Below are positions 1-64,000 of a DNA stretch of 64,000 bases, in pieces. The DNA comes from Chlamydoabsidia padenii. Lineage: Eukaryota > Mucoromycota > Mucoromycetes > Mucorales > Cunninghamellaceae. The stretch covers positions 1 through 64,000 of the forward strand of contig JAIWND010000060.1 in the NCBI GenBank assembly GCA_025330725.1, given 5' to 3'. Made by a program: the position numbers and the translations under genes. Each line of letters starts with the position of its first letter. The first letter of the stretch is position 1. The notes beneath the pieces were generated by a model that saw only the letters and a program-made list of their open reading frames with translations, searched no databases and had not been told where the DNA came from.

Positions 1-2
1 TC

Positions 3-242
3 TCGGGTGATAATCCTCGTCATGCCGATATATGTGCAATCAAACGTTCCAATGCCATATATGGGTGCCGAAAATGTTATTTCAAAAAACCTACAAAAAA
101 AGTACGAAGAGTTGTTCAAGGAAGATCAAGAAGAGTTGTCGGGGTAGAACTTGTGCCGGCGATTGAACTGCTTGAATCTTGCATGAATCGAACTAAAGAG
201 CATTACTTGGCTGCTGCTTCTGGTGAACCAAATGATGAGATT
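3..242 (+). pseudogene. Tnp2-like (CACTA-type) transposase gene, 5' fragment
   Basis: An open frame enters from the left edge and runs 80 codons without a start, so the N-terminus lies outside the window. It shows a HADICAIKRSNAIYGCRKC segment, the Cys-containing type of motif seen in fungal Tnp2-like transposases. The frame stops making sense at 243, where a CACTA element begins. Joining base 242 directly to base 3021, which skips the element and one copy of the ATT target duplication, restores the same frame in the downstream fragment. So this and the 3021-4111 fragment are one gene split by an insertion. The family call rests on remembered motif similarity and is moderate. Confidence 0.6.
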
Positions 243-616
243 CACTATGGCGGAAATAATAGTAGTGTGCTGAGAATAGTAGTTAAGCTACCATTTTTTT
301 GGGGGCTCAGCCAATCAAATTCAAGAAAAATTTGGCTTTGAATGTGCTGAAGATGATGGCAATAATGAGATGAATAAAACTTGGTGAATTCAATAAACAA
401 AATGCATTTCCCAAATCATATTAACTTCTTTAATATGTTTATTGCACCAAGTGCGTAATAAAGTGTTTTTGGTGTACATGGCAACGGATTTGTACATCTG
501 AAATGTAACTCAGGATGTTGAAAAGAGTAGTTGAGGCCTGAAATCGCAGCTTTGCTACTATTTAGCGGTATTTCAAATGTTCTCCTTTTTTTTTTAGGCG
601 CTTTCACTTTAAAAAA

Positions 617-873
617 ATCGACTTGCGGTTTCCAGGGTCTTTTCTTCAACAACTAATCTTGACGTTTCCGAGAACACAATAACAAATGGGTATTAAAAAA
701 ATCGACTTCCTGTTGCCAGGGTCCTTTCTTCAACAACCGATCTTGATGTTTCCAATGAGAATTCAACAATACGATAGTGGAAAAAAAAAGTCGACTTCCG
801 GTTGCCAGGGTCCTTTCTTCAACAGCCAATCTTGATGTTTCCAATGAGAATTCAACAGTATAATGGGTAATAA
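617..873. repeat. Three-unit tandem repeat (~85 bp period) inside the CACTA element
   Basis: Three imperfect units start near 617, 701 and 790. Each contains a TCGACTT...CCAGGGTC...TTCTTCAACA core followed by a CTTGATGTTTCC-like stretch. Units two and three are closer to each other than to unit one. Interior tandem arrays are common in non-autonomous CACTA elements. Antisense frames through the array are repeat artefacts rather than genes. Confidence 0.7.
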
Positions 874-1341
874 CAAAGACACTTTTTTATTATAAATACA
901 ACTTTGTGCAGAATGCTTTAAAGAAAATGAAAAACAGAAGATAGCGATGCGTATGATTCATCTAATGACAGTAACTGTATTGGAAGCCCTTTACATAGTT
1001 GAAGTCTTTTTTTTTTTTCTGTTTTGAGTCAAAGTAAAAAAATTTTGATTGGTGCTTTTTCAATTTAGCCTGGATTTTAGCGTGTTGAATACATTAATAG
1101 CCTTTTTTTTTCTCCCTCTTTTTCTTTTCTTTTCTTTTCTCTTCCACTTTTATTTTATTTTCTTTATCATTACTATTATTATGGCCCTCAGTTTTCCATC
1201 GCTTTGAAAACAGCCTCTACTTTATGGCAAGGAAAAGAACTCATTAAAATTGATGTGTTGATTGAAAACACGTAACATCATATACAAAACAGAAAACAGC
1301 GAAGATTGATTCTAATCAACTTTTTTTTTCTTTCTTTCAAG

Positions 1342-1662
1342 GAAACTACAATATACACAAAGCATCTACCTGAATAATGAGCTGTATACTACTTATTATT
1401 TGGCTTTCGTGCTGTATGCCGTAATTACCGTTTACTTTGCTGGTTTGAGGTAAGTTACAGAAAAAAAAACTGGCAGTGAAAAAAAGATAGCCTTTCAGTA
1501 TTCATTTGTCTATCAATAGGTATGGTTTCCAATACAATCTACAGCACAGATAAGTAAGGGATGACTTTTTGACTGGTATGAATTACTAATCGTTTATCTC
1601 TCATCGATAGTGATCTCTCTTACTTGATTAGGCCGATACACAAAACAAATATTAGGGATACT
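1342..1662 (+). other. Possible captured host-gene exons inside the CACTA element
   Basis: Three short open stretches are bounded by good splice signals: 1342-1449 (pyrimidine-rich acceptor, GTAAGT donor), 1520 to about 1549, and 1611-1662 (GTAAGT donor). The first encodes a hydrophobic, membrane-like segment (LAFVLYAVITVYFAGL). The second ends at ATAAGT where GTAAGT would be expected; splicing there would join in frame to the third (SDLSYLIRPIHK). This looks like a piece of an intron-containing gene picked up by the transposon and since decayed. I do not recognise the parent protein. Confidence 0.3.
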
Positions 1663-1839
1663 GTAAGTAATGAATATAATTATTCCCCATCTTTCTTTTT
1701 ACTAAAAAAACAACTTCTTCCACTAAAGATTTAGGTGTAATCATAGATCGTAAACGTTTAACATATGGATAATATGTTACATAGAACCACGGCGCATATA
1801 ATTGTATTTGGATCAAGACTCAACTGTAATCTACAGTGG

Positions 1840-1840
1840 C

Positions 1841-1897
<57 letters not shown>
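1840..1897. repeat. (GTA)n trinucleotide microsatellite
   Basis: About 19 uninterrupted TAG/GTA triplets, followed by a degenerate tail (AGAAGAAAGTAGTAGAAG) to about 1920. It creates spurious poly-Val and poly-Thr open frames on the two strands. Confidence 0.9.
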
Positions 1898-2137
1898 AGA
1901 AGAAAGTAGTAGAAGTAGTATGTTGTATTATACATTCTTTTAACAATATGAAGTGCAATATTAATAAAAAAGCAAATCATTCCCCCTACGTATCAATATA
2001 ATAAAAAGCAAACGATGTATGTATAATAATGTAGTGGATAAAAATGTGCGTTTTTTATTTTTAAAAATGGTAGTAAAGCTTCTGTTTTGAGCACACTCCT
2101 GTTTTTCAAAAATAGTAGCTGCTACCCTTTTTTGCAC

Positions 2138-2914
2138 ATCTAAATATGATGATAGGTCTCAGATTTTAAATTATTATCCATCTCATGCAATTTTTTTTAA
2201 CATTCCATAATTTTTAAATATATCTTCTATTTCTTTTAAAATATCTTTTACATAAATATTATTTTTACAATTACTTATATTATTCACTTTTATAAAAAGT
2301 TTTATATATCTATATAATTTTTCACATAACTCATCATTTTTATAATCACTTTTAGATGTTTCTTTATCAATATTTTTATTCTTATTTATACTTACAACTT
2401 TTTTATTATCATAATTTATATTTGTAATAGTGTTTTTTTTATCTTTATCTTTATTTATAAAATCTAATTGTTCAGATATATGGCAAGGAGGAGAATTAAT
2501 ATTGTTATCAATATTATATTCAGATGAATTGTCATATGTCTTTGTATTTCCTTTGTTGATATTCTCATCATCTAATAATCTTCTTTTTTTAATATTATCT
2601 TTGTATTTTTGTTTTTTCTTTCTTCTTTTTATTTTATAGTCGATATAATAAATATCTGTTTTATTTTTCATAATATTAATTTTAAAAGATTTTGTAATCT
2701 CATCAAATTCTATATTTATTTTTTTTATATCATATTGTTCCATTTTTTTCATTATAAACATACGTTTTATATTTTTTAAAAATAAATCGTCATAAATTAT
2801 ATCCTCAAAATCTATATTATTGTCCATTTCAACTTTTTTTTATTTTTATCAAAATTCAATTTTTATCCATTTCGTACACTTTTTAAAATGTGAGAGTTAT
2901 CTTCATAATATACC
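2138..2914. mobile_element. 777-bp AT-rich element, copy 1
   Basis: The same 777-bp unit recurs at 9672-10448; all stretches I compared are identical, and the encoded proteins are identical. The ends were set by comparing the two loci. Here TTTTGCAC (2130-2137) is repeated at 2915-2922, an 8-bp target duplication. The ends form an imperfect inverted repeat: after the first five bases, 23 of the next 28 positions match (core TCTCA, then ATTTTAAA). It sits inside the CACTA element. Duplications of 8-9 bp are typical of hAT and Mutator-like transposons, but no known terminal motif identifies the superfamily. Confidence 0.75.
2183..2827 (-). CDS. Unrecognised 214-aa Lys/Asn/Ile-rich protein of the 777-bp element (copy 1)
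   Basis: One long frame fills the element, ending 45 bp inside the left end and starting 87 bp inside the right end. It begins MDNNIDFEDIIYDDLFLKNI and ends with TAA. Composition is extreme (Lys, Asn, Ile, Asp dominate, no Trp), unlike any host gene here, whose coding regions are far less AT-rich. Visible features are a basic block, KIKRRKKKQKYKDNIKKRR, that could be a nuclear localisation signal, a low-complexity Asn-rich middle, and a probably helical C-terminus. An open frame of this length in such AT-rich DNA suggests selection or recent origin. I do not recognise a domain and give no function. Confidence 0.5.
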   Translation of the reverse strand: MDNNIDFEDIIYDDLFLKNIKRMFIMKKMEQYDIKKINIEFDEITKSFKINIMKNKTDIYYIDYKIKRRKKKQKYKDNIKKRRLLDDENINKGNTKTYDNSSEYNIDNNINSPPCHISEQLDFINKDKDKKNTITNINYDNKKVVSINKNKNIDKETSKSDYKNDELCEKLYRYIKLFIKVNNISNCKNNIYVKDILKEIEDIFKNYGMLKKIA

Positions 2915-3020
2915 TTTTGCACTGTAGAATATCATATCTACCATTTTTGAGCATAGTAAAAAATGGTAGTTATGTGCCAAAAGTAGTAACATAGCTACTA
3001 TTATTTCCGCCATAGTGATT

Positions 3021-4111
3021 TATCAAGACAACATGGGAACTTCTTTTACAAGTGAAACTTTGTGCTTCAAACATTCAAAATCAAGAAGGCTCCTGGAACT
3101 GAAATCTTTTGATCCATCTAAGGATACACCAGTGGAAATCTTACACACGGTACTTTTGGGTGTAGTCAAATACTTGATCAACCACTTGATGAAAACCATG
3201 TTGAAAAATGAAAACGAAAAAGTAAATCGACTAACAAGAAGATTGAAACATTACGAAGAAGCTGGTAGCTACGACCGTGCATTCCGGCGTAAAATGAATC
3301 ATTGTGGTTCCTTTTTGGGACGTGATTTCAAGTTACTAGTTCAGGTGTTGCCGGTGATTTTAGCCGAAGAATTTTCAAGCGACGAAAACATCAAACCAAT
3401 TATTGAACCTTTCTGCTGCCTTGGTGATCTGTCATCTTTGATTTTTGTCAGGGCCATCGAAAAAAAATTCAATGACTATGTAGATGAAGTTGGATCGGCG
3501 ATTCAAAAGTTGATTTTTTCTCTTCATCACTTTGATGTCTCTACGAACAATGCCGACGCTTTCAGTTACAAGCCAAAAGTCCACATTCTGCAACATCTTC
3601 CTGAAGACATTAAGCGATTTGGATGTCCATTACATTTTGAAACCGAACGAGGGGAAATGTTTAACAAGTTTATAAGGGAGCATATAACCCACACAAACAG
3701 ACATAATCCCAACAGGGACATTGCTATCAAATTTGGTAAACAAGTCATGCTTCGCCATATTATGGATGGTGGTTCATGGGCGCATGACGATGGCTTTCGA
3801 CGGAAGATGGGACCTGAAGCAGAGTCTTGGCTTGAAAAACTTGGTGATTCTTTTTCCAACGCGCTTCTTGGTGGAAGAGAATTTGTGGACAATAACAACA
3901 GCCACAAAAAAATCAGGAATAAGATGCATGGTGTATTTTCATTGGAAAGTCTATAGCAAATGAAAAGCCATATTTTGTCGGGGAAGTGATTAAATTTGAT
4001 GCTGGTATGCTGGTTCAGAAGTATGTAATCGATTCTGGTATTGATGATGGCAAGTGCTACCAAACTGTTAGACCAACTGAATCAATGCTACCCCTATTGA
4101 TCTTGATTTAA
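3021..4111 (+). pseudogene. Tnp2-like (CACTA-type) transposase gene, 3' part
   Basis: This continues the frame broken at 242. Motifs include DTPVEILHTVLLGVVKYL near the start, matching the conserved D-PVE-LH--LLG--KY block of fungal Tnp2-like transposases, and KPKVHILQHLPEDIKRFG plus FETERGEMFNKFIREH in the C-terminal half. The frame reaches a stop at 3956. A second frame starting around 3945 continues with GKSIANEKPYFVGEVIKFDA to a TAA at 4109-4111, so a frameshift or lost intron separates the last ~55 codons. With the 2.8-kb insertion upstream the gene is dead. Family assignment comes from remembered motifs, not a search. Confidence 0.6.
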
Positions 4112-4497
4112 AATTAGTAATTGATATCCACACCAAAAACTGGCAAGGTCTACATATGATCAACACATCCAAATTCAATAGCTTTTGGTTTTTCAGGCAC
4201 AACTTAAAACACATACATTAGATACATCTTTTTACCTTCTTTTTTTTCTCTTTTTTCTTCTTCTTTCTATCATCCGCTTTTACACATCACATTATAGATC
4301 ATCTTTTTTTTCATTCCTTTTACACAATACATTCATAGATCATCATCTTTTTTTTGCATGAATGAGCCTCGCTTTCAAATCCCGCCAACAATGAGATCGC
4401 CCCTATTTCTTGTTTTTTTTTCCTAAATCGGTTGAATTTCCGCTTTATCTGGAGCTAGTTACCATAAACGGTGTTGAAGTAGCACGAATAAGACCTT
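4112..4497. other. Non-coding, pyrimidine-rich stretch
   Basis: No gene seen. It has T/CT-rich tracts (4220-4350) with two near-copies of a CACA-ATTATAGATCATC-like sentence, then unrelated sequence leading into the Harbinger end remnant at about 4498. Confidence 0.5.
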
Positions 4498-4877
4498 TCC
4501 TCCCAAACTCTAAAATCCCAAAAAAGAAAAGGTTTGTTGCACGGCGAGACCTAAAAAAAGTAACGGCGAGACGACTTGTGGTAAATGTTTATCCGATTGG
4601 CGAGACGGTTTTTAGCCAATGAGAAGCGATAAAAATCAGGATCCTTAATCCATGGTCTGGAGGTGGTTTAAGTCTCGCCATCCTTACTAAACAACCCCCA
4701 CAACGGGATTTAAATAAAAAATCGGTCTTTTTCAACTCACTTTTTTTTACTCTTCTTCCGTTCACTTTCCTTTTTCAACTTTAACTCGTGCAAAAAAAAA
4801 AGAGTTAAAAAGAGGGCCCAACCTATTTTCTACATACTCTTTTTATTTTACTTATCTCACTTTATTATACTCGCAAA

Positions 4878-5375
4878 ATGCCTCGAAACAACTGGAACGA
4901 CGAAGAAACTCAAGCCCTTATTGCTGCAATGGCTCTCCATTACAGGTCCATTGAAACAGTAAACAGCAATCATTCCAAGAATGAAGACATATTTTGAAAC
5001 AACCATGGGTGCAAGAAGTGTTGGTAGAACTCTGGACACTATCAAGCACAAGTGGGCCATCTTGATAAGAAAGTTCAAGGATATCAACGATGCCGTCCGG
5101 CGAACTGGAAGTGGTGGCCTGCCAGGTCAACAGGTGGGCGCACTACGATGCCATACTCGACATCCTCCGCGATGATCCCAATGTTTTCCCTGTGGTAAAA
5201 TTGGATTCTCTCCGGCCTGAGACTTTGGTCAACCTACTGGATGTAAACGAAAATGAAGAAGACGAAGAAAACGAAGTTGACCAAGAGGGGGAAAGAAGGG
5301 GTCATCCTCGTCGTAGCGTTTCTTTTTTTTCTCCGACACCAACTTCAGCATCAGCACCAACTCCAGCACCAACTC

Positions 5376-5425
<50 letters not shown>

Positions 5426-5665
5426 ACCAGACGCCGGCAACGTTTAACGGGTAGTATTCGTGACTCTGTGGTGGCAAGCTTTGTGGACGAAGGGATATTG
5501 CACCGTGACCATACCGCCAGGTTATTCACGAAGTTCAATGAAGCCGCACGCCAAAGACAAGGTGAACTTCTCGCTCATCATCAAGTTGTCGAGGAACAAA
5601 GGTCTCGGGAACGTCAGCAAATCATTGGTCTTCTGGAGCGACTAATCCAACCAGTGTTTAGGTAG
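4878..5665 (+). pseudogene. Harbinger ORF1, SANT/Myb-like DNA-binding protein (copy A, frameshifted)
   Basis: The start MPRNNWNDEETQALIAAM at 4878 is a SANT/trihelix-type opening. Compared with copy B, 14 bp are missing after AATGAAG at about 4983, which shifts the frame; the helix-rich core (GARSVGRTLD...KHKWAILIRKFKDIND) continues in one frame and the remainder, from 5090, in another. The latter ends with an acidic stretch, a Pro/Thr/Ala repeat encoded by CAACAG units (5385-5423) and a Gln/Arg-rich helical tail. In this superfamily the Myb-like protein binds element DNA and helps the transposase enter the nucleus. Confidence 0.65.
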
Positions 5666-5936
5666 CCAACGCCTATTTACTACCCACCTACACCATCTAG
5701 AATACAATCACCATCGCCTTCACCATCTTCATCTTCATTTCGCCCTCCTGCCCCCCGTGTCCCAACCCGATCACCATCCACCCATCCTACTATGCCCCCA
5801 TCCCATCCCCATCAAGATAACTAGTTTTTATACATCCTTTATTAAATAAAAAATCTTTTTATCTATCTATCTATCTATTTTGTTATTGTTGTTGTAAACA
5901 TGTAGTTTATATAAATGATCGTTTATTAAAAAAAAA

Positions 5937-8020
5937 TCAATCTAACACCATTCCATCCAACAACACCCTAATCTGCTCCCTTCGTTCGATTCCATTCGGA
6001 AGATCCGAGACGCTGTCGTCTGCGTGTATGTCCATGTTGTTGTCCGTTTCACCCATACCATCCATGGTACTTGTTGCGGTGGGCGTAGGTGAATGTGGTT
6101 GCAGACTTTCGGCAGCCTCTTGTTGTAGTATGGCTTCAGGGATAATGCCGTTCTGATCTATGCAAATGTTATGCAGGATACAAGAAACGAATATGGTCAT
6201 CCCTTGCCGTATTTCATTCGTAAGGTAAAGATGCAACCCAATAAAACGCCAACGAGCCACAAGAAGACCAAAAGCCCTTTCTATTGCCATTCTTGTAGAT
6301 GAGTGGACCTTTGTAGAATATGGGTTTTTGTAGAATGAAAATGGATGTATGCAAAATAAAAAATAAAGACAAGTACGGTGAGAATCCTTCCTAGCCTTTA
6401 TTTGTCAAGAGTAAAAGTAGATGAAGAAAAATATGTTAACGGGAGAAGAGAACTATTTATACATGTATGTGATTTTATGGGACGAGTAGTAAGGACCAAT
6501 TGCAATCATTAATTGATCATGAAGTTACGATGGAAAGTTTTCTTTTGATGTGATGTATCATGGAAAGAATCGTTCTGTCTTGTAATGGTGTGATACGGTG
6601 TTTGTATTGAAACCCCGCATGACAGAACGTTCTTTTTCTTTTTTCTTTTTTTTTTCTCTTTGTTAAATGACCGTTCCATTATTACTTTCATGATCATATC
6701 ATACCATATGAATAGATCATGATGTTTCTCTTTCTATAATCATTTAACTTGTGAGTTTTTGTTCATACGATCGGAGACAGACTGACTGTGTCGATCGTCG
6801 ATCTCTTTTATATTTTAAATCCCGCTTCGAGGCATGATGCTTCGGGGCGGGCTTTATCTTTTATTAATTGAATTTTGCATGATACGACAACCTTGTTGAA
6901 CTTCTTTTGAGAAGGTGTCGCTTGGCGTCTTGGGTATGGTGTAATCACATACCGTTGCAGTGGATATGCAGAAGCTTATATATCAATAATAAAAAAAAAG
7001 AGAAAGAGAGAGAGATTAGTTTGATATGTAATGAACATTCTGTATTTGATTGTGTTACTGTACCTGCGATAATGAAGCTGTTGTTGGGGCACATTCTACT
7101 GCCTGATTCTTGTATCAAATCATAAAGATGACTGCGACGGAATGCCCTAATCATAGCATTAATCCAATGGTTAATAAATGAGTTTATGCTTTGTTCCTAC
7201 TGTAATTATTACCTGGATTTCCAGTATACCCATATGTAAATCGAAGATCACCATCACAAATCGCCGTCAAGTTCATCGAGAGGTTCCCTTTTCGGTCCCG
7301 GTAGTATTCGGAGTGGGCATTATAAGGCTTGAATATGTTGACAAGTTTACCGTCCAAGGCACCAATTACACCACCAGGAAGTCGACCACGAATCACACCT
7401 TCAGAATCAGGGCGAGCAGTAAAACTGGCATTGGTACGGCGCACCTCGCTTTCCGTTGTTGGCCAGTGTATCTTGTGTTTGAAGCAGTCCACCATTGCCA
7501 CCAAGAACCGGGTGATGAAGTTCATGTATGAGCCGTTGCTGATACCCATAGTATTTTTGACAATCCTATACCCCGCGTGCGTGTTTGTCATGCGCCAGAG
7601 AATTGTTGCCACTTGGATGTAACATGGTGTTTGAGGATAGGCAGGATTCCTGCTTTGATATACAGGATGTTGGGAAAGCGTGGCCACAAGCAAATTGAAT
7701 GTATCCCTGTTGACCCTATAGTTGGCGTGATAGCTACTGTCGAGACGAGTGTCGTCCAACCCAGGATGTACAATATCCCAGTAGCCGGTGTTGTTGGTGG
7801 TGGTATATGTTGCATAGAAGGAGCCAGAATAGCAGGCCATGGCTGCTGTGTACGCATTGTCGATTCTAATGCGGTACTGGAGAGAGTCGACTTGAAGAGC
7901 AAATTGAGTGCGAAGTTGTTCTTGTTCTTCACGGATGTCATATCCTTCATTTTCGTTTTCGCAAAGGAGATCTAAGATTACAGGAATTAGTTGTTGCATA
8001 TCCATGTTGAGAGGTTCCAT
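5937..8020 (-). pseudogene. PIF/Harbinger DDE transposase (copy A), split by a solo LTR
   Basis: Starts MEPLNMDMQQLIPVILDLL (ATG at 8018-8020). Conserved elements are GALDGKLVNIFKPYN (first catalytic Asp), CDGDLRFTYGYTGNPG before the second block, and the C-terminal TRMAIERAFGLLVARWRFIG helix. The expected HD after GNPG reads H-N-S-F with an extra base, and the block normally written DSAYPL reads ASAYPL across the last intron, so two catalytic acids appear lost. Copy B shares both changes. The LTR at 6312-6889 lies in the last exon. Unlike copy B, this copy keeps the tryptophan codons in GYWDI and ARWRF. Confidence 0.7.
6312..6889 (-). mobile_element. Solo LTR (578 bp) in Harbinger copy A
   Basis: Read on the minus strand the unit starts TGTCGTATCATG and ends ATATTCTACA, the TG...CA form of an LTR. 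It is flanked by a 5-bp ACCTT duplication (6307-6311, 6890-6894). Copy B has the uninterrupted site GTGGACCTTGTTGAAC near 26326, a natural empty site. A close copy (575 bp, opposite orientation) is at 11406-11980. Retained LTR landmarks are a TATA-like TATAAATAG and an AATAAAGG polyadenylation-type word, both on the minus strand. No internal retroelement sequence is left, so it formed by LTR-LTR recombination. Confidence 0.93.
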
Positions 8021-8105
8021 AATAATAATAATAAGACAGAGGGTTGAGAAATAATGATATGAGTTTTTATTACAAAAAATACGCTTCTTATATACTAGTG
8101 TGAGC

Positions 8106-8407
8106 TGAGATGTCTGTATAAAATACGAGGTTTCAATGTATCTTTTATTATGAGATAAAGTAAAGAGAAAAAAAAGTAACTCTTTGTTATGACATCTGTA
8201 TAAAAAAAAATTCATCTTCGGCTGAGCCTAATTTCATTGGCTCTGCCTCATCTTCATCTTGTACCTGCATTTCTGAGTTTATAATCAAGTTATAGATGTG
8301 CAATACAAAAAAAATAAAAAAAAAACCTGCCTTGTTTGCTTATAGATCAAACAAGACAATAAAAAACAATAAAAAAAGTAAAGTAAAGATAAATGCCGGA
8401 TACGACA
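8106..8407 (-). repeat. 3' LTR of the Ty3 element (302 bp)
   Basis: Nearly identical to 12140-12441, with same total length and only small A-run or single-base indels, so the element is young. Read on the minus strand it has TG...CA ends. Confidence 0.88.
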
Positions 8408-8858
8408 TTACTCCCCACCAGTCTTCGACGTCCATCATTTTCTAGTGTAACGGCGTTTAGATTTAGTTATGGGGTGATCAGTTTCATTAGCATTTCTTTT
8501 GGCTGATCGCTTATTTCTGACTCTAGACGTTTGCTGCACCTGACCTGTTAATTGTCTCCAATACAGTGTGATTATTTCTTGTCGTATACGGCAGTAGTTT
8601 ATTTTTATTTTATTTTTTATTGAAGTGATTGATCTCGAAGTGAGCAATCAAGTCAAGTTTTTATTTTTATTTTTTCAGGAACCATACAAGTATATCCGTA
8701 TGGTAACACAGTAGTTGAAGATGATCACATTCGGACTACGAATGTGGGGGCTTAACTGATGGGACAAACACTTATTAGAGATAGAAAAACAGTAACAGAC
8801 TTTTTTTCTTCTTCACTTGAATAAACAAGCTCATTACGTCTCGTAATCACGTCCCATA

Positions 8859-9117
8859 TCACATTTCTTGACTATAAAAGTTATCTTCAGGTTCCCAAGA
8901 ATTATGTACATCTGCATAGTTTGCCCATTTAACTTTATACTCATATGTATTAGTCTCTGGATTTTTTCTGTGAGCTAATATTCTTTCAACTTCATAAGCA
9001 TTGTTGCCTTTATGTTCAGGTACTCTAACTTCTTTTAGTTCTTCCACTGTGTAATTTCTGTGCAGCTTATCTCCTTCTAGATCTTTTAACACGTAAGTTC
9101 CTGCTTGTGTTTTTCTG
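8859..9117 (-). pseudogene. Ty3 integrase C-terminus with chromodomain
   Basis: On the minus strand the sequence reads GPYQVIRKTQAGTYVLKDLE, the end of a Ty3-type integrase. It continues to a chromodomain of about 55 residues (NAYEVERILAHRKN..., YKVKWANYADVHNSWEPEDN) with the aromatic cage pattern (Y..E and W...Y...NSWEP). Chromodomains on integrases tether insertion to modified histones. Only this tail survives; the catalytic integrase is deleted, so it is a remnant joined out of frame to the protease fragment. Confidence 0.82.
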
Positions 9118-9118
9118 A

Positions 9119-9517
9119 TTACTTGGTATGGACCTTCATAGGAGGAGTTACAGGTAACAAAGGGGTGTAGCCGTAGCTATTAATCGTAACACCAGCATTT
9201 GCTAGTAGGATAGGTTTTGCCTTGACATGAGGGATAATTGAAATATCATGTAAGACACAGAATTTTTTGTTTATTGCCGAGAAGTTCGCACCACTATCCA
9301 CTAAAGCTACTATTGGCTCTTCCTGTAGATAGAGAGGGACATTAATTTCAGCATCACACAATCTGCCAAGACTCATAGCGTTCTTGTTATTTTCATTTAA
9401 CTTACATGGGAGCTTATCACCAACAGTGGCTTTGCCCCTAAATACCGCTGCCAAACGATATTCTTCATCACGTTCAGCATCACGTTCAGCCTTACGCTGA
9501 GCATCATCTCGCTTCAC
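9119..9517 (-). pseudogene. Ty3 retropepsin-like protease region
   Basis: The frame contains IVALVDSGANFSAINKKFC, the active-site D-S-G of a retroviral-type aspartic protease, and a second hydrophobic strand region (NSYGYTPLLPV). The upstream portion is charged linker (RKAERDAERDEEYR). The frame ends within a few codons after the protease, where the polymerase is deleted. Upstream on this strand the Gag nucleocapsid region is interrupted by the 777-bp element at 9672. Confidence 0.75.
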
Positions 9518-9671
9518 CGCATCAGAGTACTTGGCGGCAGCACGGCTGACTTTTCGATCGAGTTGATGATGACTACGATTGCCGTAGTGACCCGAATGTT
9601 GTTGGTGGTGGTGGCCCTTGTTGTTGTTGCTGTTCTTGTTGTTTTGCGGCTGAAGCTGGTTATCAGCGGGT

Positions 9672-10448
9672 ATCTAAATATGATGATAGGTCTCAGATTT
9701 TAAATTATTATCCATCTCATGCAATTTTTTTTAACATTCCATAATTTTTAAATATATCTTCTATTTCTTTTAAAATATCTTTTACATAAATATTATTTTT
9801 ACAATTACTTATATTATTCACTTTTATAAAAAGTTTTATATATCTATATAATTTTTCACATAACTCATCATTTTTATAATCACTTTTAGATGTTTCTTTA
9901 TCAATATTTTTATTCTTATTTATACTTACAACTTTTTTATTATCATAATTTATATTTGTAATAGTGTTTTTTTTATCTTTATCTTTATTTATAAAATCTA
10001 ATTGTTCAGATATATGGCAAGGAGGAGAATTAATATTGTTATCAATATTATATTCAGATGAATTGTCATATGTCTTTGTATTTCCTTTGTTGATATTCTC
10101 ATCATCTAATAATCTTCTTTTTTTAATATTATCTTTGTATTTTTGTTTTTTCTTTCTTCTTTTTATTTTATAGTCGATATAATAAATATCTGTTTTATTT
10201 TTCATAATATTAATTTTAAAAGATTTTGTAATCTCATCAAATTCTATATTTATTTTTTTTATATCATATTGTTCCATTTTTTTCATTATAAACATACGTT
10301 TTATATTTTTTAAAAATAAATCGTCATAAATTATATCCTCAAAATCTATATTATTGTCCATTTCAACTTTTTTTTATTTTTATCAAAATTCAATTTTTAT
10401 CCATTTCGTACACTTTTTAAAATGTGAGAGTTATCTTCATAATATACC
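9672..10448. mobile_element. 777-bp AT-rich element, copy 2
   Basis: Second copy of the unit at 2138-2914, same length and same orientation, with no difference found. Its 9-bp target duplication TCAGCGGGT (9663-9671, 10449-10457) is exact. It is inserted in the Gag-Pol interior of the Ty3 element. Taken with copy 1, which is inside a CACTA element, this gives two independent insertions, so it is a mobile unit and not a segmental duplication. Confidence 0.85.
9717..10361 (-). CDS. Unrecognised 214-aa Lys/Asn/Ile-rich protein of the 777-bp element (copy 2)
   Basis: Amino-acid identical to the protein of copy 1 over all 214 residues. An intact frame in both copies means either very recent spread from one source or a requirement for the protein in mobilisation. 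The predicted product is basic, mostly polar, with three scattered Cys (PPCHIS, ELCEKL, ISNCKN) and a helical C-terminal third. No catalytic signature is visible to me. Confidence 0.5.
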   Translation of the reverse strand: MDNNIDFEDIIYDDLFLKNIKRMFIMKKMEQYDIKKINIEFDEITKSFKINIMKNKTDIYYIDYKIKRRKKKQKYKDNIKKRRLLDDENINKGNTKTYDNSSEYNIDNNINSPPCHISEQLDFINKDKDKKNTITNINYDNKKVVSINKNKNIDKETSKSDYKNDELCEKLYRYIKLFIKVNNISNCKNNIYVKDILKEIEDIFKNYGMLKKIA

Positions 10449-12114
10449 TCAGCGGGTTTACCACAAATGTGACCCCTCACAAACTTCTCACCACAACCAC
10501 GTCTGCAGTAGATACCACCAGAGGGATAGGTACCCATGGGTCCAGGTCCACGTTCATGTTGGTTCTAGGTACCGTCTCTGCGGCGAGGCTCATCCGTCCT
10601 ACGTCGCTTATGTGAGTTGGCAACTTGGGCACCAAACTTGCTAGGAGACAGTTCCAAGTCAGCAGCGAAGGAGGCCATTTCCTTGGTAGTCTTCTTGATA
10701 AAGGACGCAGCATCTTCCTTTACCATCATGGACAACTTGCTACGCCAATGAGAAGGCAAGTTGTTGAAGTTGAAGAAGAAGGTCATCATCGCCATGGTTG
10801 ACTCGTCAACTTCCAAGTCGTTCAAAGTGACTTCCCATCTATGAAAATAATCCTCCCCGGACTCATTGTCACGAGGGGTAAGTTCTGTTAAAGCCAGCAA
10901 ATTTCTTACCTTCTGCTTGGGAGTGTGGTTGAACTCATACAACCATTGAGTGACCAAAGACCAGGTTTCAGTTTGTCCCTGTCTGGCCAACAAGGCGCGT
11001 TTTGTTTATACGATTTACCAAGAATAAGTGGCAAAAATCGCTTATACTCTCTCTCCACATCCACACGGTGAAGGTTCATCACCTCTTCCAAACGAGTGAC
11101 AAAACTTGTGACGTTATACATCACCACGGCACACTTCACATCCACCTTTTCCTTGGCAGAGACGAGAATAGGTAAGTCTTCCACCGAAGGTTGGTGCACA
11201 ATACTGGCACCGGTGGCAGTTATGGTGCTGTTGGGGTTGTTGTTGTTATTATTGGCAACAAAACCTTCCAAAGGGAAACGGCGGGCAGCTGTTTGTCGGA
11301 ATTTCTCCAACAGCTCAAACTTGGCCATGGCTTGATTGAGAAGCTCATTATACTCGTCTTCTCGTTCATCATCATGACGAAGCCTGCTTGCAGCTTCTTG
11401 GGCGGTGTCGTATCATGTAAAATTCAATTAATAAAAGATAAAGCCCGCCCCGAAGCATCATGCCTCGAAGCGGGACTTAAAATATAAAAGAGATCGACGA
11501 TCGACACAGTCAGTCTGTCTCCGATCGTATGAACAAAAACTCACAAGTTAAATGATTATAGAAAGAGAAACATCATGATCTATTCATATGGTATGATATG
11601 ATCATGAAAGTGATAATGGAACGGTCATTTAACAAAGAGAAAAAAAAGAAAAAAGAAAAAGAACGTTCTGTCATGCGGGGTTTCAATACAAACACCGTAT
11701 CACACCATTACAAGACAGAACGATTCTTTCCATGATACATCGCATCAAAAGAAACTTTCCATCGTAACTTCATGATCAATTAATGATTGCAATTGGTCCT
11801 TACTACTCGTCCCATAAAATCACATACATGTATAAATAGTTCTCTTCTCCCGTTAACATATTTTTCTTCATCTACTTTTACTCTTGACAAATAAAGGCTA
11901 GGAAGGATTCTCACCGTACTTGTCTTTATTTTATATTTTACATACATCCATTTTCATTCTACAAAAACCCATATTTTACAGGCGGCCTCATAGCGACGCT
12001 TCAAAATGGCAACGTCTTCCTTGGCCTCAGCCACATCGCGCTCGTACTTCTGTTGAGGATCGTGTTCGATTTCCATGTCAACAGGAATGGTGGTGTTGTT
12101 GTTGTTGGATGCCA
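10449..12114 (-). pseudogene. Ty3 Gag, interrupted by a solo LTR
   Basis: On the minus strand Gag starts MASNNNNTTIPVDMEI (ATG near 12114), just 25 nt downstream of the 5' LTR. It runs through a coiled region (DVAILKRRYEAAQEAASRL) up to the solo LTR at 11406-11980, resumes (NELLNQAMAKFELLEKF), and has capsid-like segments (WSLVTQWLYEFNHTPKQKVR, DYFHRWEVTLNDLEVDES). A frame break near 10980 divides it. Toward the 3' end a CGEKFVRGHICGKP zinc-knuckle-like stretch overlaps the 777-bp insertion site. No clear tRNA primer-binding site follows the LTR. Confidence 0.72.
11406..11980 (+). mobile_element. Solo LTR (575 bp) inside Gag
   Basis: Starts TGTCGTATCATG, ends CATATTTTACA, with an exact 5-bp GGCGG duplication (11401-11405, 11981-11985). 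It matches the solo LTR at 6312-6889 (opposite orientation) with few differences. Removing it and one GGCGG restores the Gag frame (...RRYEAAQEAA...). TATAAATAG and AATAAAGG landmarks are near its 3' half. Confidence 0.93.
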
Positions 12115-12139
12115 TTGATGTTTTCGTAAAAAAAAAAAA

Positions 12140-12441
12140 TGAGATGTCTGTATAAAATACGAGGTTTCAATGTATCTTTTATTATGAGATAAAAGTAAAG
12201 AGAAAAAAAAGTAACTCTTTGTTATGACATCTGTATAAAAAAAAAATTCATCTTCGGCTGAGCCTAATTTCATTGGCTCTGCCTCATCTTCATCTTGTAC
12301 CTGCATTTCTGAGTTTATAATCAAGTTATAGATGTGCAATACAAAAAAAATAAAAAAAAACCTGCCTTGTTTGCTTATAGATCAAACAAGACAATAAAAA
12401 ACAATAAAAAAGTAAAGTAAAGATAAATGCCGGATACGACA
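12140..12441 (-). repeat. 5' LTR of the Ty3 element (302 bp)
   Basis: Partner of 8106-8407. Its outer end (12441) abuts, without duplication, the RNase H codons of a plus-strand Ty3 pol fragment. Promoter and polyadenylation signals should lie here; an AATAAAAGAT word is visible on the minus strand near the LTR end. Confidence 0.88.
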
Positions 12442-13856
12442 ATACGGATCACTCTAGTCTCCAATGGCTTCTCAACACGAAGGAAGATCGACAACCTCGA
12501 CTCTGGCGATGGGCGATGTTTCTCCAAGCTTATGATTTCAAGGTTATATATACACCCGGAAAACTGAACTTGGCTGCCGACGCTCTGTCAAGACACCCAC
12601 TCCCAGACATCAGGAACGTAGATTCGATCAATTGGCGTGAAGAACAACTAAAAGACCCTAACATCAAGGCGATACTAGAAGACACGTCAGCTCAATCGAC
12701 ATACTCTATTATCAATGGATTGCTATACAAGGTAAAAAGGCGTCAACGGGCAATTACTAAGAACCTTTTATACCTGGTAGTTCCCATACAACAAATCAAG
12801 GACGTTATCAAGCACTACCATGATTCAAAATTCGCTGGTCATTTTGGTATTCGCAAGACTAAAGCCAAGCTGCTTGCTCATCGCTTATGGTGGATCAACA
12901 TGGACAAGGATATCACTTCGTACTGTCAAGCATGCTCTATCTGTCAACGAGTCAAAGGGAATAGGTCGCAAAATTATTATCAAGGATCTACCACCGGTGA
13001 AACACCATTCCAACGTGTGGCCCTGGACTATTGGGGTCCCCTTCCGGCATCAACCCTTGGCAATCGATATATTCTTGTGGCCCTTGATACCTACACTCGC
13101 TATGTGGAACTTTATCCAGTACAATCAACGAACCAACAAGATCTGGCTGCAACATTTTATGACCGATTCGTCCTGCGACACGGCGTCCCAACAGAAGTAC
13201 TCTCGGACAATGGGGTTCCTTTCAACTCGCTCTTTAACACTCAACTTACAGAACTCATTGGATCTTCGAATGCATTTACACCAGCATATCATCCATCATC
13301 CAATGGGGCAGTGGAACAGTTTATGAAGACTCTTCGCCGACTTATCATCACTTACACCGAAAACGCAACGATTGTGGCAAACTGGGATCAACATATTCGA
13401 ATAATTCAATTCGTATATAATACAACACTAAACGACACGACCCAACACACACCCTTCTTCCTGGCGCACGGACGACACCCAAGAACTCCACTCGTTATTG
13501 TCAAGGAAAGTCACCTGGTTGAATACTATCATTCACCACCACAACAATATGCGTTAGACCTACAAGACCGACTCAACATAGCATTTGACTTAATAAATCA
13601 ACTTAAAACGAAGGAAACACAGACCCAACAAGTCAATCAATTTGCCATCAACGATCTTGTACTTATTTACAACCAAAGCCATACGACAAAGAACAAGCCA
13701 CGCAAACTCGCTTTCGATTGGTCTGGTCCTCTCCTTGTTACAAGTACCCCATCAAAGTCAACATGCGATCTCAAACATCAAGCAACGAACAAGATTGTCA
13801 AGAACGTACATGTGTCCAGACTCAAGAAGTACTATCCTACATCTGATAACTCATAG
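12442..13856 (+). pseudogene. Ty3/gypsy pol fragment: RNase H C-terminus and integrase
   Basis: The open frame begins at the junction with TDHSSLQWLL (RNase H), then VIYTPGKLNLAADALSRHP. It continues with the integrase: His/Cys zinc-binding domain (KHYHDSKFAGHFGIRKT..., CQACSICQRVKGNR) and the catalytic core with D in VALDYWGPLP, D in EVLSDNGVPFNS and E in SNGAVEQFMKTL (usual D-D-35-E spacing). The tail reads FDWSGPLLV...NVHVSRLKKYYP, with no chromodomain. About 470 codons are intact. Protease, RT and the 5' half are absent, so it is a truncated copy on the opposite strand to its Ty3 neighbour and from a different lineage. Confidence 0.9.
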
Positions 13857-15027
13857 TTATCATTACCCCTGAATCATGCTTTTTCCCATGTGGTTTTAAT
13901 GCAGATTCCTCCTCATCTCAGTTATCATCTTTATCATCACCTTTATATATATATATCACTCTTAGCTGTGGGATGTCAAGATAAATATGATCTGACTTCT
14001 AACTCTTAATAAAATTATCTCTCTTTTACTTTTGTCTTGTCTTACATATAACTCCGCTTACATACTCAGCTATAACAATACAACATACCATTTCTGGGAA
14101 GCATAGTTTTCAACCCCAGCCGTGCGATTTTAACATACAACTTTTGGTAAGTCTGATTGAGAATTCTCGGTTTTTCAAGGGTGGACCGAGTATTTTTTTC
14201 ACAGTGAGGATTGTGAGGAAGTTAAATTAGCCCCAAGGCTCCATGTTCAACATTTTAAGGAGCCTATGAGGCCTCTGAATTTTTCGGGGTGTGGTGCTGA
14301 CATCTACTGGGTTTGAAATCTCAAAAAAGCTTTTTTGGAAAAGGAGCTAAAAGATGTTGAGGTCTGATGAGCGCAACCATATTTTCTTTTCTCTTAACCT
14401 TAATAAAGACTCCAGCCGTCTCAATCACTCTCACAGTCCACGGACACAACATAGACTAGTATATCCAGGACAAAGTGTTGCATGCATTCTATTAATGAAA
14501 TGTCTGAATTACGACAGTAGAATAGTGAGAGGATCATTGGCCAAAAGAAGCAGATAGATCGTTGAGGCCCAAATTTTCACACATACTGGTATCTATCATT
14601 TTGATGGGAGCATGTTCATAGTTGGTGCCCTTATTCATTGTAACCAAGTATATTAGCATCGTTATGGAGTTTTTGAGAGTAATTTTTGGAGTGAAGTTTT
14701 CTGTGTGGTGCTATTTTTTTTTTTTTTTTTTTTTTTTTTCAGAACTCTTGCTAATAATAAGAGTTGGGAACAATGGTATCAACCTTCAAGTAGTTTTACT
14801 ATGAGTTGGTCAACAATATTCATATAAAACTGACATTGTGTGATCCTCCAGGCTTTCATATAAATCATAGTTAGGGAGACAAGGATTTTATATGTGAGTT
14901 TCTTTATTGGTGTATTAAATCAAATGAAGACGTCAATAAAAAAATAACAATATATGCTGTGTATGTGGGGGTGGGGATGAGGAGAATATTACAAGTCAAT
15001 AAAGGTGAGGAGGGGATATCCATAAAT
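13857..15027. other. 1.2-kb stretch without a recognised gene
   Basis: The first ~250 bp should include the 3' untranslated region and perhaps the 3' LTR of the Ty3 fragment (an AATAAAATT word near 14010, then TTGTCTTGTCTTAC), but no partner LTR exists to define it. The rest has no supported open frame. There is a 27-base T run at 14715-14741, and the last ~30 bp probably belong to the 3' end of the velvet gene. Confidence 0.45.
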
Positions 15028-16897
15028 CTAGCGTCTTTTATTGATATAAAGGTTATCATGTTTAGTTGGTAATTGATGCATCATTGTGTCTGTATAATGT
15101 TGTTGTTGTTGTTGTTGTTGGAAAGGATCCCTTGCTGAAGGTTGGAAGCTGTATGATGTTGTGTGTGATTGAGGTTGTTGTTGTGTAGGTGAAACATGGT
15201 GCGTATAAGATAAAGGTGATGAATATGATGGTAATGGTGGAGGTGAAGTATGATATTGTGGCGTGGATTCATTGTATGCTTCAGTAGAAAACATTTTACC
15301 TTGGAAAGAAAAAGAGGTAAGTCTTTCTATATAATCCCCTCCCTCCCCTTTTTTTGTACTTACTTTGATCTGTATTGATATAGTATGGATTCGATTCAGA
15401 AGATATAGCTGTATGGTGTAATTGCCAAGATCTTTGTTGTTGTTGTTGTTGTTGTTGTTGAGCTCTGGAACCAGTCCAGTCCCCATCATTTGGGTCAAAG
15501 TACCCAGGCGGCCGTTCTCTAATGAAGATGTAATACGTTTAGCCATGATATTGAAATACATATATATATATATATATATATTACCCATAAGAAGATGACA
15601 TAGCATTATACATGTTTGAAGGAGGAGGATCCATAGAGTTGATAGGTAATAATGAAGTTGTAGTTGGTACAATGGAATCCTGTCGAAGTCGTTTATCAAT
15701 GGTTTGCATGTGTGGTGATTCCGATGAATCAGGTCGTTTTCTGCGTCGTTGTCGAAGTTCTTTACGAATCCGGATCTTTAAACCTTGATCTGCAAAGGAT
15801 CTTGATAAAAATGTGGATTCTTCCATACCTGGGAATCTATATAGAATAAATAACATTGTAAAGTTAATCTATCCATAAACCGTGACCCCCTCCCCTCATT
15901 CAACTTACTTTTTGGCCGAGTAAACAATGAATTGATCAGATAAGATTGATTTGCAATGGAAGACTTCTTTTCTAATAGATCGACATAAAATAAAAATAAA
16001 AGTTGGTCAATGGTTCATATAGACACCTTTTTTTTTTTTTCCTTCTCTCTCCTTACCCGATGATTTCAAATAGGCTAAATTTCAATCGATATTTGCCTTC
16101 CATACGCACCGAGAGATCGGGAAAGACAAAGAATCCAGCATCGGTATTGTTGGTGTCTTTTAAATGATACAGAGAGGAAACCACAGATCCAGTTGTACTT
16201 CGAGTTTTACCGTCACGTAATAGATGGACTTCTTCTTCTAAATCGGCCGCCATTAATGAGACATACATAAAGTAATATGGATTTTGTAGGTAGGCACTAT
16301 TGTTAAAAAAAAATAAAAATAAAACATGGTGAGTATCCTTCAAAAGTCTACTTGACCAAGAACTTACTTTGCTTCCAAAGGTGGTAATGATGGATCAACT
16401 ACACGAAGCTGTACAATAGCTAGCAGAAGAAGTTAAATATTAGCTAAAAAGGAGAGGGTGTAATGGAGTATATAGTTCCTTACGTGGAGGATCAATAGGT
16501 CGACGATCAGCTACAATAAGAAAGAAAGAAAATGTTATTAGTAAGTATTCAACATGGCTATGAGAGAAAGACATGAAGTTTAATTGCCCTGATTACTAAA
16601 CATTCATGTTAGATGGATGTGCAACCAAAGTAAGATGAATGTCCCCTCTCCCTCGTTTAAACGCACACCCTTGTGTCAATGTTACCTTTTTCACCAACAC
16701 CGCACATACGAGACTGTTTAGGTTGTTGCCTGAATGCCAGTTGGAAATCACTAGATTTAGTAAAGTAAAGAAGGAGAAGAAGAGAGATTAGTAGAAAAAC
16801 AACACCAACAGCATTCATCAAGAGCTACTTACATTTCGTGTCTGTTTTTACGTCGTTGTTTCACTTTGGCAAAATGGTATGACACAGTATCATCCAT
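15028..16897 (-). CDS. Velvet-domain transcription factor
   Basis: Velvet proteins are fungal DNA-binding regulators that link development with secondary metabolism. Nine exons fit by frame and splice sites: 16833-16897, 16686-16750, 16484-16510, 16368-16419, 16056-16294, 15909-15971, 15585-15836, 15364-15518, 15028-15300. The velvet domain is spread over exons 2-7: [87 protein letters not shown] and the C-terminal [20 protein letters not shown] helix with basic [13 protein letters not shown] (likely nuclear signal). The tail is Gln/Pro/His-rich, with poly-Gln runs. The start ATG gives a short 22-residue leader. It resembles VosA/VelB-type proteins, but I cannot assign the subtype. Confidence 0.92.
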
Positions 16898-17195
16898 TGG
16901 TGCATCGACAAATGTAATTAAAATGCAAAGTATATGTGTAAATAAAAAACAAAAAAGAGAGAGAGAAAAGTGAAGGATATTCGAAAAGTGGTAGGTGTAA
17001 GTGAATAGCAAGTAGTAGATCAATAATGATGATAAAGAGTATCCAAACTGAGTGAGTACAAAGAGAATGGATTGTAAAGGAAGAAAAAAATGATTGATAT
17101 AAAAGAGCGATAAAGAGAAATCAAGGACAAAGGGATGTATAGTTTGATAAACTGAAGACGTAAAAACGTAATCAGAAGATTCAAAGAAGAAAAGG

Positions 17196-17226
<31 letters not shown>

Positions 17227-17413
17227 GAAATTGGCAGCCAATCCATTGTCGGATTTTCAATCCGGACATGGCATATTTTAAACAAGAACAACCCCCAGGA
17301 CAAACTACATGTTAAAATCAATCCTTTTTCATTTTTTATTAGACACCATAATAAACCAGACAAAGTCCATAACCTATAAGATAGAAAGGAAGGATTAGAA
17401 AAGGAGGTGCAAC
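16898..17413. other. Intergenic, A/T-rich
   Basis: Upstream of velvet, so its promoter should lie here; no clear TATA box was picked. A 33-base A run (17189-17221) and purine tracts dominate. Long antisense frames are low-complexity Phe/Ser/Leu translations of these tracts. The left end of the Fanzor-bearing unit may also lie here, but I found no convincing terminal repeat. Confidence 0.4.
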
Positions 17414-19457
17414 TTACGGTATACACGTCGGACGGGTTTTATTACCCGGATTATTTATATTGAGGTCTTGGTGGCGAGGTGGTAATGACGCATTTTCATC
17501 GTAATCATTGGTGAAGACACGCGGGACAAATCCAAGCACGGAGAATAAAGCCAGGGACCGGATGTTTCGAGAGGCATTAACATCTCGTTGCCATAATTTG
17601 CTGCAGACAGTACAGCCTACAACACTATGCACTTTTGAGTATACATCTTGATTCAGTCGCTTGTTTTCTAATGTTCTCCTGCCACATGTAGAGCACACCT
17701 TTGACGACCAAGCTTCGTTCACATCGACATAGAGTAGGAGATGTTGCCGTTGTGCTTGCTTTACTGCTTTCCGACATGCTTGGGCTAGGCCATGGGGTTT
17801 GCCGCGGTATGTTCTTCGATCGAATTGTCCATCACCAACGCAAAGTAGTGGGATCTTGATGGTCTGCGAAAAAGGAAGCTTCTTCCACTTTCTAGTCTTG
17901 ACTCTATAAATTAAGCCAACAAAAATAAAGTGTTAGGAAAAGCTGGAATTAAGGTCAACATAACAAAAGTTCACTTAAACATCAGGTTGGGGAGGCACTT
18001 GTGTAGGTTCAAACATACACCGGCGTCGCTTCTTAGATCCGTCATCTCTGTACCGTTGTTGCTGCACATCGATACTATTACCATAGTCAGGATGATGCCC
18101 ATACTTGATTCCACCGTTGACAAAGATCTTGATCATTTCTTGAGTTGCTTTTTGACGGCCGTGGTAGTTGAGAAACCGGAGTTGTTGAAAATCATAACCA
18201 TAGAATTGTAGCAGTCGATCCAATACCACCATCTTGTTTTCGATATACTGTGAAACTTGTTCCATAGAAGCTGTCTTTGGTGAACCAAATCCACTTTCGA
18301 TGATATCAATACCAGCAGTTGTTTTCCATTCCTTGATCTTCATGTTGGTTTTGGGGAACCCGGCCAAGCAGTAGAGTTCGGCAGCACTAAACCTGCGTAC
18401 TTGATGATGAGGTTCTTCCGGTGAGAGGAGGATCGGTTCTTCGGGCATTTCGGTAGCATTGATATAGACACGAGGGTCGGATGAGTTGGAGGCAACAAAG
18501 ATTTCGGTTACATCAGGATCAATACCCCATACTTTAAAATGTTCCATGTTCGATGCATCTATATCTGCCAATGTTAGCGGAGTGGAAGAAGTGCCACGGG
18601 CTGGTTTCTTGGATGGAAAGCACACCGAATAACCATCAATATAAAACTGATTTCAAAAATACCACGTCTAATGTAAATTGTGACAGAGAAGTTAACATTG
18701 GTATGTTTTTTTTTTTTCTTTTCTTTTCTTACCCGTTCTTGATCTTGGCCAAGTTGAATATCTTGAAGTTTTGATGGACCACGTTCGCAACCGCAGGACT
18801 TGTTTTGACATGCTTCCTAAGATCACAGTACCGCATAATTTCCGCCAGTGATGTATGAGATACCTGGATGAATTTCCGAGTCAATGTTGGCACCGGAAGG
18901 ATGGACAATAGACGCAGTTTAGGAGTAGGCAAGTATGAGGATGATTCAAAGGTTCCGTCTTCAATGTATTTTCGAGTCATAGTGATCAAAGTAGCAATAG
19001 TTCGTCGGTTTTTAGGGCCATAGACCAAAAGCAATCGATCTTCATCAAATGTAGTTCCAATATTGATCGATTTTGTAAGCCCCAACACCAGTTTGCGTCG
19101 TTGGGAGCGATTGAGATACTGCCATCCGGCTAAACCAGACAGACGATGATGAGTCTAGTTATTATTAACAGATTGAGTATTGATTGGAGGTAGTTGAGCA
19201 TCCGCGGCGTTCATGGCTTCTTTTTCCACAATGATGTCGTACATGGCAGACCTAAACAGGTGTGGGTAGCGAGTTAGTGTTGAGGTGATAATGCAAACGG
19301 GCGCCGCCAAAGTCGGAGTGTTGCTTATTGAGAGATTAGACATATCAGAGGTAGAGGTACTTGCCATTGAGCCATTAGTCGAGCGACTTGTATCAATAGA
19401 CATAACGTCGCTGTTATCATCATCGTCGTTGTCATCAATACCGATAATCGATCCCAA
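17414..19457 (-). pseudogene. Fanzor (eukaryotic TnpB-like RNA-guided nuclease), locus 1
   Basis: All three RuvC-type catalytic positions and the zinc finger are visible: D in KVWGIDPDVTEIFVASN (codon 18518-18520), E in VDVNEAWSSKVCSTCGRR (17714-17716), the CxxC pairs VCSTC and GCTVC, and D in WQRDVNASRNI (17582-17584). IPLLCVGDGQFDRRTYRG lies before the E motif. Plausible introns are 17904-18020 and 18668-18732. It appears disabled: an in-frame TAG at 19155-19157 divides the N-terminal region from GLAGWQYLNRSQRRKLVLGL, and a one-base shift near 18650 separates RGIFEIS from FYIDGYSVCFPSKKP. Known Fanzors are RNA-guided DNA nucleases carried by transposons and some viruses. The true N-terminus is uncertain. 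Confidence 0.85.
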
Positions 19458-20229
19458 CGATCAGCACTTTCATCAACTAGCAGATCCAGAGAAGTAGCCA
19501 AGACGTCGTCCCCCCATAGTAGAGGAATTAAAAGAAGAATCGTAGTCAATGTCTCGCCAGATTGGAGGGAAGAGGTTGTTGTTGCTTGTGGTGTTATATA
19601 CAAATTCAGCCAGTGCGGCAACTTGAGAGGTTTTCAACGCCTACGAGTAAAAAAAAAAAAAAAAAGCCCTGCGGATTTACTCGGATAAATATTGAGACCC
19701 CGCCATTTCTCTGCGAAATTTCTGCAGGAGCTAAGGCTTTTTTATAGACAAGACATTTAAATCCAGCTTATACGATAAAGTTTACGATTAGCCAAGTACC
19801 CTTACTTCTTTAATAGTGTCAAATAATAACAATAATAACTGTTCTTTTGTTGGACACATCTGGGATTTCGAAGCAAAGAAGAAGAAGAAAAAGGCATCAG
19901 AAATAAAGGATAACAGTTTAACCCACCTATCATCAATAACTATCATCAAAAAAGACAAGAGACATGATTGATCCAAATCTTTAAAACAAAACAAAACAAG
20001 ATTGATCCAATGTGTTTGTTTTTGCTTTTTATTAATTAATTAATTAATAAGGGAATATTAGTAGTAATAATGAAAAGAAGGAAGGGAAGGAGAATAAAGG
20101 AGATGGAGATGATGAATATATATAAGGGGGGCTATGACTATAAACCAGATTCTTTTAATCTTCGACTAATTGTATCTTCACTTCTTTCCCTATACATAAA
20201 GAAAAAAGAAGGATTTCGTGTTAAATCAA
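19458..20229. other. Fanzor-side terminal motif and RasGEF 3' flank
   Basis: 19325-19621 (minus) holds another open frame (DDVLATSLDLLVDESADRWD) that may be Fanzor N-terminal coding. At 19673-19690, GGATTTACTCGGATAAAT is followed by ATTGAGACCCCGCC. Near-identical versions occur at 30595-30612 (inverted) and 33894-33911, flanking a MULE, so this is probably a terminal-repeat fragment. A short TTAA array lies at 20030-20050. No further gene seen. Confidence 0.45.
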
Positions 20230-23200
20230 TTATTTACGTTCAGCTTTTCTGGTTGTCACTACTTGCCTTGGTTCTACAGCTAAACTAAGATTATACAAAG
20301 TTTCATCGTCACGAGAAGACCGTAAATGATTGATGATAAAGTCTTGAATGTCAGGTACTTGTTGCAAGATATAAGGAGTCGATTGATACTGTTGTAATTC
20401 ACGTATCACTTCAGCAGTTTTCGTTCGTTTGTCAAAGTTGATCAAATGGTTGTTGGTCTTTTTCAAAAAGTTGCTGTTGCCATCTTCAATAAATGTCAAA
20501 TCTTGTAGGTAAATGCCCAAGAATGGTATACATGGTGGGTTGACCTTGTGAATAATGTCCCGGTATTCTGTAAAGTTGCGGTTGGCACCCATCAGTCGTC
20601 GAATACCAGTCAGTATCGCCATTGTTCTGGCACTCATCGTCTATATGTATATAAAATTCACTTGTTACTTACTTTGTTTATTTTACTTTGTTCCTCTTCC
20701 TTACCTCCCAGGTGCGTTTTAATCGTCCAACAGAGCTATTGTCAAAAGCTGACAAAATGGCCATGCAAGTATTATAGTTGTGTAACAATCGACATTTCTA
20801 TTTAGAGAAAGAAAAAGAAAAAGTGAGCACTTGAAACTCCCCCTAATGTTTTATTCTCTATTTACCTCTGCTACATAGATCCAATGTTTGACCACCGCAG
20901 ATCGTTTCTTGAGTTCTTCTTTACAAAGGATGGAATCAGTCACCCATGCAGTCACCTGATTAGAGTACTCGATCGATGCCTTGACATTTTCCGCCGCATT
21001 AGCCGTTTTCTTTCCCCAGTTTTTATCCAAACATTCCACGGGTTTGATCCGACTATATAATTTTGAATCCATAATCGTCAATTGTCTCGCCAGTTCCAAT
21101 GGATCAATCTCGAGGAACCGTAATCGTTTCATGTTTTTTGGGAGAATCGGTGGTGGGATATCATTGGTACGTACATTTAATGTCATTTTCCGTAATTCAC
21201 TGGTGGTGGCCGTATCCATTCGTTTCTGAATCGCTTTGCCGAGTTGTTCTGCGCCGAATTGCATGGATTCTCGGATTACTGTTTCACTGAATCGAAGTAG
21301 GGCCGGAAGCATCACACGGTCTTGTTCGATATAATAAGAGTCAAGCCAGGATTTGATCACATTTGACACACTATATAGAATAGAGAAGGATTAGAAGGTG
21401 AGAGAGACATTCGATTTTCTTTTGTTTCTATAGTTACCGTAGTCGCACCAGTTTGAGTTTATTCTCATTCCATGTATCTAATTCTTCGTCTGTCAGATCC
21501 ATAGGTGTTTGTAAGGTATATCGAGCAAATAAGGCTTCAAAGAGTTCCTCGGTGGTGCAAAAGGATCGATAAGTCAATAGGAATGTCGTGCTGAATTTAG
21601 GGTCTGTAGGTAGAAGGAAAAGAGGAAATAAATATGCTGGTCATCATTACCCTTTCTTTTTCTTTTTTTTTTTTTTTTTTTTGACTTTTTTATAATTTAC
21701 CCAGTTGATCATGTTGAGTCAATCTTTGTACTAAAGCAAGGACAGTGCCACCTTTGACATTGCCTTCCATATTAAAAATGATTTCATTCTGTTTATAATC
21801 CGCCCCAAGGTAATCAGGTTTATCAAACGTTGTTGGTTTTTGTGTTGTAGGTGTAGATACTTCTGTGGTAGTGAGAGAAGGTGATATGCCAGTAGTAGCA
21901 GTAGTAAAAGTCGCAACTGATCCCATCATTTTCGATGCAGTAGGTGTTGATCCTATAATGGTATCGCGACGTCTAGCAGCAAGTAACGTATCTTCACCAA
22001 AGAACTTGGCCAGTTTATCATTAGGTGTTGTTGTTGTTGTTGTTGTTGGTGATAGTAAAACTTGTTGTTCCTCGATAATGTTATTGTTGCTGCTATACAT
22101 TGGGTTGTAACTAGAATCACCGTCAGCAGATGGATGGGAGTTAGAAGTAGTAGTGGTAGTAGTGGTAGTAGTAGTAGTAGCAGTAGTAGAAGAAGAAGGT
22201 GGGTATTTTGTTGTTGTTGCTGGGTGATAATCCGAGCTCAATATGTCATCATCGTCATCACCATCAAAGAGATCACTAGTTTGTTGTTGCTGTTGTTGCT
22301 GTTCAGTTTGTTTGTTGTTGACATCGAGACAAATGGCTTGTACGTTTTTTTCAATTTCATAAATACAGTCCTCCAATCGTCGATAAATAATCTTGATCAT
22401 GGAGAGTGTCAGGTCGGTATTGGTGATGGTCTGAGAGGCAATAAACAATAAGCCCATCGCGTTATAAATCGCTTGTCTCGACGAATCATCATGTTGGCGA
22501 CTAGGTAAATAATCATCAATGGCGTTCAAGAATTGACTGGCAGTGTTGGATAGATTCCTGAATTGAGCGACAAGAAGAGGAGCTGTGGTCCTTAATTTTG
22601 TGGGAGCAGCGGCTTGCTCATTCAATAAAGCAAATGCATCATGAGCACTTGACATAAAAGATGACATGGCACCACGGATATTATCAGCCAACACTATCAG
22701 AGTCGTCGAAGGATCCGGTGTGTTTCCACTGTTCATTCGCCAACGACAATGCATGGTCGATAGCAGTCCCTCCATCAGTCGAGGTTTATCATTTTGAATT
22801 TCCAATTGTAAATCTTGTGATGCCACTGATAAAAAATTGCGTGCATCCACCAGGAGTTGATCGGTATCCATTTGTAATTTATGTAGAGCGTCTTGTTCGG
22901 ACCAAGTACCTGAGGCTGCTTTAGTTGACAAGACGGTTTTGGCCAAGGATGCCAAGAGAGCACGATGATACACGCGAAGAGTCTTGTTGCATTTGAGATG
23001 GGGTGAGCTTTCCTTGTCAATCGTGTTGGAGACATATAACATGAGTCGAATACGATGTACGGCTATGGTCACATTGCGTTGTAAAAGTGCTGTTTGACTT
23101 TGTTTGATAGAATGCTTGAGAGCATGAATGGCATGCGCGATCAAGGTGGATAATTGATGCCAGCTTAATGGTTGTTCGTTGTCTTGATTTTCAAGTTGAG

Positions 23201-24285
23201 TAGCCGATATAAAGACAGGTGATTGTTGTGTAGTGGTTGTATTCTATATATAAATATATATATAAGAGCGTGAGTTACATGTCTCCTTTTTTTTTTCTCT
23301 CTCTCTCTCTCTTTCTTCCCCCCTGACTTGCCAAATTCCCAGTTTGTGGATCGATCTGATCAAGATTCCAAGTAGTTTCATCAGTCATCAGATTGCAAAA
23401 GTAAACTCGACCTTTTGTATCCACTTTGCGTGTCCAATGAGGCGGTAGACCCGTAGAATGTGGATCAATGATCTTGTTATTGTTGTTGTTGTCCATAGTA
23501 TACATAGCATGATCCATATTACCATTCATAGTCGTCGTATCATGTCCTGTTGGAGAAGGAGGTATCATCATAGGAGAGTTTGGTGATGAAGTAGTGCAGT
23601 CGAGTTGTGTAGTAAAACCCGCCGGTAATGAATATCGCATCTCTTTAGTGATCACATTATAATAATATACTTCAGATCCATCTTCTGTTGTTTGTAAGAT
23701 CCAGTTTGATTTGTTGGTTTGTTGTTGTTGTTGTAAGAAGACTTCATCATGATGTGACCGGTGTACCATATCGTCTTCTTCGCTACCGGTATGATCGAGT
23801 CGTGATAATGATGACGGATGAATTGATTCTTGTTCAAGTATATCTGGTGATGTATATTCCTATTGAGTATATATATATATATAAAAGAAGAAACAAAGAA
23901 GAAGGGTTAGATCAAAAGGGTGTGTGTATTTATATATACGTAGATAATAGAAAGAAAAGAAGAAAAAAAAGGAGATCAAAGTAGACCCTGCTTTCTTTTA
24001 CATGATTTAGGAACTTACCGAATGAATAAAGCGAGTGTCCGTCACAGTTAATTCTTTGACATAGTTAGATGGGAACCAGCCCCTTCTTCCATTACACCTA
24101 AAGTTTATTTGTCAATTTACCTGTGAGACCAATTTTTTCTTGTCTTACCATCCATCCCACCACCCAGATTCTAGTTTTGCCAATACATGGATGACTTCAC
24201 CTTGACCAAAAGACAGAGAGGCAGGATCATTTGATGTATAATCATAAAGTCCTTCTACAATACAAAGTGATTCGTTGAGATCCAT
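20230..24285 (-). CDS. Ras guanine-nucleotide exchange factor, SH3-WW-WW-RasGEF (Cdc25-like)
   Basis: It would activate Ras at membranes by GDP/GTP exchange. Eight exons read cleanly: 24149-24285, 24019-24098, 23328-23859, 21701-23243, 21438-21603, 20867-21370, 20705-20797, 20230-20640. Exons 1-2 encode an SH3 domain (EGLYDYTSNDPASLSFGQGE, WWDGW, GWFPSNYVKEL). Exon 3 has two WW domains (NWILQTTEDGSEVYYYN; LPPHWTRKVDTKGRVYFCN...ETTW). Exon 4 is a long linker with Gln, Thr and Asn runs. Exons 5-8 give the RasGEF N region (FSTTFLLTYRSFCTTEELFE) and the catalytic domain (EIDPLELARQLTIMDSKLYS, then NKVNPPCIPFLGIYLQDLTF-like near the end, here starting HKVNPP). The architecture is that of fungal Cdc25-type exchange factors. 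No frame damage seen. Confidence 0.93.
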
Positions 24286-24669
24286 TCCGTTTTTGTGAGT
24301 TTAATGTATGTTTGTGTATAATGATTATGTGTAAAAAAACAGCTACAGTAAGAGAGCGTACCCTGAGTATATAATACAACAAACTAACTAATCAAGTATA
24401 GTATGTAAAAATTGTGAATGAGGGGGATAGACATCCACTGAATGATATAGGAGGATGTGTGTGTGAGAGAGAGGGGAAGAAGAAGAAGAATTCTTTTTGG
24501 AGTATCAAGTTCCGCCTGCACCCAAAATGAAGGTTACACAAATTCATCAAAAAGGCAATCGGAAGAAGAGGATTCGTCCTTGTTATAAAAGTGTCATTGA
24601 ATACGAATTAGCCGTTAATAAAGAAAAGTAGAAAAAGAAAGCAGAGATGGACTGCTCTCAATACATCTT
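24286..24669. other. RasGEF upstream region
   Basis: It should hold the RasGEF promoter; an AGAGAGAG-rich patch lies at 24463-24473. At about 24650 a CTGCTCTCAATACATCTT sentence partly repeats the adjacent Harbinger B terminus (GGCTGCTCTCAGTACACCTT), as if a piece of terminal repeat had been duplicated. Confidence 0.4.
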
Positions 24670-24894
24670 GGCTGCTCTCAGTACACCTTAATTCGTCTCG
24701 CCATCCGTCTCGCCAATGCCGTCCTCCCAAACTTTAAAATCCAAAAAAAGTAATGGTTTGTTGCACGGCGAGACGTCGAGACGACTTCTGGTAAATGATT
24801 ATCCGATTGGCGAGACAGTTTTCAGCGATAAAAATCAGAAAAGAGTTAAAAAAAAAAAGAGCCAGCCTAATTTCTACATATTCTTTTTATTTTA

Positions 24895-25668
24895 TTTATC
24901 TCACTTCATTATACTTGCAACATACCTCGAAAAGACTGGAACGGCGAAGAAAATCAAGCCCTCATTTCTGCAATGCTCTTCATTACAGGTCCATTGAATC
25001 AGCAAACAGTAATCATTCCAAGAATGAAGAATATGTCAGATTGAAGACATATTTCGAAACTTCCATGGGCGCAAGAAGTGTTGGTAGAACTCTGGACGCC
25101 ATCAAGTACAAGTGGGAGATCTTGATAAGGAATTTCAAGTACATCAACGACGCCATCCGACGAAATGGAAGCGGTGGCCTGCCAGGTCAACAACAGTGGG
25201 CTTATTATGATGCCATGCTCGACATCCTCCGCGAAGATCCTAATGTCTTTCCTGTCGTTGAATTGGATTCTCTCCGGCCTGAAAGTTTGGTTAACCTGCT
25301 GGAAATTAACGAAGACGAAGAAGACGAAGTTGACCAAGAGGGGGGAAAGAAGGGGTCACCCTCATCGTGGCATTTCCTTCTTCTCTCCAACTCCAACTTT
25401 AACTCCAGCACCAACTCCAGCACCAGCAACAACAGACGCCGGCAGCGTTTGACGGGTGGTATTCGTGACTCTGTGGTGGCAAGCTTGTGGACGAAGGGAT
25501 CTTGCACCGTGATCATGCCGCCAGCTTATTCGCGGAGTTCAATGAAGCCGCACGCCAAAGGCATGATAAACTTCTCGCTCATCATCAAGTTGTCGAAGAA
25601 CGAAGGTCTCGGAAACGGCAACAAATCATTGGTCTTCTGGAGCGACTAATCCAACCAGTGTTTGGGTA
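24895..25668 (+). pseudogene. Harbinger ORF1, SANT/Myb-like (copy B, start lost and frameshifted)
   Basis: The position matching the copy A start reads ATACCTCG instead of ATGCCTCG, and early codons carry small changes. The core is better preserved than in copy A: EEYVRLKTYFETSMGARSVG, KYKWEILIRNFKYINDAIRR, GQQQWAYYDAMLDILREDPN. After an acidic linker the frame shifts at about 25350 and again near 25480, where an RQRLTGGIRDSVVAS block and the Gln-rich helical tail lie in different frames. Non-functional. Confidence 0.6.
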
Positions 25669-25957
25669 GCCAACGCCTATTTACTACCCACCTACACCAT
25701 CTAGAGTACAATCACCATCGCCTTCACCATCTTCATCTTCATTTCGCCCTCTTGTCCCCGTGCGCCAACCCGATCACCACCCACCAATCCCACTGTGCCC
25801 CCATCCCATCCCCATCAAGATAACTAGTTTTTTATACATGTAGTTTATATATAATCCTTTATTAAATAAAAAATCTTTTTATCTATCTATCTATTTTGAT
25901 ATTGTTGTTGTAAACATGTAGTTTATATAAATGATCGTTTACTTGAATGAATAAAAA

Positions 25958-27457
25958 TCAATCTAACACCATTCTATCCATTAACGCCCTAATCTGTTCC
26001 CTTCGATCGATTCCATCCCGAAGATCCGAGACGCTGTCGTCTGCGTGTACGTCCATGTTGGTGCCCGTTTCATACATACCATTCATGGTACTTGCTGCGG
26101 TGGACATAGGCGGATGTGGTTGCAGATCTTCGGCAGCCTCTTGTTGTAGTATGGCTTCAGGGACAATGTCGTTCTGATCTATGCAAATGTTGTGCAAGAT
26201 ACAAGAAAAGAAAATGGTCATCCCTTGCCGTATTTCATTCGTAAGGTAAAGATGCAACCCAATAAAATGTTAACGAACCACAAGAAGACCAAAAGCCCTT
26301 TCAATTGCCATTCTTGTAGATGGGTGGACCTTGTTGAACTTCCTTTGGGAAGGTGTCGCTTGGCGCCTTGGGTATGGTGTAATCACATGCCGTTGCAGTG
26401 GATATGCAGAAGCTTATATATCAATAATAAAAAAAAGAGAAAGAGAGAGAGATTAGTTTGATATGTAATGAACATTCTGTATTTGATTGTGTTACTGTAC
26501 CTGCGATAATGAAGCTGTTGTTGGGGCACATTCTACTGCCTGATTCTTGTATCAAATCATAAAGATGACTGCGACGGAATGCCCTAATCATAGCATTAAT
26601 CCAATGGTTAATAAATGAGTTTATGCTTTGTTCCTACTGTAATTATTACCTGGATTTCCAGTATACCCATATGTAATTCGAAGATCACCATCACAAATCG
26701 CCGTCAAGTTCATCGAGAGGTTCCCTTTTCGGTCCCGGTAGTATTCGGAGTGGATATTATAAGGCTTGAATATGTTGACAAGTTTACCGTCCAAGGCACC
26801 AATTACACCACCAGGAAGTCGACCACAAATCACACCTTCAGAATCAGGGCGAGCATTAAAACTGGCATTGGTACGGCGCACCTCGCTTTCTGTTGTTGGC
26901 CAGTGTATCTTGTGTTTGAAGCAGTCCACCATTGCCACCAAGAACCGGGTGATGAAGTTCAGGTATGAGCCGTTGCTGATACCCATAGTATTTTTGACAA
27001 TCCTATACCCCGCGTGCGTGTTTGTCATGCGCCAGAGAATTGTTGCCACTTGGATGTAACATGGCGTTTGAGGATAGGCAGGATTCCTGCTTTGATATAC
27101 AGGATGTTGGGAAAACGTGGCCACAAGCAAATTGAATGTATCCCTGTTGACCCTATAGTTGGCGTGATAGCTGCTGTCGAGACGAGTGTCGTCGAACCCA
27201 GGATGTAAAATATCCTAGTAGCCGGTGTTGTTGGTGGTTGTATATGTTGCATAGAAGGAGCCAGGATAGCAGGCCATGGTTGCTGTGTACGCATTGTCGA
27301 TTCTAATACGGCACTGGAGAGAGTCGACTTGAAAAGCAAATTGAGTGCAAGGATGTTCTTGTTCTTCACGGGTGTCATATCCTTCATTTTCTTTTTCGCG
27401 AAGGAGATCTAAGACTACAGGAAATAGTTGTTGCAAATCCATGTTGAGAGGTTCCAT
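25958..27457 (-). pseudogene. PIF/Harbinger DDE transposase (copy B, stop codons)
   Basis: Starts MEPLNMDLQQLFPVVLDLL. It aligns throughout with copy A but has a TAG where copy A has Trp (GY-stop-DI at about 27214) and a TAA in place of the ARW codons (VVR-stop-HF at about 26270). It keeps GALDGKLVNIFKPYN. It shares with copy A the damaged second and third catalytic blocks (HNSF, ASAYPL) and the same intron positions, so those lesions predate the split of the copies. Confidence 0.7.
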
Positions 27458-27781
27458 AATAATAATAATAAGACAGAGGGTTGAGAAATAATGATATAAG
27501 TTTTTATTACAAAAAATACACTTTTTATATACTAGTGGGAGCTATGTCTAGGAAGTAATGTCAAGAAGGAGAAGGGGAAGAGAGGGAATTATTTCAAGAA
27601 TGGTAAAGGGGAAAAGAAATATTTTCATACTCAGTGAAAATCCAAAATATCAATCAGATTTATTCCCCGCTATTAGGAGGATAGTAAACATCGTCTCGCC
27701 GTGCAACAAACCTTTCTTTTTTGGGAGGACGGCATTGGCGAGACGGATGGCGAGACGAATTAAGGTGTATTGAGAGCAGCC

Positions 27782-28126
27782 CCAGTGGATCGATTTGAAT
27801 GGTCAAGATTCAAATCTACACTGAAATGGTTTCCTTCAACATCAAAAGACCTTTTTTTTCCTGAGCTGTGGGGAGCATCTATTGTTTTGATCAACTGCTT
27901 AGGGCTTTAGGAAAAGAAATGCCGCTTTCGGGGATCCGGGTGAATTTTTCCGTCCCATCCTATCATTTAATATTTTTTTTTTCTACATAGCCCTGCAGCA
28001 AAAGAGAGGGTGGGGGAATCCGGACGTTTTTATTTGACACACATGTATTTGATATAAAGCAAAAAGTATATATATAAACTGGTTTTTCTTTATTTCTTTC
28101 TTATCTCTTTTTCCTCCCTCCACAAA
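27782..28126. promoter_or_regulatory. Glycosyltransferase upstream region with TATA box
   Basis: No gene in this 345-bp spacer. TATATATATAAA at 28067-28078 lies about 50 nt before the ATG and is followed by a T/C-rich stretch (CTTTATTTCTTTCTTATC) typical of fungal transcription starts. Confidence 0.55.
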
Positions 28127-28332
28127 ATGAAATCGGTTTGGTTCATTCTCAGTTGGTTCTTACTGACTGTAGTCACTGGACAAGATCCCATCCAATTAAA
28201 AACAAATTTTCGATCCAGCCCAAAAAATATCATCTTTGGTGCCTTTATACCTGGATCATCTCATGTTACTTGGGTCTTGCGCTTCTTGGATGAACTTGCT
28301 TTACGTGGTCATAATGTAACCTTTCTCACAAT

Positions 28333-28381
<49 letters not shown>

Positions 28382-30114
28382 ACAACCTTTTTGATCTCTG
28401 ATCTTTTTAAATCTAGAATGAAAACCTTAAATTCGGTAAAAGTCACCCTCGCCTCAATACAATGTCAATCAATAATCCCAAAGTGGACATGGAAAGTGTT
28501 TTAAATCGTATGGGTAGTAATTTACCAATCACTGAAATGTTGCCTCTCTTTATTCAAATTTTGACTCCTATATGGAGGCCAGGTATGATTCATATGATAA
28601 CGGAAAAAAAAAAAAAAAAAAAAGCGGGGACTGAAAATCAACTTTGTCAAATTTATACAGGTTTTGAAACCACATTGAATTTGATTGAATCTACAAAGGC
28701 TGATGTCGTTATTTGTGATCATTTCTCGGAAGGTTGTATTGATGCTGTTCGAACAAAGAACTTGCCTTTGGTATTAACATCCACTATGGCTATATACCCA
28801 GGTAGTAATAAAGAAAATACAAGATAAGGAGGGAGGGAAATGATCATCTGTTAACACTTTGTCATCCATATATAGATGCGGCGACAAGTTACTTTAACGG
28901 AGGGAACATGTTAATCATGAGTGAACTCACCACACATGATCAATCCATTCTCAAACGACTGTACGACAATTTCTACTTACCCCTCAAAGTGTTCCCCAAG
29001 ATCAAACCCTATCTGGACCGACTTGCCGAAATCAAGCGCCAAGCCGGTCTGGCCAATCCGTCTGAAGACCCCTCCAAAAAGACTCGACATGCACTCAAGA
29101 TTGTCAGCACCGTGTTTGGTCTCGAAGTATCTCGCCCTATTGGTCCTTTGGTCGAATTGGTGGGTCCCTTGTTTTCCAGTGATTACCAACCCTTGGATGA
29201 GACATTTGGTACCTACTTGGATTCCCATCAACAAGTGGCGTATGTGGCATTTGGACAACATGCGAAACCAAGACCTAGTGATGTCACCCTGGTATTGACG
29301 GCTTTAATTCATCAGTATGAAAAGGGCCATATCGATGGTATTATTTGGTCCAGTGGCAATGCTCATGTGGAAAAGTTCCCTGCTACATTGACATCTAGGT
29401 TTTCTGGTAAAACATATGACATTGCTTCCTTGTTCCAAGATAGTGCAAGTAGTACTAGTAGTACTTTGGGTGGAGATTTGTTTATTACCAAATGGTCACC
29501 ACAAATGGCTGTGTTGCTTCATCCTTCGGTCTCGGTGTTTATTTCTCATGGCGGAGCAAATTCTTTGATGGAATCTTTATATGCTCAAAAACGATTGATC
29601 TTTTATCCCTTTTTTGGTGATCAGCCTGGTAAAAAGTTTTTTCTTTCTTTCTTTCTCTTTCTTTCTTTTCCCTTTTTTACTCATTTTTGTTTTGTTTTGG
29701 CTAGGTGTTGCTAAACATTTATCCCAATCCGGTCTCTCAGAGTGGTTTGATTATTCCACTGACTCAGCTGAAATCGATGCTCGTGTAGAAAAAGTGATTT
29801 TGGATGTGAATGGTACCTATCAAGCCAATGTAAAACGATACCAAGCTCTTGTTCAAATTCACAGTAAAGCCGCACCTTCACGTGCTGCTGATCTCGTCGA
29901 AGAAGCCGCTTTTTCTACTGATGGATCTCGTTTCCTTCATCGTGAAGATGTAGGTGATAGTCTATCATTCATGAAACGTTATAATTTGGATCTGTATGCG
30001 ATCGTCTTGGTTTTGGTCACTTGTGTTGTGGGGTTGGTGTCTGTGGGTGCATACACTTTGGCACGTCGAGTATTTGCGAGTGCTCGAACGTATCAAAAGA
30101 CAAAAACACTTTAA
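28127..30114 (+). CDS. UDP-glycosyltransferase (GT1 family), membrane-anchored
   Basis: Transfers a sugar from a UDP-sugar to a lipid or other small acceptor. Five exons: 28127-28333, 28417-28582, 28661-28801, 28876-29628, 29705-30114. The N-terminus is a signal peptide (MKSVWFILSWFLLTVVTG). The acceptor domain begins NIIFGAFIPGSSHVTWVLRF and contains ADVVICDHFSEG. The donor domain has TKWSPQMAVLLHPSVSVFIS followed by HGGANS and FYPFFGDQPGVAKHL, the GT1 signature. A single transmembrane helix near the C-terminus (YAIVLVLVTCVVGLVSVGAY) is followed by basic residues, as in ER-membrane UGTs with a short cytosolic tail. Intron 1 contains a 43-base A run. The acceptor specificity cannot be read. 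Confidence 0.9.
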
Positions 30115-30679
30115 GCTGATAGTTGAGTTGAGCTTGAACTACATTGAGATATAGATGGTATTGCTTTTTTCTTTTTGGTTATAATAAAAGACTTGATTTT
30201 TTTTACATGATTGTTAGACTCATGAACCTTTCCCTTCCCCAAAAATCAAAAAGCCTTTGCTCCTGGAGAAATTGGGCTTTACTTGGGATACACCCATCGG
30301 GACATACCCATCGGGATTTGAATAGTAGTCTTCATAGTAAAAAGTGGCAAGAATTTTTAATTTTGTGTGAAATAAGGCGGGTTTTCAAATATCAGTAATA
30401 AAGTAAGTGGGTTAATGGTCGTGCTTTTCTTTTTGCTTTCGCAAAAAAATAACAATACGCTCCTCTTCCACTTCTTCACCTCATTCTTATTTAACATGAA
30501 TAACATGACTTAAAATTAAATTCTTGCTGTGTCCCAATGGGTGAGTCCCAAGTAAAGCCCGAGAAATTTCGCGTAGAAGTGACGGGGTTTCAATATTTTA
30601 TCCGGGTAAATCAGCGGGGGCTTATTTTTCCAAAAAAAAAAAAAGGACTATTCCCCTCTTCTGTTTTTTAACTCTTAAA
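30115..30679. repeat. Terminal-repeat-like sequences upstream of the MULE
   Basis: Two inverted segments face each other: GCTCCTGGAGAAATTGGGCT with CTTTACTTGGGA at about 30258-30290, and its counterpart GTCCCAAGTAAAGCCCGAG at about 30545-30563. Downstream, ATTTTATCCGGGTAAATC (30595-30612) matches inverted copies at 33894-33911 and, less perfectly, 19673-19690. The latter pair probably marks the two ends of the MULE at 30680-33700. A GAGAAATTTCGC word is shared with the Fanzor 1 flank. Confidence 0.5.
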
Positions 30680-33600
30680 ATGTCTCTATCAGCTACATCC
30701 TCTCCTTCTTCACACATTGAAAACGACGACGACTTGGGAAACGAATTGGAACGCTATTGTAGAAGATGTCGGAAGTCATGCCCAGTTGCTTTGTTTGCTG
30801 GTCGACGGATTGATTACAAAACGTGTTTGAATTGTCGTAATCGGGATACAGCAGTACCTGTGCGTCCTGATTTCGCTGATTTGATTCCTATTGAACAACT
30901 TGCCGACAGCTTTGATGATACTCCTTCACCAGATACTGATATCATCTTTGACGGCCATTTGTTTATCGATGACGGCCATATCGACAACACGGACGAGCAG
31001 TTCGTCGAAGCAATTTACATGGCAGTGGAACATGCTGGTGGATACCGATACACCAAGAAAAACATTGTCGATCCAAAGAAGCGGCACTCGGTGGCATTTG
31101 TAGGTCTGTGTGCCTAGCGGACCGATGTCAATCAACAACGTCTACTGAACGAATTGGCAAGGTTGGGCCGGCGGATGACAACTTATGATTGTGGTGGCGA
31201 ACTTTCCGGTGGGATCTATCGACAACAAAGATGGGTAACCTTCACCATAAAACACCAGGAACAGCACGAGCCCCACAGCGAAGACGACCATCCAAGCAAC
31301 TCCCATTGACGCCCGGGAATTCATCGCTACGTATGCCCACCAGTTGACCTCTGGGGATCTATTCGCCAAGGTGCAACGACAATTTTGGTACAACATCTCC
31401 CGCGCACAGGTGTATTACTGGAAGAGTCAGGCACCTGTTCACCATTACAAGTGTGCTGATTATCAGATGGAATCATCAAGAATCTTGGTGCGCGAATACC
31501 GGGACGCTGACTTCCGGGAGGTAAAAGAAAAAAAAAGGGGGGTGGGAAAAAAAGGTCAGGGTAAACGGAAAAGTAATTTGGGTGATTACATGGTTTAAAC
31601 AGTGTGTGTATTGGCTTTTTTTTTTTTTTTTTTTTTTTTTTGCTAAATTAAAGCGAATCATGACTCTGGTGAATAATGGTAACAATGACAACTACTCTTC
31701 CGATTACTTGACGAACTAGTATTAGACTTAATACTATTATTAGATTTAGTATAGATTGGTTGGGTGTTTGTTATTTAAATTAAAAACTTGTTTTAACAAT
31801 ATTTGTCTCCTCTTTGTTTGTTTGTATTAGTTGTTTTGGGAAGATAATGATCATTGGCGGGGGTTGGGGTTCACCACAATGTTTTTTGATTTGTGTGTTG
31901 GATCTGACCAGGTTGTTGAATATTTCGTGAATTCTACCTACAAGACCAATCGTCTCGAGAGCGAATTGTTTGGTGTCATAGCAAATATCAATGGTTGTGG
32001 GTACCCTGTAGCCTATTTTCTTTATTCCAAAAAGTACCGCAGATCAGAAGTAGCTGAAGCATGCAAAGTGGTGGCATTATGTTGCTATTTCCGGGCTCTC
32101 CGCGATCGTGGGCTGTCACCTTATTGCAACTTTGTTAGTCTAGCTTTCTCCCCACTATCAACAACAGGCCTCAGGTTGCCAGACAAGCAAGATGCCCTGA
32201 AGAAAATATAAAAGTCACTTTTGAAATAATGGAAAAGCACTACTGCTATCCTCAAGGAATTTCTCGAGGTAAGATAAAGTTATAAATCATTTTATGCACG
32301 TCATTACCTAAAACAGAAATTCATGCATTTTTTCAGGTACCGTTTTAACTTCCGACCAAATCCACCAAGCTTGCGCCAGGAAAATATATGGCTACTGTGT
32401 GCGTAAATCGTTGCCAGATGCTTGGGCTTACTTGTGGAGATCATGGTATACAGAGCGCCAATGGGTTCTCCGGGCTTGTTGTAGTGCCTCTGGTATGATA
32501 TTCCTACATCGAATTCCACCATGTTGATAGAAGCTCACTGGCGTGTCCTGAAAAGAAACCACTTCTATTGTTACAACCGACCTTGACAAGGCTTTTTGGC
32601 ATATTTAATCATAACCAAGCATTGTGAACAACTGATCAACCAGTACAATCACAGAATAGTTCTCCGCAGAGACCCCTCTAAATGGAAACGATTGTTTGTG
32701 AGCATCTGGAAATCGCTAAAAGAACGTCAAGGTAAAAAAAAAAAAAGATGACGACCACTACAATGTGTTATCACACTATGAAAGCAAAAGATACTAACTT
32801 GTTCTTTATATCAATAGAAAGTCAAAACAATTATGCCACTGATAGTGATGCCTGGGTATGTGGCTACCCATCCTTTTTCATCAACCGCTTTTTGTTATGT
32901 AAACATTTAGTTAGAAGACATAGCGTTGGCACAATAATCATCGGATGATACTTTATCAAAAGATCCCACCAAGCACTATATATAACATTGATTGAGGTAA
33001 AAAGGAGTTTTATAACAATATATATATATATATATAAGTAACAACCAGATCAACTACATAAACTAATCCTTATATACTATACTACACTATAAATTACATT
33101 AAAAAATCAACAAGACCACGAAACACACACCATACCGGTCAAATCAATGATCGCCCCCATCTTGATTAAACCGCAAATCGTCCTACTCAAACTGCTACCC
33201 CTGTTTCCAGAATCATTTCCATTGATAGTGATGAAGATGAAGATGTTATTATTGAGGTTGATAATGTCGTTGAAGGTGATGAAGGTAGTTTGGATTTCGA
33301 TTTTGGTTTCGGTGCTTCTGTTGGTAGTGCTGTTGTTGATGATCCTGTTGGTGGTGCTCCATTTGTTGACGGTGATCCCAGTGTTGATCAATCCGATAGT
33401 GTACTTGATCTCCTTTATCGTGGTGACACCGAGCAACAACGCCTCAATCATGAATTATACATGAGAGACATAATACAGAGTATGCGAAGACGCCGTCAAA
33501 GAATTAGAGAAGAACAGCAATGACTCCAAGAAGAAGAAGACAACTTGAATCTTGTAGAAAAAAGTTATAATCAACTTATTACAGAAGATCAGGCAACCAT

Positions 33601-33700
33601 ATTCAACACAACCACCAACCGAGACCAATATTTGGACGACGTTATTCGCTTCAGACGTGCGCGCCACCACCTACAACTTGGGGTCAGTACAATCCCAATA
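30680..33700 (+). pseudogene. MULE (Mutator-like) transposase, decayed
   Basis: Pieces in different frames form one MULE-type protein. The N-terminal part is MSLSATSSPSSHIENDDDLG with a Cys cluster (RYCRRCRKSC...CLNC), then RMTTYDCGGELSGGIYRQQR. The DDE-region opening is YFVNSTYKTNRLESELFGVI with NINGCGYPVAYFLY (31900-32030). After a damaged stretch come EAHWRVLKRNHFYCYNRP and the SWIM-type zinc-finger region WVCGYPSFFINRFLLCKHLV, in which one zinc Cys reads Tyr. The acidic, Arg-rich tail (ISIDSDEDEDVIIEVDNVVE...RRRRQRIREEQQ) has an in-frame TGA at 33522-33524 before LQEEEDNLNLVEKSY. Several frameshifts and stops make it a pseudogene. Confidence 0.75.
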
Positions 33701-33893
33701 CCCGCCACATTGATTAAAATAAGCTTTATAATTAGTTTCATAGTCTTTTTTATCTTTATATATATATATATATATCTTACCAATTACCATTCCTTTTTGA
33801 AGACTACATATTAAAATCCACTTCGTGATAATTCATCGACCTAGCTACCCATTAATTATAAAGAAGAAAGAAAGGAAAAAAACAAGTCCCCAT

Positions 33894-33911
33894 GGATTTA
33901 CCCGGATAAAT
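33894..33911. repeat. MULE 3' terminal-repeat fragment
   Basis: GGATTTACCCGGATAAAT is the inverted counterpart of 30595-30612, with extra similarity inward (GGGGACTTG versus GGGGGCTTA, then A/T runs). It separates the MULE tail from Fanzor 2. Confidence 0.5.
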
Positions 33912-33991
33912 TTTCAGGCTTTTTGATTCTGGGGGAAGGAAAAGGTTCGTGTAACTTGCATAATTGTTGCCTTATCGTAGATCTTTGAAAT

Positions 33992-34929
33992 ATGACCCGT
34001 AAACCGTTTCGCCCCTTTTTCAATACGTCCTTTTGCTTGTCATACTTTTCGAATCTCCTTGAAAGAAAAACGCTCCCACAATCATCTATGGCCACTCTAC
34101 ATGCACTACACATTAACACTAAGTCAGTATATGATTACTCACAGAAGCATATGGACGACATCAGGGCACCCGACAACAGTATTATCACAGCGCCGTTAAA
34201 GCAAGTAAACACAAGGACGCTGATTTTTCAACATGTATTGACCTTGACAAAGCAATTATCTTATGCAAGAAACGAAATAGCAAGTTCGACCACAATATCA
34301 TCATCACATCATCAGGTACCTTATACCTTCAAGCCATATATGAAGCACCACCAACAACATCCCACTCACTTGTATCGACGGACATCAAAGCTGCTATCAA
34401 GGATTGGGCACCAATGGACAAACTGAAAGCGGAAGCATAAGACTTGCACAAAATCTTGAAGGGGAAGAAAAAAACCACAGGCCGATCAAAGACGAGCATT
34501 ATCGGTGACAAAAAAGGCAATTAAAGCATCTTTGAAAAATACCAGAAGCACTACTAATTTGGATGAAAAAAAGAAGCTGGCAAAGGAAAAGGACTTAATC
34601 ATCGAAAAACGCAAACAGCAATCCGAGGTGATTAACAAGATGAACTATGACATCATAGACCTGTACCAACAAATTAATAAAGTCGACATGAAAAAGTCCC
34701 TTTTCTACAACGATAATGTGACTCCATCAACATCATCGGCATCAAAAACAACACCTTCAACAGCTCCTTACAAGAAAAAGATGTCAAATATATTGGTGCC
34801 GATCCTGGGGTCAAGACGATGGCGACCGTTGCTAAAATGAACTCATACCAAGCTGGCTGGTACTTGCTGACATCAAACCGATTCGAACCATTGACTTCTT
34901 GAATGAACGAACAATCTCTTGACGAATTT

Positions 34930-34980
<51 letters not shown>

Positions 34981-35027
34981 AGGTGTCGACGTCAAGTATT
35001 ACATCAAGTCCATAGCAAGCATATCTC

Positions 35028-35058
<31 letters not shown>

Positions 35059-35677
35059 TAGAGATGAAGAAACCAACCAATATCACAGATAGGGAAGCCA
35101 TGATATCCGATATTGCACGGCAAAGCTCGACAAAATCCAATCAATCAAATGGAGTACTACAAACCATCAGAACCGCATAATTATTTCGAGCTGATCTCTG
35201 TAACTTCTATCACGATTCTCCCTGGCTGAAGAAACAAAAGAAAGGAAGATCAAGATTCACATTGAAGGCATACTCTTGGGCATCAAAAGCAATGATGAAG
35301 GTCCCTTATGTTCCTGGCACTTTCATGGGCTCCACTGTATTTTACGGAAATTCTGGAAAAGGCTATCAAAGCCGGATTAAAGGCTATGGAAGAAGAAGCA
35401 CTGAAATCTTACAGCAGCTTGTCAAAAACAAAGCAAACTTACTCTAAACCATGTGGTACACCCTCGAGGAATGAATGGAAGTGCTAACTTGGGGGTCGTA
35501 AATTGCATCAATCCAGATTGTTTTAGACGGAAAAGAGGATTTGCATCTGGGAGCCGTGATGAAAACGCCGCCAAGATCGGCGTTTACAAAGATGCATTGA
35601 AAATGCCTTACCCAGCATTTTCGCCATCAACAGCAACAAATCTGTTCGAGTGCCTTTTTGGTGATGTCAGATCTTGA
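33992..35677 (+). pseudogene. Fanzor-like nuclease, locus 2 (decayed)
   Basis: The N-terminal part reads MTRKPFRPFFNTSFCLSYFS and later a Lys-rich helical segment (ATKKAIKASLKNTR, DEKKKLAKEKDLIIEKRKQQ) in a shifted frame. The first RuvC motif is YIGADPGVKTMATVAKMNSY (Asp codon 34801-34803), again out of frame with what precedes. After an AT microsatellite and an A run come GRSRFTLKAYSWASKAMMKV, VFYGNSGKGYQSRIKGYGRR, and then LGVVNCINPDCF...GSRDENAAK with the last catalytic Asp at 35558-35560. The segment that should carry the middle Glu and first CxxC is garbled. It is close to locus 3 in sequence. At least four frame breaks. Confidence 0.78.
34932..34978. repeat. (AT)n microsatellite within Fanzor 2
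   Basis: About 23 AT dinucleotides, expanded inside a dead coding region; a run of A follows at 35029-35056. Confidence 0.9.
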
Positions 35678-35885
35678 AAAAAAAAAAAATATGATTCGCC
35701 ACTTTTCCAGAGAAGGAATTGTAATGCAGTAGCTTGCTACTGATGGTGAGTTACATGAACCCCTCGTATCCGCAAATTTTCACTAACTGGTATTTTCATT
35801 CTCCGACTAATCGTTGCAAAATTAAAGTTATGCGGTGTTGTGTGAATACCAACTCGACGATCTTTATTGTAATAGTAAACCATTC

Positions 35886-37550
35886 TCACTTTGTCTTGTT
35901 ATATTCGGGCTGTGAAGTGAGATCCAGATTGGTATCCTCCAATACTCCATAAACATCACTCGAGTTCTCCCTACTACCAGACAAATCAGGTTTAAAGTTT
36001 TCTGAATAAGAGAACGAGTGTCTCGCTCTACGAATGGGATGGTATTTGAGAAACTAGAGTGTGTTTATGTTTATGGGAGAGAGAAAGAAATGTTATTTAC
36101 CAAATATTTTTATGAAAAGAAAAAAGCCTTACCGCTCCAATGGCACCTAGATGACCTTCATGTCTCAAAAACAAGGCTTTTATTGTACCTTTAGACCAGA
36201 ACTGAATAGCATAAGATAGGGTATTCATAGTAATGGGGTGACCACGGATAAAACAACCACCAAAGTAAATTCGTTTGATATCATGTTGTTGGGCATTTAA
36301 ATAAGCAATCTGACCAATGTTATTACTTTAAAAAGAAGAATAAGATTCCTTTTCATCTTCTTTGCAAGAGAGGAGAATGTATTTTACCTGACCATATATA
36401 ATAAACTCTTGGCAATATCTGATGACTTGAATTGTCCTTGGGCTGGATGTTGGCCTTTTTTGAATACTTTACCAAAACTTGAAGCGATCCTAGTTGATTT
36501 GAGTCCCAATTTTGAATAGTCTGATCCATAAATGTCACCCACTAGTAAATCCACATTCCTATTATCCCCTGTCACTGACGTTTCCAACATTTCTTTTTAG
36601 AGTGGGGAGTTAGTAGTGGAGAAGATGTATGTTTTTTTTAGCTACTACCATCAAAAGACGAGGCGTTGGTCAATAGTGAGAGTAAACCCCATAAAGTACC
36701 ACCACCCAACTGAAAGAAGAAAAATGAGTGCAAGTCAAAGAAAACGTTTTTTTTTTTCTTCTCTTACGGATGTGCCACTGATACGAGAGAATTGGCCAGG
36801 GCCTGTCACTTTAAGCAAACTTGTTGCAAGATTCATGCAAAGCGGTGATTGAAAAAAAGATGAGTTATTTTTCCTCCCTTCTCGAGATGATCCTCTTACC
36901 TAACCCCCGAGCCAATATTGACAAGCTATAAAACATAAAATGAAAACATCAGTCCCCAAACATTCCCCCCCCCCATTGTATCCTCCACTTACGATATAAG
37001 GATACACATTTTCAGGTGAAGGTTCGAATTGTAAAGGAGGTACAGCTTGTTCATCATACGTAAACACTTCATAAGGAATCTCGGTCATGAAGAAATCCAA
37101 ACCAGTGATTAAACATTCCATTTCATCTTCTTTTTGTATTTTCATGTGAGGTAGTCGAGACTTTAGTTTTTCTTCATAAACATACGCCCCGCCACCAGTG
37201 GTTTTCAATACCATGCGTCGATTGTCTTTGGGAACCAGCTGATCAATGAACGAAATACATTGATCAATCTTTTCCGTCTCAAACTTTTTAAAACAAAGTC
37301 GACCACCATCATCTCCACTTGGGGTGAAATAGACAATCTTGGCAAGTGAACCCCCAATCTAGTTTGGTGCAATATGAAAAAAAAAAAAAAAAAAAAGAGT
37401 CAGTTTCCTAGCACGCACAAAAAAAAAAAAGAGGTAAATTACATCTACGGCGATTTGGGCAACATGATCCGTTTGATTAGGTAAAACGATGTCCCTTGTT
37501 TCATGAGTCGTCATGGGAGTTTCTGAGACTGAAGCACCAAGTACATTCAT
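35886..37550 (-). CDS. CAB1: Pantothenate kinase (eukaryotic PanK type)
   Basis: Phosphorylates pantothenate with ATP, the first and rate-setting step of CoA synthesis, in the cytosol. Eight exons join in frame: 37443-37550, 36993-37358, 36900-36925, 36768-36819, 36649-36709, 36388-36592, 36132-36326, 35886-36054. Motifs in order: [14 protein letters not shown] (ATP-binding, ASKHA fold), [101 protein letters not shown] and the C-terminal [19 protein letters not shown]. Exon 3 is only 26 nt. The 3' exon adds a ~55-residue polar tail. The start sits after a 30-residue leader. All expected blocks present. Confidence 0.94.
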
Positions 37551-37693
37551 TATAAAAAGGTATTTTATGTTTATAAAAAATATGTTTGTAGAAAGTATTG
37601 TTTTTATTACGCGGTAAAAAAAAATAAGAGAGACTACATTATGTACACAATGCGGGGGTTTAACCTTTTTTTTTATTTATACAGACACCACTA

Positions 37694-38143
37694 TCATGTC
37701 TGTTGTTGCTGTTGTTGCTGTTGTTGCTTCATTACTTGTTGTTCCAGTTCCTTGACTTGATCATCATACCTGGCCAGTTCTTGTTTCAGTTCCGCTTCTT
37801 CCTTGATCAGAGACTCCAAATCGACTTGATCATCATTAATATGTTCTGTCAGTCTAGCTTCCCGATCGGTGACTTGAAGATCAAGAATCTGTGCGAGTTT
37901 TTGTGCCTGTTTAATTTTCTGTTCTAATTGTTGTTGTAAGTGTCGACATGGCATTGGTAAAGAAGGGTCATTGGTGGTGGTGGTGGTGGTGGGTAATAAT
38001 GGATCAGTGTGGCGCATCAAGGCTTTATTGACACGTCGATATATCTGTGCTTGTTTCAGATGTTCTTGTGCTTGTTCATCTTTACAGTTCTGTATATCTT
38101 GTTGTACAAGATAAAGTTGTGAGGCTGTGGTATCAGGAAGCAT
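37694..38143 (-). CDS. Small coiled-coil protein with poly-Gln C-terminus
   Basis: 149 residues, single exon, starts MLPDTTASQLYLVQQDIQNC. It has heptad-like helices (LQQQLEQKIKQAQKLAQILD; ESLIKEEAELKQELARYDDQ), a short Thr run in the middle and ends in nine Gln before a final Thr. Its promoter region is shared with the end of Fanzor 3. I do not recognise the family; a small adaptor or complex subunit is possible. The intact frame between pantothenate kinase and a transposon remnant favours a real gene. Confidence 0.55.
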   Translation of the reverse strand: MLPDTTASQLYLVQQDIQNCKDEQAQEHLKQAQIYRRVNKALMRHTDPLLPTTTTTTNDPSLPMPCRHLQQQLEQKIKQAQKLAQILDLQVTDREARLTEHINDDQVDLESLIKEEAELKQELARYDDQVKELEQQVMKQQQQQQQQQT

Positions 38144-38301
38144 TGTTGAAAGTAAAAAGAAGGGAAAACATCACCAATAACTTGAATTTTTCGTCGAATA
38201 AGCGGAGAATAAAATGCCAGTTAGCATATCGTGGATATTACCATGTATGTGGCTTTTTTGACTTACCGTTATACATGTGAAAGACCCCACAAACGCCCGC
38301 C

Positions 38302-39414
38302 TCAAGGGACGGATGCCCCAGATTCTCTAATCCAAGAGATAGCCGGAGCATGGATCATGGCAGCCAAAGTATTTATTGCTGCTGCTGATGTTTTTGTTTT
38401 TGGTCTGTTGGAAAATACTGGGTAATCCATTAAAGTAATTTCCTTGTACAATCCAGTCTTGAGGATATTGATCGCTGCATTGTTGTCCCGACCGCGCGTA
38501 GAGTAATCCTGTTGACGGCTGAAGCAATCTTTATTGATACAGTAGACAATGCCGAGATTGGTTTTGTTATTGGCCTTTTGAGGGTGTTGCAAACGCGAAT
38601 CACAAAAACAGCACCACTTCGATAAATATTCGTTGGTGCCTATAAGTGTACAAAGATGCTTAAGATTGTGTTGTAATGATTGAGTGCTGCGTTTGTCGGA
38701 CCCCTTGATTCTTGACCCAAAACCTCTCCCAGCATCGCCATAGAAAATAAAGGTATCTTGTTTCTTTGTATCCTTTGGAAAGATTGTTGTTGCCACAGTA
38801 CCATAAGCTTTATCCCGGAATCTTGATCGTTCACCGCCTTGTTTCTTTCTTGGCCCAATTGGAACCATGATAGAATCTAACTAATTCATCCTTGCAACGT
38901 TTTCCAGCGTTACGCTTGTCTTCAATATTTGATTTGGCCGCTTTAGATAGAGAACTTTCCAACGCGTATATGCTGGTATCATCACCATCGTTGTCTTGTC
39001 TTTCCTTCTTGTTTTCATTCTTTTTATGTTGAAGTTGATGACGATAAAAAGTACTTCTTGACTTGCAGTTGATATTGCTTGCATTTATTTTACAACTGTT
39101 AAATTTCATGAGCCGTTTGACTTTTCATGATCGTTTTTCAGTTCTTGAAGTGGAGGTGAATACTTGTTTGCGAGTAGCAGTGTGGAATAAGCTTAACCAC
39201 AGTCCACGGAAACAGCACTTGCCATAGGGTTGACTCCTGGGTCGACGCCAATATAACTGCCTTTTTCGATCAACAAATTACCAGTTGGAGGAGAACGATT
39301 TTGCTTTCTACCATGAATCGTATCATATATGCTTGCTTTTTGCTTGTTCAGCTCATCGATTTGATGTGTCTGCAGCCCGCTTTCTTTTACGTCTTTCAGC
39401 AAGAGACAAAGCAC
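38302..39414 (-). pseudogene. Fanzor-like nuclease, locus 3 (decayed)
   Basis: The first RuvC motif is SYIGVDPGVNPMASAVSV (Asp codon 39241-39243), with a stop four codons later. The middle part (KINASNINCKSRSTFYRHQL, DKRNAGKRCKDELVRFYHGS) lies in another frame. The last 188 codons are intact: ERSRFRDKAYGTVATTIF, FIFYGDAGRGFGSRIKG, TNEYLSKWCCFCDSRL (catalytic Glu plus CxxC), LGIVYCINKDCFSRQ (second Cys pair) and TRGRDNNAAINIL (last catalytic Asp). All three acidic residues are therefore recognisable, but in three frames. It follows a MULE remnant on the same strand. Confidence 0.82.
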
Positions 39415-40761
39415 CCGTTTTTACGGAATCGTCCATAAAATCGGGTACGACCATCTCATGCAGGATATACACGAGTACGTCGATACGCTGACTACGCAGA
39501 CCATTCAAGTACACTTCTTTCAATGTACGATGCCAACTTTTGACATAATTGCTTGTACGTATATCATAGTCGCACTAGTAAGTCATAATGTTTGAGGATA
39601 TAAAAAAAAAAAAAAAAAAAAAAAAGGTTTTTATTGTCAATAATCAACGTAATTCATACCACCACACCACATACAATCTATACTATACTATACTAATCTA
39701 TACTAATCTATACTAATCTATATTATGTGCACCACCACCCACCATACACACACAGTCACCAGATCGACACCACCAAATAACGTATCTGTCTATAAGCTTG
39801 GGACCAGTTTGACATAAATGCAAACATAAACATTCCTTCTTTCATGAGATGGATGTTTTTCGTGAAGCATTGACCACCCGATGATTTGATCTTGTCCTGC
39901 CACAACATCAAACTTTGGTCGACATGAGCATGCAGGCGGGAAGACTTCGTCATAAATTTGTTGATTTGGTAATATATAGACTGGTACGATAGGCGATGAG
40001 ATTCCTCGATGTTGGCATTGGTACCCATTTCCAGCATCACCGCAAGCTTGGCCCTGTCTTGACGAAGGATCCCTTTGATGCTTTTCCAGTTAAAGTGACT
40101 TTCCACCAAGTCTTGGAGCACCAAACGAGCATCACGGCTGATGGGAGCAATAGCCATATCATCAACACTACCAGGGACGTGATTGTCGTGTTTCCAGTTG
40201 TATTCAATTTCGACTTGATCAGGATTGTCTTCACTGGATGTCACCTTTATATAAGCATTGCAATTACATGGGAGCAGTTCATTGGTTCGGTTGAGATTAG
40301 CAGGTGCCTTGTAATTACCCCGTCTGTTACATTCCTACAACTAAAAAAAAAAAAAAAAAAGACGGTGAATATGTGGTATACATATATCACAGTTACTAAA
40401 AAGACTTTCCTCTTTGAAGTTCATTTTCGTTTTTCTTCTCCTGAAGGTATTGCTACTGTCGTCACGAGGGTTGTTGCTGCTTCCGTTGCTGGTTTGGTTG
40501 TTGGAAGGTCTTGGACAATCAGCAAATGCAGTTCCATCGTGATTACCAAATTGTTTCAAAAAACTTTTTGTTTTTGGCCATCCGGGGTCCAGAGGTTACG
40601 TTATAAAAGGTAGTGTTGGCTCGTTGCGATTCCCGTTGTAAAAACAACAGCCAATCCCGGCGGGGCACAATGCGAGTGGCAGGACAAATGGTGTCGTAAT
40701 CGTCCACCACACCAGTGACCCGTTGATTGAGCATGTTGACAGCTGATCGAATTAAAGACAT
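39415..40761 (-). pseudogene. MULE transposase remnant, internal deletion
   Basis: Read on the minus strand it begins MSLIRSAVNMLNQRVTGVVD with RDWLLFLQRESQRANTTFYN. A shifted frame follows with SNNQTSNGSSNNPRDDSSNT, then SRDARLVLQDLVESHFNWKS, NANIEESHRLSYQSIYYQIN and CFTKNIHLMKEGMFMFAFMS (39756-40244). The DDE catalytic centre is gone. A C-terminal piece (SNYVKSWHRTLKEVYLNGLR, RIDVLVYILHEMVVPDF) lies at 39440-39580, directly upstream of Fanzor 3. An (AATCTATACT)n-like tandem stretch (39675-39723) and a 24-base A run fill the gap. Confidence 0.65.
39590..39755. repeat. A run and TATACTA tandem repeats in the MULE/Fanzor 3 unit
   Basis: A 24-base A run at 39602-39625 and five or so ACTATACTATACTAATCT-type units at 39676-39724. 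They replace the deleted transposase core between its N- and C-terminal pieces. Confidence 0.7.
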
Positions 40762-40990
40762 TAGAGAGAGAGAGAGAGAGAAAGAGAGAAGAAAAGAAAA
40801 ACAAATTTCTTTTTCCATTTCACTAATATTTTGAAATGGCGCCTATCATCAATCGCATTGTCGGCATTTGAAAGTGATTTTTTAGACCTGTCCAATGATA
40901 TTGATCCTTTCTTAGGTCCCTTAATATATTTTTTGCAAAAACATTCCTCCTCCTCCCTCTTTCTTTCTTCTTTCTTTACTACTTTATTGA

Positions 40991-41620
40991 ATGACTCGAC
41001 CTACTGTATATACCCCTGTTGAAAATTATGATGAGACATCCATCTTATCTTCCACTTTAACTTCCACCAGTACAAATAATAACGGTGCCTTTTCCTCCAG
41101 TGATGCGACAAGTTGGGAGGAAGACCATCGACCCCTTTTACCTCATCGTGCCTCTTCCCAATACTGTCAAGACCAACCCAATGATGCCAATACACATATC
41201 CCTACAGCTACACCTTTTAGTTGTGCGATTAATTTGTCAAATACCATTCTAGGCACAGGCATGTTGGCCATGGTATGATGGATAGATAAATAGATAACTT
41301 GATAGATAGAACAGCTGACCGATAAGTTTAACTAACCTGCTTCTTTTTTTTTTTTTTTTCCTGTAGCCTTCTGCAATGGCATCGGTTGGGTTATTGCCGG
41401 GTATCCTTGTGATTTTAATATCAGCCATGGCCTCTGGATCGGGACTCTACTTTTTAACTTGCTGTGCTCGCCGTACGGAAGGACGTAATGCCTCCTTCTT
41501 TGCCATTTCCAAATTAACATGGCCTAAAATGGCTGTCGTGTTTGATTTGGCTATTGCTATCAAATGTTTTGGTGTAGCGATCAGCTACTTGATCATCATT
41601 GGTGATCTTATGCCTCAGGT

Positions 41621-41661
<41 letters not shown>

Positions 41662-42870
41662 AAACTGAATTAAAAAATCTGATTTGGACTGATCTGATCC
41701 ACTTTTATTGTTTTTTAGGTGGTGGCTTCTTTTTTTAACAATGCTGAACATGTTGCTATTCTAATGGATCGACGATTCTGGATTACATTATTCATGGTGA
41801 CAGCTGTCCTTCCTCTTAGTTTCCTTCGTAAATTGGATTCTTTGAAATATACAAGTGTGGTGGCTCTCATTGCTGTGGTTTATCTCTGTGTGATTGTGGT
41901 GGAACATTACTTTGCCGGCGATTTTACTCCTCCTCCTCAAGGTAGTGTTGAATTGATTACCTTTTCAAGTAAATTCTTTAGTCACTTGCCTGTGTTTGTC
42001 TTTGCATTCACTTGTCATCAAAATGTAAAGTACACTCCCTCCTTTCCTCCTTCCCTCCCTTTCACGACCAACTGACTAACTGACACTTTTAACCTTTTTT
42101 TTTCTTTACAATTCCTAGATCTTCTCGGTGTATAATGAACTTGAAGATAATAGTCAACGAGTAATCAACAAAACCATCGGAATCGCTATTGGATCATCAA
42201 CATTTATGTATGAACTCATTGCAATCCTTGGTTACCTTAGTTTTGGTAAAAATGTTAGTGGAAATGTGATCTCTGAATGTAAGTAACCAAGTGATATAGG
42301 CTGCTGCATATGGAGGGAGACTTTATACTCACTATATAATATACTTTTTTTTATTTTTTATTAGATCATCAAAGTCTCTTTGTGGCTTGTGGTCGATTGG
42401 CTATTGTTATCTTGGTGGTGTTTAGTTATCCATTACAAGCCCATCCATGTCGTGCTTCTTTGGATAAAGTCTTGGCTTGGAATAGTCCTAATACTCGTGG
42501 CCTTAAAGTACCACCTTTACCTTCCCCTTTTAAATATTTTGCCATGACCACAACCATTCTCATTTGTAGCTACTTGGTTGCCATCACTGTCACAAAATTG
42601 GATTTGGTATATATATATATATATATATATAGTAATAATATATCATCCCCATCTTTTACTGATTTTCTCTTTCTTAATATAGGTACTTGCTTTTGTTGGA
42701 TCTACCGGGTCTACTACTGTCTCATTCATACTTCCCGGCTTTTTTTATTTCAAGATTCATGAAAATGATCCATGGGAATACAAGAAAATAGCATCCCTTG
42801 GTTTGGCGATTTATGGTCTTTTGGTGATGGTCATTTGTTTGGCATTCAATATCATTCATTTGATTCATTA
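40991..42870 (+). CDS. Vacuolar-type amino acid transporter (AVT/SLC38-like, AAAP superfamily)
   Basis: Proton-coupled amino acid transport, probably at the vacuole. Six exons: 40991-41272, 41367-41618, 41719-42024, 42119-42278, 42365-42606, 42683-42870. A polar ~75-residue N-terminal tail precedes TM1, FSCAINLSNTILGTGMLAMP, with the N-T-I-x-G-x-G-x-L pattern of the family. Further helices include LPGILVILISAMASGSGLYF, CFGVAISYLIIIGDLMPQ, LKYTSVVALIAVVYLCVIVV, LPVFVFAFTCHQNIFSVYNE, LAIVILVVFSYPLQAHPCR and STTVSFILPGFFYFKI, giving about ten or eleven. The FAFTCHQNIFSVYNEL motif is typical of Avt5/6/7-like proteins. Intron 2 has a (CAA)n run. Confidence 0.9.
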
Positions 42871-43162
42871 AGTCTTTTTATTATTATTAATATTATTAGC
42901 TACTAGTTATTTATCTATCCCCATACCCCCCCTCTCTCTCTCTCTCCCTTTCTCCACACAATGACACTCTTAATCTAGACAACAAAATAATTTATGTAGA
43001 ACCTTCACCCCCACCCCACCCCCTTTTATATAACTTTATGAAATGAAATAAAGAAACATGACCTCTTTTTTTTTTTTATCTTGATGGTGAAACAATGGGT
43101 CTACTTAACTATATAAAAGATGTAGTAGTATATATTAATCAATCTCTCTTTCTTTATCATTC

Positions 43163-43780
43163 ATGCAATTCGCCAATAATCATTTCGATTTTAATACCCG
43201 CTTTATTCAATTGCCGCCATTACCCACTCTGGCAAATCAACAACAATCAAGGTTCATTCAACCTACAACCGAAGAATGGCATTCGTGGGTAGCAGCACAG
43301 ACTTTATTGAGTCTTCATCACCAATACCCACCTTCTTCATCCTCATCTTCCTTCCCTACAGATCCACTCCACTCTGACACTGCTTTATTCCCATCATCAA
43401 CAGAAGAGTCAGCATCATCAGAAGAGTCAGGACCGTCTTCAGAGTCAGCATCGTCATCAGAGTCAGCATTATCAGAGGAGTCAGCATCAGAAGAAAGAAA
43501 AAAAAGTCAAAGTTCAAATGATGATGATGATGATGATAGGATACGAACAACCACAACCACACATGGGGTAACAAAACCAAGATGGTCGGATGAAGAACGT
43601 GCGAAATTGATTCAAGCTGTGATTCAGGAAAAGAAATTAAATGATCCCACATCATTTCTTTGGCATCGAATTAGTTTATCTGTACCTCATCATTCTAGTC
43701 GTGCTTGTCAAGATCGATGGTTCAATGACATGTTACCAATACTGACTGATTTATATAGTATAACTTTGCCTTTGCCATGA
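43163..43780 (+). CDS. Myb/SANT-domain protein with Ser/Glu-rich region
   Basis: 205 residues in one exon, starting MQFANNHFDFNTRFIQLPPL. The middle is a long Ser/Glu repeat (SSEESGPSSESASSSESALS) followed by poly-Asp. The C-terminal 60 residues form a single Myb-like repeat: PRWSDEERAKLIQAVIQEKK, FLWHRISLSVPHHSSRACQD, RWFNDMLPIL, with the three spaced aromatic residues W-W-W. Probably a nuclear DNA-binding or chromatin protein; I cannot name an orthologue. Confidence 0.7.
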   Translation: MQFANNHFDFNTRFIQLPPLPTLANQQQSRFIQPTTEEWHSWVAAQTLLSLHHQYPPSSSSSSFPTDPLHSDTALFPSSTEESASSEESGPSSESASSSESALSEESASEERKKSQSSNDDDDDDRIRTTTTTHGVTKPRWSDEERAKLIQAVIQEKKLNDPTSFLWHRISLSVPHHSSRACQDRWFNDMLPILTDLYSITLPLP

Positions 43781-43911
43781 TGAAATAATTAAAAAAAAAA
43801 AGGCCGATCCCAAGGGAAAATTATTAATAGCATTCATGCAATATCTTGATTTTGATTGGTTGAGGTCAGCTGAGTCGGGTGTGCGTCATTGGGTCACATG
43901 CATTTTCTCCT

Positions 43912-43950
<39 letters not shown>

Positions 43951-44144
43951 ACGACACTCTTTTTTTTTTGCTGCGCTAATCTTTTATTAAATAATCCTCC
44001 ATTTTATATTTCTTATTCTTTTTCTTCCCTCTTCTTTATAAATCCAACAGTAAGTAATCCCTCCTTCTCTCTCCTCCACTGTCGATTGTTTTACTCCTCT
44101 TACTAAAAAAAAAAAATAAACTTTTCTCTTCCTCTAGTCCCAAC
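43781..44144. promoter_or_regulatory. ATG8 upstream region
   Basis: Holds a 31-base T run (43917-43947), a CT-rich leader (44040-44100) and an ACAGTAAGTA-like sequence at 44048-44057 that could be the donor of a 5'-UTR intron ending at CCTCTAG (44131-44137). No other gene seen. Confidence 0.35.
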
Positions 44145-44728
<584 letters not shown>

Positions 44729-45018
44729 AAACAACAACAAGAATAACAATAACAACAGCAACAGCAACACATATTCCCCCTCCTCCTCCTCCACTCCACT
44801 CCACTCTTATGTATATTTTTCCTTCTTCTCCTCTCTTTGGTTTACAAATATCTATTAGTGTATTCTTCTCTTGATCCCCCCCCTCCTTCATCCCTTTTAC
44901 CCCTCCACATTGATTAGGATTAGAATTAAACCTTGAAAACATACAATATGTGAATACTTTTTTTTAATAAATGAATGATGTTGTCAAATGGGAAATGATC
45001 ATGGGGGGGGGGGTGTTA

Positions 45019-45514
45019 CTACATAGTATTTAGTTGTTGTTGAATGTCCATCAAAGTGTCTTTTAGAATCTCACAAGTCTCTCGCCATATTTGTCGAAGG
45101 AAATAAAGAGCAAAAGGATGATGATGAACTGATGTATCTTCCAAGTTCTATATATAAATACGTCAAACCCAATGTTATTTTCTTCTTTTTTTTTTTTTCT
45201 TTTCCCCTTACATCCAGGGCCAGACGTTTCTCTTCAGCATGAGTGTAAGCACGAGTACAAATGGATTGTAACATGTGATAGACCATTCGTTCATTCGTAT
45301 CATCGATCTGGTCGGCTAATCCCATGATCACATCATGCCATGCTGCCCAATTGAAGGACTGGACATCTTTCAATGCTATTAATCGAAGCACACATAGTAA
45401 TCGGAAGGAAATGTCTTGTTTCTTGATGGTATAATCTCTGTATGTTTCAAACTTGTTAGTACACACCTATTTCTCCTTTCTCTTTCTTTTTTTGCTTACC
45501 CTTCGTATCTAATA

Positions 45515-45560
<46 letters not shown>

Positions 45561-45881
45561 TAGACAATCAATTTTTCCCCCCTTTTCATTGTTCTTACTA
45601 CTCTTACCCAGTTTGTTCCAAGATCTCTCGTTTAATCTTGATGTTTCGTGCAGATTGTTCAGTTTCTTCTATTAATTGCCATACTTGATGATCCAGTGAT
45701 ACAAAGTTATATTCATTCTGTGGTAAAACGAATCCATACTCTCTAAAGATTGCTTGATTATCATGAGGACCATAATTAATAAATACTTGTTCTCCTGAAC
45801 GATATGGTGTTAATGTCTTGATTTCAAAACTTTGTGTTTGACTATTGAATCCACTCGTGATCTGAATTTGAAAACAAGATC

Positions 45882-45927
<46 letters not shown>

Positions 45928-46953
45928 CATGCAAAAGTGCTCGAGATTATTATTATTTACCCTGGCTTCGGATGTATGATTTAGGAAATCTAGAAATGGG
46001 GCCATGGCGATATTGCCTCCTTTGGATGACTTGTCGTTTGTGGTCATATGAATACAACGTGTATTTACTAGAAAGAAGAAACAAAGTCAATCCTGGAAAA
46101 AGGTCATTTTCTTTATCACAAGTTTTTACCACATAGCCATGCCCATTCGTATGATTTGAATGTGATCGTCGCTGAACGACCGGTAGTCTAAATCACCCAA
46201 AAAGTAAGTTTCATTTGTCACACACACACACACATACACACACACAGTTTTTTTCTTTTTACCTTTAAGAACCGAACTACAGCACCGTAATCATCTTTAA
46301 TTTTTTTTCTTTGTAGTTCCACCTCACCTATATATATATATATATATATAAAAAGGTCAATTAGGGAAGAGAAGAGAGAGATCATTTAAGGCTTACTGGC
46401 GAGAGGCTGTGGCAAATGGTCAAATAGAACAGGTGGGAAAGTGACAGGTAAAGTATTGAAATGAGTAGGTAAAAGATCCAAGTAAGGTTTCCACCAACAG
46501 TCTTGTTCTTGTTGTAAAAGTAAAACCAGATGAAGTGCTAACAATGGTTGAGTACTCAGTGTCCGTGCCGTCGGTCCATATGTCTTGATTAATAACTCGT
46601 CAGAAATAAGAAACGATTTGGGGACTCGTACAATGACTTCACCCGCAGAAATGGGTTCAGTGGCCATCATGCCTCGACCGGTATCTTTTTTTTTTTTGGA
46701 AATAAGTATGGTAATATTAGTTTTTTTATTTTTTTATTTTTTTTTTTTTCTGCTGCTTTTACTTTTAAATGTGGCCAAGGTTAGTTTGGTAGGAGGGAAC
46801 TGCGACCGATTTAACCATTGCATAAAGTGTTCATACTTGGCATCATTGACCACTACCAAAAAAAAAAAAAAAAAAAAGTCAGAATTGTTGTTTTTTTCTC
46901 CTTTTCAAACAACAATCTTGCCTGTTCCGCGAATGATGTTGTTGTCGGTTGCC
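45019..46953 (-). CDS. SET-domain protein lysine methyltransferase (SETD3/SETD6/RKM-like)
   Basis: Non-histone-type SET enzyme using S-adenosylmethionine. It reads from MATDNNIIRGTGK through NDAKYEHFMQWLNRSQFPPT, then TGRGMMATEPISAGEVIVRV (SET start, with G-R-G), an insert (CWWKPYLDLLPTHFNTLPVT), KSYEWAWLCVNTRCI, APFLDFLNHTSEAR (the NH-S motif binding AdoMet) and GEQVFINYGPHDN (catalytic YG). It continues into a helical C-terminal domain like the Rubisco-LSMT substrate-binding domain and ends QQQLNTM. About nine exons (for example 46395-46689, 45964-46069); the first intron phase is uncertain because of a T/A homopolymer at 46860-46880. Intron runs of T, CA and AT are notable. Confidence 0.85.
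45520..45558. repeat. (GT)n microsatellite in a SET-gene intron
   Basis: About 19 GT units ending GTGCG; lies between two exons and so creates a spurious poly-Cys/Val frame. Confidence 0.9.
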
Positions 46954-47626
46954 ATGTTAATTAGCTGATAAGATGGAGTGCAAAATCGTGGCTTACCGAC
47001 GAGAATAACCCAAAAAACATAATTTCAATTGCCGTCTTTGTTCGGCAAATAATGGTCAATCAGAAACATCATCCGGAACAGCTGCACTCCTTTTTATTTG
47101 ATATATCAGGGTTTTAAGAGGGTACACTCATCCACAAACAATAAACAATCGGTGGTCAGTGAACTCGACCCCTTAAATTTCCAGATTTTGATTGTTATCA
47201 TTCCTCTTCCCTTTTATCCTTTGTTGCTCTCTTCCTTTTTTCTAGTCCTCATAACTATAATATATCCTTTACATATGTATTGCTGAAAATTATAACGGAA
47301 AGGATATGAACGTTTTCCGAGGTGACTAGAAAAGAAGTATTGATCTCGTTATAAAAAATAATTAGTGGAAACGATAAATTTCAACAAGGGTGAAGGAATA
47401 TCTGAACAATACAATATCTCGAAAAGGAACCACAAAATCAAAAATTACTCGAAAAGCAAGCACAAGATCAACAGACTCCAGCTAATAAGGTATCCGGAAA
47501 AGAAAAGACCATGTTTGATTACGGAGTCTGATATGGACGGGATTCAATGTAGATTTATTGAGAGAGAAAAAGAGAAGTCTTAAAAACAACAACCAGGGTG
47601 ACTGATATCTAATAAAACATGTGTAT
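46954..47626. other. Intergenic, no gene seen
   Basis: Upstream of the SET gene (its promoter should be here). The rest is unique-looking AT-rich sequence. A short frame at 47365-47583 has a Lys/Asn-rich composition but no support. It ends at the GTGTA target duplication of the solo LTR. Confidence 0.4.
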
Positions 47627-48079
47627 GTCGTGATTCAGACATCTCATTAACGGAAGGTTGAAATGGAAAGAATGCATGTAACACTTTGTCCTGGAAATAA
47701 AAGTTTATTTACCACAGTGAAAAGATATACTAGTCTAGATCTATTGTAGATAGAATGACAGATACGGAGTATATGTAAAGAGGGACAAAAGAAGTAAACA
47801 TTCCTCAGGAACGGAAATAATATTAAAGTTTCGCTCTGTCACAACTCGAGTTATTTGGGATCACATTGACAATATAACTGACATACTTGGTTCATATCTA
47901 ACAAAGAAAAAGAACATCATTCCGGTTAGGAAAGGAACATCTATACAGTTGTAATAGCTAACTGTATTTTGTATAAATACATCTATTTTCTCATTGATCA
48001 ATAAAGGACAAATAATTCAGTCTCAAAGTATTTTCACTTTCCTGTCTTACTACTTTTTTTTTTATATCAAAATATCACA
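47627..48079 (+). mobile_element. Solo LTR (453 bp), third family
   Basis: Starts TGTCGTGATTCAGACATCTC, ends CAAAATATCACA, with an exact 5-bp GTGTA duplication (47622-47626 and 48080-48084). It contains TGTATAAATACATC (47970-47983) as a TATA box and AATAAAGG at about 48001 as a polyadenylation-type signal, in the right order for a plus-strand LTR. Only one copy is present in the window and no internal retroelement sequence is adjacent. Confidence 0.85.
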
Positions 48080-48149
48080 GTGTAACATCTCTACTTGTAA
48101 GTCAAAAAAGACACCAAGGCACTTGACCAACCACCACCAGAATTCCCCA

Positions 48150-49980
48150 GGAAAAAAAAAAATGAACCCTGTTGACCGGTACCGTCGTAGACGATCAGAT
48201 GAGGCGACTAGTTAGAGAATCATGCTATGAACATCCAGCGCATTCTCTAATTATCGATCCCAATAACCCAGTGTGGAAAAAACTATTTTACGTTCGCTGA
48301 ACTACTGGAAATCAATACATTTGAAGCAAAGTTTCTTGGAAAGCTGCACTCTGAATTGGAAGAATATCTTGGTCTGTATGACAAGGAATGGACGAACGCG
48401 TTCGGCCTTTATGAATTTGCCAACAGCCAGAAACATCACCTTCTCACAGAATTTGACAAGAAATGGATATGTGAAAGCATAATGAAGGTGACAGAGCTTT
48501 TCTTATATGGAAAGTCAACATCTTCTTTGCTAATGGCATTTGTGGAACATTATTGCGACTTCTTCAACAACAAGACGTTAAATTCCTTTGCGAAATGATG
48601 TGCGGATCAAGGTTGGGCGAAGAGTTGGGCGTTGATTTCGGGCCAATCCGAGGTAAAGCTCGATTGCATGCAATCTTAAACAAAGAGAAGGTGAATTGGT
48701 GGGAAAAGAAAACATCACAACGAAAATTTTATACGTGATGAAGGACGAGTACCTTGGTAAGAAGCGACCCATTATTTTATAAACCTGTTTATTAAACGTC
48801 ATTATATAGATAATGCCGCTAACAAGATCACCAATTACTTTCCAAGGTACCGAGATCACATCAAGGTGCTGAAGAAAGAGGGATACACTATAATTGGATA
48901 CATCCGAAAATCTCCTGGATCAGAACCAGTTACAAGATGGTTCGATTAATCTTTTGCCTCTATACTCAAATTTGACAATCGATTTGCACGTTAGAAACTC
49001 TGAAAACTCGACTCTGCCTCTTGGGCACCATATCTCTACGACTAAAAGAAAGCTCCTTGGTTAATGTGGTGTTTGAATCCAACCCTTGCCGTGCCTCCGA
49101 CCCGATTGAAAACTGGAAGAGGCGGCATAATGTTACTGGTGATATCAAAGGTAAAAGCACATCAATGTATCTCATCTTAAAACATCAATGAACTCTCACC
49201 TCTTTTTCATAGACATGTTGGAACGGCTCTTCAAGAAAATGTGTCTTGCTGAAACGCAAGAAGGTTTTGACAATGCGTGGAACTCGTTGGTGTCACTATA
49301 CGGGCAATTCAAAATCTCACTACCAAAAGATGCCCCGGAAGTGCCTTTAAAAAGACTGAACTCTCAAAAATTCTGACAAGACGTTTTTAATGAATTCAGT
49401 GCTAAAGAGCATTCAGATAAAACAAGTACTGTCTTGGTAAACTTCCAAGATTCCGCCCTTGACTTACTTGACGAGGCCAGGGAAGTATCAGTGTCAAATA
49501 TTCGCAAACGTCTCCGCGATACAGCAAATGAAAAAGGGGAATCATCAACAAGCAAAAGTAAGAAAAATAAATGCCAACTGCTATGTAAATAACAATAATA
49601 AATATTAACATATAATATGAGCCACTTGTCCTATAAAATAATCGACCTGGTACTTTCCTCTTCCACTAAGCTAAGAGTTACTTTTGAAGAATCAGACTTG
49701 AATGAAATTATTGACCTGGTGAAAAAAAATCGCCTCTGCTGGAAGAACCGCCCAAGATCTCGACGGCGCAACGTACAAAGATGTGAAGAACTTTGCAACT
49801 GAAGTACTTGGCCCCACTGTAAGTTCATAAAGCAATAGTCCAATATATATCGTGTTCTACATCCACCCGATTTGTAGAACAACCAACCTGAGCTCCGAAC
49901 TGCTATCAAAAAAGCTAGAAAGATTGTTCGCCAAAGTAAAGAAGAGGCTTCCAAGTGGGAAAAAAAAGATGAAGCAAATA
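48150..49980 (+). pseudogene. Unrecognised, broken repetitive gene
   Basis: A series of plus-strand fragments separated by frameshifts and intron-like gaps. These include MNPVDRYRRRRSDEATS, EYLGLYDKEWTNAFGLYEFA, MCGSRLGEELGVDFGPIRGK, NYFPRYRDHIKVLKKEGYTI followed by IGYIRKSPGSEPVTRW, DMLERLFKKMCLAETQEGFD, and LLDEAREVSVSNIRKRLRDT. The GYIRKSP sentence resembles one I recall from repetitive mucoralean proteins of unknown role. GTAAGAAG and GTAAAAGC donors with TAG acceptors suggest it once had introns. I assign no function; a transposon-borne gene is likely from its decay and setting. Confidence 0.4.
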
Positions 49981-50059
49981 CAAGAATACAGTGTATAAAA
50001 TCTAGCCCATTGAAATAAAAGCAATGGGGGTAGATAAACCTACCAATAATAAGATTGAC

Positions 50060-50715
50060 GGATTAGGAGAGAAAGAATGATAAAGTGAGGTCAATTTGAA
50101 GTAAAACATAATGATAGATAAAAGGACGATAGTGAGAGAAGAAGAAGACAGGAAATAAACAAAGGTGTGTCAGATTGGGTCCAGTGTGTCCTTCAGACTT
50201 AATGTTCCAAATCGGCGGAATTCGTCTGGATGAGTTGGTCGCGGTCAATCTTGTCATCTTGAGTGAATTGGAGCTCGAGACACTTAAATGATGAGGTAGT
50301 CGTGAGAGGAGTGCCGTATAGAGAAGATGTTGGGGCCACAACCACGCATTTTCCTGAGCTGTACTGGTAACTAAGTGGCATGCTATGTTGTTCACTTTAA
50401 AAAAGTTCCTGCATCGTTGTTGATGTTCCCATCAAGGCAACATCATTCGCATACATGAGGCAGTTAAAGGCAGAGGCAAATGTTGAGACCGTCGTTGGGG
50501 GAGGGTGAGGAGAATCCTGGTGGTGGGCAAAGAAGTTGAGGAAGGCTGTTGATGTAGATTGAGTATAACAGTGGTGAGAGGATAGACCCTTGAAGGACGC
50601 TGGTGGTTGGCCTGAATGATGTTGACTGAAAGTTCTGTTGTACGATCAAGAATGAGACATTGTCAAACAAGTGTTATATGAGTTGAAAGAGTTGAATCGA
50701 AGCCATTTACTCGAG
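50060..50715 (-). pseudogene. LINE (non-LTR) reverse transcriptase fragment
   Basis: Minus-strand frames give HLFDNVSFLIVQQNFQSTSF and VLQGSILSPLLYSIYINSLP, the QG-LSP-LF block of reverse transcriptase. After a short gap comes NCLMYANDVALMGTSTTMQE, where the catalytic YADD reads YAND. Further C-terminal similarity (KCVVVAPTSSLYGTPLTTTS) lies in another frame. Both the 5' and 3' parts of the element are missing. Confidence 0.75.
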
Positions 50716-51484
50716 TTGCTCTCACAAAGACGGAAGTTTAATTAAATGCTGAAACCCGCCAGCCCTTGGTGCAAACTACCCGGTGCGCCCATGTAGTCAT
50801 AACCGTTCAAATCACTCAAAGAGGACCACTTAACTGAAGAGAGACAGAATCCAAAGATTTCCCAGGACCTAAAAAGGAAATCCATGAAGAGCCATTTTCG
50901 CTATTCTTTTCTGACAAGGTGTGCTACGCCCGCCAAATTCGCTCAAAACTTTACGATATCACTTTTCACAGATGAACTCTAGTATAAATGACATTTTTTT
51001 TTATTGTACTTTTCGATTAAAAGAATGATTAAACATATTGCGTTTATCTCTTTTGCTACGAATGTACATCTGTCTTTATTCCTTTCATTCTCTGTATTGA
51101 CCATCTATGATCTGATCCTGTTTCAAATCCCGAAGGCTATTGATTTCATTTGTCAATCCTCCAATAGCTTAAGTCGCTCCGACCTGAGCGATTTTCCAGC
51201 GTGTGTGTGCGGAGCTTAATCCATAAAGAAAAAACCCCTCATTGATCTTTAATACTATTCCAATTCAATTTCCTTCCACACATACAAAAAAAAAAAAAAA
51301 TGCCTCACACATCTTCACCAACAAGAACTTTCTTTTTTTGTTTGTGATATGATGAAACGTGCACCCTGTGATAATATCTCAACGCTTATCTTGAAAATTT
51401 TCATATAAAAAGCCAGCATATCCAAATAAACTTCTTTTTAACCTTAGTCACTCTTTCTCTTCTCATACACATTCATACACGCAA
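50716..51484. promoter_or_regulatory. ATPase upstream region
   Basis: No gene seen. CATATAAAAAG at 51401-51411 is a TATA candidate about 75-85 nt before the ATPase ATG, followed by a CTTTTTAACCTTAGTCACTC-like start region. A 16-base A run lies at 51286-51300. Confidence 0.45.
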
Positions 51485-54400
51485 ATGGATCCTGAAAAAC
51501 AAGTTTCTCGATTAGAATTTGTTGAGACGACCAGGCAACAAACAATGACCAGGCGCTCATCGATCCAAAGTGAAAAAACCGTGGAAGGATATGAACAAAT
51601 CCCGATCAGGTTCCGTACACTCTCCATCAACGTCACTCATTCCATCCATGGTCAAGACGAAAAAACAACCAAGGGCAAGAAAAACAGCGATATGGATGAT
51701 TCTGAATACTTTGCCGGTATGGATTATCATCGATTGAGTAATGATCAAGTCATCCAGCGATTCAACACATCAGAAAAACTTGGTCTGGAGTCTGCAGCAG
51801 CTGACACTCGGCTTCAACGTAATGGTGCTAATGTTTTTGCTCATCGTAAACCTAATTATGTTTTTAAAACATTGGGCTATGTATTTGGTGGATTCTGTTC
51901 AGTATTGTAAGTTAATTACCTTTTTTAAGGGCGCATAATAACTGATTCTCTCTTTTTTTGGGGGGAGGGGTTTTAGGTGGATTGGTGTGATTACTTTCTT
52001 TTTATGTTGGATGCCTCTTAGTACTCCTCCCATTACACCTGGCGGGTCACCTAGTGTCATAAATCTTGCTCTAGCTATTCTTGTGGTAAGTTTCCCCCCT
52101 TCCTATCATTCATCTTATCATACATACTTACTTTGGCTTTTTTGAAACCCAGATCATTGTCATTTTCTTTCAAGCTTCATTCTCTGCTTTCCAAGATTGG
52201 TCTACTGCCAAAGTAATGAAATCCATTTTAAATCTTCTTCCTTCGGAATGCCTTGTCGTTCGTGATGGAGCTGTACGTACCATGTCGGCCAGTAAACTCG
52301 TCGTGGGTGATATAGTGCAAATCAAATTAGGTGATAAAGTACCTGCGGATCTTCGTTTGATTCAAGTTTCTAATGATCTCAAATTCGATCGGGCTGTCTT
52401 GACGGGTGAATCTGATGCTGTGGAAGGTTCTTGTACTTGTAATGATGATAATTTCTTGGAATCTCAAAACATCGCTCTGATGGGTACTCATGTTGTTAAT
52501 GGAAATGCTACTGGTGTGGTCATTCTTACTGGTAAGTGCCCTCCCTTTCCCCAGATAAAAGTGTAATACAAAACTGAAAACATTTATGTCTGTGTAATTA
52601 TAGGGAATAACACAGTGATGGGTCGTATCAATCGATTAACTTCGGCTGCCAAGGAAAAGGTTACTTTGATCCAACAAGAAATCACCCGGTTTGTACGTAT
52701 TGTTGTGGGTTTGACCATTACTCTGGTTTTGATTCTTTTGATTGAATGGCTTGCGTAAGTTTTTTTCTTTTCTTTTCTTTTTTCTTCTTTTTTCTTTGCA
52801 GAGGGAATCACACAAGATGGGTCTAATACTTTCTTTCTTTCTTTTTTTCAGTTTCTTACATCCCCAACATCCTGATTTCCAAAACGTGGTTTCTTTATTA
52901 ATGAACTTGATGGGGTGTGTCGTGGCATTTATTCCTGAAGGTGTTCCTGTGGGTGTGGCAATGACAATGATGATGGTGGCTCGCAAGATGAAACAAAACA
53001 AAGTATTGCCTAAAGGTCTGACTACGGTGGAAACTCTCGGTTGTGTCAATGTGATTTGCTCAGACAAGACTGGTACATTAACTCAAAACAAAATGTTTGT
53101 CACCAGTGTTGGATTTGGCGATACCGAATGTACCCCTGATGAATGCCGTGATACAATCACCAGTGGATCAAGTAACCCGATCGCCAATGCTTATCGTCAA
53201 TTACACCTGGCCTCGTATTGCTGTAATAATGCTTCCTTTGATGCTGATTCATTGAATCTGCCTATTCCTGAACGTAAAGTCAATGGTGATGCGACAGATA
53301 GTGCCATTTTACGTTTTGCTGCTGGTTTGGGCTCTCTCCCCGAAAACGAACAAGAGCGTGTGTATGAAATTCCCTTCAACTCAAAGAATAAATGGATGCT
53401 GTCAATGTTCAAGACCACACAATTACTCGGTACTCTCTTTGGATGTGCTCCTTCTGATTCGTCCTATGTTGTCTTTGTGAAAGGTGCTCCTGATATTCTC
53501 ATGCCCAAATGTACTTCTGTTCTATGTGCTCAAACCAACACAGTAATGCCCCTGACTCCTGATATGTCCACTCGCCTCGCTGCTTTACAAGAAAAATGGG
53601 CCCGTAATGGTCAACGTGTGCTGCTCCTTTGTCGTCGATTCTATAGCCCGCAATCCACTGATATGACAACCAATGGGTTCCAAGATGAAATGGTTCAACA
53701 TGCCGTACAGGAGCTTACCATTTTGGGACTCGTCGGCATCATGGATCCTCCTCGCCCTGAAATTGCTCAAACCATTGCTGATTGTCGTCGTTCTGGGTCT
53801 CGTTTCTTTATGGTCACGGGTGATTTTGGTCTGACAGCTGCTGCCATTGGTCGACAAATCGGAATTTTCACTCATGATCGAGATCCTGATACTTACATGG
53901 ATATTGTCAAGCCTACTACTACTATCCAACAAGGAGAAGAAGAAGAAAGAGTGGATCGCAGCTTGTTATTAACGGGATCTGATTTACTTAAATTTGGTGA
54001 TATGGAATGGACTCGTGTGTGTGCCTATGAAGAAATCGTGTTTGCTCGAACCACCCCTGAACAAAAACTCAAGATTGTCCAAGAATTTCAAAAACGTGAT
54101 GGTATTGTTGCTGTCACTGGTGATGGTGTAAATGATGCGCCTGCTCTGAAAGCTGCTGATGTGGGTGTGGCCGTGGTCAGTGGAAGTGATGTGGCCATTG
54201 AAGCTGCCGATCTTGTCTTGATGGGTGAGTTTGATTCAATCACCGAAGCTATCCGTCTTGGTCGTCTGGTGTTTCAAAACTTGCAAAAAGTCATCGGCTA
54301 TCTCTTGCCAGCTGGTTCGTGGTCGGAAATTTGGCCGGTTTTGGTCAATGCATTTGCCGGTGTTCCTCTGCCTCTCAGTTCCTTCCTGATGATCATGATT

Positions 54401-55169
54401 TGCTGTTTCACTGACTTGTTCCCTTGTTTGGCTCTTATTATGGAAAACGAAGAATTCGATCTATTGTCCATGCCTCCTCGTAATCCTAAAAAGGATCATC
54501 TTATCAATATAAAGATTTATATCCAATCTTATCTGTAAGTTAGGCGGTTCACTTTTTTTTTTTTTCATTTTCCTAATGAAGCTCATACTTTTTTTTTTTT
54601 TTTTTTTTTTTTTTTGGCTACATAGATTCATGGGTAGTATGCAAACCATTTGTTCTCTTGGTATGTTTTTTTACTATATGAAATCCGCAACAAGTTTAGG
54701 CTGGTATGACTTTGTTGGTACTTACAGTGCAGGCCCTTGGATCCGGAACGGAGCTTCCGATAGTATGCCCACATTTGGACAAGACCCTGCAGGCAACTTG
54801 CTGTCAGCTAGTGAATTCCAATGGCAACTTCAGATTGGTCAATGCGTTACTTTTGTTACTTTGGTCATTCTCCAATGGGGTAACATCTTATCCGTACGTA
54901 ATCGCCGTTTGTCCATCCTTCAAGGTGATCCTTTACGTCCCCGTCGCCGAAATCTCTGGTTGTTTCTCGGCATGTTCGCTTCTCTTGTTACTGCCATCAT
55001 CGTCACCGAAGTCCCTTGGTTCCAACAAATCATGCAGACTGGCCCTGTACCTATCCGTCACTGGTTTTTGCCTTTACCTTTGGCTCTCGGTATTATTGTC
55101 ATGGATGATTTGCGTAAACTCATTGTCAGAGTCTGCCCCAACAGTATTGTAGCCAAGATTGCTTGGTAG
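51485..55169 (+). CDS. P-type ATPase, type IIC (Na+/K+-ATPase-like) alpha subunit
   Basis: Cation pump of 1095 residues. Six exons: 51485-51906, 51977-52085, 52153-52531, 52604-52754, 52852-54534, 54626-55169. Motifs: [12 protein letters not shown] (actuator TGES), [14 protein letters not shown] (M4 with Glu), [13 protein letters not shown] (phosphorylated Asp codon 53063-53065), [10 protein letters not shown] (nucleotide domain), [23 protein letters not shown] (hinge) and about ten membrane helices. The long N-terminus ([20 protein letters not shown]) is Ser/Thr-rich. In M5-M6, SEIWP keeps a Glu, but M6 reads [14 protein letters not shown], with Cys where Na+/K+-ATPases have the first ion-binding Asp (CIDLGTD). 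The ion carried is therefore uncertain; fungal relatives form their own IIC branch. Confidence 0.93.
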
Positions 55170-55452
55170 ATCATCCTTTTTTTTCGAAAGATAGATTCAT
55201 TCATAGATTTCCCACCCAAACACCACACACATTTTGTAATATAGCACATCACTCTTGTTTTTCTCCCTTCTTTTTTAATGATCTCTCACTAAATAAACCA
55301 AACCTATTTTGTATTAACGCATATTGTATTGTCCCGCATCATCATATTACTACCATACCACTGATACACCAATCCATAGTTTAATATTATTATTAATATT
55401 ATTAATATATATATTAACTCTTTTTAAAAAACATCGTCAGCAAAAATCTAAC
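55170..55452. other. Convergent 3' flanks of ATPase and HEM3
   Basis: The two genes end facing each other 283 bp apart. AATAAACC at about 55290 could serve the ATPase. An ATTATTAATATTATTAATAT stretch at 55386-55405 is a near-perfect palindrome. Confidence 0.4.
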
Positions 55453-56610
<1,158 letters not shown>

Positions 56611-56666
56611 TATTGTTTTGTTACTTTATGTGGGTAAATAGAGTGACAGTGACAAAAAGAGAATGA

Positions 56667-56681
56667 ATTTATATAAAAAAA
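56667..56681 (-). promoter_or_regulatory. TATA box of HEM3
   Basis: Minus-strand TTTATATAAATTC about 60 nt upstream of the start codon, in an otherwise GA-rich leader; position fits a fungal TATA element. Confidence 0.5.
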
Positions 56682-56839
56682 GGGGAGAGGAAAAGAAAAT
56701 CCAGGGCAAGGTCTTATTTTTTTCAAGGTTGTGACCCCCAGTCGACGAAGGGTTTCATTATTTAGAACTCAGTCGAGGTGGGCTGTCTACAAATAGCGTT
56801 CTACGATAATAAAAATTTAAACGCCCTCTTTTTCCCACA

Positions 56840-57222
56840 ATGAATGGGCAACTATTTTACAATGACACCCAATCCTTGTTTAAAGATCAATCCAGAGTAG
56901 AAGATGCCATTGACTTTGACAAAGTATTAGCTACTGCTGGTGGTGAAGAAGAGTAAGTTTAACAAAAAGGGAAAGGCAAAAAAGAAACTGACTCATTTTA
57001 CTTTTAGATTGAAGTTGTCACGCAATGTCCACGAACTCTCTGAATTCTTTGTGGATCCAGTCTTATTTTCTCTGCTGCGGGGATATAACGAAAGGCCGGA
57101 AGAAAGATCTACCACTCACTCAACAGTAAAACAAATTGGTGGAACGACAAGTAATAATAAGGATAAAAACTGTGTACGGATACCTCAAGCCAAGGACGTG
57201 TTGCCGCACCGAGTACTGGATG

Positions 57223-57257
<35 letters not shown>

Positions 57258-58480
57258 GAAGAAGAAGGAACACGGGAAGATGACAACAATCAATCAGTAA
57301 ATACTGGCAGGACACGTGAAACCGTCACAATACTAACTACTGGGTTGCAGCAGGCCCCACATATACCCGCTGGAGATTTTCAGAAAAACGAAATTGAAGG
57401 CGACGATGACGATGACGGCGACGATGACGATGACAATAATGATATTGACTACAACACCAGAGCGCATCCTGATATTCCCAAAACACTCCTATCGAAAAAG
57501 TTTTTGGCCATGGTGACTCGATTGGATCAAAGCAGTCTTCGAACGATCAAGAAAAAGTACTTGCTGGAAGTGCCACCGCGACTACGGATGCCTTACAACT
57601 ATGCTATTCTTCGACAAAACGACGACAACAACGACAGTAACAACAGCAACAGCAAAAGGAAGAAAAACACCAGATTGCCAAAAAAAAAACACCCTTCCTC
57701 CACCTCAGAGCAACAATCTATCAAAAAACGACCTCGATATAAACAACATCAACAATTGATATTCGCCTTTTCGATATATCAAGCCCATTTACCTAGCAAA
57801 AAACTACAAGATTTTAATCTTCTGGGCAGTCAAACGTTGACGGATGTCAGGGATGCGATTTATTGTCGAATGGATTTCTCAGCTCATGGTGATCGAGAGG
57901 ATCGACAACCCGACGGCAAAGTCATCAACACATTACACCAAAAACTCTCACCAAGTTTCTTTTATATTGAAAACACATTTTATAGTGATCAACGACGAGG
58001 GCAACGACAACCCAATATTCCGGTACGACAATGGCTCATGGAACAACAATGTGGGGATTCTTCACTACCGCCAAATCAACAAGATATGAATAGTGTAGCG
58101 CTTCGAGACATGACATTGGAATTAAACCGACCTTATCTTTTTGATCATCAAGATCATTGTCAACATGTTGTCATGGTCCGTGATATCAGGTAATCACGAA
58201 AAAGATTAAAATGGATAAATCTGACCTTTTTTTCAGACTTTTGGAATCCAGTGATGAACAAGATCCTGACAAATACCCTGTGGTGACTTATAGTTGGCGA
58301 TATACAAGATACAAATGCACCATGTGTATGATTTATCCGGCCGTGTATGTGACCACCAATGATTATCTTAGTGGCTTCTCTCCTTGTTACTTTTGTGAAC
58401 GGTGCCATCGTCCATTCCATTTTGATGAAAACGGTGATCCTGTTACTACTTTCAATATTTATACTTATCATGGTACTTGA
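56840..58480 (+). CDS. snRNA-activating protein complex subunit 3 (SNAPC3/SNAP50-like)
   Basis: SNAPc binds snRNA promoters and recruits RNA polymerase II or III. Three exons: 56840-56952, 57008-58189, 58237-58480, starting MNGQLFYNDTQSLFKDQSRV. The N-terminal half has Gln and Asp/Asn low-complexity runs. The conserved C-terminal region reads LLGSQTLTDVRDAIYCRMDF, PSFFYIENTFYSDQR, MTLELNRPYLFDHQDHCQHV, YSWRYTRYKCTMCMIYPAVY and FSPCYFCERCHRPFHFD, with the CxxC and CxxC zinc ligands typical of the family. The product is 512 residues. The domain is clear; how complete SNAPc is in Mucorales is not something I can say from here. Confidence 0.9.
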
Positions 58481-58533
58481 TCTTGTTACTGCTCTTTAAT
58501 AAAAAAAACAAAAACAAAAACAAAATGGATCAA

Positions 58534-58609
<76 letters not shown>
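58534..58609. repeat. (TG)n microsatellite downstream of SNAPC3
   Basis: About 38 TG units ending TATGTATG, giving spurious poly-Cys/Val and poly-Thr/His frames. Confidence 0.95.
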
Positions 58610-58617
<8 letters not shown>

Positions 58618-59114
58618 TTGACGACTTTGTGGTCGAGTGATTATGAGTTTATTCTTGATTCCGAATCGATTACACAAGTTCAAAAAAATTTAGCATTCGA
58701 TATGATTCATGGTGTCTTTGTTTTACTCGCAAAAGCGGTTTCTTCAACTCGGCAATAGCAAGAGGAACATCCTCACATGAATCATTTGTACTATGTTATA
58801 ATTCATGTTTAGCGTGATAGCATAAGTGCTCTTTCATTAATTTTTTTTGAGATACAATTAACAAATCACGGCCACATGTACGTAGCATTCATGACTACCA
58901 CTTCGTTAAATTTTCTTGCCAACTGTATGCATCGTGGGTTGGTGAAAATCCTCAATCCAATCGAAATTGTGACTAAAATTTTTTGTGGCGACCAAACCGA
59001 TGTGCTCCGAACTCCTTAGGATTTTGCTGGGGTGGCTGAAAACCCCTCTCTCACACACAAATTTTTTTCATCTCAGTTCTTCTTCCTTCCTTTACTCTAT
59101 CACATTACGATCCC
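58610..59114. other. Intergenic between SNAPC3 and YTM1
   Basis: No gene seen. A CT-rich stretch (TTCTTCCTTCCTTTACTC, 59080-59097) just before the YTM1 ATG is a probable transcription start region. Confidence 0.4.
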
Positions 59115-60902
59115 ATGTCGACTGAACAAGAACAAGTCCAAGTACGGTTCGTGACGAAACAGCCACAATATGCCGTTCAGGATGCAGCTATATTGGTTCC
59201 TGTCGATTTTAAACGGTATGGATTATCCGAGATCATTAACAATTTACTTGGACTAGGTAAGTTCTTTATACTTTTTTTTAATACTCGCCAAAACTCACTT
59301 TTTTGTTTTCTCTTTTCTAGTAGATAAACCTATTCCTTTCGAATTTTTGATCGATGGAGAAATCTTGCGATCCAGTATCACTGATTACCTCACTTCTCAA
59401 CAACTTTCAACGGTAAGTCTCGAATCTAGATCAAGATCTAGATCTATCCCCAAACTCCATCGCTTATTTTAAACCTCATAGGAAAACTTGATCACAATCG
59501 AATATATGGAATCTATGCTTCCTCCTACTCCTCTCACCTCTTTCCAACACGATGACTGGATTTCTTCTGTAAATGGATGTGAGAGGTAAAAGAGCAACAT
59601 AAATTAGAAGACGGTTAACTCATCTTGTATACTATATAGTCTTTTTTTGACAGGATCATATGATAATATGGTACGGTTATGGAACTCTTCAGGTGAATGC
59701 ATAAATACATTGATCGGACATACTGAAGCTGTCAAATCAGTAGCATTTGGTCCTACAACAGGTAAAAACATACATAATATAGATAAAGATGTCCTCACCT
59801 TTCTTTTTCTTATCTTTAGGGTCATCTACGCTGATCTTCTCTGCCGGTTTGGATCACACTGCTATTGCATGGCAAATCAGTGAAACTGGTGAAGAGGAAT
59901 TGTTATACGAATGTCTAGGACATCAATCGGCTATTGAATCCTTGGCTGTCAATGCATCAAAATCACATGTAAGGAATAAAATCATTTTTAAAAAGAAATG
60001 GGAACCACTCACTCTCTTTAATGTTAGTTTGCTACTGCCTCAGCAGATTCCATGATCAAGGTTTGGAAATCGGATGTACCTGACGAAGATGAACCCACTA
60101 TGGCAGACAGCGCTCCTAAAAAAAAGAAACGAACAGAAAAGAAAGCTCACTTAACAAAGGTAAAAAAAAAAAAAAGGGGAATGACAGAGATAGATGATTT
60201 AAACTAAGAATATAATTGTTTGACATAGACGCAAGCAGTGACTTTGAATGGCCATGTTGGTGCAGTGAATGCAGTGGATTTTGATTCAGTAGATACAAAC
60301 ACAGTGTATTCAGGTGGTTGGGATCATTCTATACGATCATGGGATATTGAACAACAAGTGAACGTGACTACAAAGGTAAAGCAGAGGGAATCAAGTGTAC
60401 AATGAACTCACATTAATCAATCATTATATATATATATATATATATATAGAATTGTGAAAAGGTTGTGTTGGATGTGGATTACTCTAGTGATGCTCGTTTA
60501 ATTGCCACTGGTCATACAGATAACTTGATCCGTTTATGGGATCCTCGATCAGAAGGTAAGAAAAAAGTATACATTCTCCTCCTTTATTGACATCCACTTT
60601 TTTTTTGGGGGGGGGAAACATTAGATGGTGTGAATGTAAAACTTGCATTAAGAGGTCATCAAAGTTGGGTTTCGTCTGTCTCGTGGGCTCCTCATTCACA
60701 TTACAGTCTATGCTCTGGATCCTATGATGGTTCCATCCGAATTTGGGATATTCGAAGCAAAGGATCGATCTATACCTTAAATGAAGGACAACAACAACAG
60801 CAACCTAGCAAAAAGATCTTGGCTATCGACTGGTGTGGTGGTTGCATCCTTAGTGGTGGTGAAGATAAAAAGCTTGGTTTATTCCAAGCAAAGGCATTTT
60901 AA
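59115..60902 (+). CDS. YTM1: Ribosome biogenesis WD40 protein Ytm1 (WDR12)
   Basis: Ytm1 works with Nop7 and Erb1 in 60S subunit maturation in the nucleolus. Nine exons: 59115-59257, 59321-59412, 59482-59585, 59640-59761, 59820-59969, 60028-60159, 60229-60375, 60450-60555, 60624-60902. The N-terminal NLE domain reads VQVRFVTKQPQYAVQDAAIL, VPVDFKRYGLSEIINNLL, IPFEFLIDGEILRSSI; it is the part that contacts Rea1. Seven WD repeats follow, such as SYDNMVRLWNSSGECI, FSAGLDHTAIAWQIS, GGWDHSIRSWDIE, TGHTDNLIRLWDPRSE and GSYDGSIRIWDIRSKG. A KKKKRTEKK basic insert lies between blades. Intact. Confidence 0.94.
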
Positions 60903-61079
60903 AATGGACAGCGATAGTACTCCCCCCCCACCTTTTTTTTTTAGAATCGATCAAACAATAAAAAGAATACTTTATTTTTGTATTGTCATCAACAGAATTA
61001 CGGACTTTTTCAATGATTCAAATGTGATAGTGGCAAGAATATTAAGGTAGGGATTTCGCACGTAGACTTTTCCAAAGAT
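60903..61079. other. YTM1 3' flank
   Basis: AATAAAAAG at about 60957 is a plausible polyadenylation signal; no gene seen. Confidence 0.4.
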
Positions 61080-61421
61080 TTGGTTCATTCTTTACTGATA
61101 TATCAGGGGTATACAGCGCAAAAATGGGCTGAACAGTACGAGAGGGTTCTTGATAATATCTTTGAGAAAAGGAGAAAGACTGGTCGCCCACGCATTATCA
61201 TTGAGGAACACAAAAAAGCTATTCTTGAGTGCATTGATGAGAACCCTTCAGTCGACTTGGACGACCTGATGAAGCACTTACGACAAGTATTCACAGAATT
61301 AAAAGTATCCAAAAGCACCTTAATTGATTTTGTAAAAAAGCACTGCAGCTTGTCTCTCAAAAAAGCTCGTTTTCAACCCGTAGTTGGAACAGCGAGGAAA
61401 AGATTCAAAATGGAAATTTGA
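61080..61421 (+). pseudogene. Tc1/mariner-type transposase, helix-turn-helix part only
   Basis: A single frame with GYTAQKWAEQYERVLDNIF, a GRPRI hook, then EEHKKAILECIDENPSVDLD, LRQVFTELKVSKSTLIDFVK and CSLSLKKARF, ending at TGA. This is the paired N-terminal helix-turn-helix of Tc1-like (IS630-related) transposases; the GRPR is the usual minor-groove hook between the two halves. The DDE/D catalytic region should follow but is absent. A remnant, or a domesticated DNA-binding domain; the first is more likely. Confidence 0.6.
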
Positions 61422-61539
61422 GATACTTCAAGATTTATGATGAACTTTTGCGGTACGAAAGAGAAGAGGACGGATCCTAGAAATAATATACATATATATA
61501 TATACTACATGATGACTATTCAAGTGACTATCTACATAA

Positions 61540-62640
61540 TTCTATTGAAGATGACTATTGCCACTTCCTTTCTCCAAATGCTGTTTTCAAAATGACTTTC
61601 CAATGGTACTGCCAAATTGCAGTCATCATCTTTCTGATCCAGGCCAGGAGTTCCTTGTTTTTAGCTGTTGGATTAGTTATCTTGTGCCAAATGTCCGCTT
61701 GAGATGGAGGGAACGAAGGGCCAGACCTTGCACCCCAAGAAAAAGTGGTAGTCGTCTTCATTTTCTTGTTGACAAAAACTACACTTTGTATCGGTTATCA
61801 TGTCTGTTGATAGTTGTTGCATTATTTCCTTGGTAGATATTGACTCATCAAGGAATCGCCACCACACCGTTGTTGCCCCGTGAGATAGTTTGATCTTCCA
61901 GAATAGTTTCCTGAGTAATACAAGGAAGTCACCAGCCATATGGGATCTTGGTAGGTGGACCAGGTGGATCGATAAGCCATTGATATGATGGGTGCATGAG
62001 TTGTGATATAGTACCAGGTTTAGCCTTTAAACCTTTAACAAATTCCTGTACTGATGTGTGTAGTGACCGTTCGGAAGGATCCAATTGATGGTGAAGGCAG
62101 AACAGCTACTAATCCACATGCATCGGACAAGCAAGGACGGTCTTTAACTAGTTTTTTAATGGTGTCCTGGTTAATCCCAATAGTTCCCCACTAGTCAGTG
62201 CCGGGGTAATAAAGCAGCAAATCCTTGAGCAAAGGCGTACAATAATCATTAGAATGGATTGGGCGAAGTAGACGTTGCAGGTAAATCAATTGGAGTCCTA
62301 GTCGTTGAGAATGAGAGTTTACGATGTTCCGTCCACCATATTTATCCCGGAAATAAAGTGTTCTGAATCATAGCTGTTGCCCGTTGTGCCATTAGTTTCT
62401 GTGCAATTGCTTCTTCTTCCCAGATCGTTTCCAGATCGAAGTTTTCTTTTCCCCCAAACTGATCTTTTCTGGCCAAGACATTAGGAACCCTATTATGTGT
62501 ACGCGACGATACCATTGTAATCCAAGAACGCTGTCCCTGGTTTGTTTGGTCTACCTCAGGAGGAACATTACTTGTCATGTCGATGTTGAAGGCAGATGTT
62601 GTAGTAGTAATGGATAAGAGAGAGATAATATAAGGGTAAA
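61540..62640 (-). pseudogene. LINE (non-LTR) ORF2 3' part with zinc-binding domain
   Basis: On the minus strand it reads SWITMVSSRTHNRVPNVLAR and FGGKENFDLETIWEEEAIAQ, then KLMAQRATAMIQNTLF (62342-62600), a broken middle (GGRNIVNSHSQRLGLQLIYL, ending at a stop near 62192), and KLSHGATTVWWRFLD with the Cys-rich TKCSFCQQENEDDYHFFLGC (C-x2-C...H...C), the reverse-transcriptase zinc-binding domain. Reverse transcriptase itself is missing. Its 5' boundary is within about 100 bp of the FHIT start codon. Confidence 0.75.
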
Positions 62641-62729
62641 CTTTTAGCCGACCAAAAAGTGTTTTTAATTTGAAAGAGCCTTTTAATCGGAAAGAGCCAG
62701 AAGAATTTTGGTACTCCAGTTCTTTAACA

Positions 62730-63434
62730 ATGTCAAATATTTTCAAGTTTGGGCCACATATTATACCTGAAACGCAAGTTTTTTTCAAGTCAACTCACTG
62801 CTTGGGACTTGTGAACTTGAAACCAGTATTAACGTAATACGACAATCTACAAGTAGAAGGAATCAAAGGTGATCACTGACAAGTTTTTTTTTTTTTTTTT
62901 TTTTTTTTTTCGCTTCCTTTATAGTGGTCGTATCCTTTTTATGCTTGGCCAATATATGAATTATTGTACAATGAATTTCCTTAACAAGTAAACCAAATCT
63001 TTTATTTTTAGATGTACTTGTTGTAAGCAAACGTTTAGTTGCAAGATTTAAAGACTTGAACTCTACCGAGGCGACAGATATGATCCTGAGTGCAAAAAAA
63101 ATCTGCTCTGTCCTGGAAAAACATTATCAAGCCAGCTCTATTACTCTTACGATGCAAGATGGTCCTGAAGCTGGACAAACGGTAAATTTTCCTTTACGAT
63201 AAAGATAATACGTGTGATTAAACAAATTTATTGAGGAAGGTACCACATGTCCATATGCATATTATCCCTAGACAAAAGCATGACTATGCCAACAATGACG
63301 ATATATACGAAGATTTGGATGAAAAGAGTCACGAAGAAAATACTCGACCCAAGGGTGCTGATAATGACTTTAGAAAGCCAAGATCAGCGGCTGATATGAA
63401 AGAAGAAGCTGATCGTTTGCGTTTACTATTTTAA
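62730..63434 (+). CDS. HNT2: HIT-family dinucleoside triphosphate hydrolase (FHIT/Hnt2-like)
   Basis: Hydrolyses Ap3A and related dinucleotides. Four exons: 62730-62833, 62925-62929, 63012-63181, 63240-63434, giving 157 residues. MSNIFKFGPHIIPETQVFF, CLGLVNLKPVL, GHVLVVSKRLVARFKDL, TMQDGPEAGQTVPHVHMHII cover the family blocks; HVHMHI is the HIT triad with the nucleophilic His. Exon 2 is only 5 nt (TGGTC): skipping it puts exon 3 out of frame, while including it yields TGHVLVVSKR, matching the family PGHVLV block with Pro changed to Thr. Donors GTAATA and GTATCC and TAG acceptors fit. The tail is acidic and Lys-rich. Its end is 12 bp from the end of NSE3. Confidence 0.85.
62925..62929 (+). other. 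5-nt microexon of the FHIT-like gene
   Basis: TGGTC, preceded by TTTATAG and followed by GTATCC. It supplies two bases of one codon, the Gly codon split and the first base of His (T-GGT-C), linking a 2-base overhang (AC) to ATGTACTTG. Introns on either side are 91 and 82 nt, ordinary for this genome. Confidence 0.7.
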
Positions 63435-63446
63435 AGGAACTAAAAA

Positions 63447-64000
63447 TTAAACTATATACGTATCAATTCCGGCAGACTTCAAAATTGTTTCTTCTAAATT
63501 AGTATCTGCTTCGGTGCCATACACCTGCAGCAAAAAGAAGAGATCAGTATGTATCCCGTACAAGTGTATTTATTTTTTAATTTAAACTTACGCTAGACAC
63601 GAACTTTGCCAAAGCTTTATACGATATCTCAGCCTTCGACCGAGATCCCCATTGATAAGTGTATTCCTCCTCATCTTTAAATCGGTGCAAATAACCCTGT
63701 TTCACGTACAGTGTAAGCAGCTTATCCAGATCTCCAAAATCAGATGATTGATCTTTTACGCCCACCTTGTCCAAGTAGCTTTTTAGTTGAACTTGGGAGG
63801 TTTGACAAAAAATCAAGCTTTAGCATCATTCTGTTAATTCAATTCATAACCTCTTATTAGACATACCTTCACCAAGTTCTTGCTCGTTCACAAATATAAT
63901 ACTCAAGATAAAATAAAGTAAACCCATAGAAGCATATTCCTCGTCTGTTTCGTGTAGAATTTGATGTGCTTCTAGCTCCTTATTCAGACAGTTGTACAGG
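63447..64000 (-). CDS. NSE3: Nse3/MAGE-domain protein (SMC5/6 complex), 5' end beyond window
   Basis: Nse3 is the MAGE-type subunit of the SMC5/6 complex that acts in DNA repair. Visible exons: 63867 to the edge, 63592-63791 and 63447-63524. The product reads GLLYFILSIIFVNEQELGEV, YLDKVGVKDQSSDFGDLDKL, LTLYVKQGYLHRFKDEEEYT, YQWGSRSKAEISYKALAKFV, SSVYGTEADTNLEETILKSA: the second winged-helix half of a MAGE domain, with the G-R-A/S-K-x-E-I block. The N-terminal half lies outside the window. Stop at 63447-63449. Confidence 0.82.

Follow-up and report, generated by a model that had tools for sequence, protein, structure and literature searches.

PIF/Harbinger transposons have two proteins, a transposase and a DNA-binding helper. 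In Mutator-like elements mudrB, MutB and vanC are accessory genes, and target site duplications (TSDs) of this superfamily are 8–11 bp, as given in excerpts of PMC6446971. Merlin elements, the eukaryotic IS1595/IS1016-type superfamily, have terminal inverted repeats of 24–462 bp, terminal GG and TSDs of 8 or 9 bp, and are reported from Mucoromycota as well as microsporidia; the part of PMC8101967 that holds these data describes the IS1595 family with a single transposase gene. MITEs have no coding capacity, according to an excerpt of PMC3517528.

The 777-bp element studied here occurs twice in the window, which is the whole stretch of 64,000 nt analysed from Chlamydoabsidia padenii. It resembles Merlin elements in its Mucoromycota host, in ends common to a resident Merlin element, in GG at one end, and in TSDs of 8 or 9 bp at 7/9 copies. 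It differs from them in having no transposase and only a second gene, here called the companion, in an end that is not GG, and in two of nine TSDs, which at 10 bp exceed the range quoted for Merlin. Its likeness to PIF/Harbinger (a transposase plus a second, helper protein) and to mudrB, MutB and vanC (an accessory gene on a DNA transposon) is by description alone; the superfamily differs in both cases, as does the TSD for PIF/Harbinger. Like MITEs the element is short, AT-rich and multi-copy with inverted ends, and would be moved in trans; unlike them it codes for a protein, in an intact companion ORF. A two-gene Merlin together with a hitchhiker retaining the second gene alone seems to be new here, no such description having been found in the literature searched.

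The 777-bp element is mobile, duplicates its target sites and has moved recently. The two window copies and their borders are as follows.

2138..2914, minus strand (that of the ORF): copy a, transposase-less and putatively Merlin-type, identical to 9672–10448 and to four more 777-bp copies; empty sites L072 and L073
2130..2137 (left) and 2915..2922 (right), no strand: TSD TTTTGCAC of copy a, 8 bp, from TSD comparison and empty sites
9672..10448, minus strand: copy b, identical to copy a; empty site L069 at 97–98% identity
9663..9671 (left) and 10449..10457 (right), no strand: TSD TCAGCGGGT of copy b, 9 bp, from TSD comparison and empty site
2138..2170, plus strand: left end of copy a (ATCTA...), with the inverted repeat from 2145; 22/33 positions agree with the right end of Merlin element C66
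2882..2914, minus strand: right end of copy a, reading GGTAT... on that strand, with the inverted repeat to 2907; 25/33 positions, among them the outer GGTAT, agree with the left end of Merlin element C66
9672..9704, plus strand: left end of copy b, with the same end comparisons as copy a
10416..10448, minus strand: right end of copy b, with the same end comparisons as copy a

In the assembly the complete element is present nine times, in six cases with 777 bp and in three with 780 bp, without a single substitution, and the TSDs measure 8, 9, 8, 9, 9, 10, 9, 10 and 9 bp; a comparable TSD match was reached by 0.0165% of 200,000 random position pairs. Two empty sites were found; their overlap is exactly 9 bp for copy b (L069) and 8 bp for copy a (L072 and L073). 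In addition, the extreme end of another contig (C62) consists of 26 bases of the element's left end. The GC content is 17.4%, versus 38.5% for the whole window. A first-pass annotation of this DNA had described two identical units, each with its own target duplication (8 and 9 bp), a composition far more AT-rich than the surroundings and one intact 214-codon frame for the same protein, and all of these held, the frame lying on the minus strand in both units. Its reading of the unit as a small transposon of recent activity, with a protein that either takes part in transposition or is cargo, is also supported, and the copy count that it proposed added seven complete copies beyond the window pair, each with a TSD. 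Its placement of both units inside other transposons stood in part: flanking sequences do recur in the genome (the left flank of copy b at one other place, the right flank of copy a at 14 others, mostly as partial matches), but a Pfam search of three flank ORFs in the window named no family.

The ends of the element form an imperfect inverted repeat of 26 bp, in which 22/26 positions match in copy a (2145–2170 versus 2882–2907), while the outermost 7 bp share only 1 match; inverted ends of about 28 bp had been noticed earlier. Compared in register, 23 of the first 35 positions match, against a mean of 11.3 and a maximum of 22 in 200,000 shuffles. Two controls speak against the repeat: 23/35 was also reached by 0.02% of 384,400 interior pairs, and when the 120-bp ends were locally aligned without a fixed register their score of 36 was not above shuffles (up to 47).

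A longer relative with like ends, the search for which had been suggested in the first-pass annotation, was found in the same genome. This element (C66:57793–59176; 1384 bp, 21.9% GC) is flanked at both sides by the 9-bp TSD CTAGAAAAG and codes for an intact-looking 287-aa IS1595/Merlin transposase (PF12762, E 7.1e-21; NCBIfam IS1595, E 1.8e-29). Its ends match those of the 777-bp element in register at 25/33 and 22/33 positions, values reached by 0 and 0.002% of 50,000 shuffles (maximum 22). Both elements have GG at one terminus and AT at the other, and in both the inverted repeat is set 7 bp inside the border. A strict end search (27-mer, at most 3 mismatches) found no partner; the reading that the genome lacks any partner with such ends was rejected, as a match of the 23-mer search on C66 turned out to lie at the right end of this Merlin element. 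The C66 element is single-copy at near identity, and its ends are similar, not identical, to those of the 777-bp element. It is a candidate for the kind of resident Merlin that could serve as helper in trans. A second ORF of 81 aa on C66 shares some conserved positions with the companion family, with 121/3000 of its own shuffles scoring as high and an hhalign E of 0.0074 (probability 5%); relative to the GGTAT end, its orientation is opposite to that of the companion ORF.

The companion protein has the following features.

2183..2827, minus strand: companion ORF of copy a, 214 codons, a homologue of the companion gene on the C33 Merlin
9717..10361, minus strand: companion ORF of copy b, 214 codons, same protein as in copy a
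2621..2809, minus strand: conserved N-terminal domain, residues 7–69, predicted alpha-beta-beta-beta (pLDDT blocks 79–92, residues 11–70)
2576..2629, minus strand: basic bipartite NLS-like stretch, residues 67–84, from a pattern survey of 26 clusters
2210..2332, minus strand: predicted C-terminal two-helix hairpin, residues 166–206 (pLDDT blocks 79–89), matched by the C-terminal part of the C33 companion

When the host genome was searched with the single protein (E<=1), the nine copies alone were returned, and hence no donor gene in the host such as a Pack-MULE would have; distant homologues found later adjoin Merlin transposases. One clear homologue is a 249-aa companion beside a 308-aa transposase (PF12762, E 6e-19) in the C33 Merlin element, which has 1879 bp, an 8-bp TSD (GAAATTCC) and GG termini. 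That this companion and the 214-aa family are homologous is shown by hhalign (E 2.3e-8) and by a profile score of 46.6 bits versus at most 5.9 in 3000 shuffles (0/3000 reach it), and the N- and C-terminal parts of the companion each lie above all shuffles (C-terminal part 24.3 bits, 0/3000). The C33 family, with C33 and C68 members 99.9% identical, looks recently active and has ends other than those of the 777-bp element. A shorter homologue of 94 aa (16.2 bits versus at most 10.5 in 3000 shuffles) accompanies a 292-aa transposase (PF12762, E 3.4e-17) at C43. Merlin elements of this genome probably carry two genes, for a DDE transposase and a companion.

From its sequence, the 777-bp element is best classed as a transposase-less Merlin derivative that has kept its companion gene, because its ends match those of the C66 Merlin and its companion is homologous to the gene beside the C33 transposase. 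A PF12762 transposase, which marks autonomous members, is absent; the ends common to a resident Merlin are those of a non-autonomous member. No transposase domain was found in the element, neither PF12762 (DDE_Tnp_IS1595) nor a MULE domain. That the 214-aa protein is itself the transposase is hardly credible, as its homologues adjoin a DDE transposase and the only acidic residues conserved in at least 90% of the 22- and 27-row alignments are E30 and D42 (E8 is additionally invariant among the first ten relatives). A Mutator-like enzyme would be a very improbable mover. The 8–10 bp TSDs do fall inside the 8–11 bp of that superfamily as excerpted from PMC6446971, and the genome has 82 PF10551 matches, 77 above cut-off, some being pieces of one gene. 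However, two sampled resident Mutator-like families have ends unlike those of the 777-bp element and TSDs of exactly 9 bp in 13/13 copies, versus 5/9 here (Fisher p 0.017), and the ends common to C66 further weaken this alternative. Movement by a Merlin enzyme is most likely.

We consider it probable that the element is a non-autonomous Merlin of IS1595 type, moved in trans by a Merlin transposase with assistance of its companion. Against this stand the two 10-bp TSDs, the end without GG, the C66 ends being similar only, the different ends of the C33 family, the strict end search without a partner, and the second ORF of C66, which does not exceed its own shuffles and runs the other way. The element would have arisen from a two-gene Merlin by loss of the transposase gene, with the companion gene retained. 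Transposase from a resident element with like ends, e.g. C66, would then act on the 777-bp ends and move them by cut-and-paste with a stagger of 8–10 bp, and the companion, as a small nuclear protein, could aid the enzyme, e.g. by marking the ends or bringing it there.

The companion ORF is intact in 9/9 copies, and mean column conservation of the protein is 0.89 at residues 21–30. The bipartite pattern occurs within residues 51–110 in 20/26 clusters (at a like KRR place in 14) and in 13.6% of shuffles. The protein is probably nuclear, and binding to nucleic acid is most likely, by way of the conserved basic domain with its predicted alpha-beta-beta-beta fold. Alternatively, though this is rather unlikely, the companion could serve Merlin elements in anti-silencing or copy control without contributing to either cutting or joining. 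It is improbable that the gene is a leftover passenger, intact merely since the copies are young: nine near-identical copies cannot show selection, and relatives in other genera may sit within full two-gene elements, yet the derivative, deprived of a whole transposase gene, still has all 214 codons of the companion frame, which takes up 645 of its 777 bp, and the family is maintained between genera. Survival of the companion on a transposase-less element suggests that the second protein matters for jumping. Because the family accompanies Merlin transposases and persists alone on a mobile derivative, it points at an unrecognised co-factor. It is conceivable, at somewhat short of even chances, that mucoralean Merlins are two-component systems in which the companion is required for transposition, and that the 777-bp hitchhiker borrows the enzyme and brings its own co-factor. 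The companion would therefore be a cis-preferring or limiting factor and, with its unplaced alpha-beta-beta-beta domain and helical tail, a transposition protein of a new class. Together, a transposase, a companion and a 777-bp substrate make a small defined system in which the need for the co-factor is testable.

The first-pass annotation had also allowed a foreign origin, from a Mollicutes-like endobacterium, a microsporidium or an organelle plasmid. Such an origin, the endobacterial one included, is not supported by the present data. The collections covered were prokaryotic, viral, phage and plasmid ones, and no relative was returned either by patterns combined with tblastn, applied to IMG/VR and to 84,980 prokaryote species (one genome per species), or by tblastn of plasmids and phages. 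That the element derives from a bacterial gene, or is the satellite of some AT-rich virus or plasmid, is the remotest of the readings considered: the 17.4% GC would suit it, as would the 17/26 protein clusters without a contig of at least 2 kb, but it is opposed by these searches and by an AT bias common to resident Merlin elements (21.9% and 22.2% GC). The previously unannotated companion family has relatives in Mucor (M. hiemalis) and Cunninghamella (C. echinulata and C. blakesleeana), and all species-named relatives are Mucorales. The AT bias extends to its 26 protein clusters, in which K+N+I make up 41–55% of residues. A family of mucoralean 'hypothetical proteins' can now be named as transposon genes.

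The best reading of the 777-bp element is a Merlin derivative that has no transposase but retains the companion, the gene for the 214-aa protein, of which homologues stand beside Merlin transposases. The first-pass annotation described two 777-bp units in the window, identical wherever compared, with target-site duplications (TSDs) of 8 and 9 bp and an intact frame, and proposed counting copies and TSDs over the host assembly. That description holds, and a search of the assembly (34,228,448 bases, 95 contigs) gave nine full copies with TSDs of 8-10 bp. Six of them are 777 bp and identical, and the only difference of the other three, which are 780 bp, is a single 3-bp insertion. The companion ORF is uninterrupted in all nine. 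Contig C62 also ends in 26 bases of the left end, too little sequence for a certain tenth copy.

Copies of the 777-bp element, Merlin elements and Mutator-like families in the host assembly
C57 (window), 2138-2914: copy a, ORF on the minus strand, TSD 8 bp
C57 (window), 9672-10448: copy b, ORF on the minus strand, TSD 9 bp
C62: two copies, C62a (TSD 10 bp) and C62b (TSD 9 bp)
C76: two copies, C76a (TSD 9 bp) and C76b (TSD 10 bp)
C3: one copy of 780 bp, TSD 8 bp
C43: one copy, TSD 9 bp
C49: one copy, TSD 9 bp
C66:57793-59176: Merlin element, 1384 bases, 21.9% GC, ends GGTATGATATGAAGATAAATCTCATATT and ATTCAGTTATGAACATAACTCTCATATATT
C33:68337-70215: Merlin element, 1879 bp, 22.2% GC, TSD GAAATTCC on both sides
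L074 583-3973 (C16) and L075 (C24): Mutator-like family, ~3.39 kb, 99.9% identity between copies
L076 501-3455 (C2) and L077 (C47): second Mutator-like family, ~2.96 kb, 9-bp TSD in 6/6 copies examined

Empty sites were found in paralogous repeats, with overlaps of exactly 8 bp for copy a (L072 and L073) and exactly 9 bp for copy b (L069). The copies are genuine, recent insertions. Several neighbouring features were also recorded: 19 TAG trinucleotides in a row at 1841-1897 of the window, to the left of copy a at a distance of ~240 bp; adjoining C76a, at C76:1-1551, a FAR1-domain ORF (E 1.7e-6); and adjoining C62b, near position 63085 of C62, an ORF whose product has a reverse transcriptase domain (E 2.5e-24).

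A longer relative with like ends, for which the first-pass annotation had advised looking, was found in the C66 element, which encodes a PF12762 (IS1595/Merlin) transposase. The 23-mer end pattern of the 777-bp element gave one match on C66, and a second, inverted and looser match lies ~1.35 kb from it within a 3-kb stretch (L066). Both are placed 7 bp inside the borders, and the 9-bp repeat CTAGAAAAG flanks both borders. Aligned in register, the GGTAT (right) end of the 777-bp element agrees with the left end of the C66 element at 25/33 positions, nearly equaled by the crossed pairing of this end with the C66 right end (24/33), and the ATCTA (left) end agrees with the C66 right end at 22/33. 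In 50,000 shuffles the 25/33 and 22/33 matches were reached by 0 and 0.002%, respectively, with a maximum of 22. The 287-aa protein of the C66 element matches PF12762 (E 7.1e-21, on a 331-aa frame) and, in NCBIfam, the model for IS1595 transposases (E 1.8e-29).

The 777-bp element agrees with the C66 element in its TSDs (8 or 9 bp in seven of its nine copies), in the placing of the inverted repeat 7 bp within the border and in a GG at one terminus. Merlin elements are described as having terminal inverted repeats 24-462 bp long, GG termini and a TSD of 8 or 9 bp, a norm from which the 777-bp element deviates by a 10-bp TSD in two copies and by its AT terminus; one Merlin family has highly divergent ends, with 12 mismatches in 26 positions (PMC8101967). 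As a control we used resident Mutator-like families A and B, each defined by seven copies sharing one score for PF10551, the MULE domain; all seven copies of A and six of B were used, with four TSDs read by eye and nine computed. TSDs were exactly 9 bp in 13/13 Mutator-like copies versus 5/9 of the 777-bp element (Fisher p 0.017). The ~3.39-kb family has ~158-bp inverted ends starting ACGAGACC and a 9-bp TSD in 7/7 copies examined, and the ends of the ~2.96-kb family are alike only from ~8 bp inside. A third Mutator-like group extended beyond its DNA stretch and stands outside the TSD count.

PF12762 occurs in at least five places in this genome (C66, C33, C67, C68 and C43), and the loci on C66, C33, C68 and C43 were examined. 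The C33 element, with GGCAA beginning both ends, encodes a 308-aa transposase (PF12762, E 6e-19) and, tail to tail with it, a 249-aa protein; C68 is 99.9% identical to it across the 1588 bases compared. The 249-aa protein aligns to the 214-aa family at both of its ends: the family profile gives 46.6 bits versus 5.9 for the best of 3000 shuffles, the protein's N-terminal 65 residues 28.6 versus 13.2, and its C-terminal 60 residues 24.3 versus 12.9. Its N-terminal part reaches an hhalign probability of 95% (E 2.3e-8), and BLASTP against P0001 gives 27.6% over 232 aa (E 2.3e-5, in a database of 26 proteins alone). On C43, a 94-aa ORF downstream of the 292-aa transposase (PF12762, E 3.4e-17) and on the same strand has the family N-terminal domain (hhalign E 3.3e-4, probability 38%; 16.2 bits versus 10.5 for the best shuffle). 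The C66 element carries an 81-aa ORF, also downstream on the same strand, with the spaced F.K.IK..FI..Q residues; its homology is read from position and motif only, because 121/3000 shuffles equal its 6.2 bits. Thus a second ORF lies beside the transposase in 3/3 Merlin lineages examined (C66, C33/C68 and C43) and in two of them (C33/C68 and C43) tests show its homology to the 214-aa protein. Single-protein searches did not reach these distant homologues in the same genome. The 8 bp after the C33 element are its TSD, GAAATTCC, and the same place at C68 reads CAAATTCC; a target preference is possible.

The protein was called unplaced in the first-pass annotation, and searches of Pfam, PDB sequences and folds likewise assign it to none. 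P0001, titled 'hypothetical protein BC941DRAFT_27741 [Chlamydoabsidia padenii]' (215 aa), matches it at 100% identity over the query. A single-sequence search gave 10 clusters and a profile search, scoring only the 7,986 candidates that share most words, gave a family of 26 (all E<=1e-8), the element's own protein being one. Species named are Chlamydoabsidia padenii, Mucor hiemalis, Cunninghamella echinulata and Cunninghamella blakesleeana, the other 22 clusters having no species name; K, N and I make up 41-55% of residues in every cluster. Built from 22 and 24 sequences, the AlphaFold models concur in predicting a helix at 14-31 followed by three strands to residue 65, and the whole model has low confidence mainly at 85-154 and a predicted two-helix hairpin at 166-206. 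A bipartite NLS-like pattern, by a rule of thumb, lies within residues 51-110 in 20/26 clusters versus 13.6% of shuffles, and at a like KRR place in 14 of these 20.

The conserved basic helix and strands, the NLS-like stretch and the transposase neighbour suggest that the companion may be a nuclear nucleic-acid-binding co-factor. Since the derivative keeps the companion while losing the transposase, the companion may work best from the copy that it serves, or be the limiting part; possibly, the gene is a mere leftover. Titles and abstract openings of open-licence papers gave no description of the 777-bp element or of a two-gene Merlin. In its main text PMC8101967 does not use the words accessory, additional ORF, two ORFs, second ORF, non-autonomous or MITE; for one family it reports a further ORF of 1 kb that overlaps the transposase on the opposite strand, which it judges to be chance.

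Directly 3′ of the companion stop, the element reads KKLHEMDNN in a different frame; KKLHEMDN plus three residues ends P0003, the Mucor hiemalis relative, and KKLHEMDN plus one residue ends P0002. This region may be either conserved as DNA or frame-shifted in this lineage; under either reading, the final codons of the relatives would correspond to DNA ~40 bp from the element's end. In the window copies, GARATGGAYAAWAAT occurs in three direct copies at 42, 85 and 731 of the element's coding strand, one ahead of the ORF, one at the ORF start and one past the stop codon (the shuffle expectation is 0.01, for a motif defined from these very sites).
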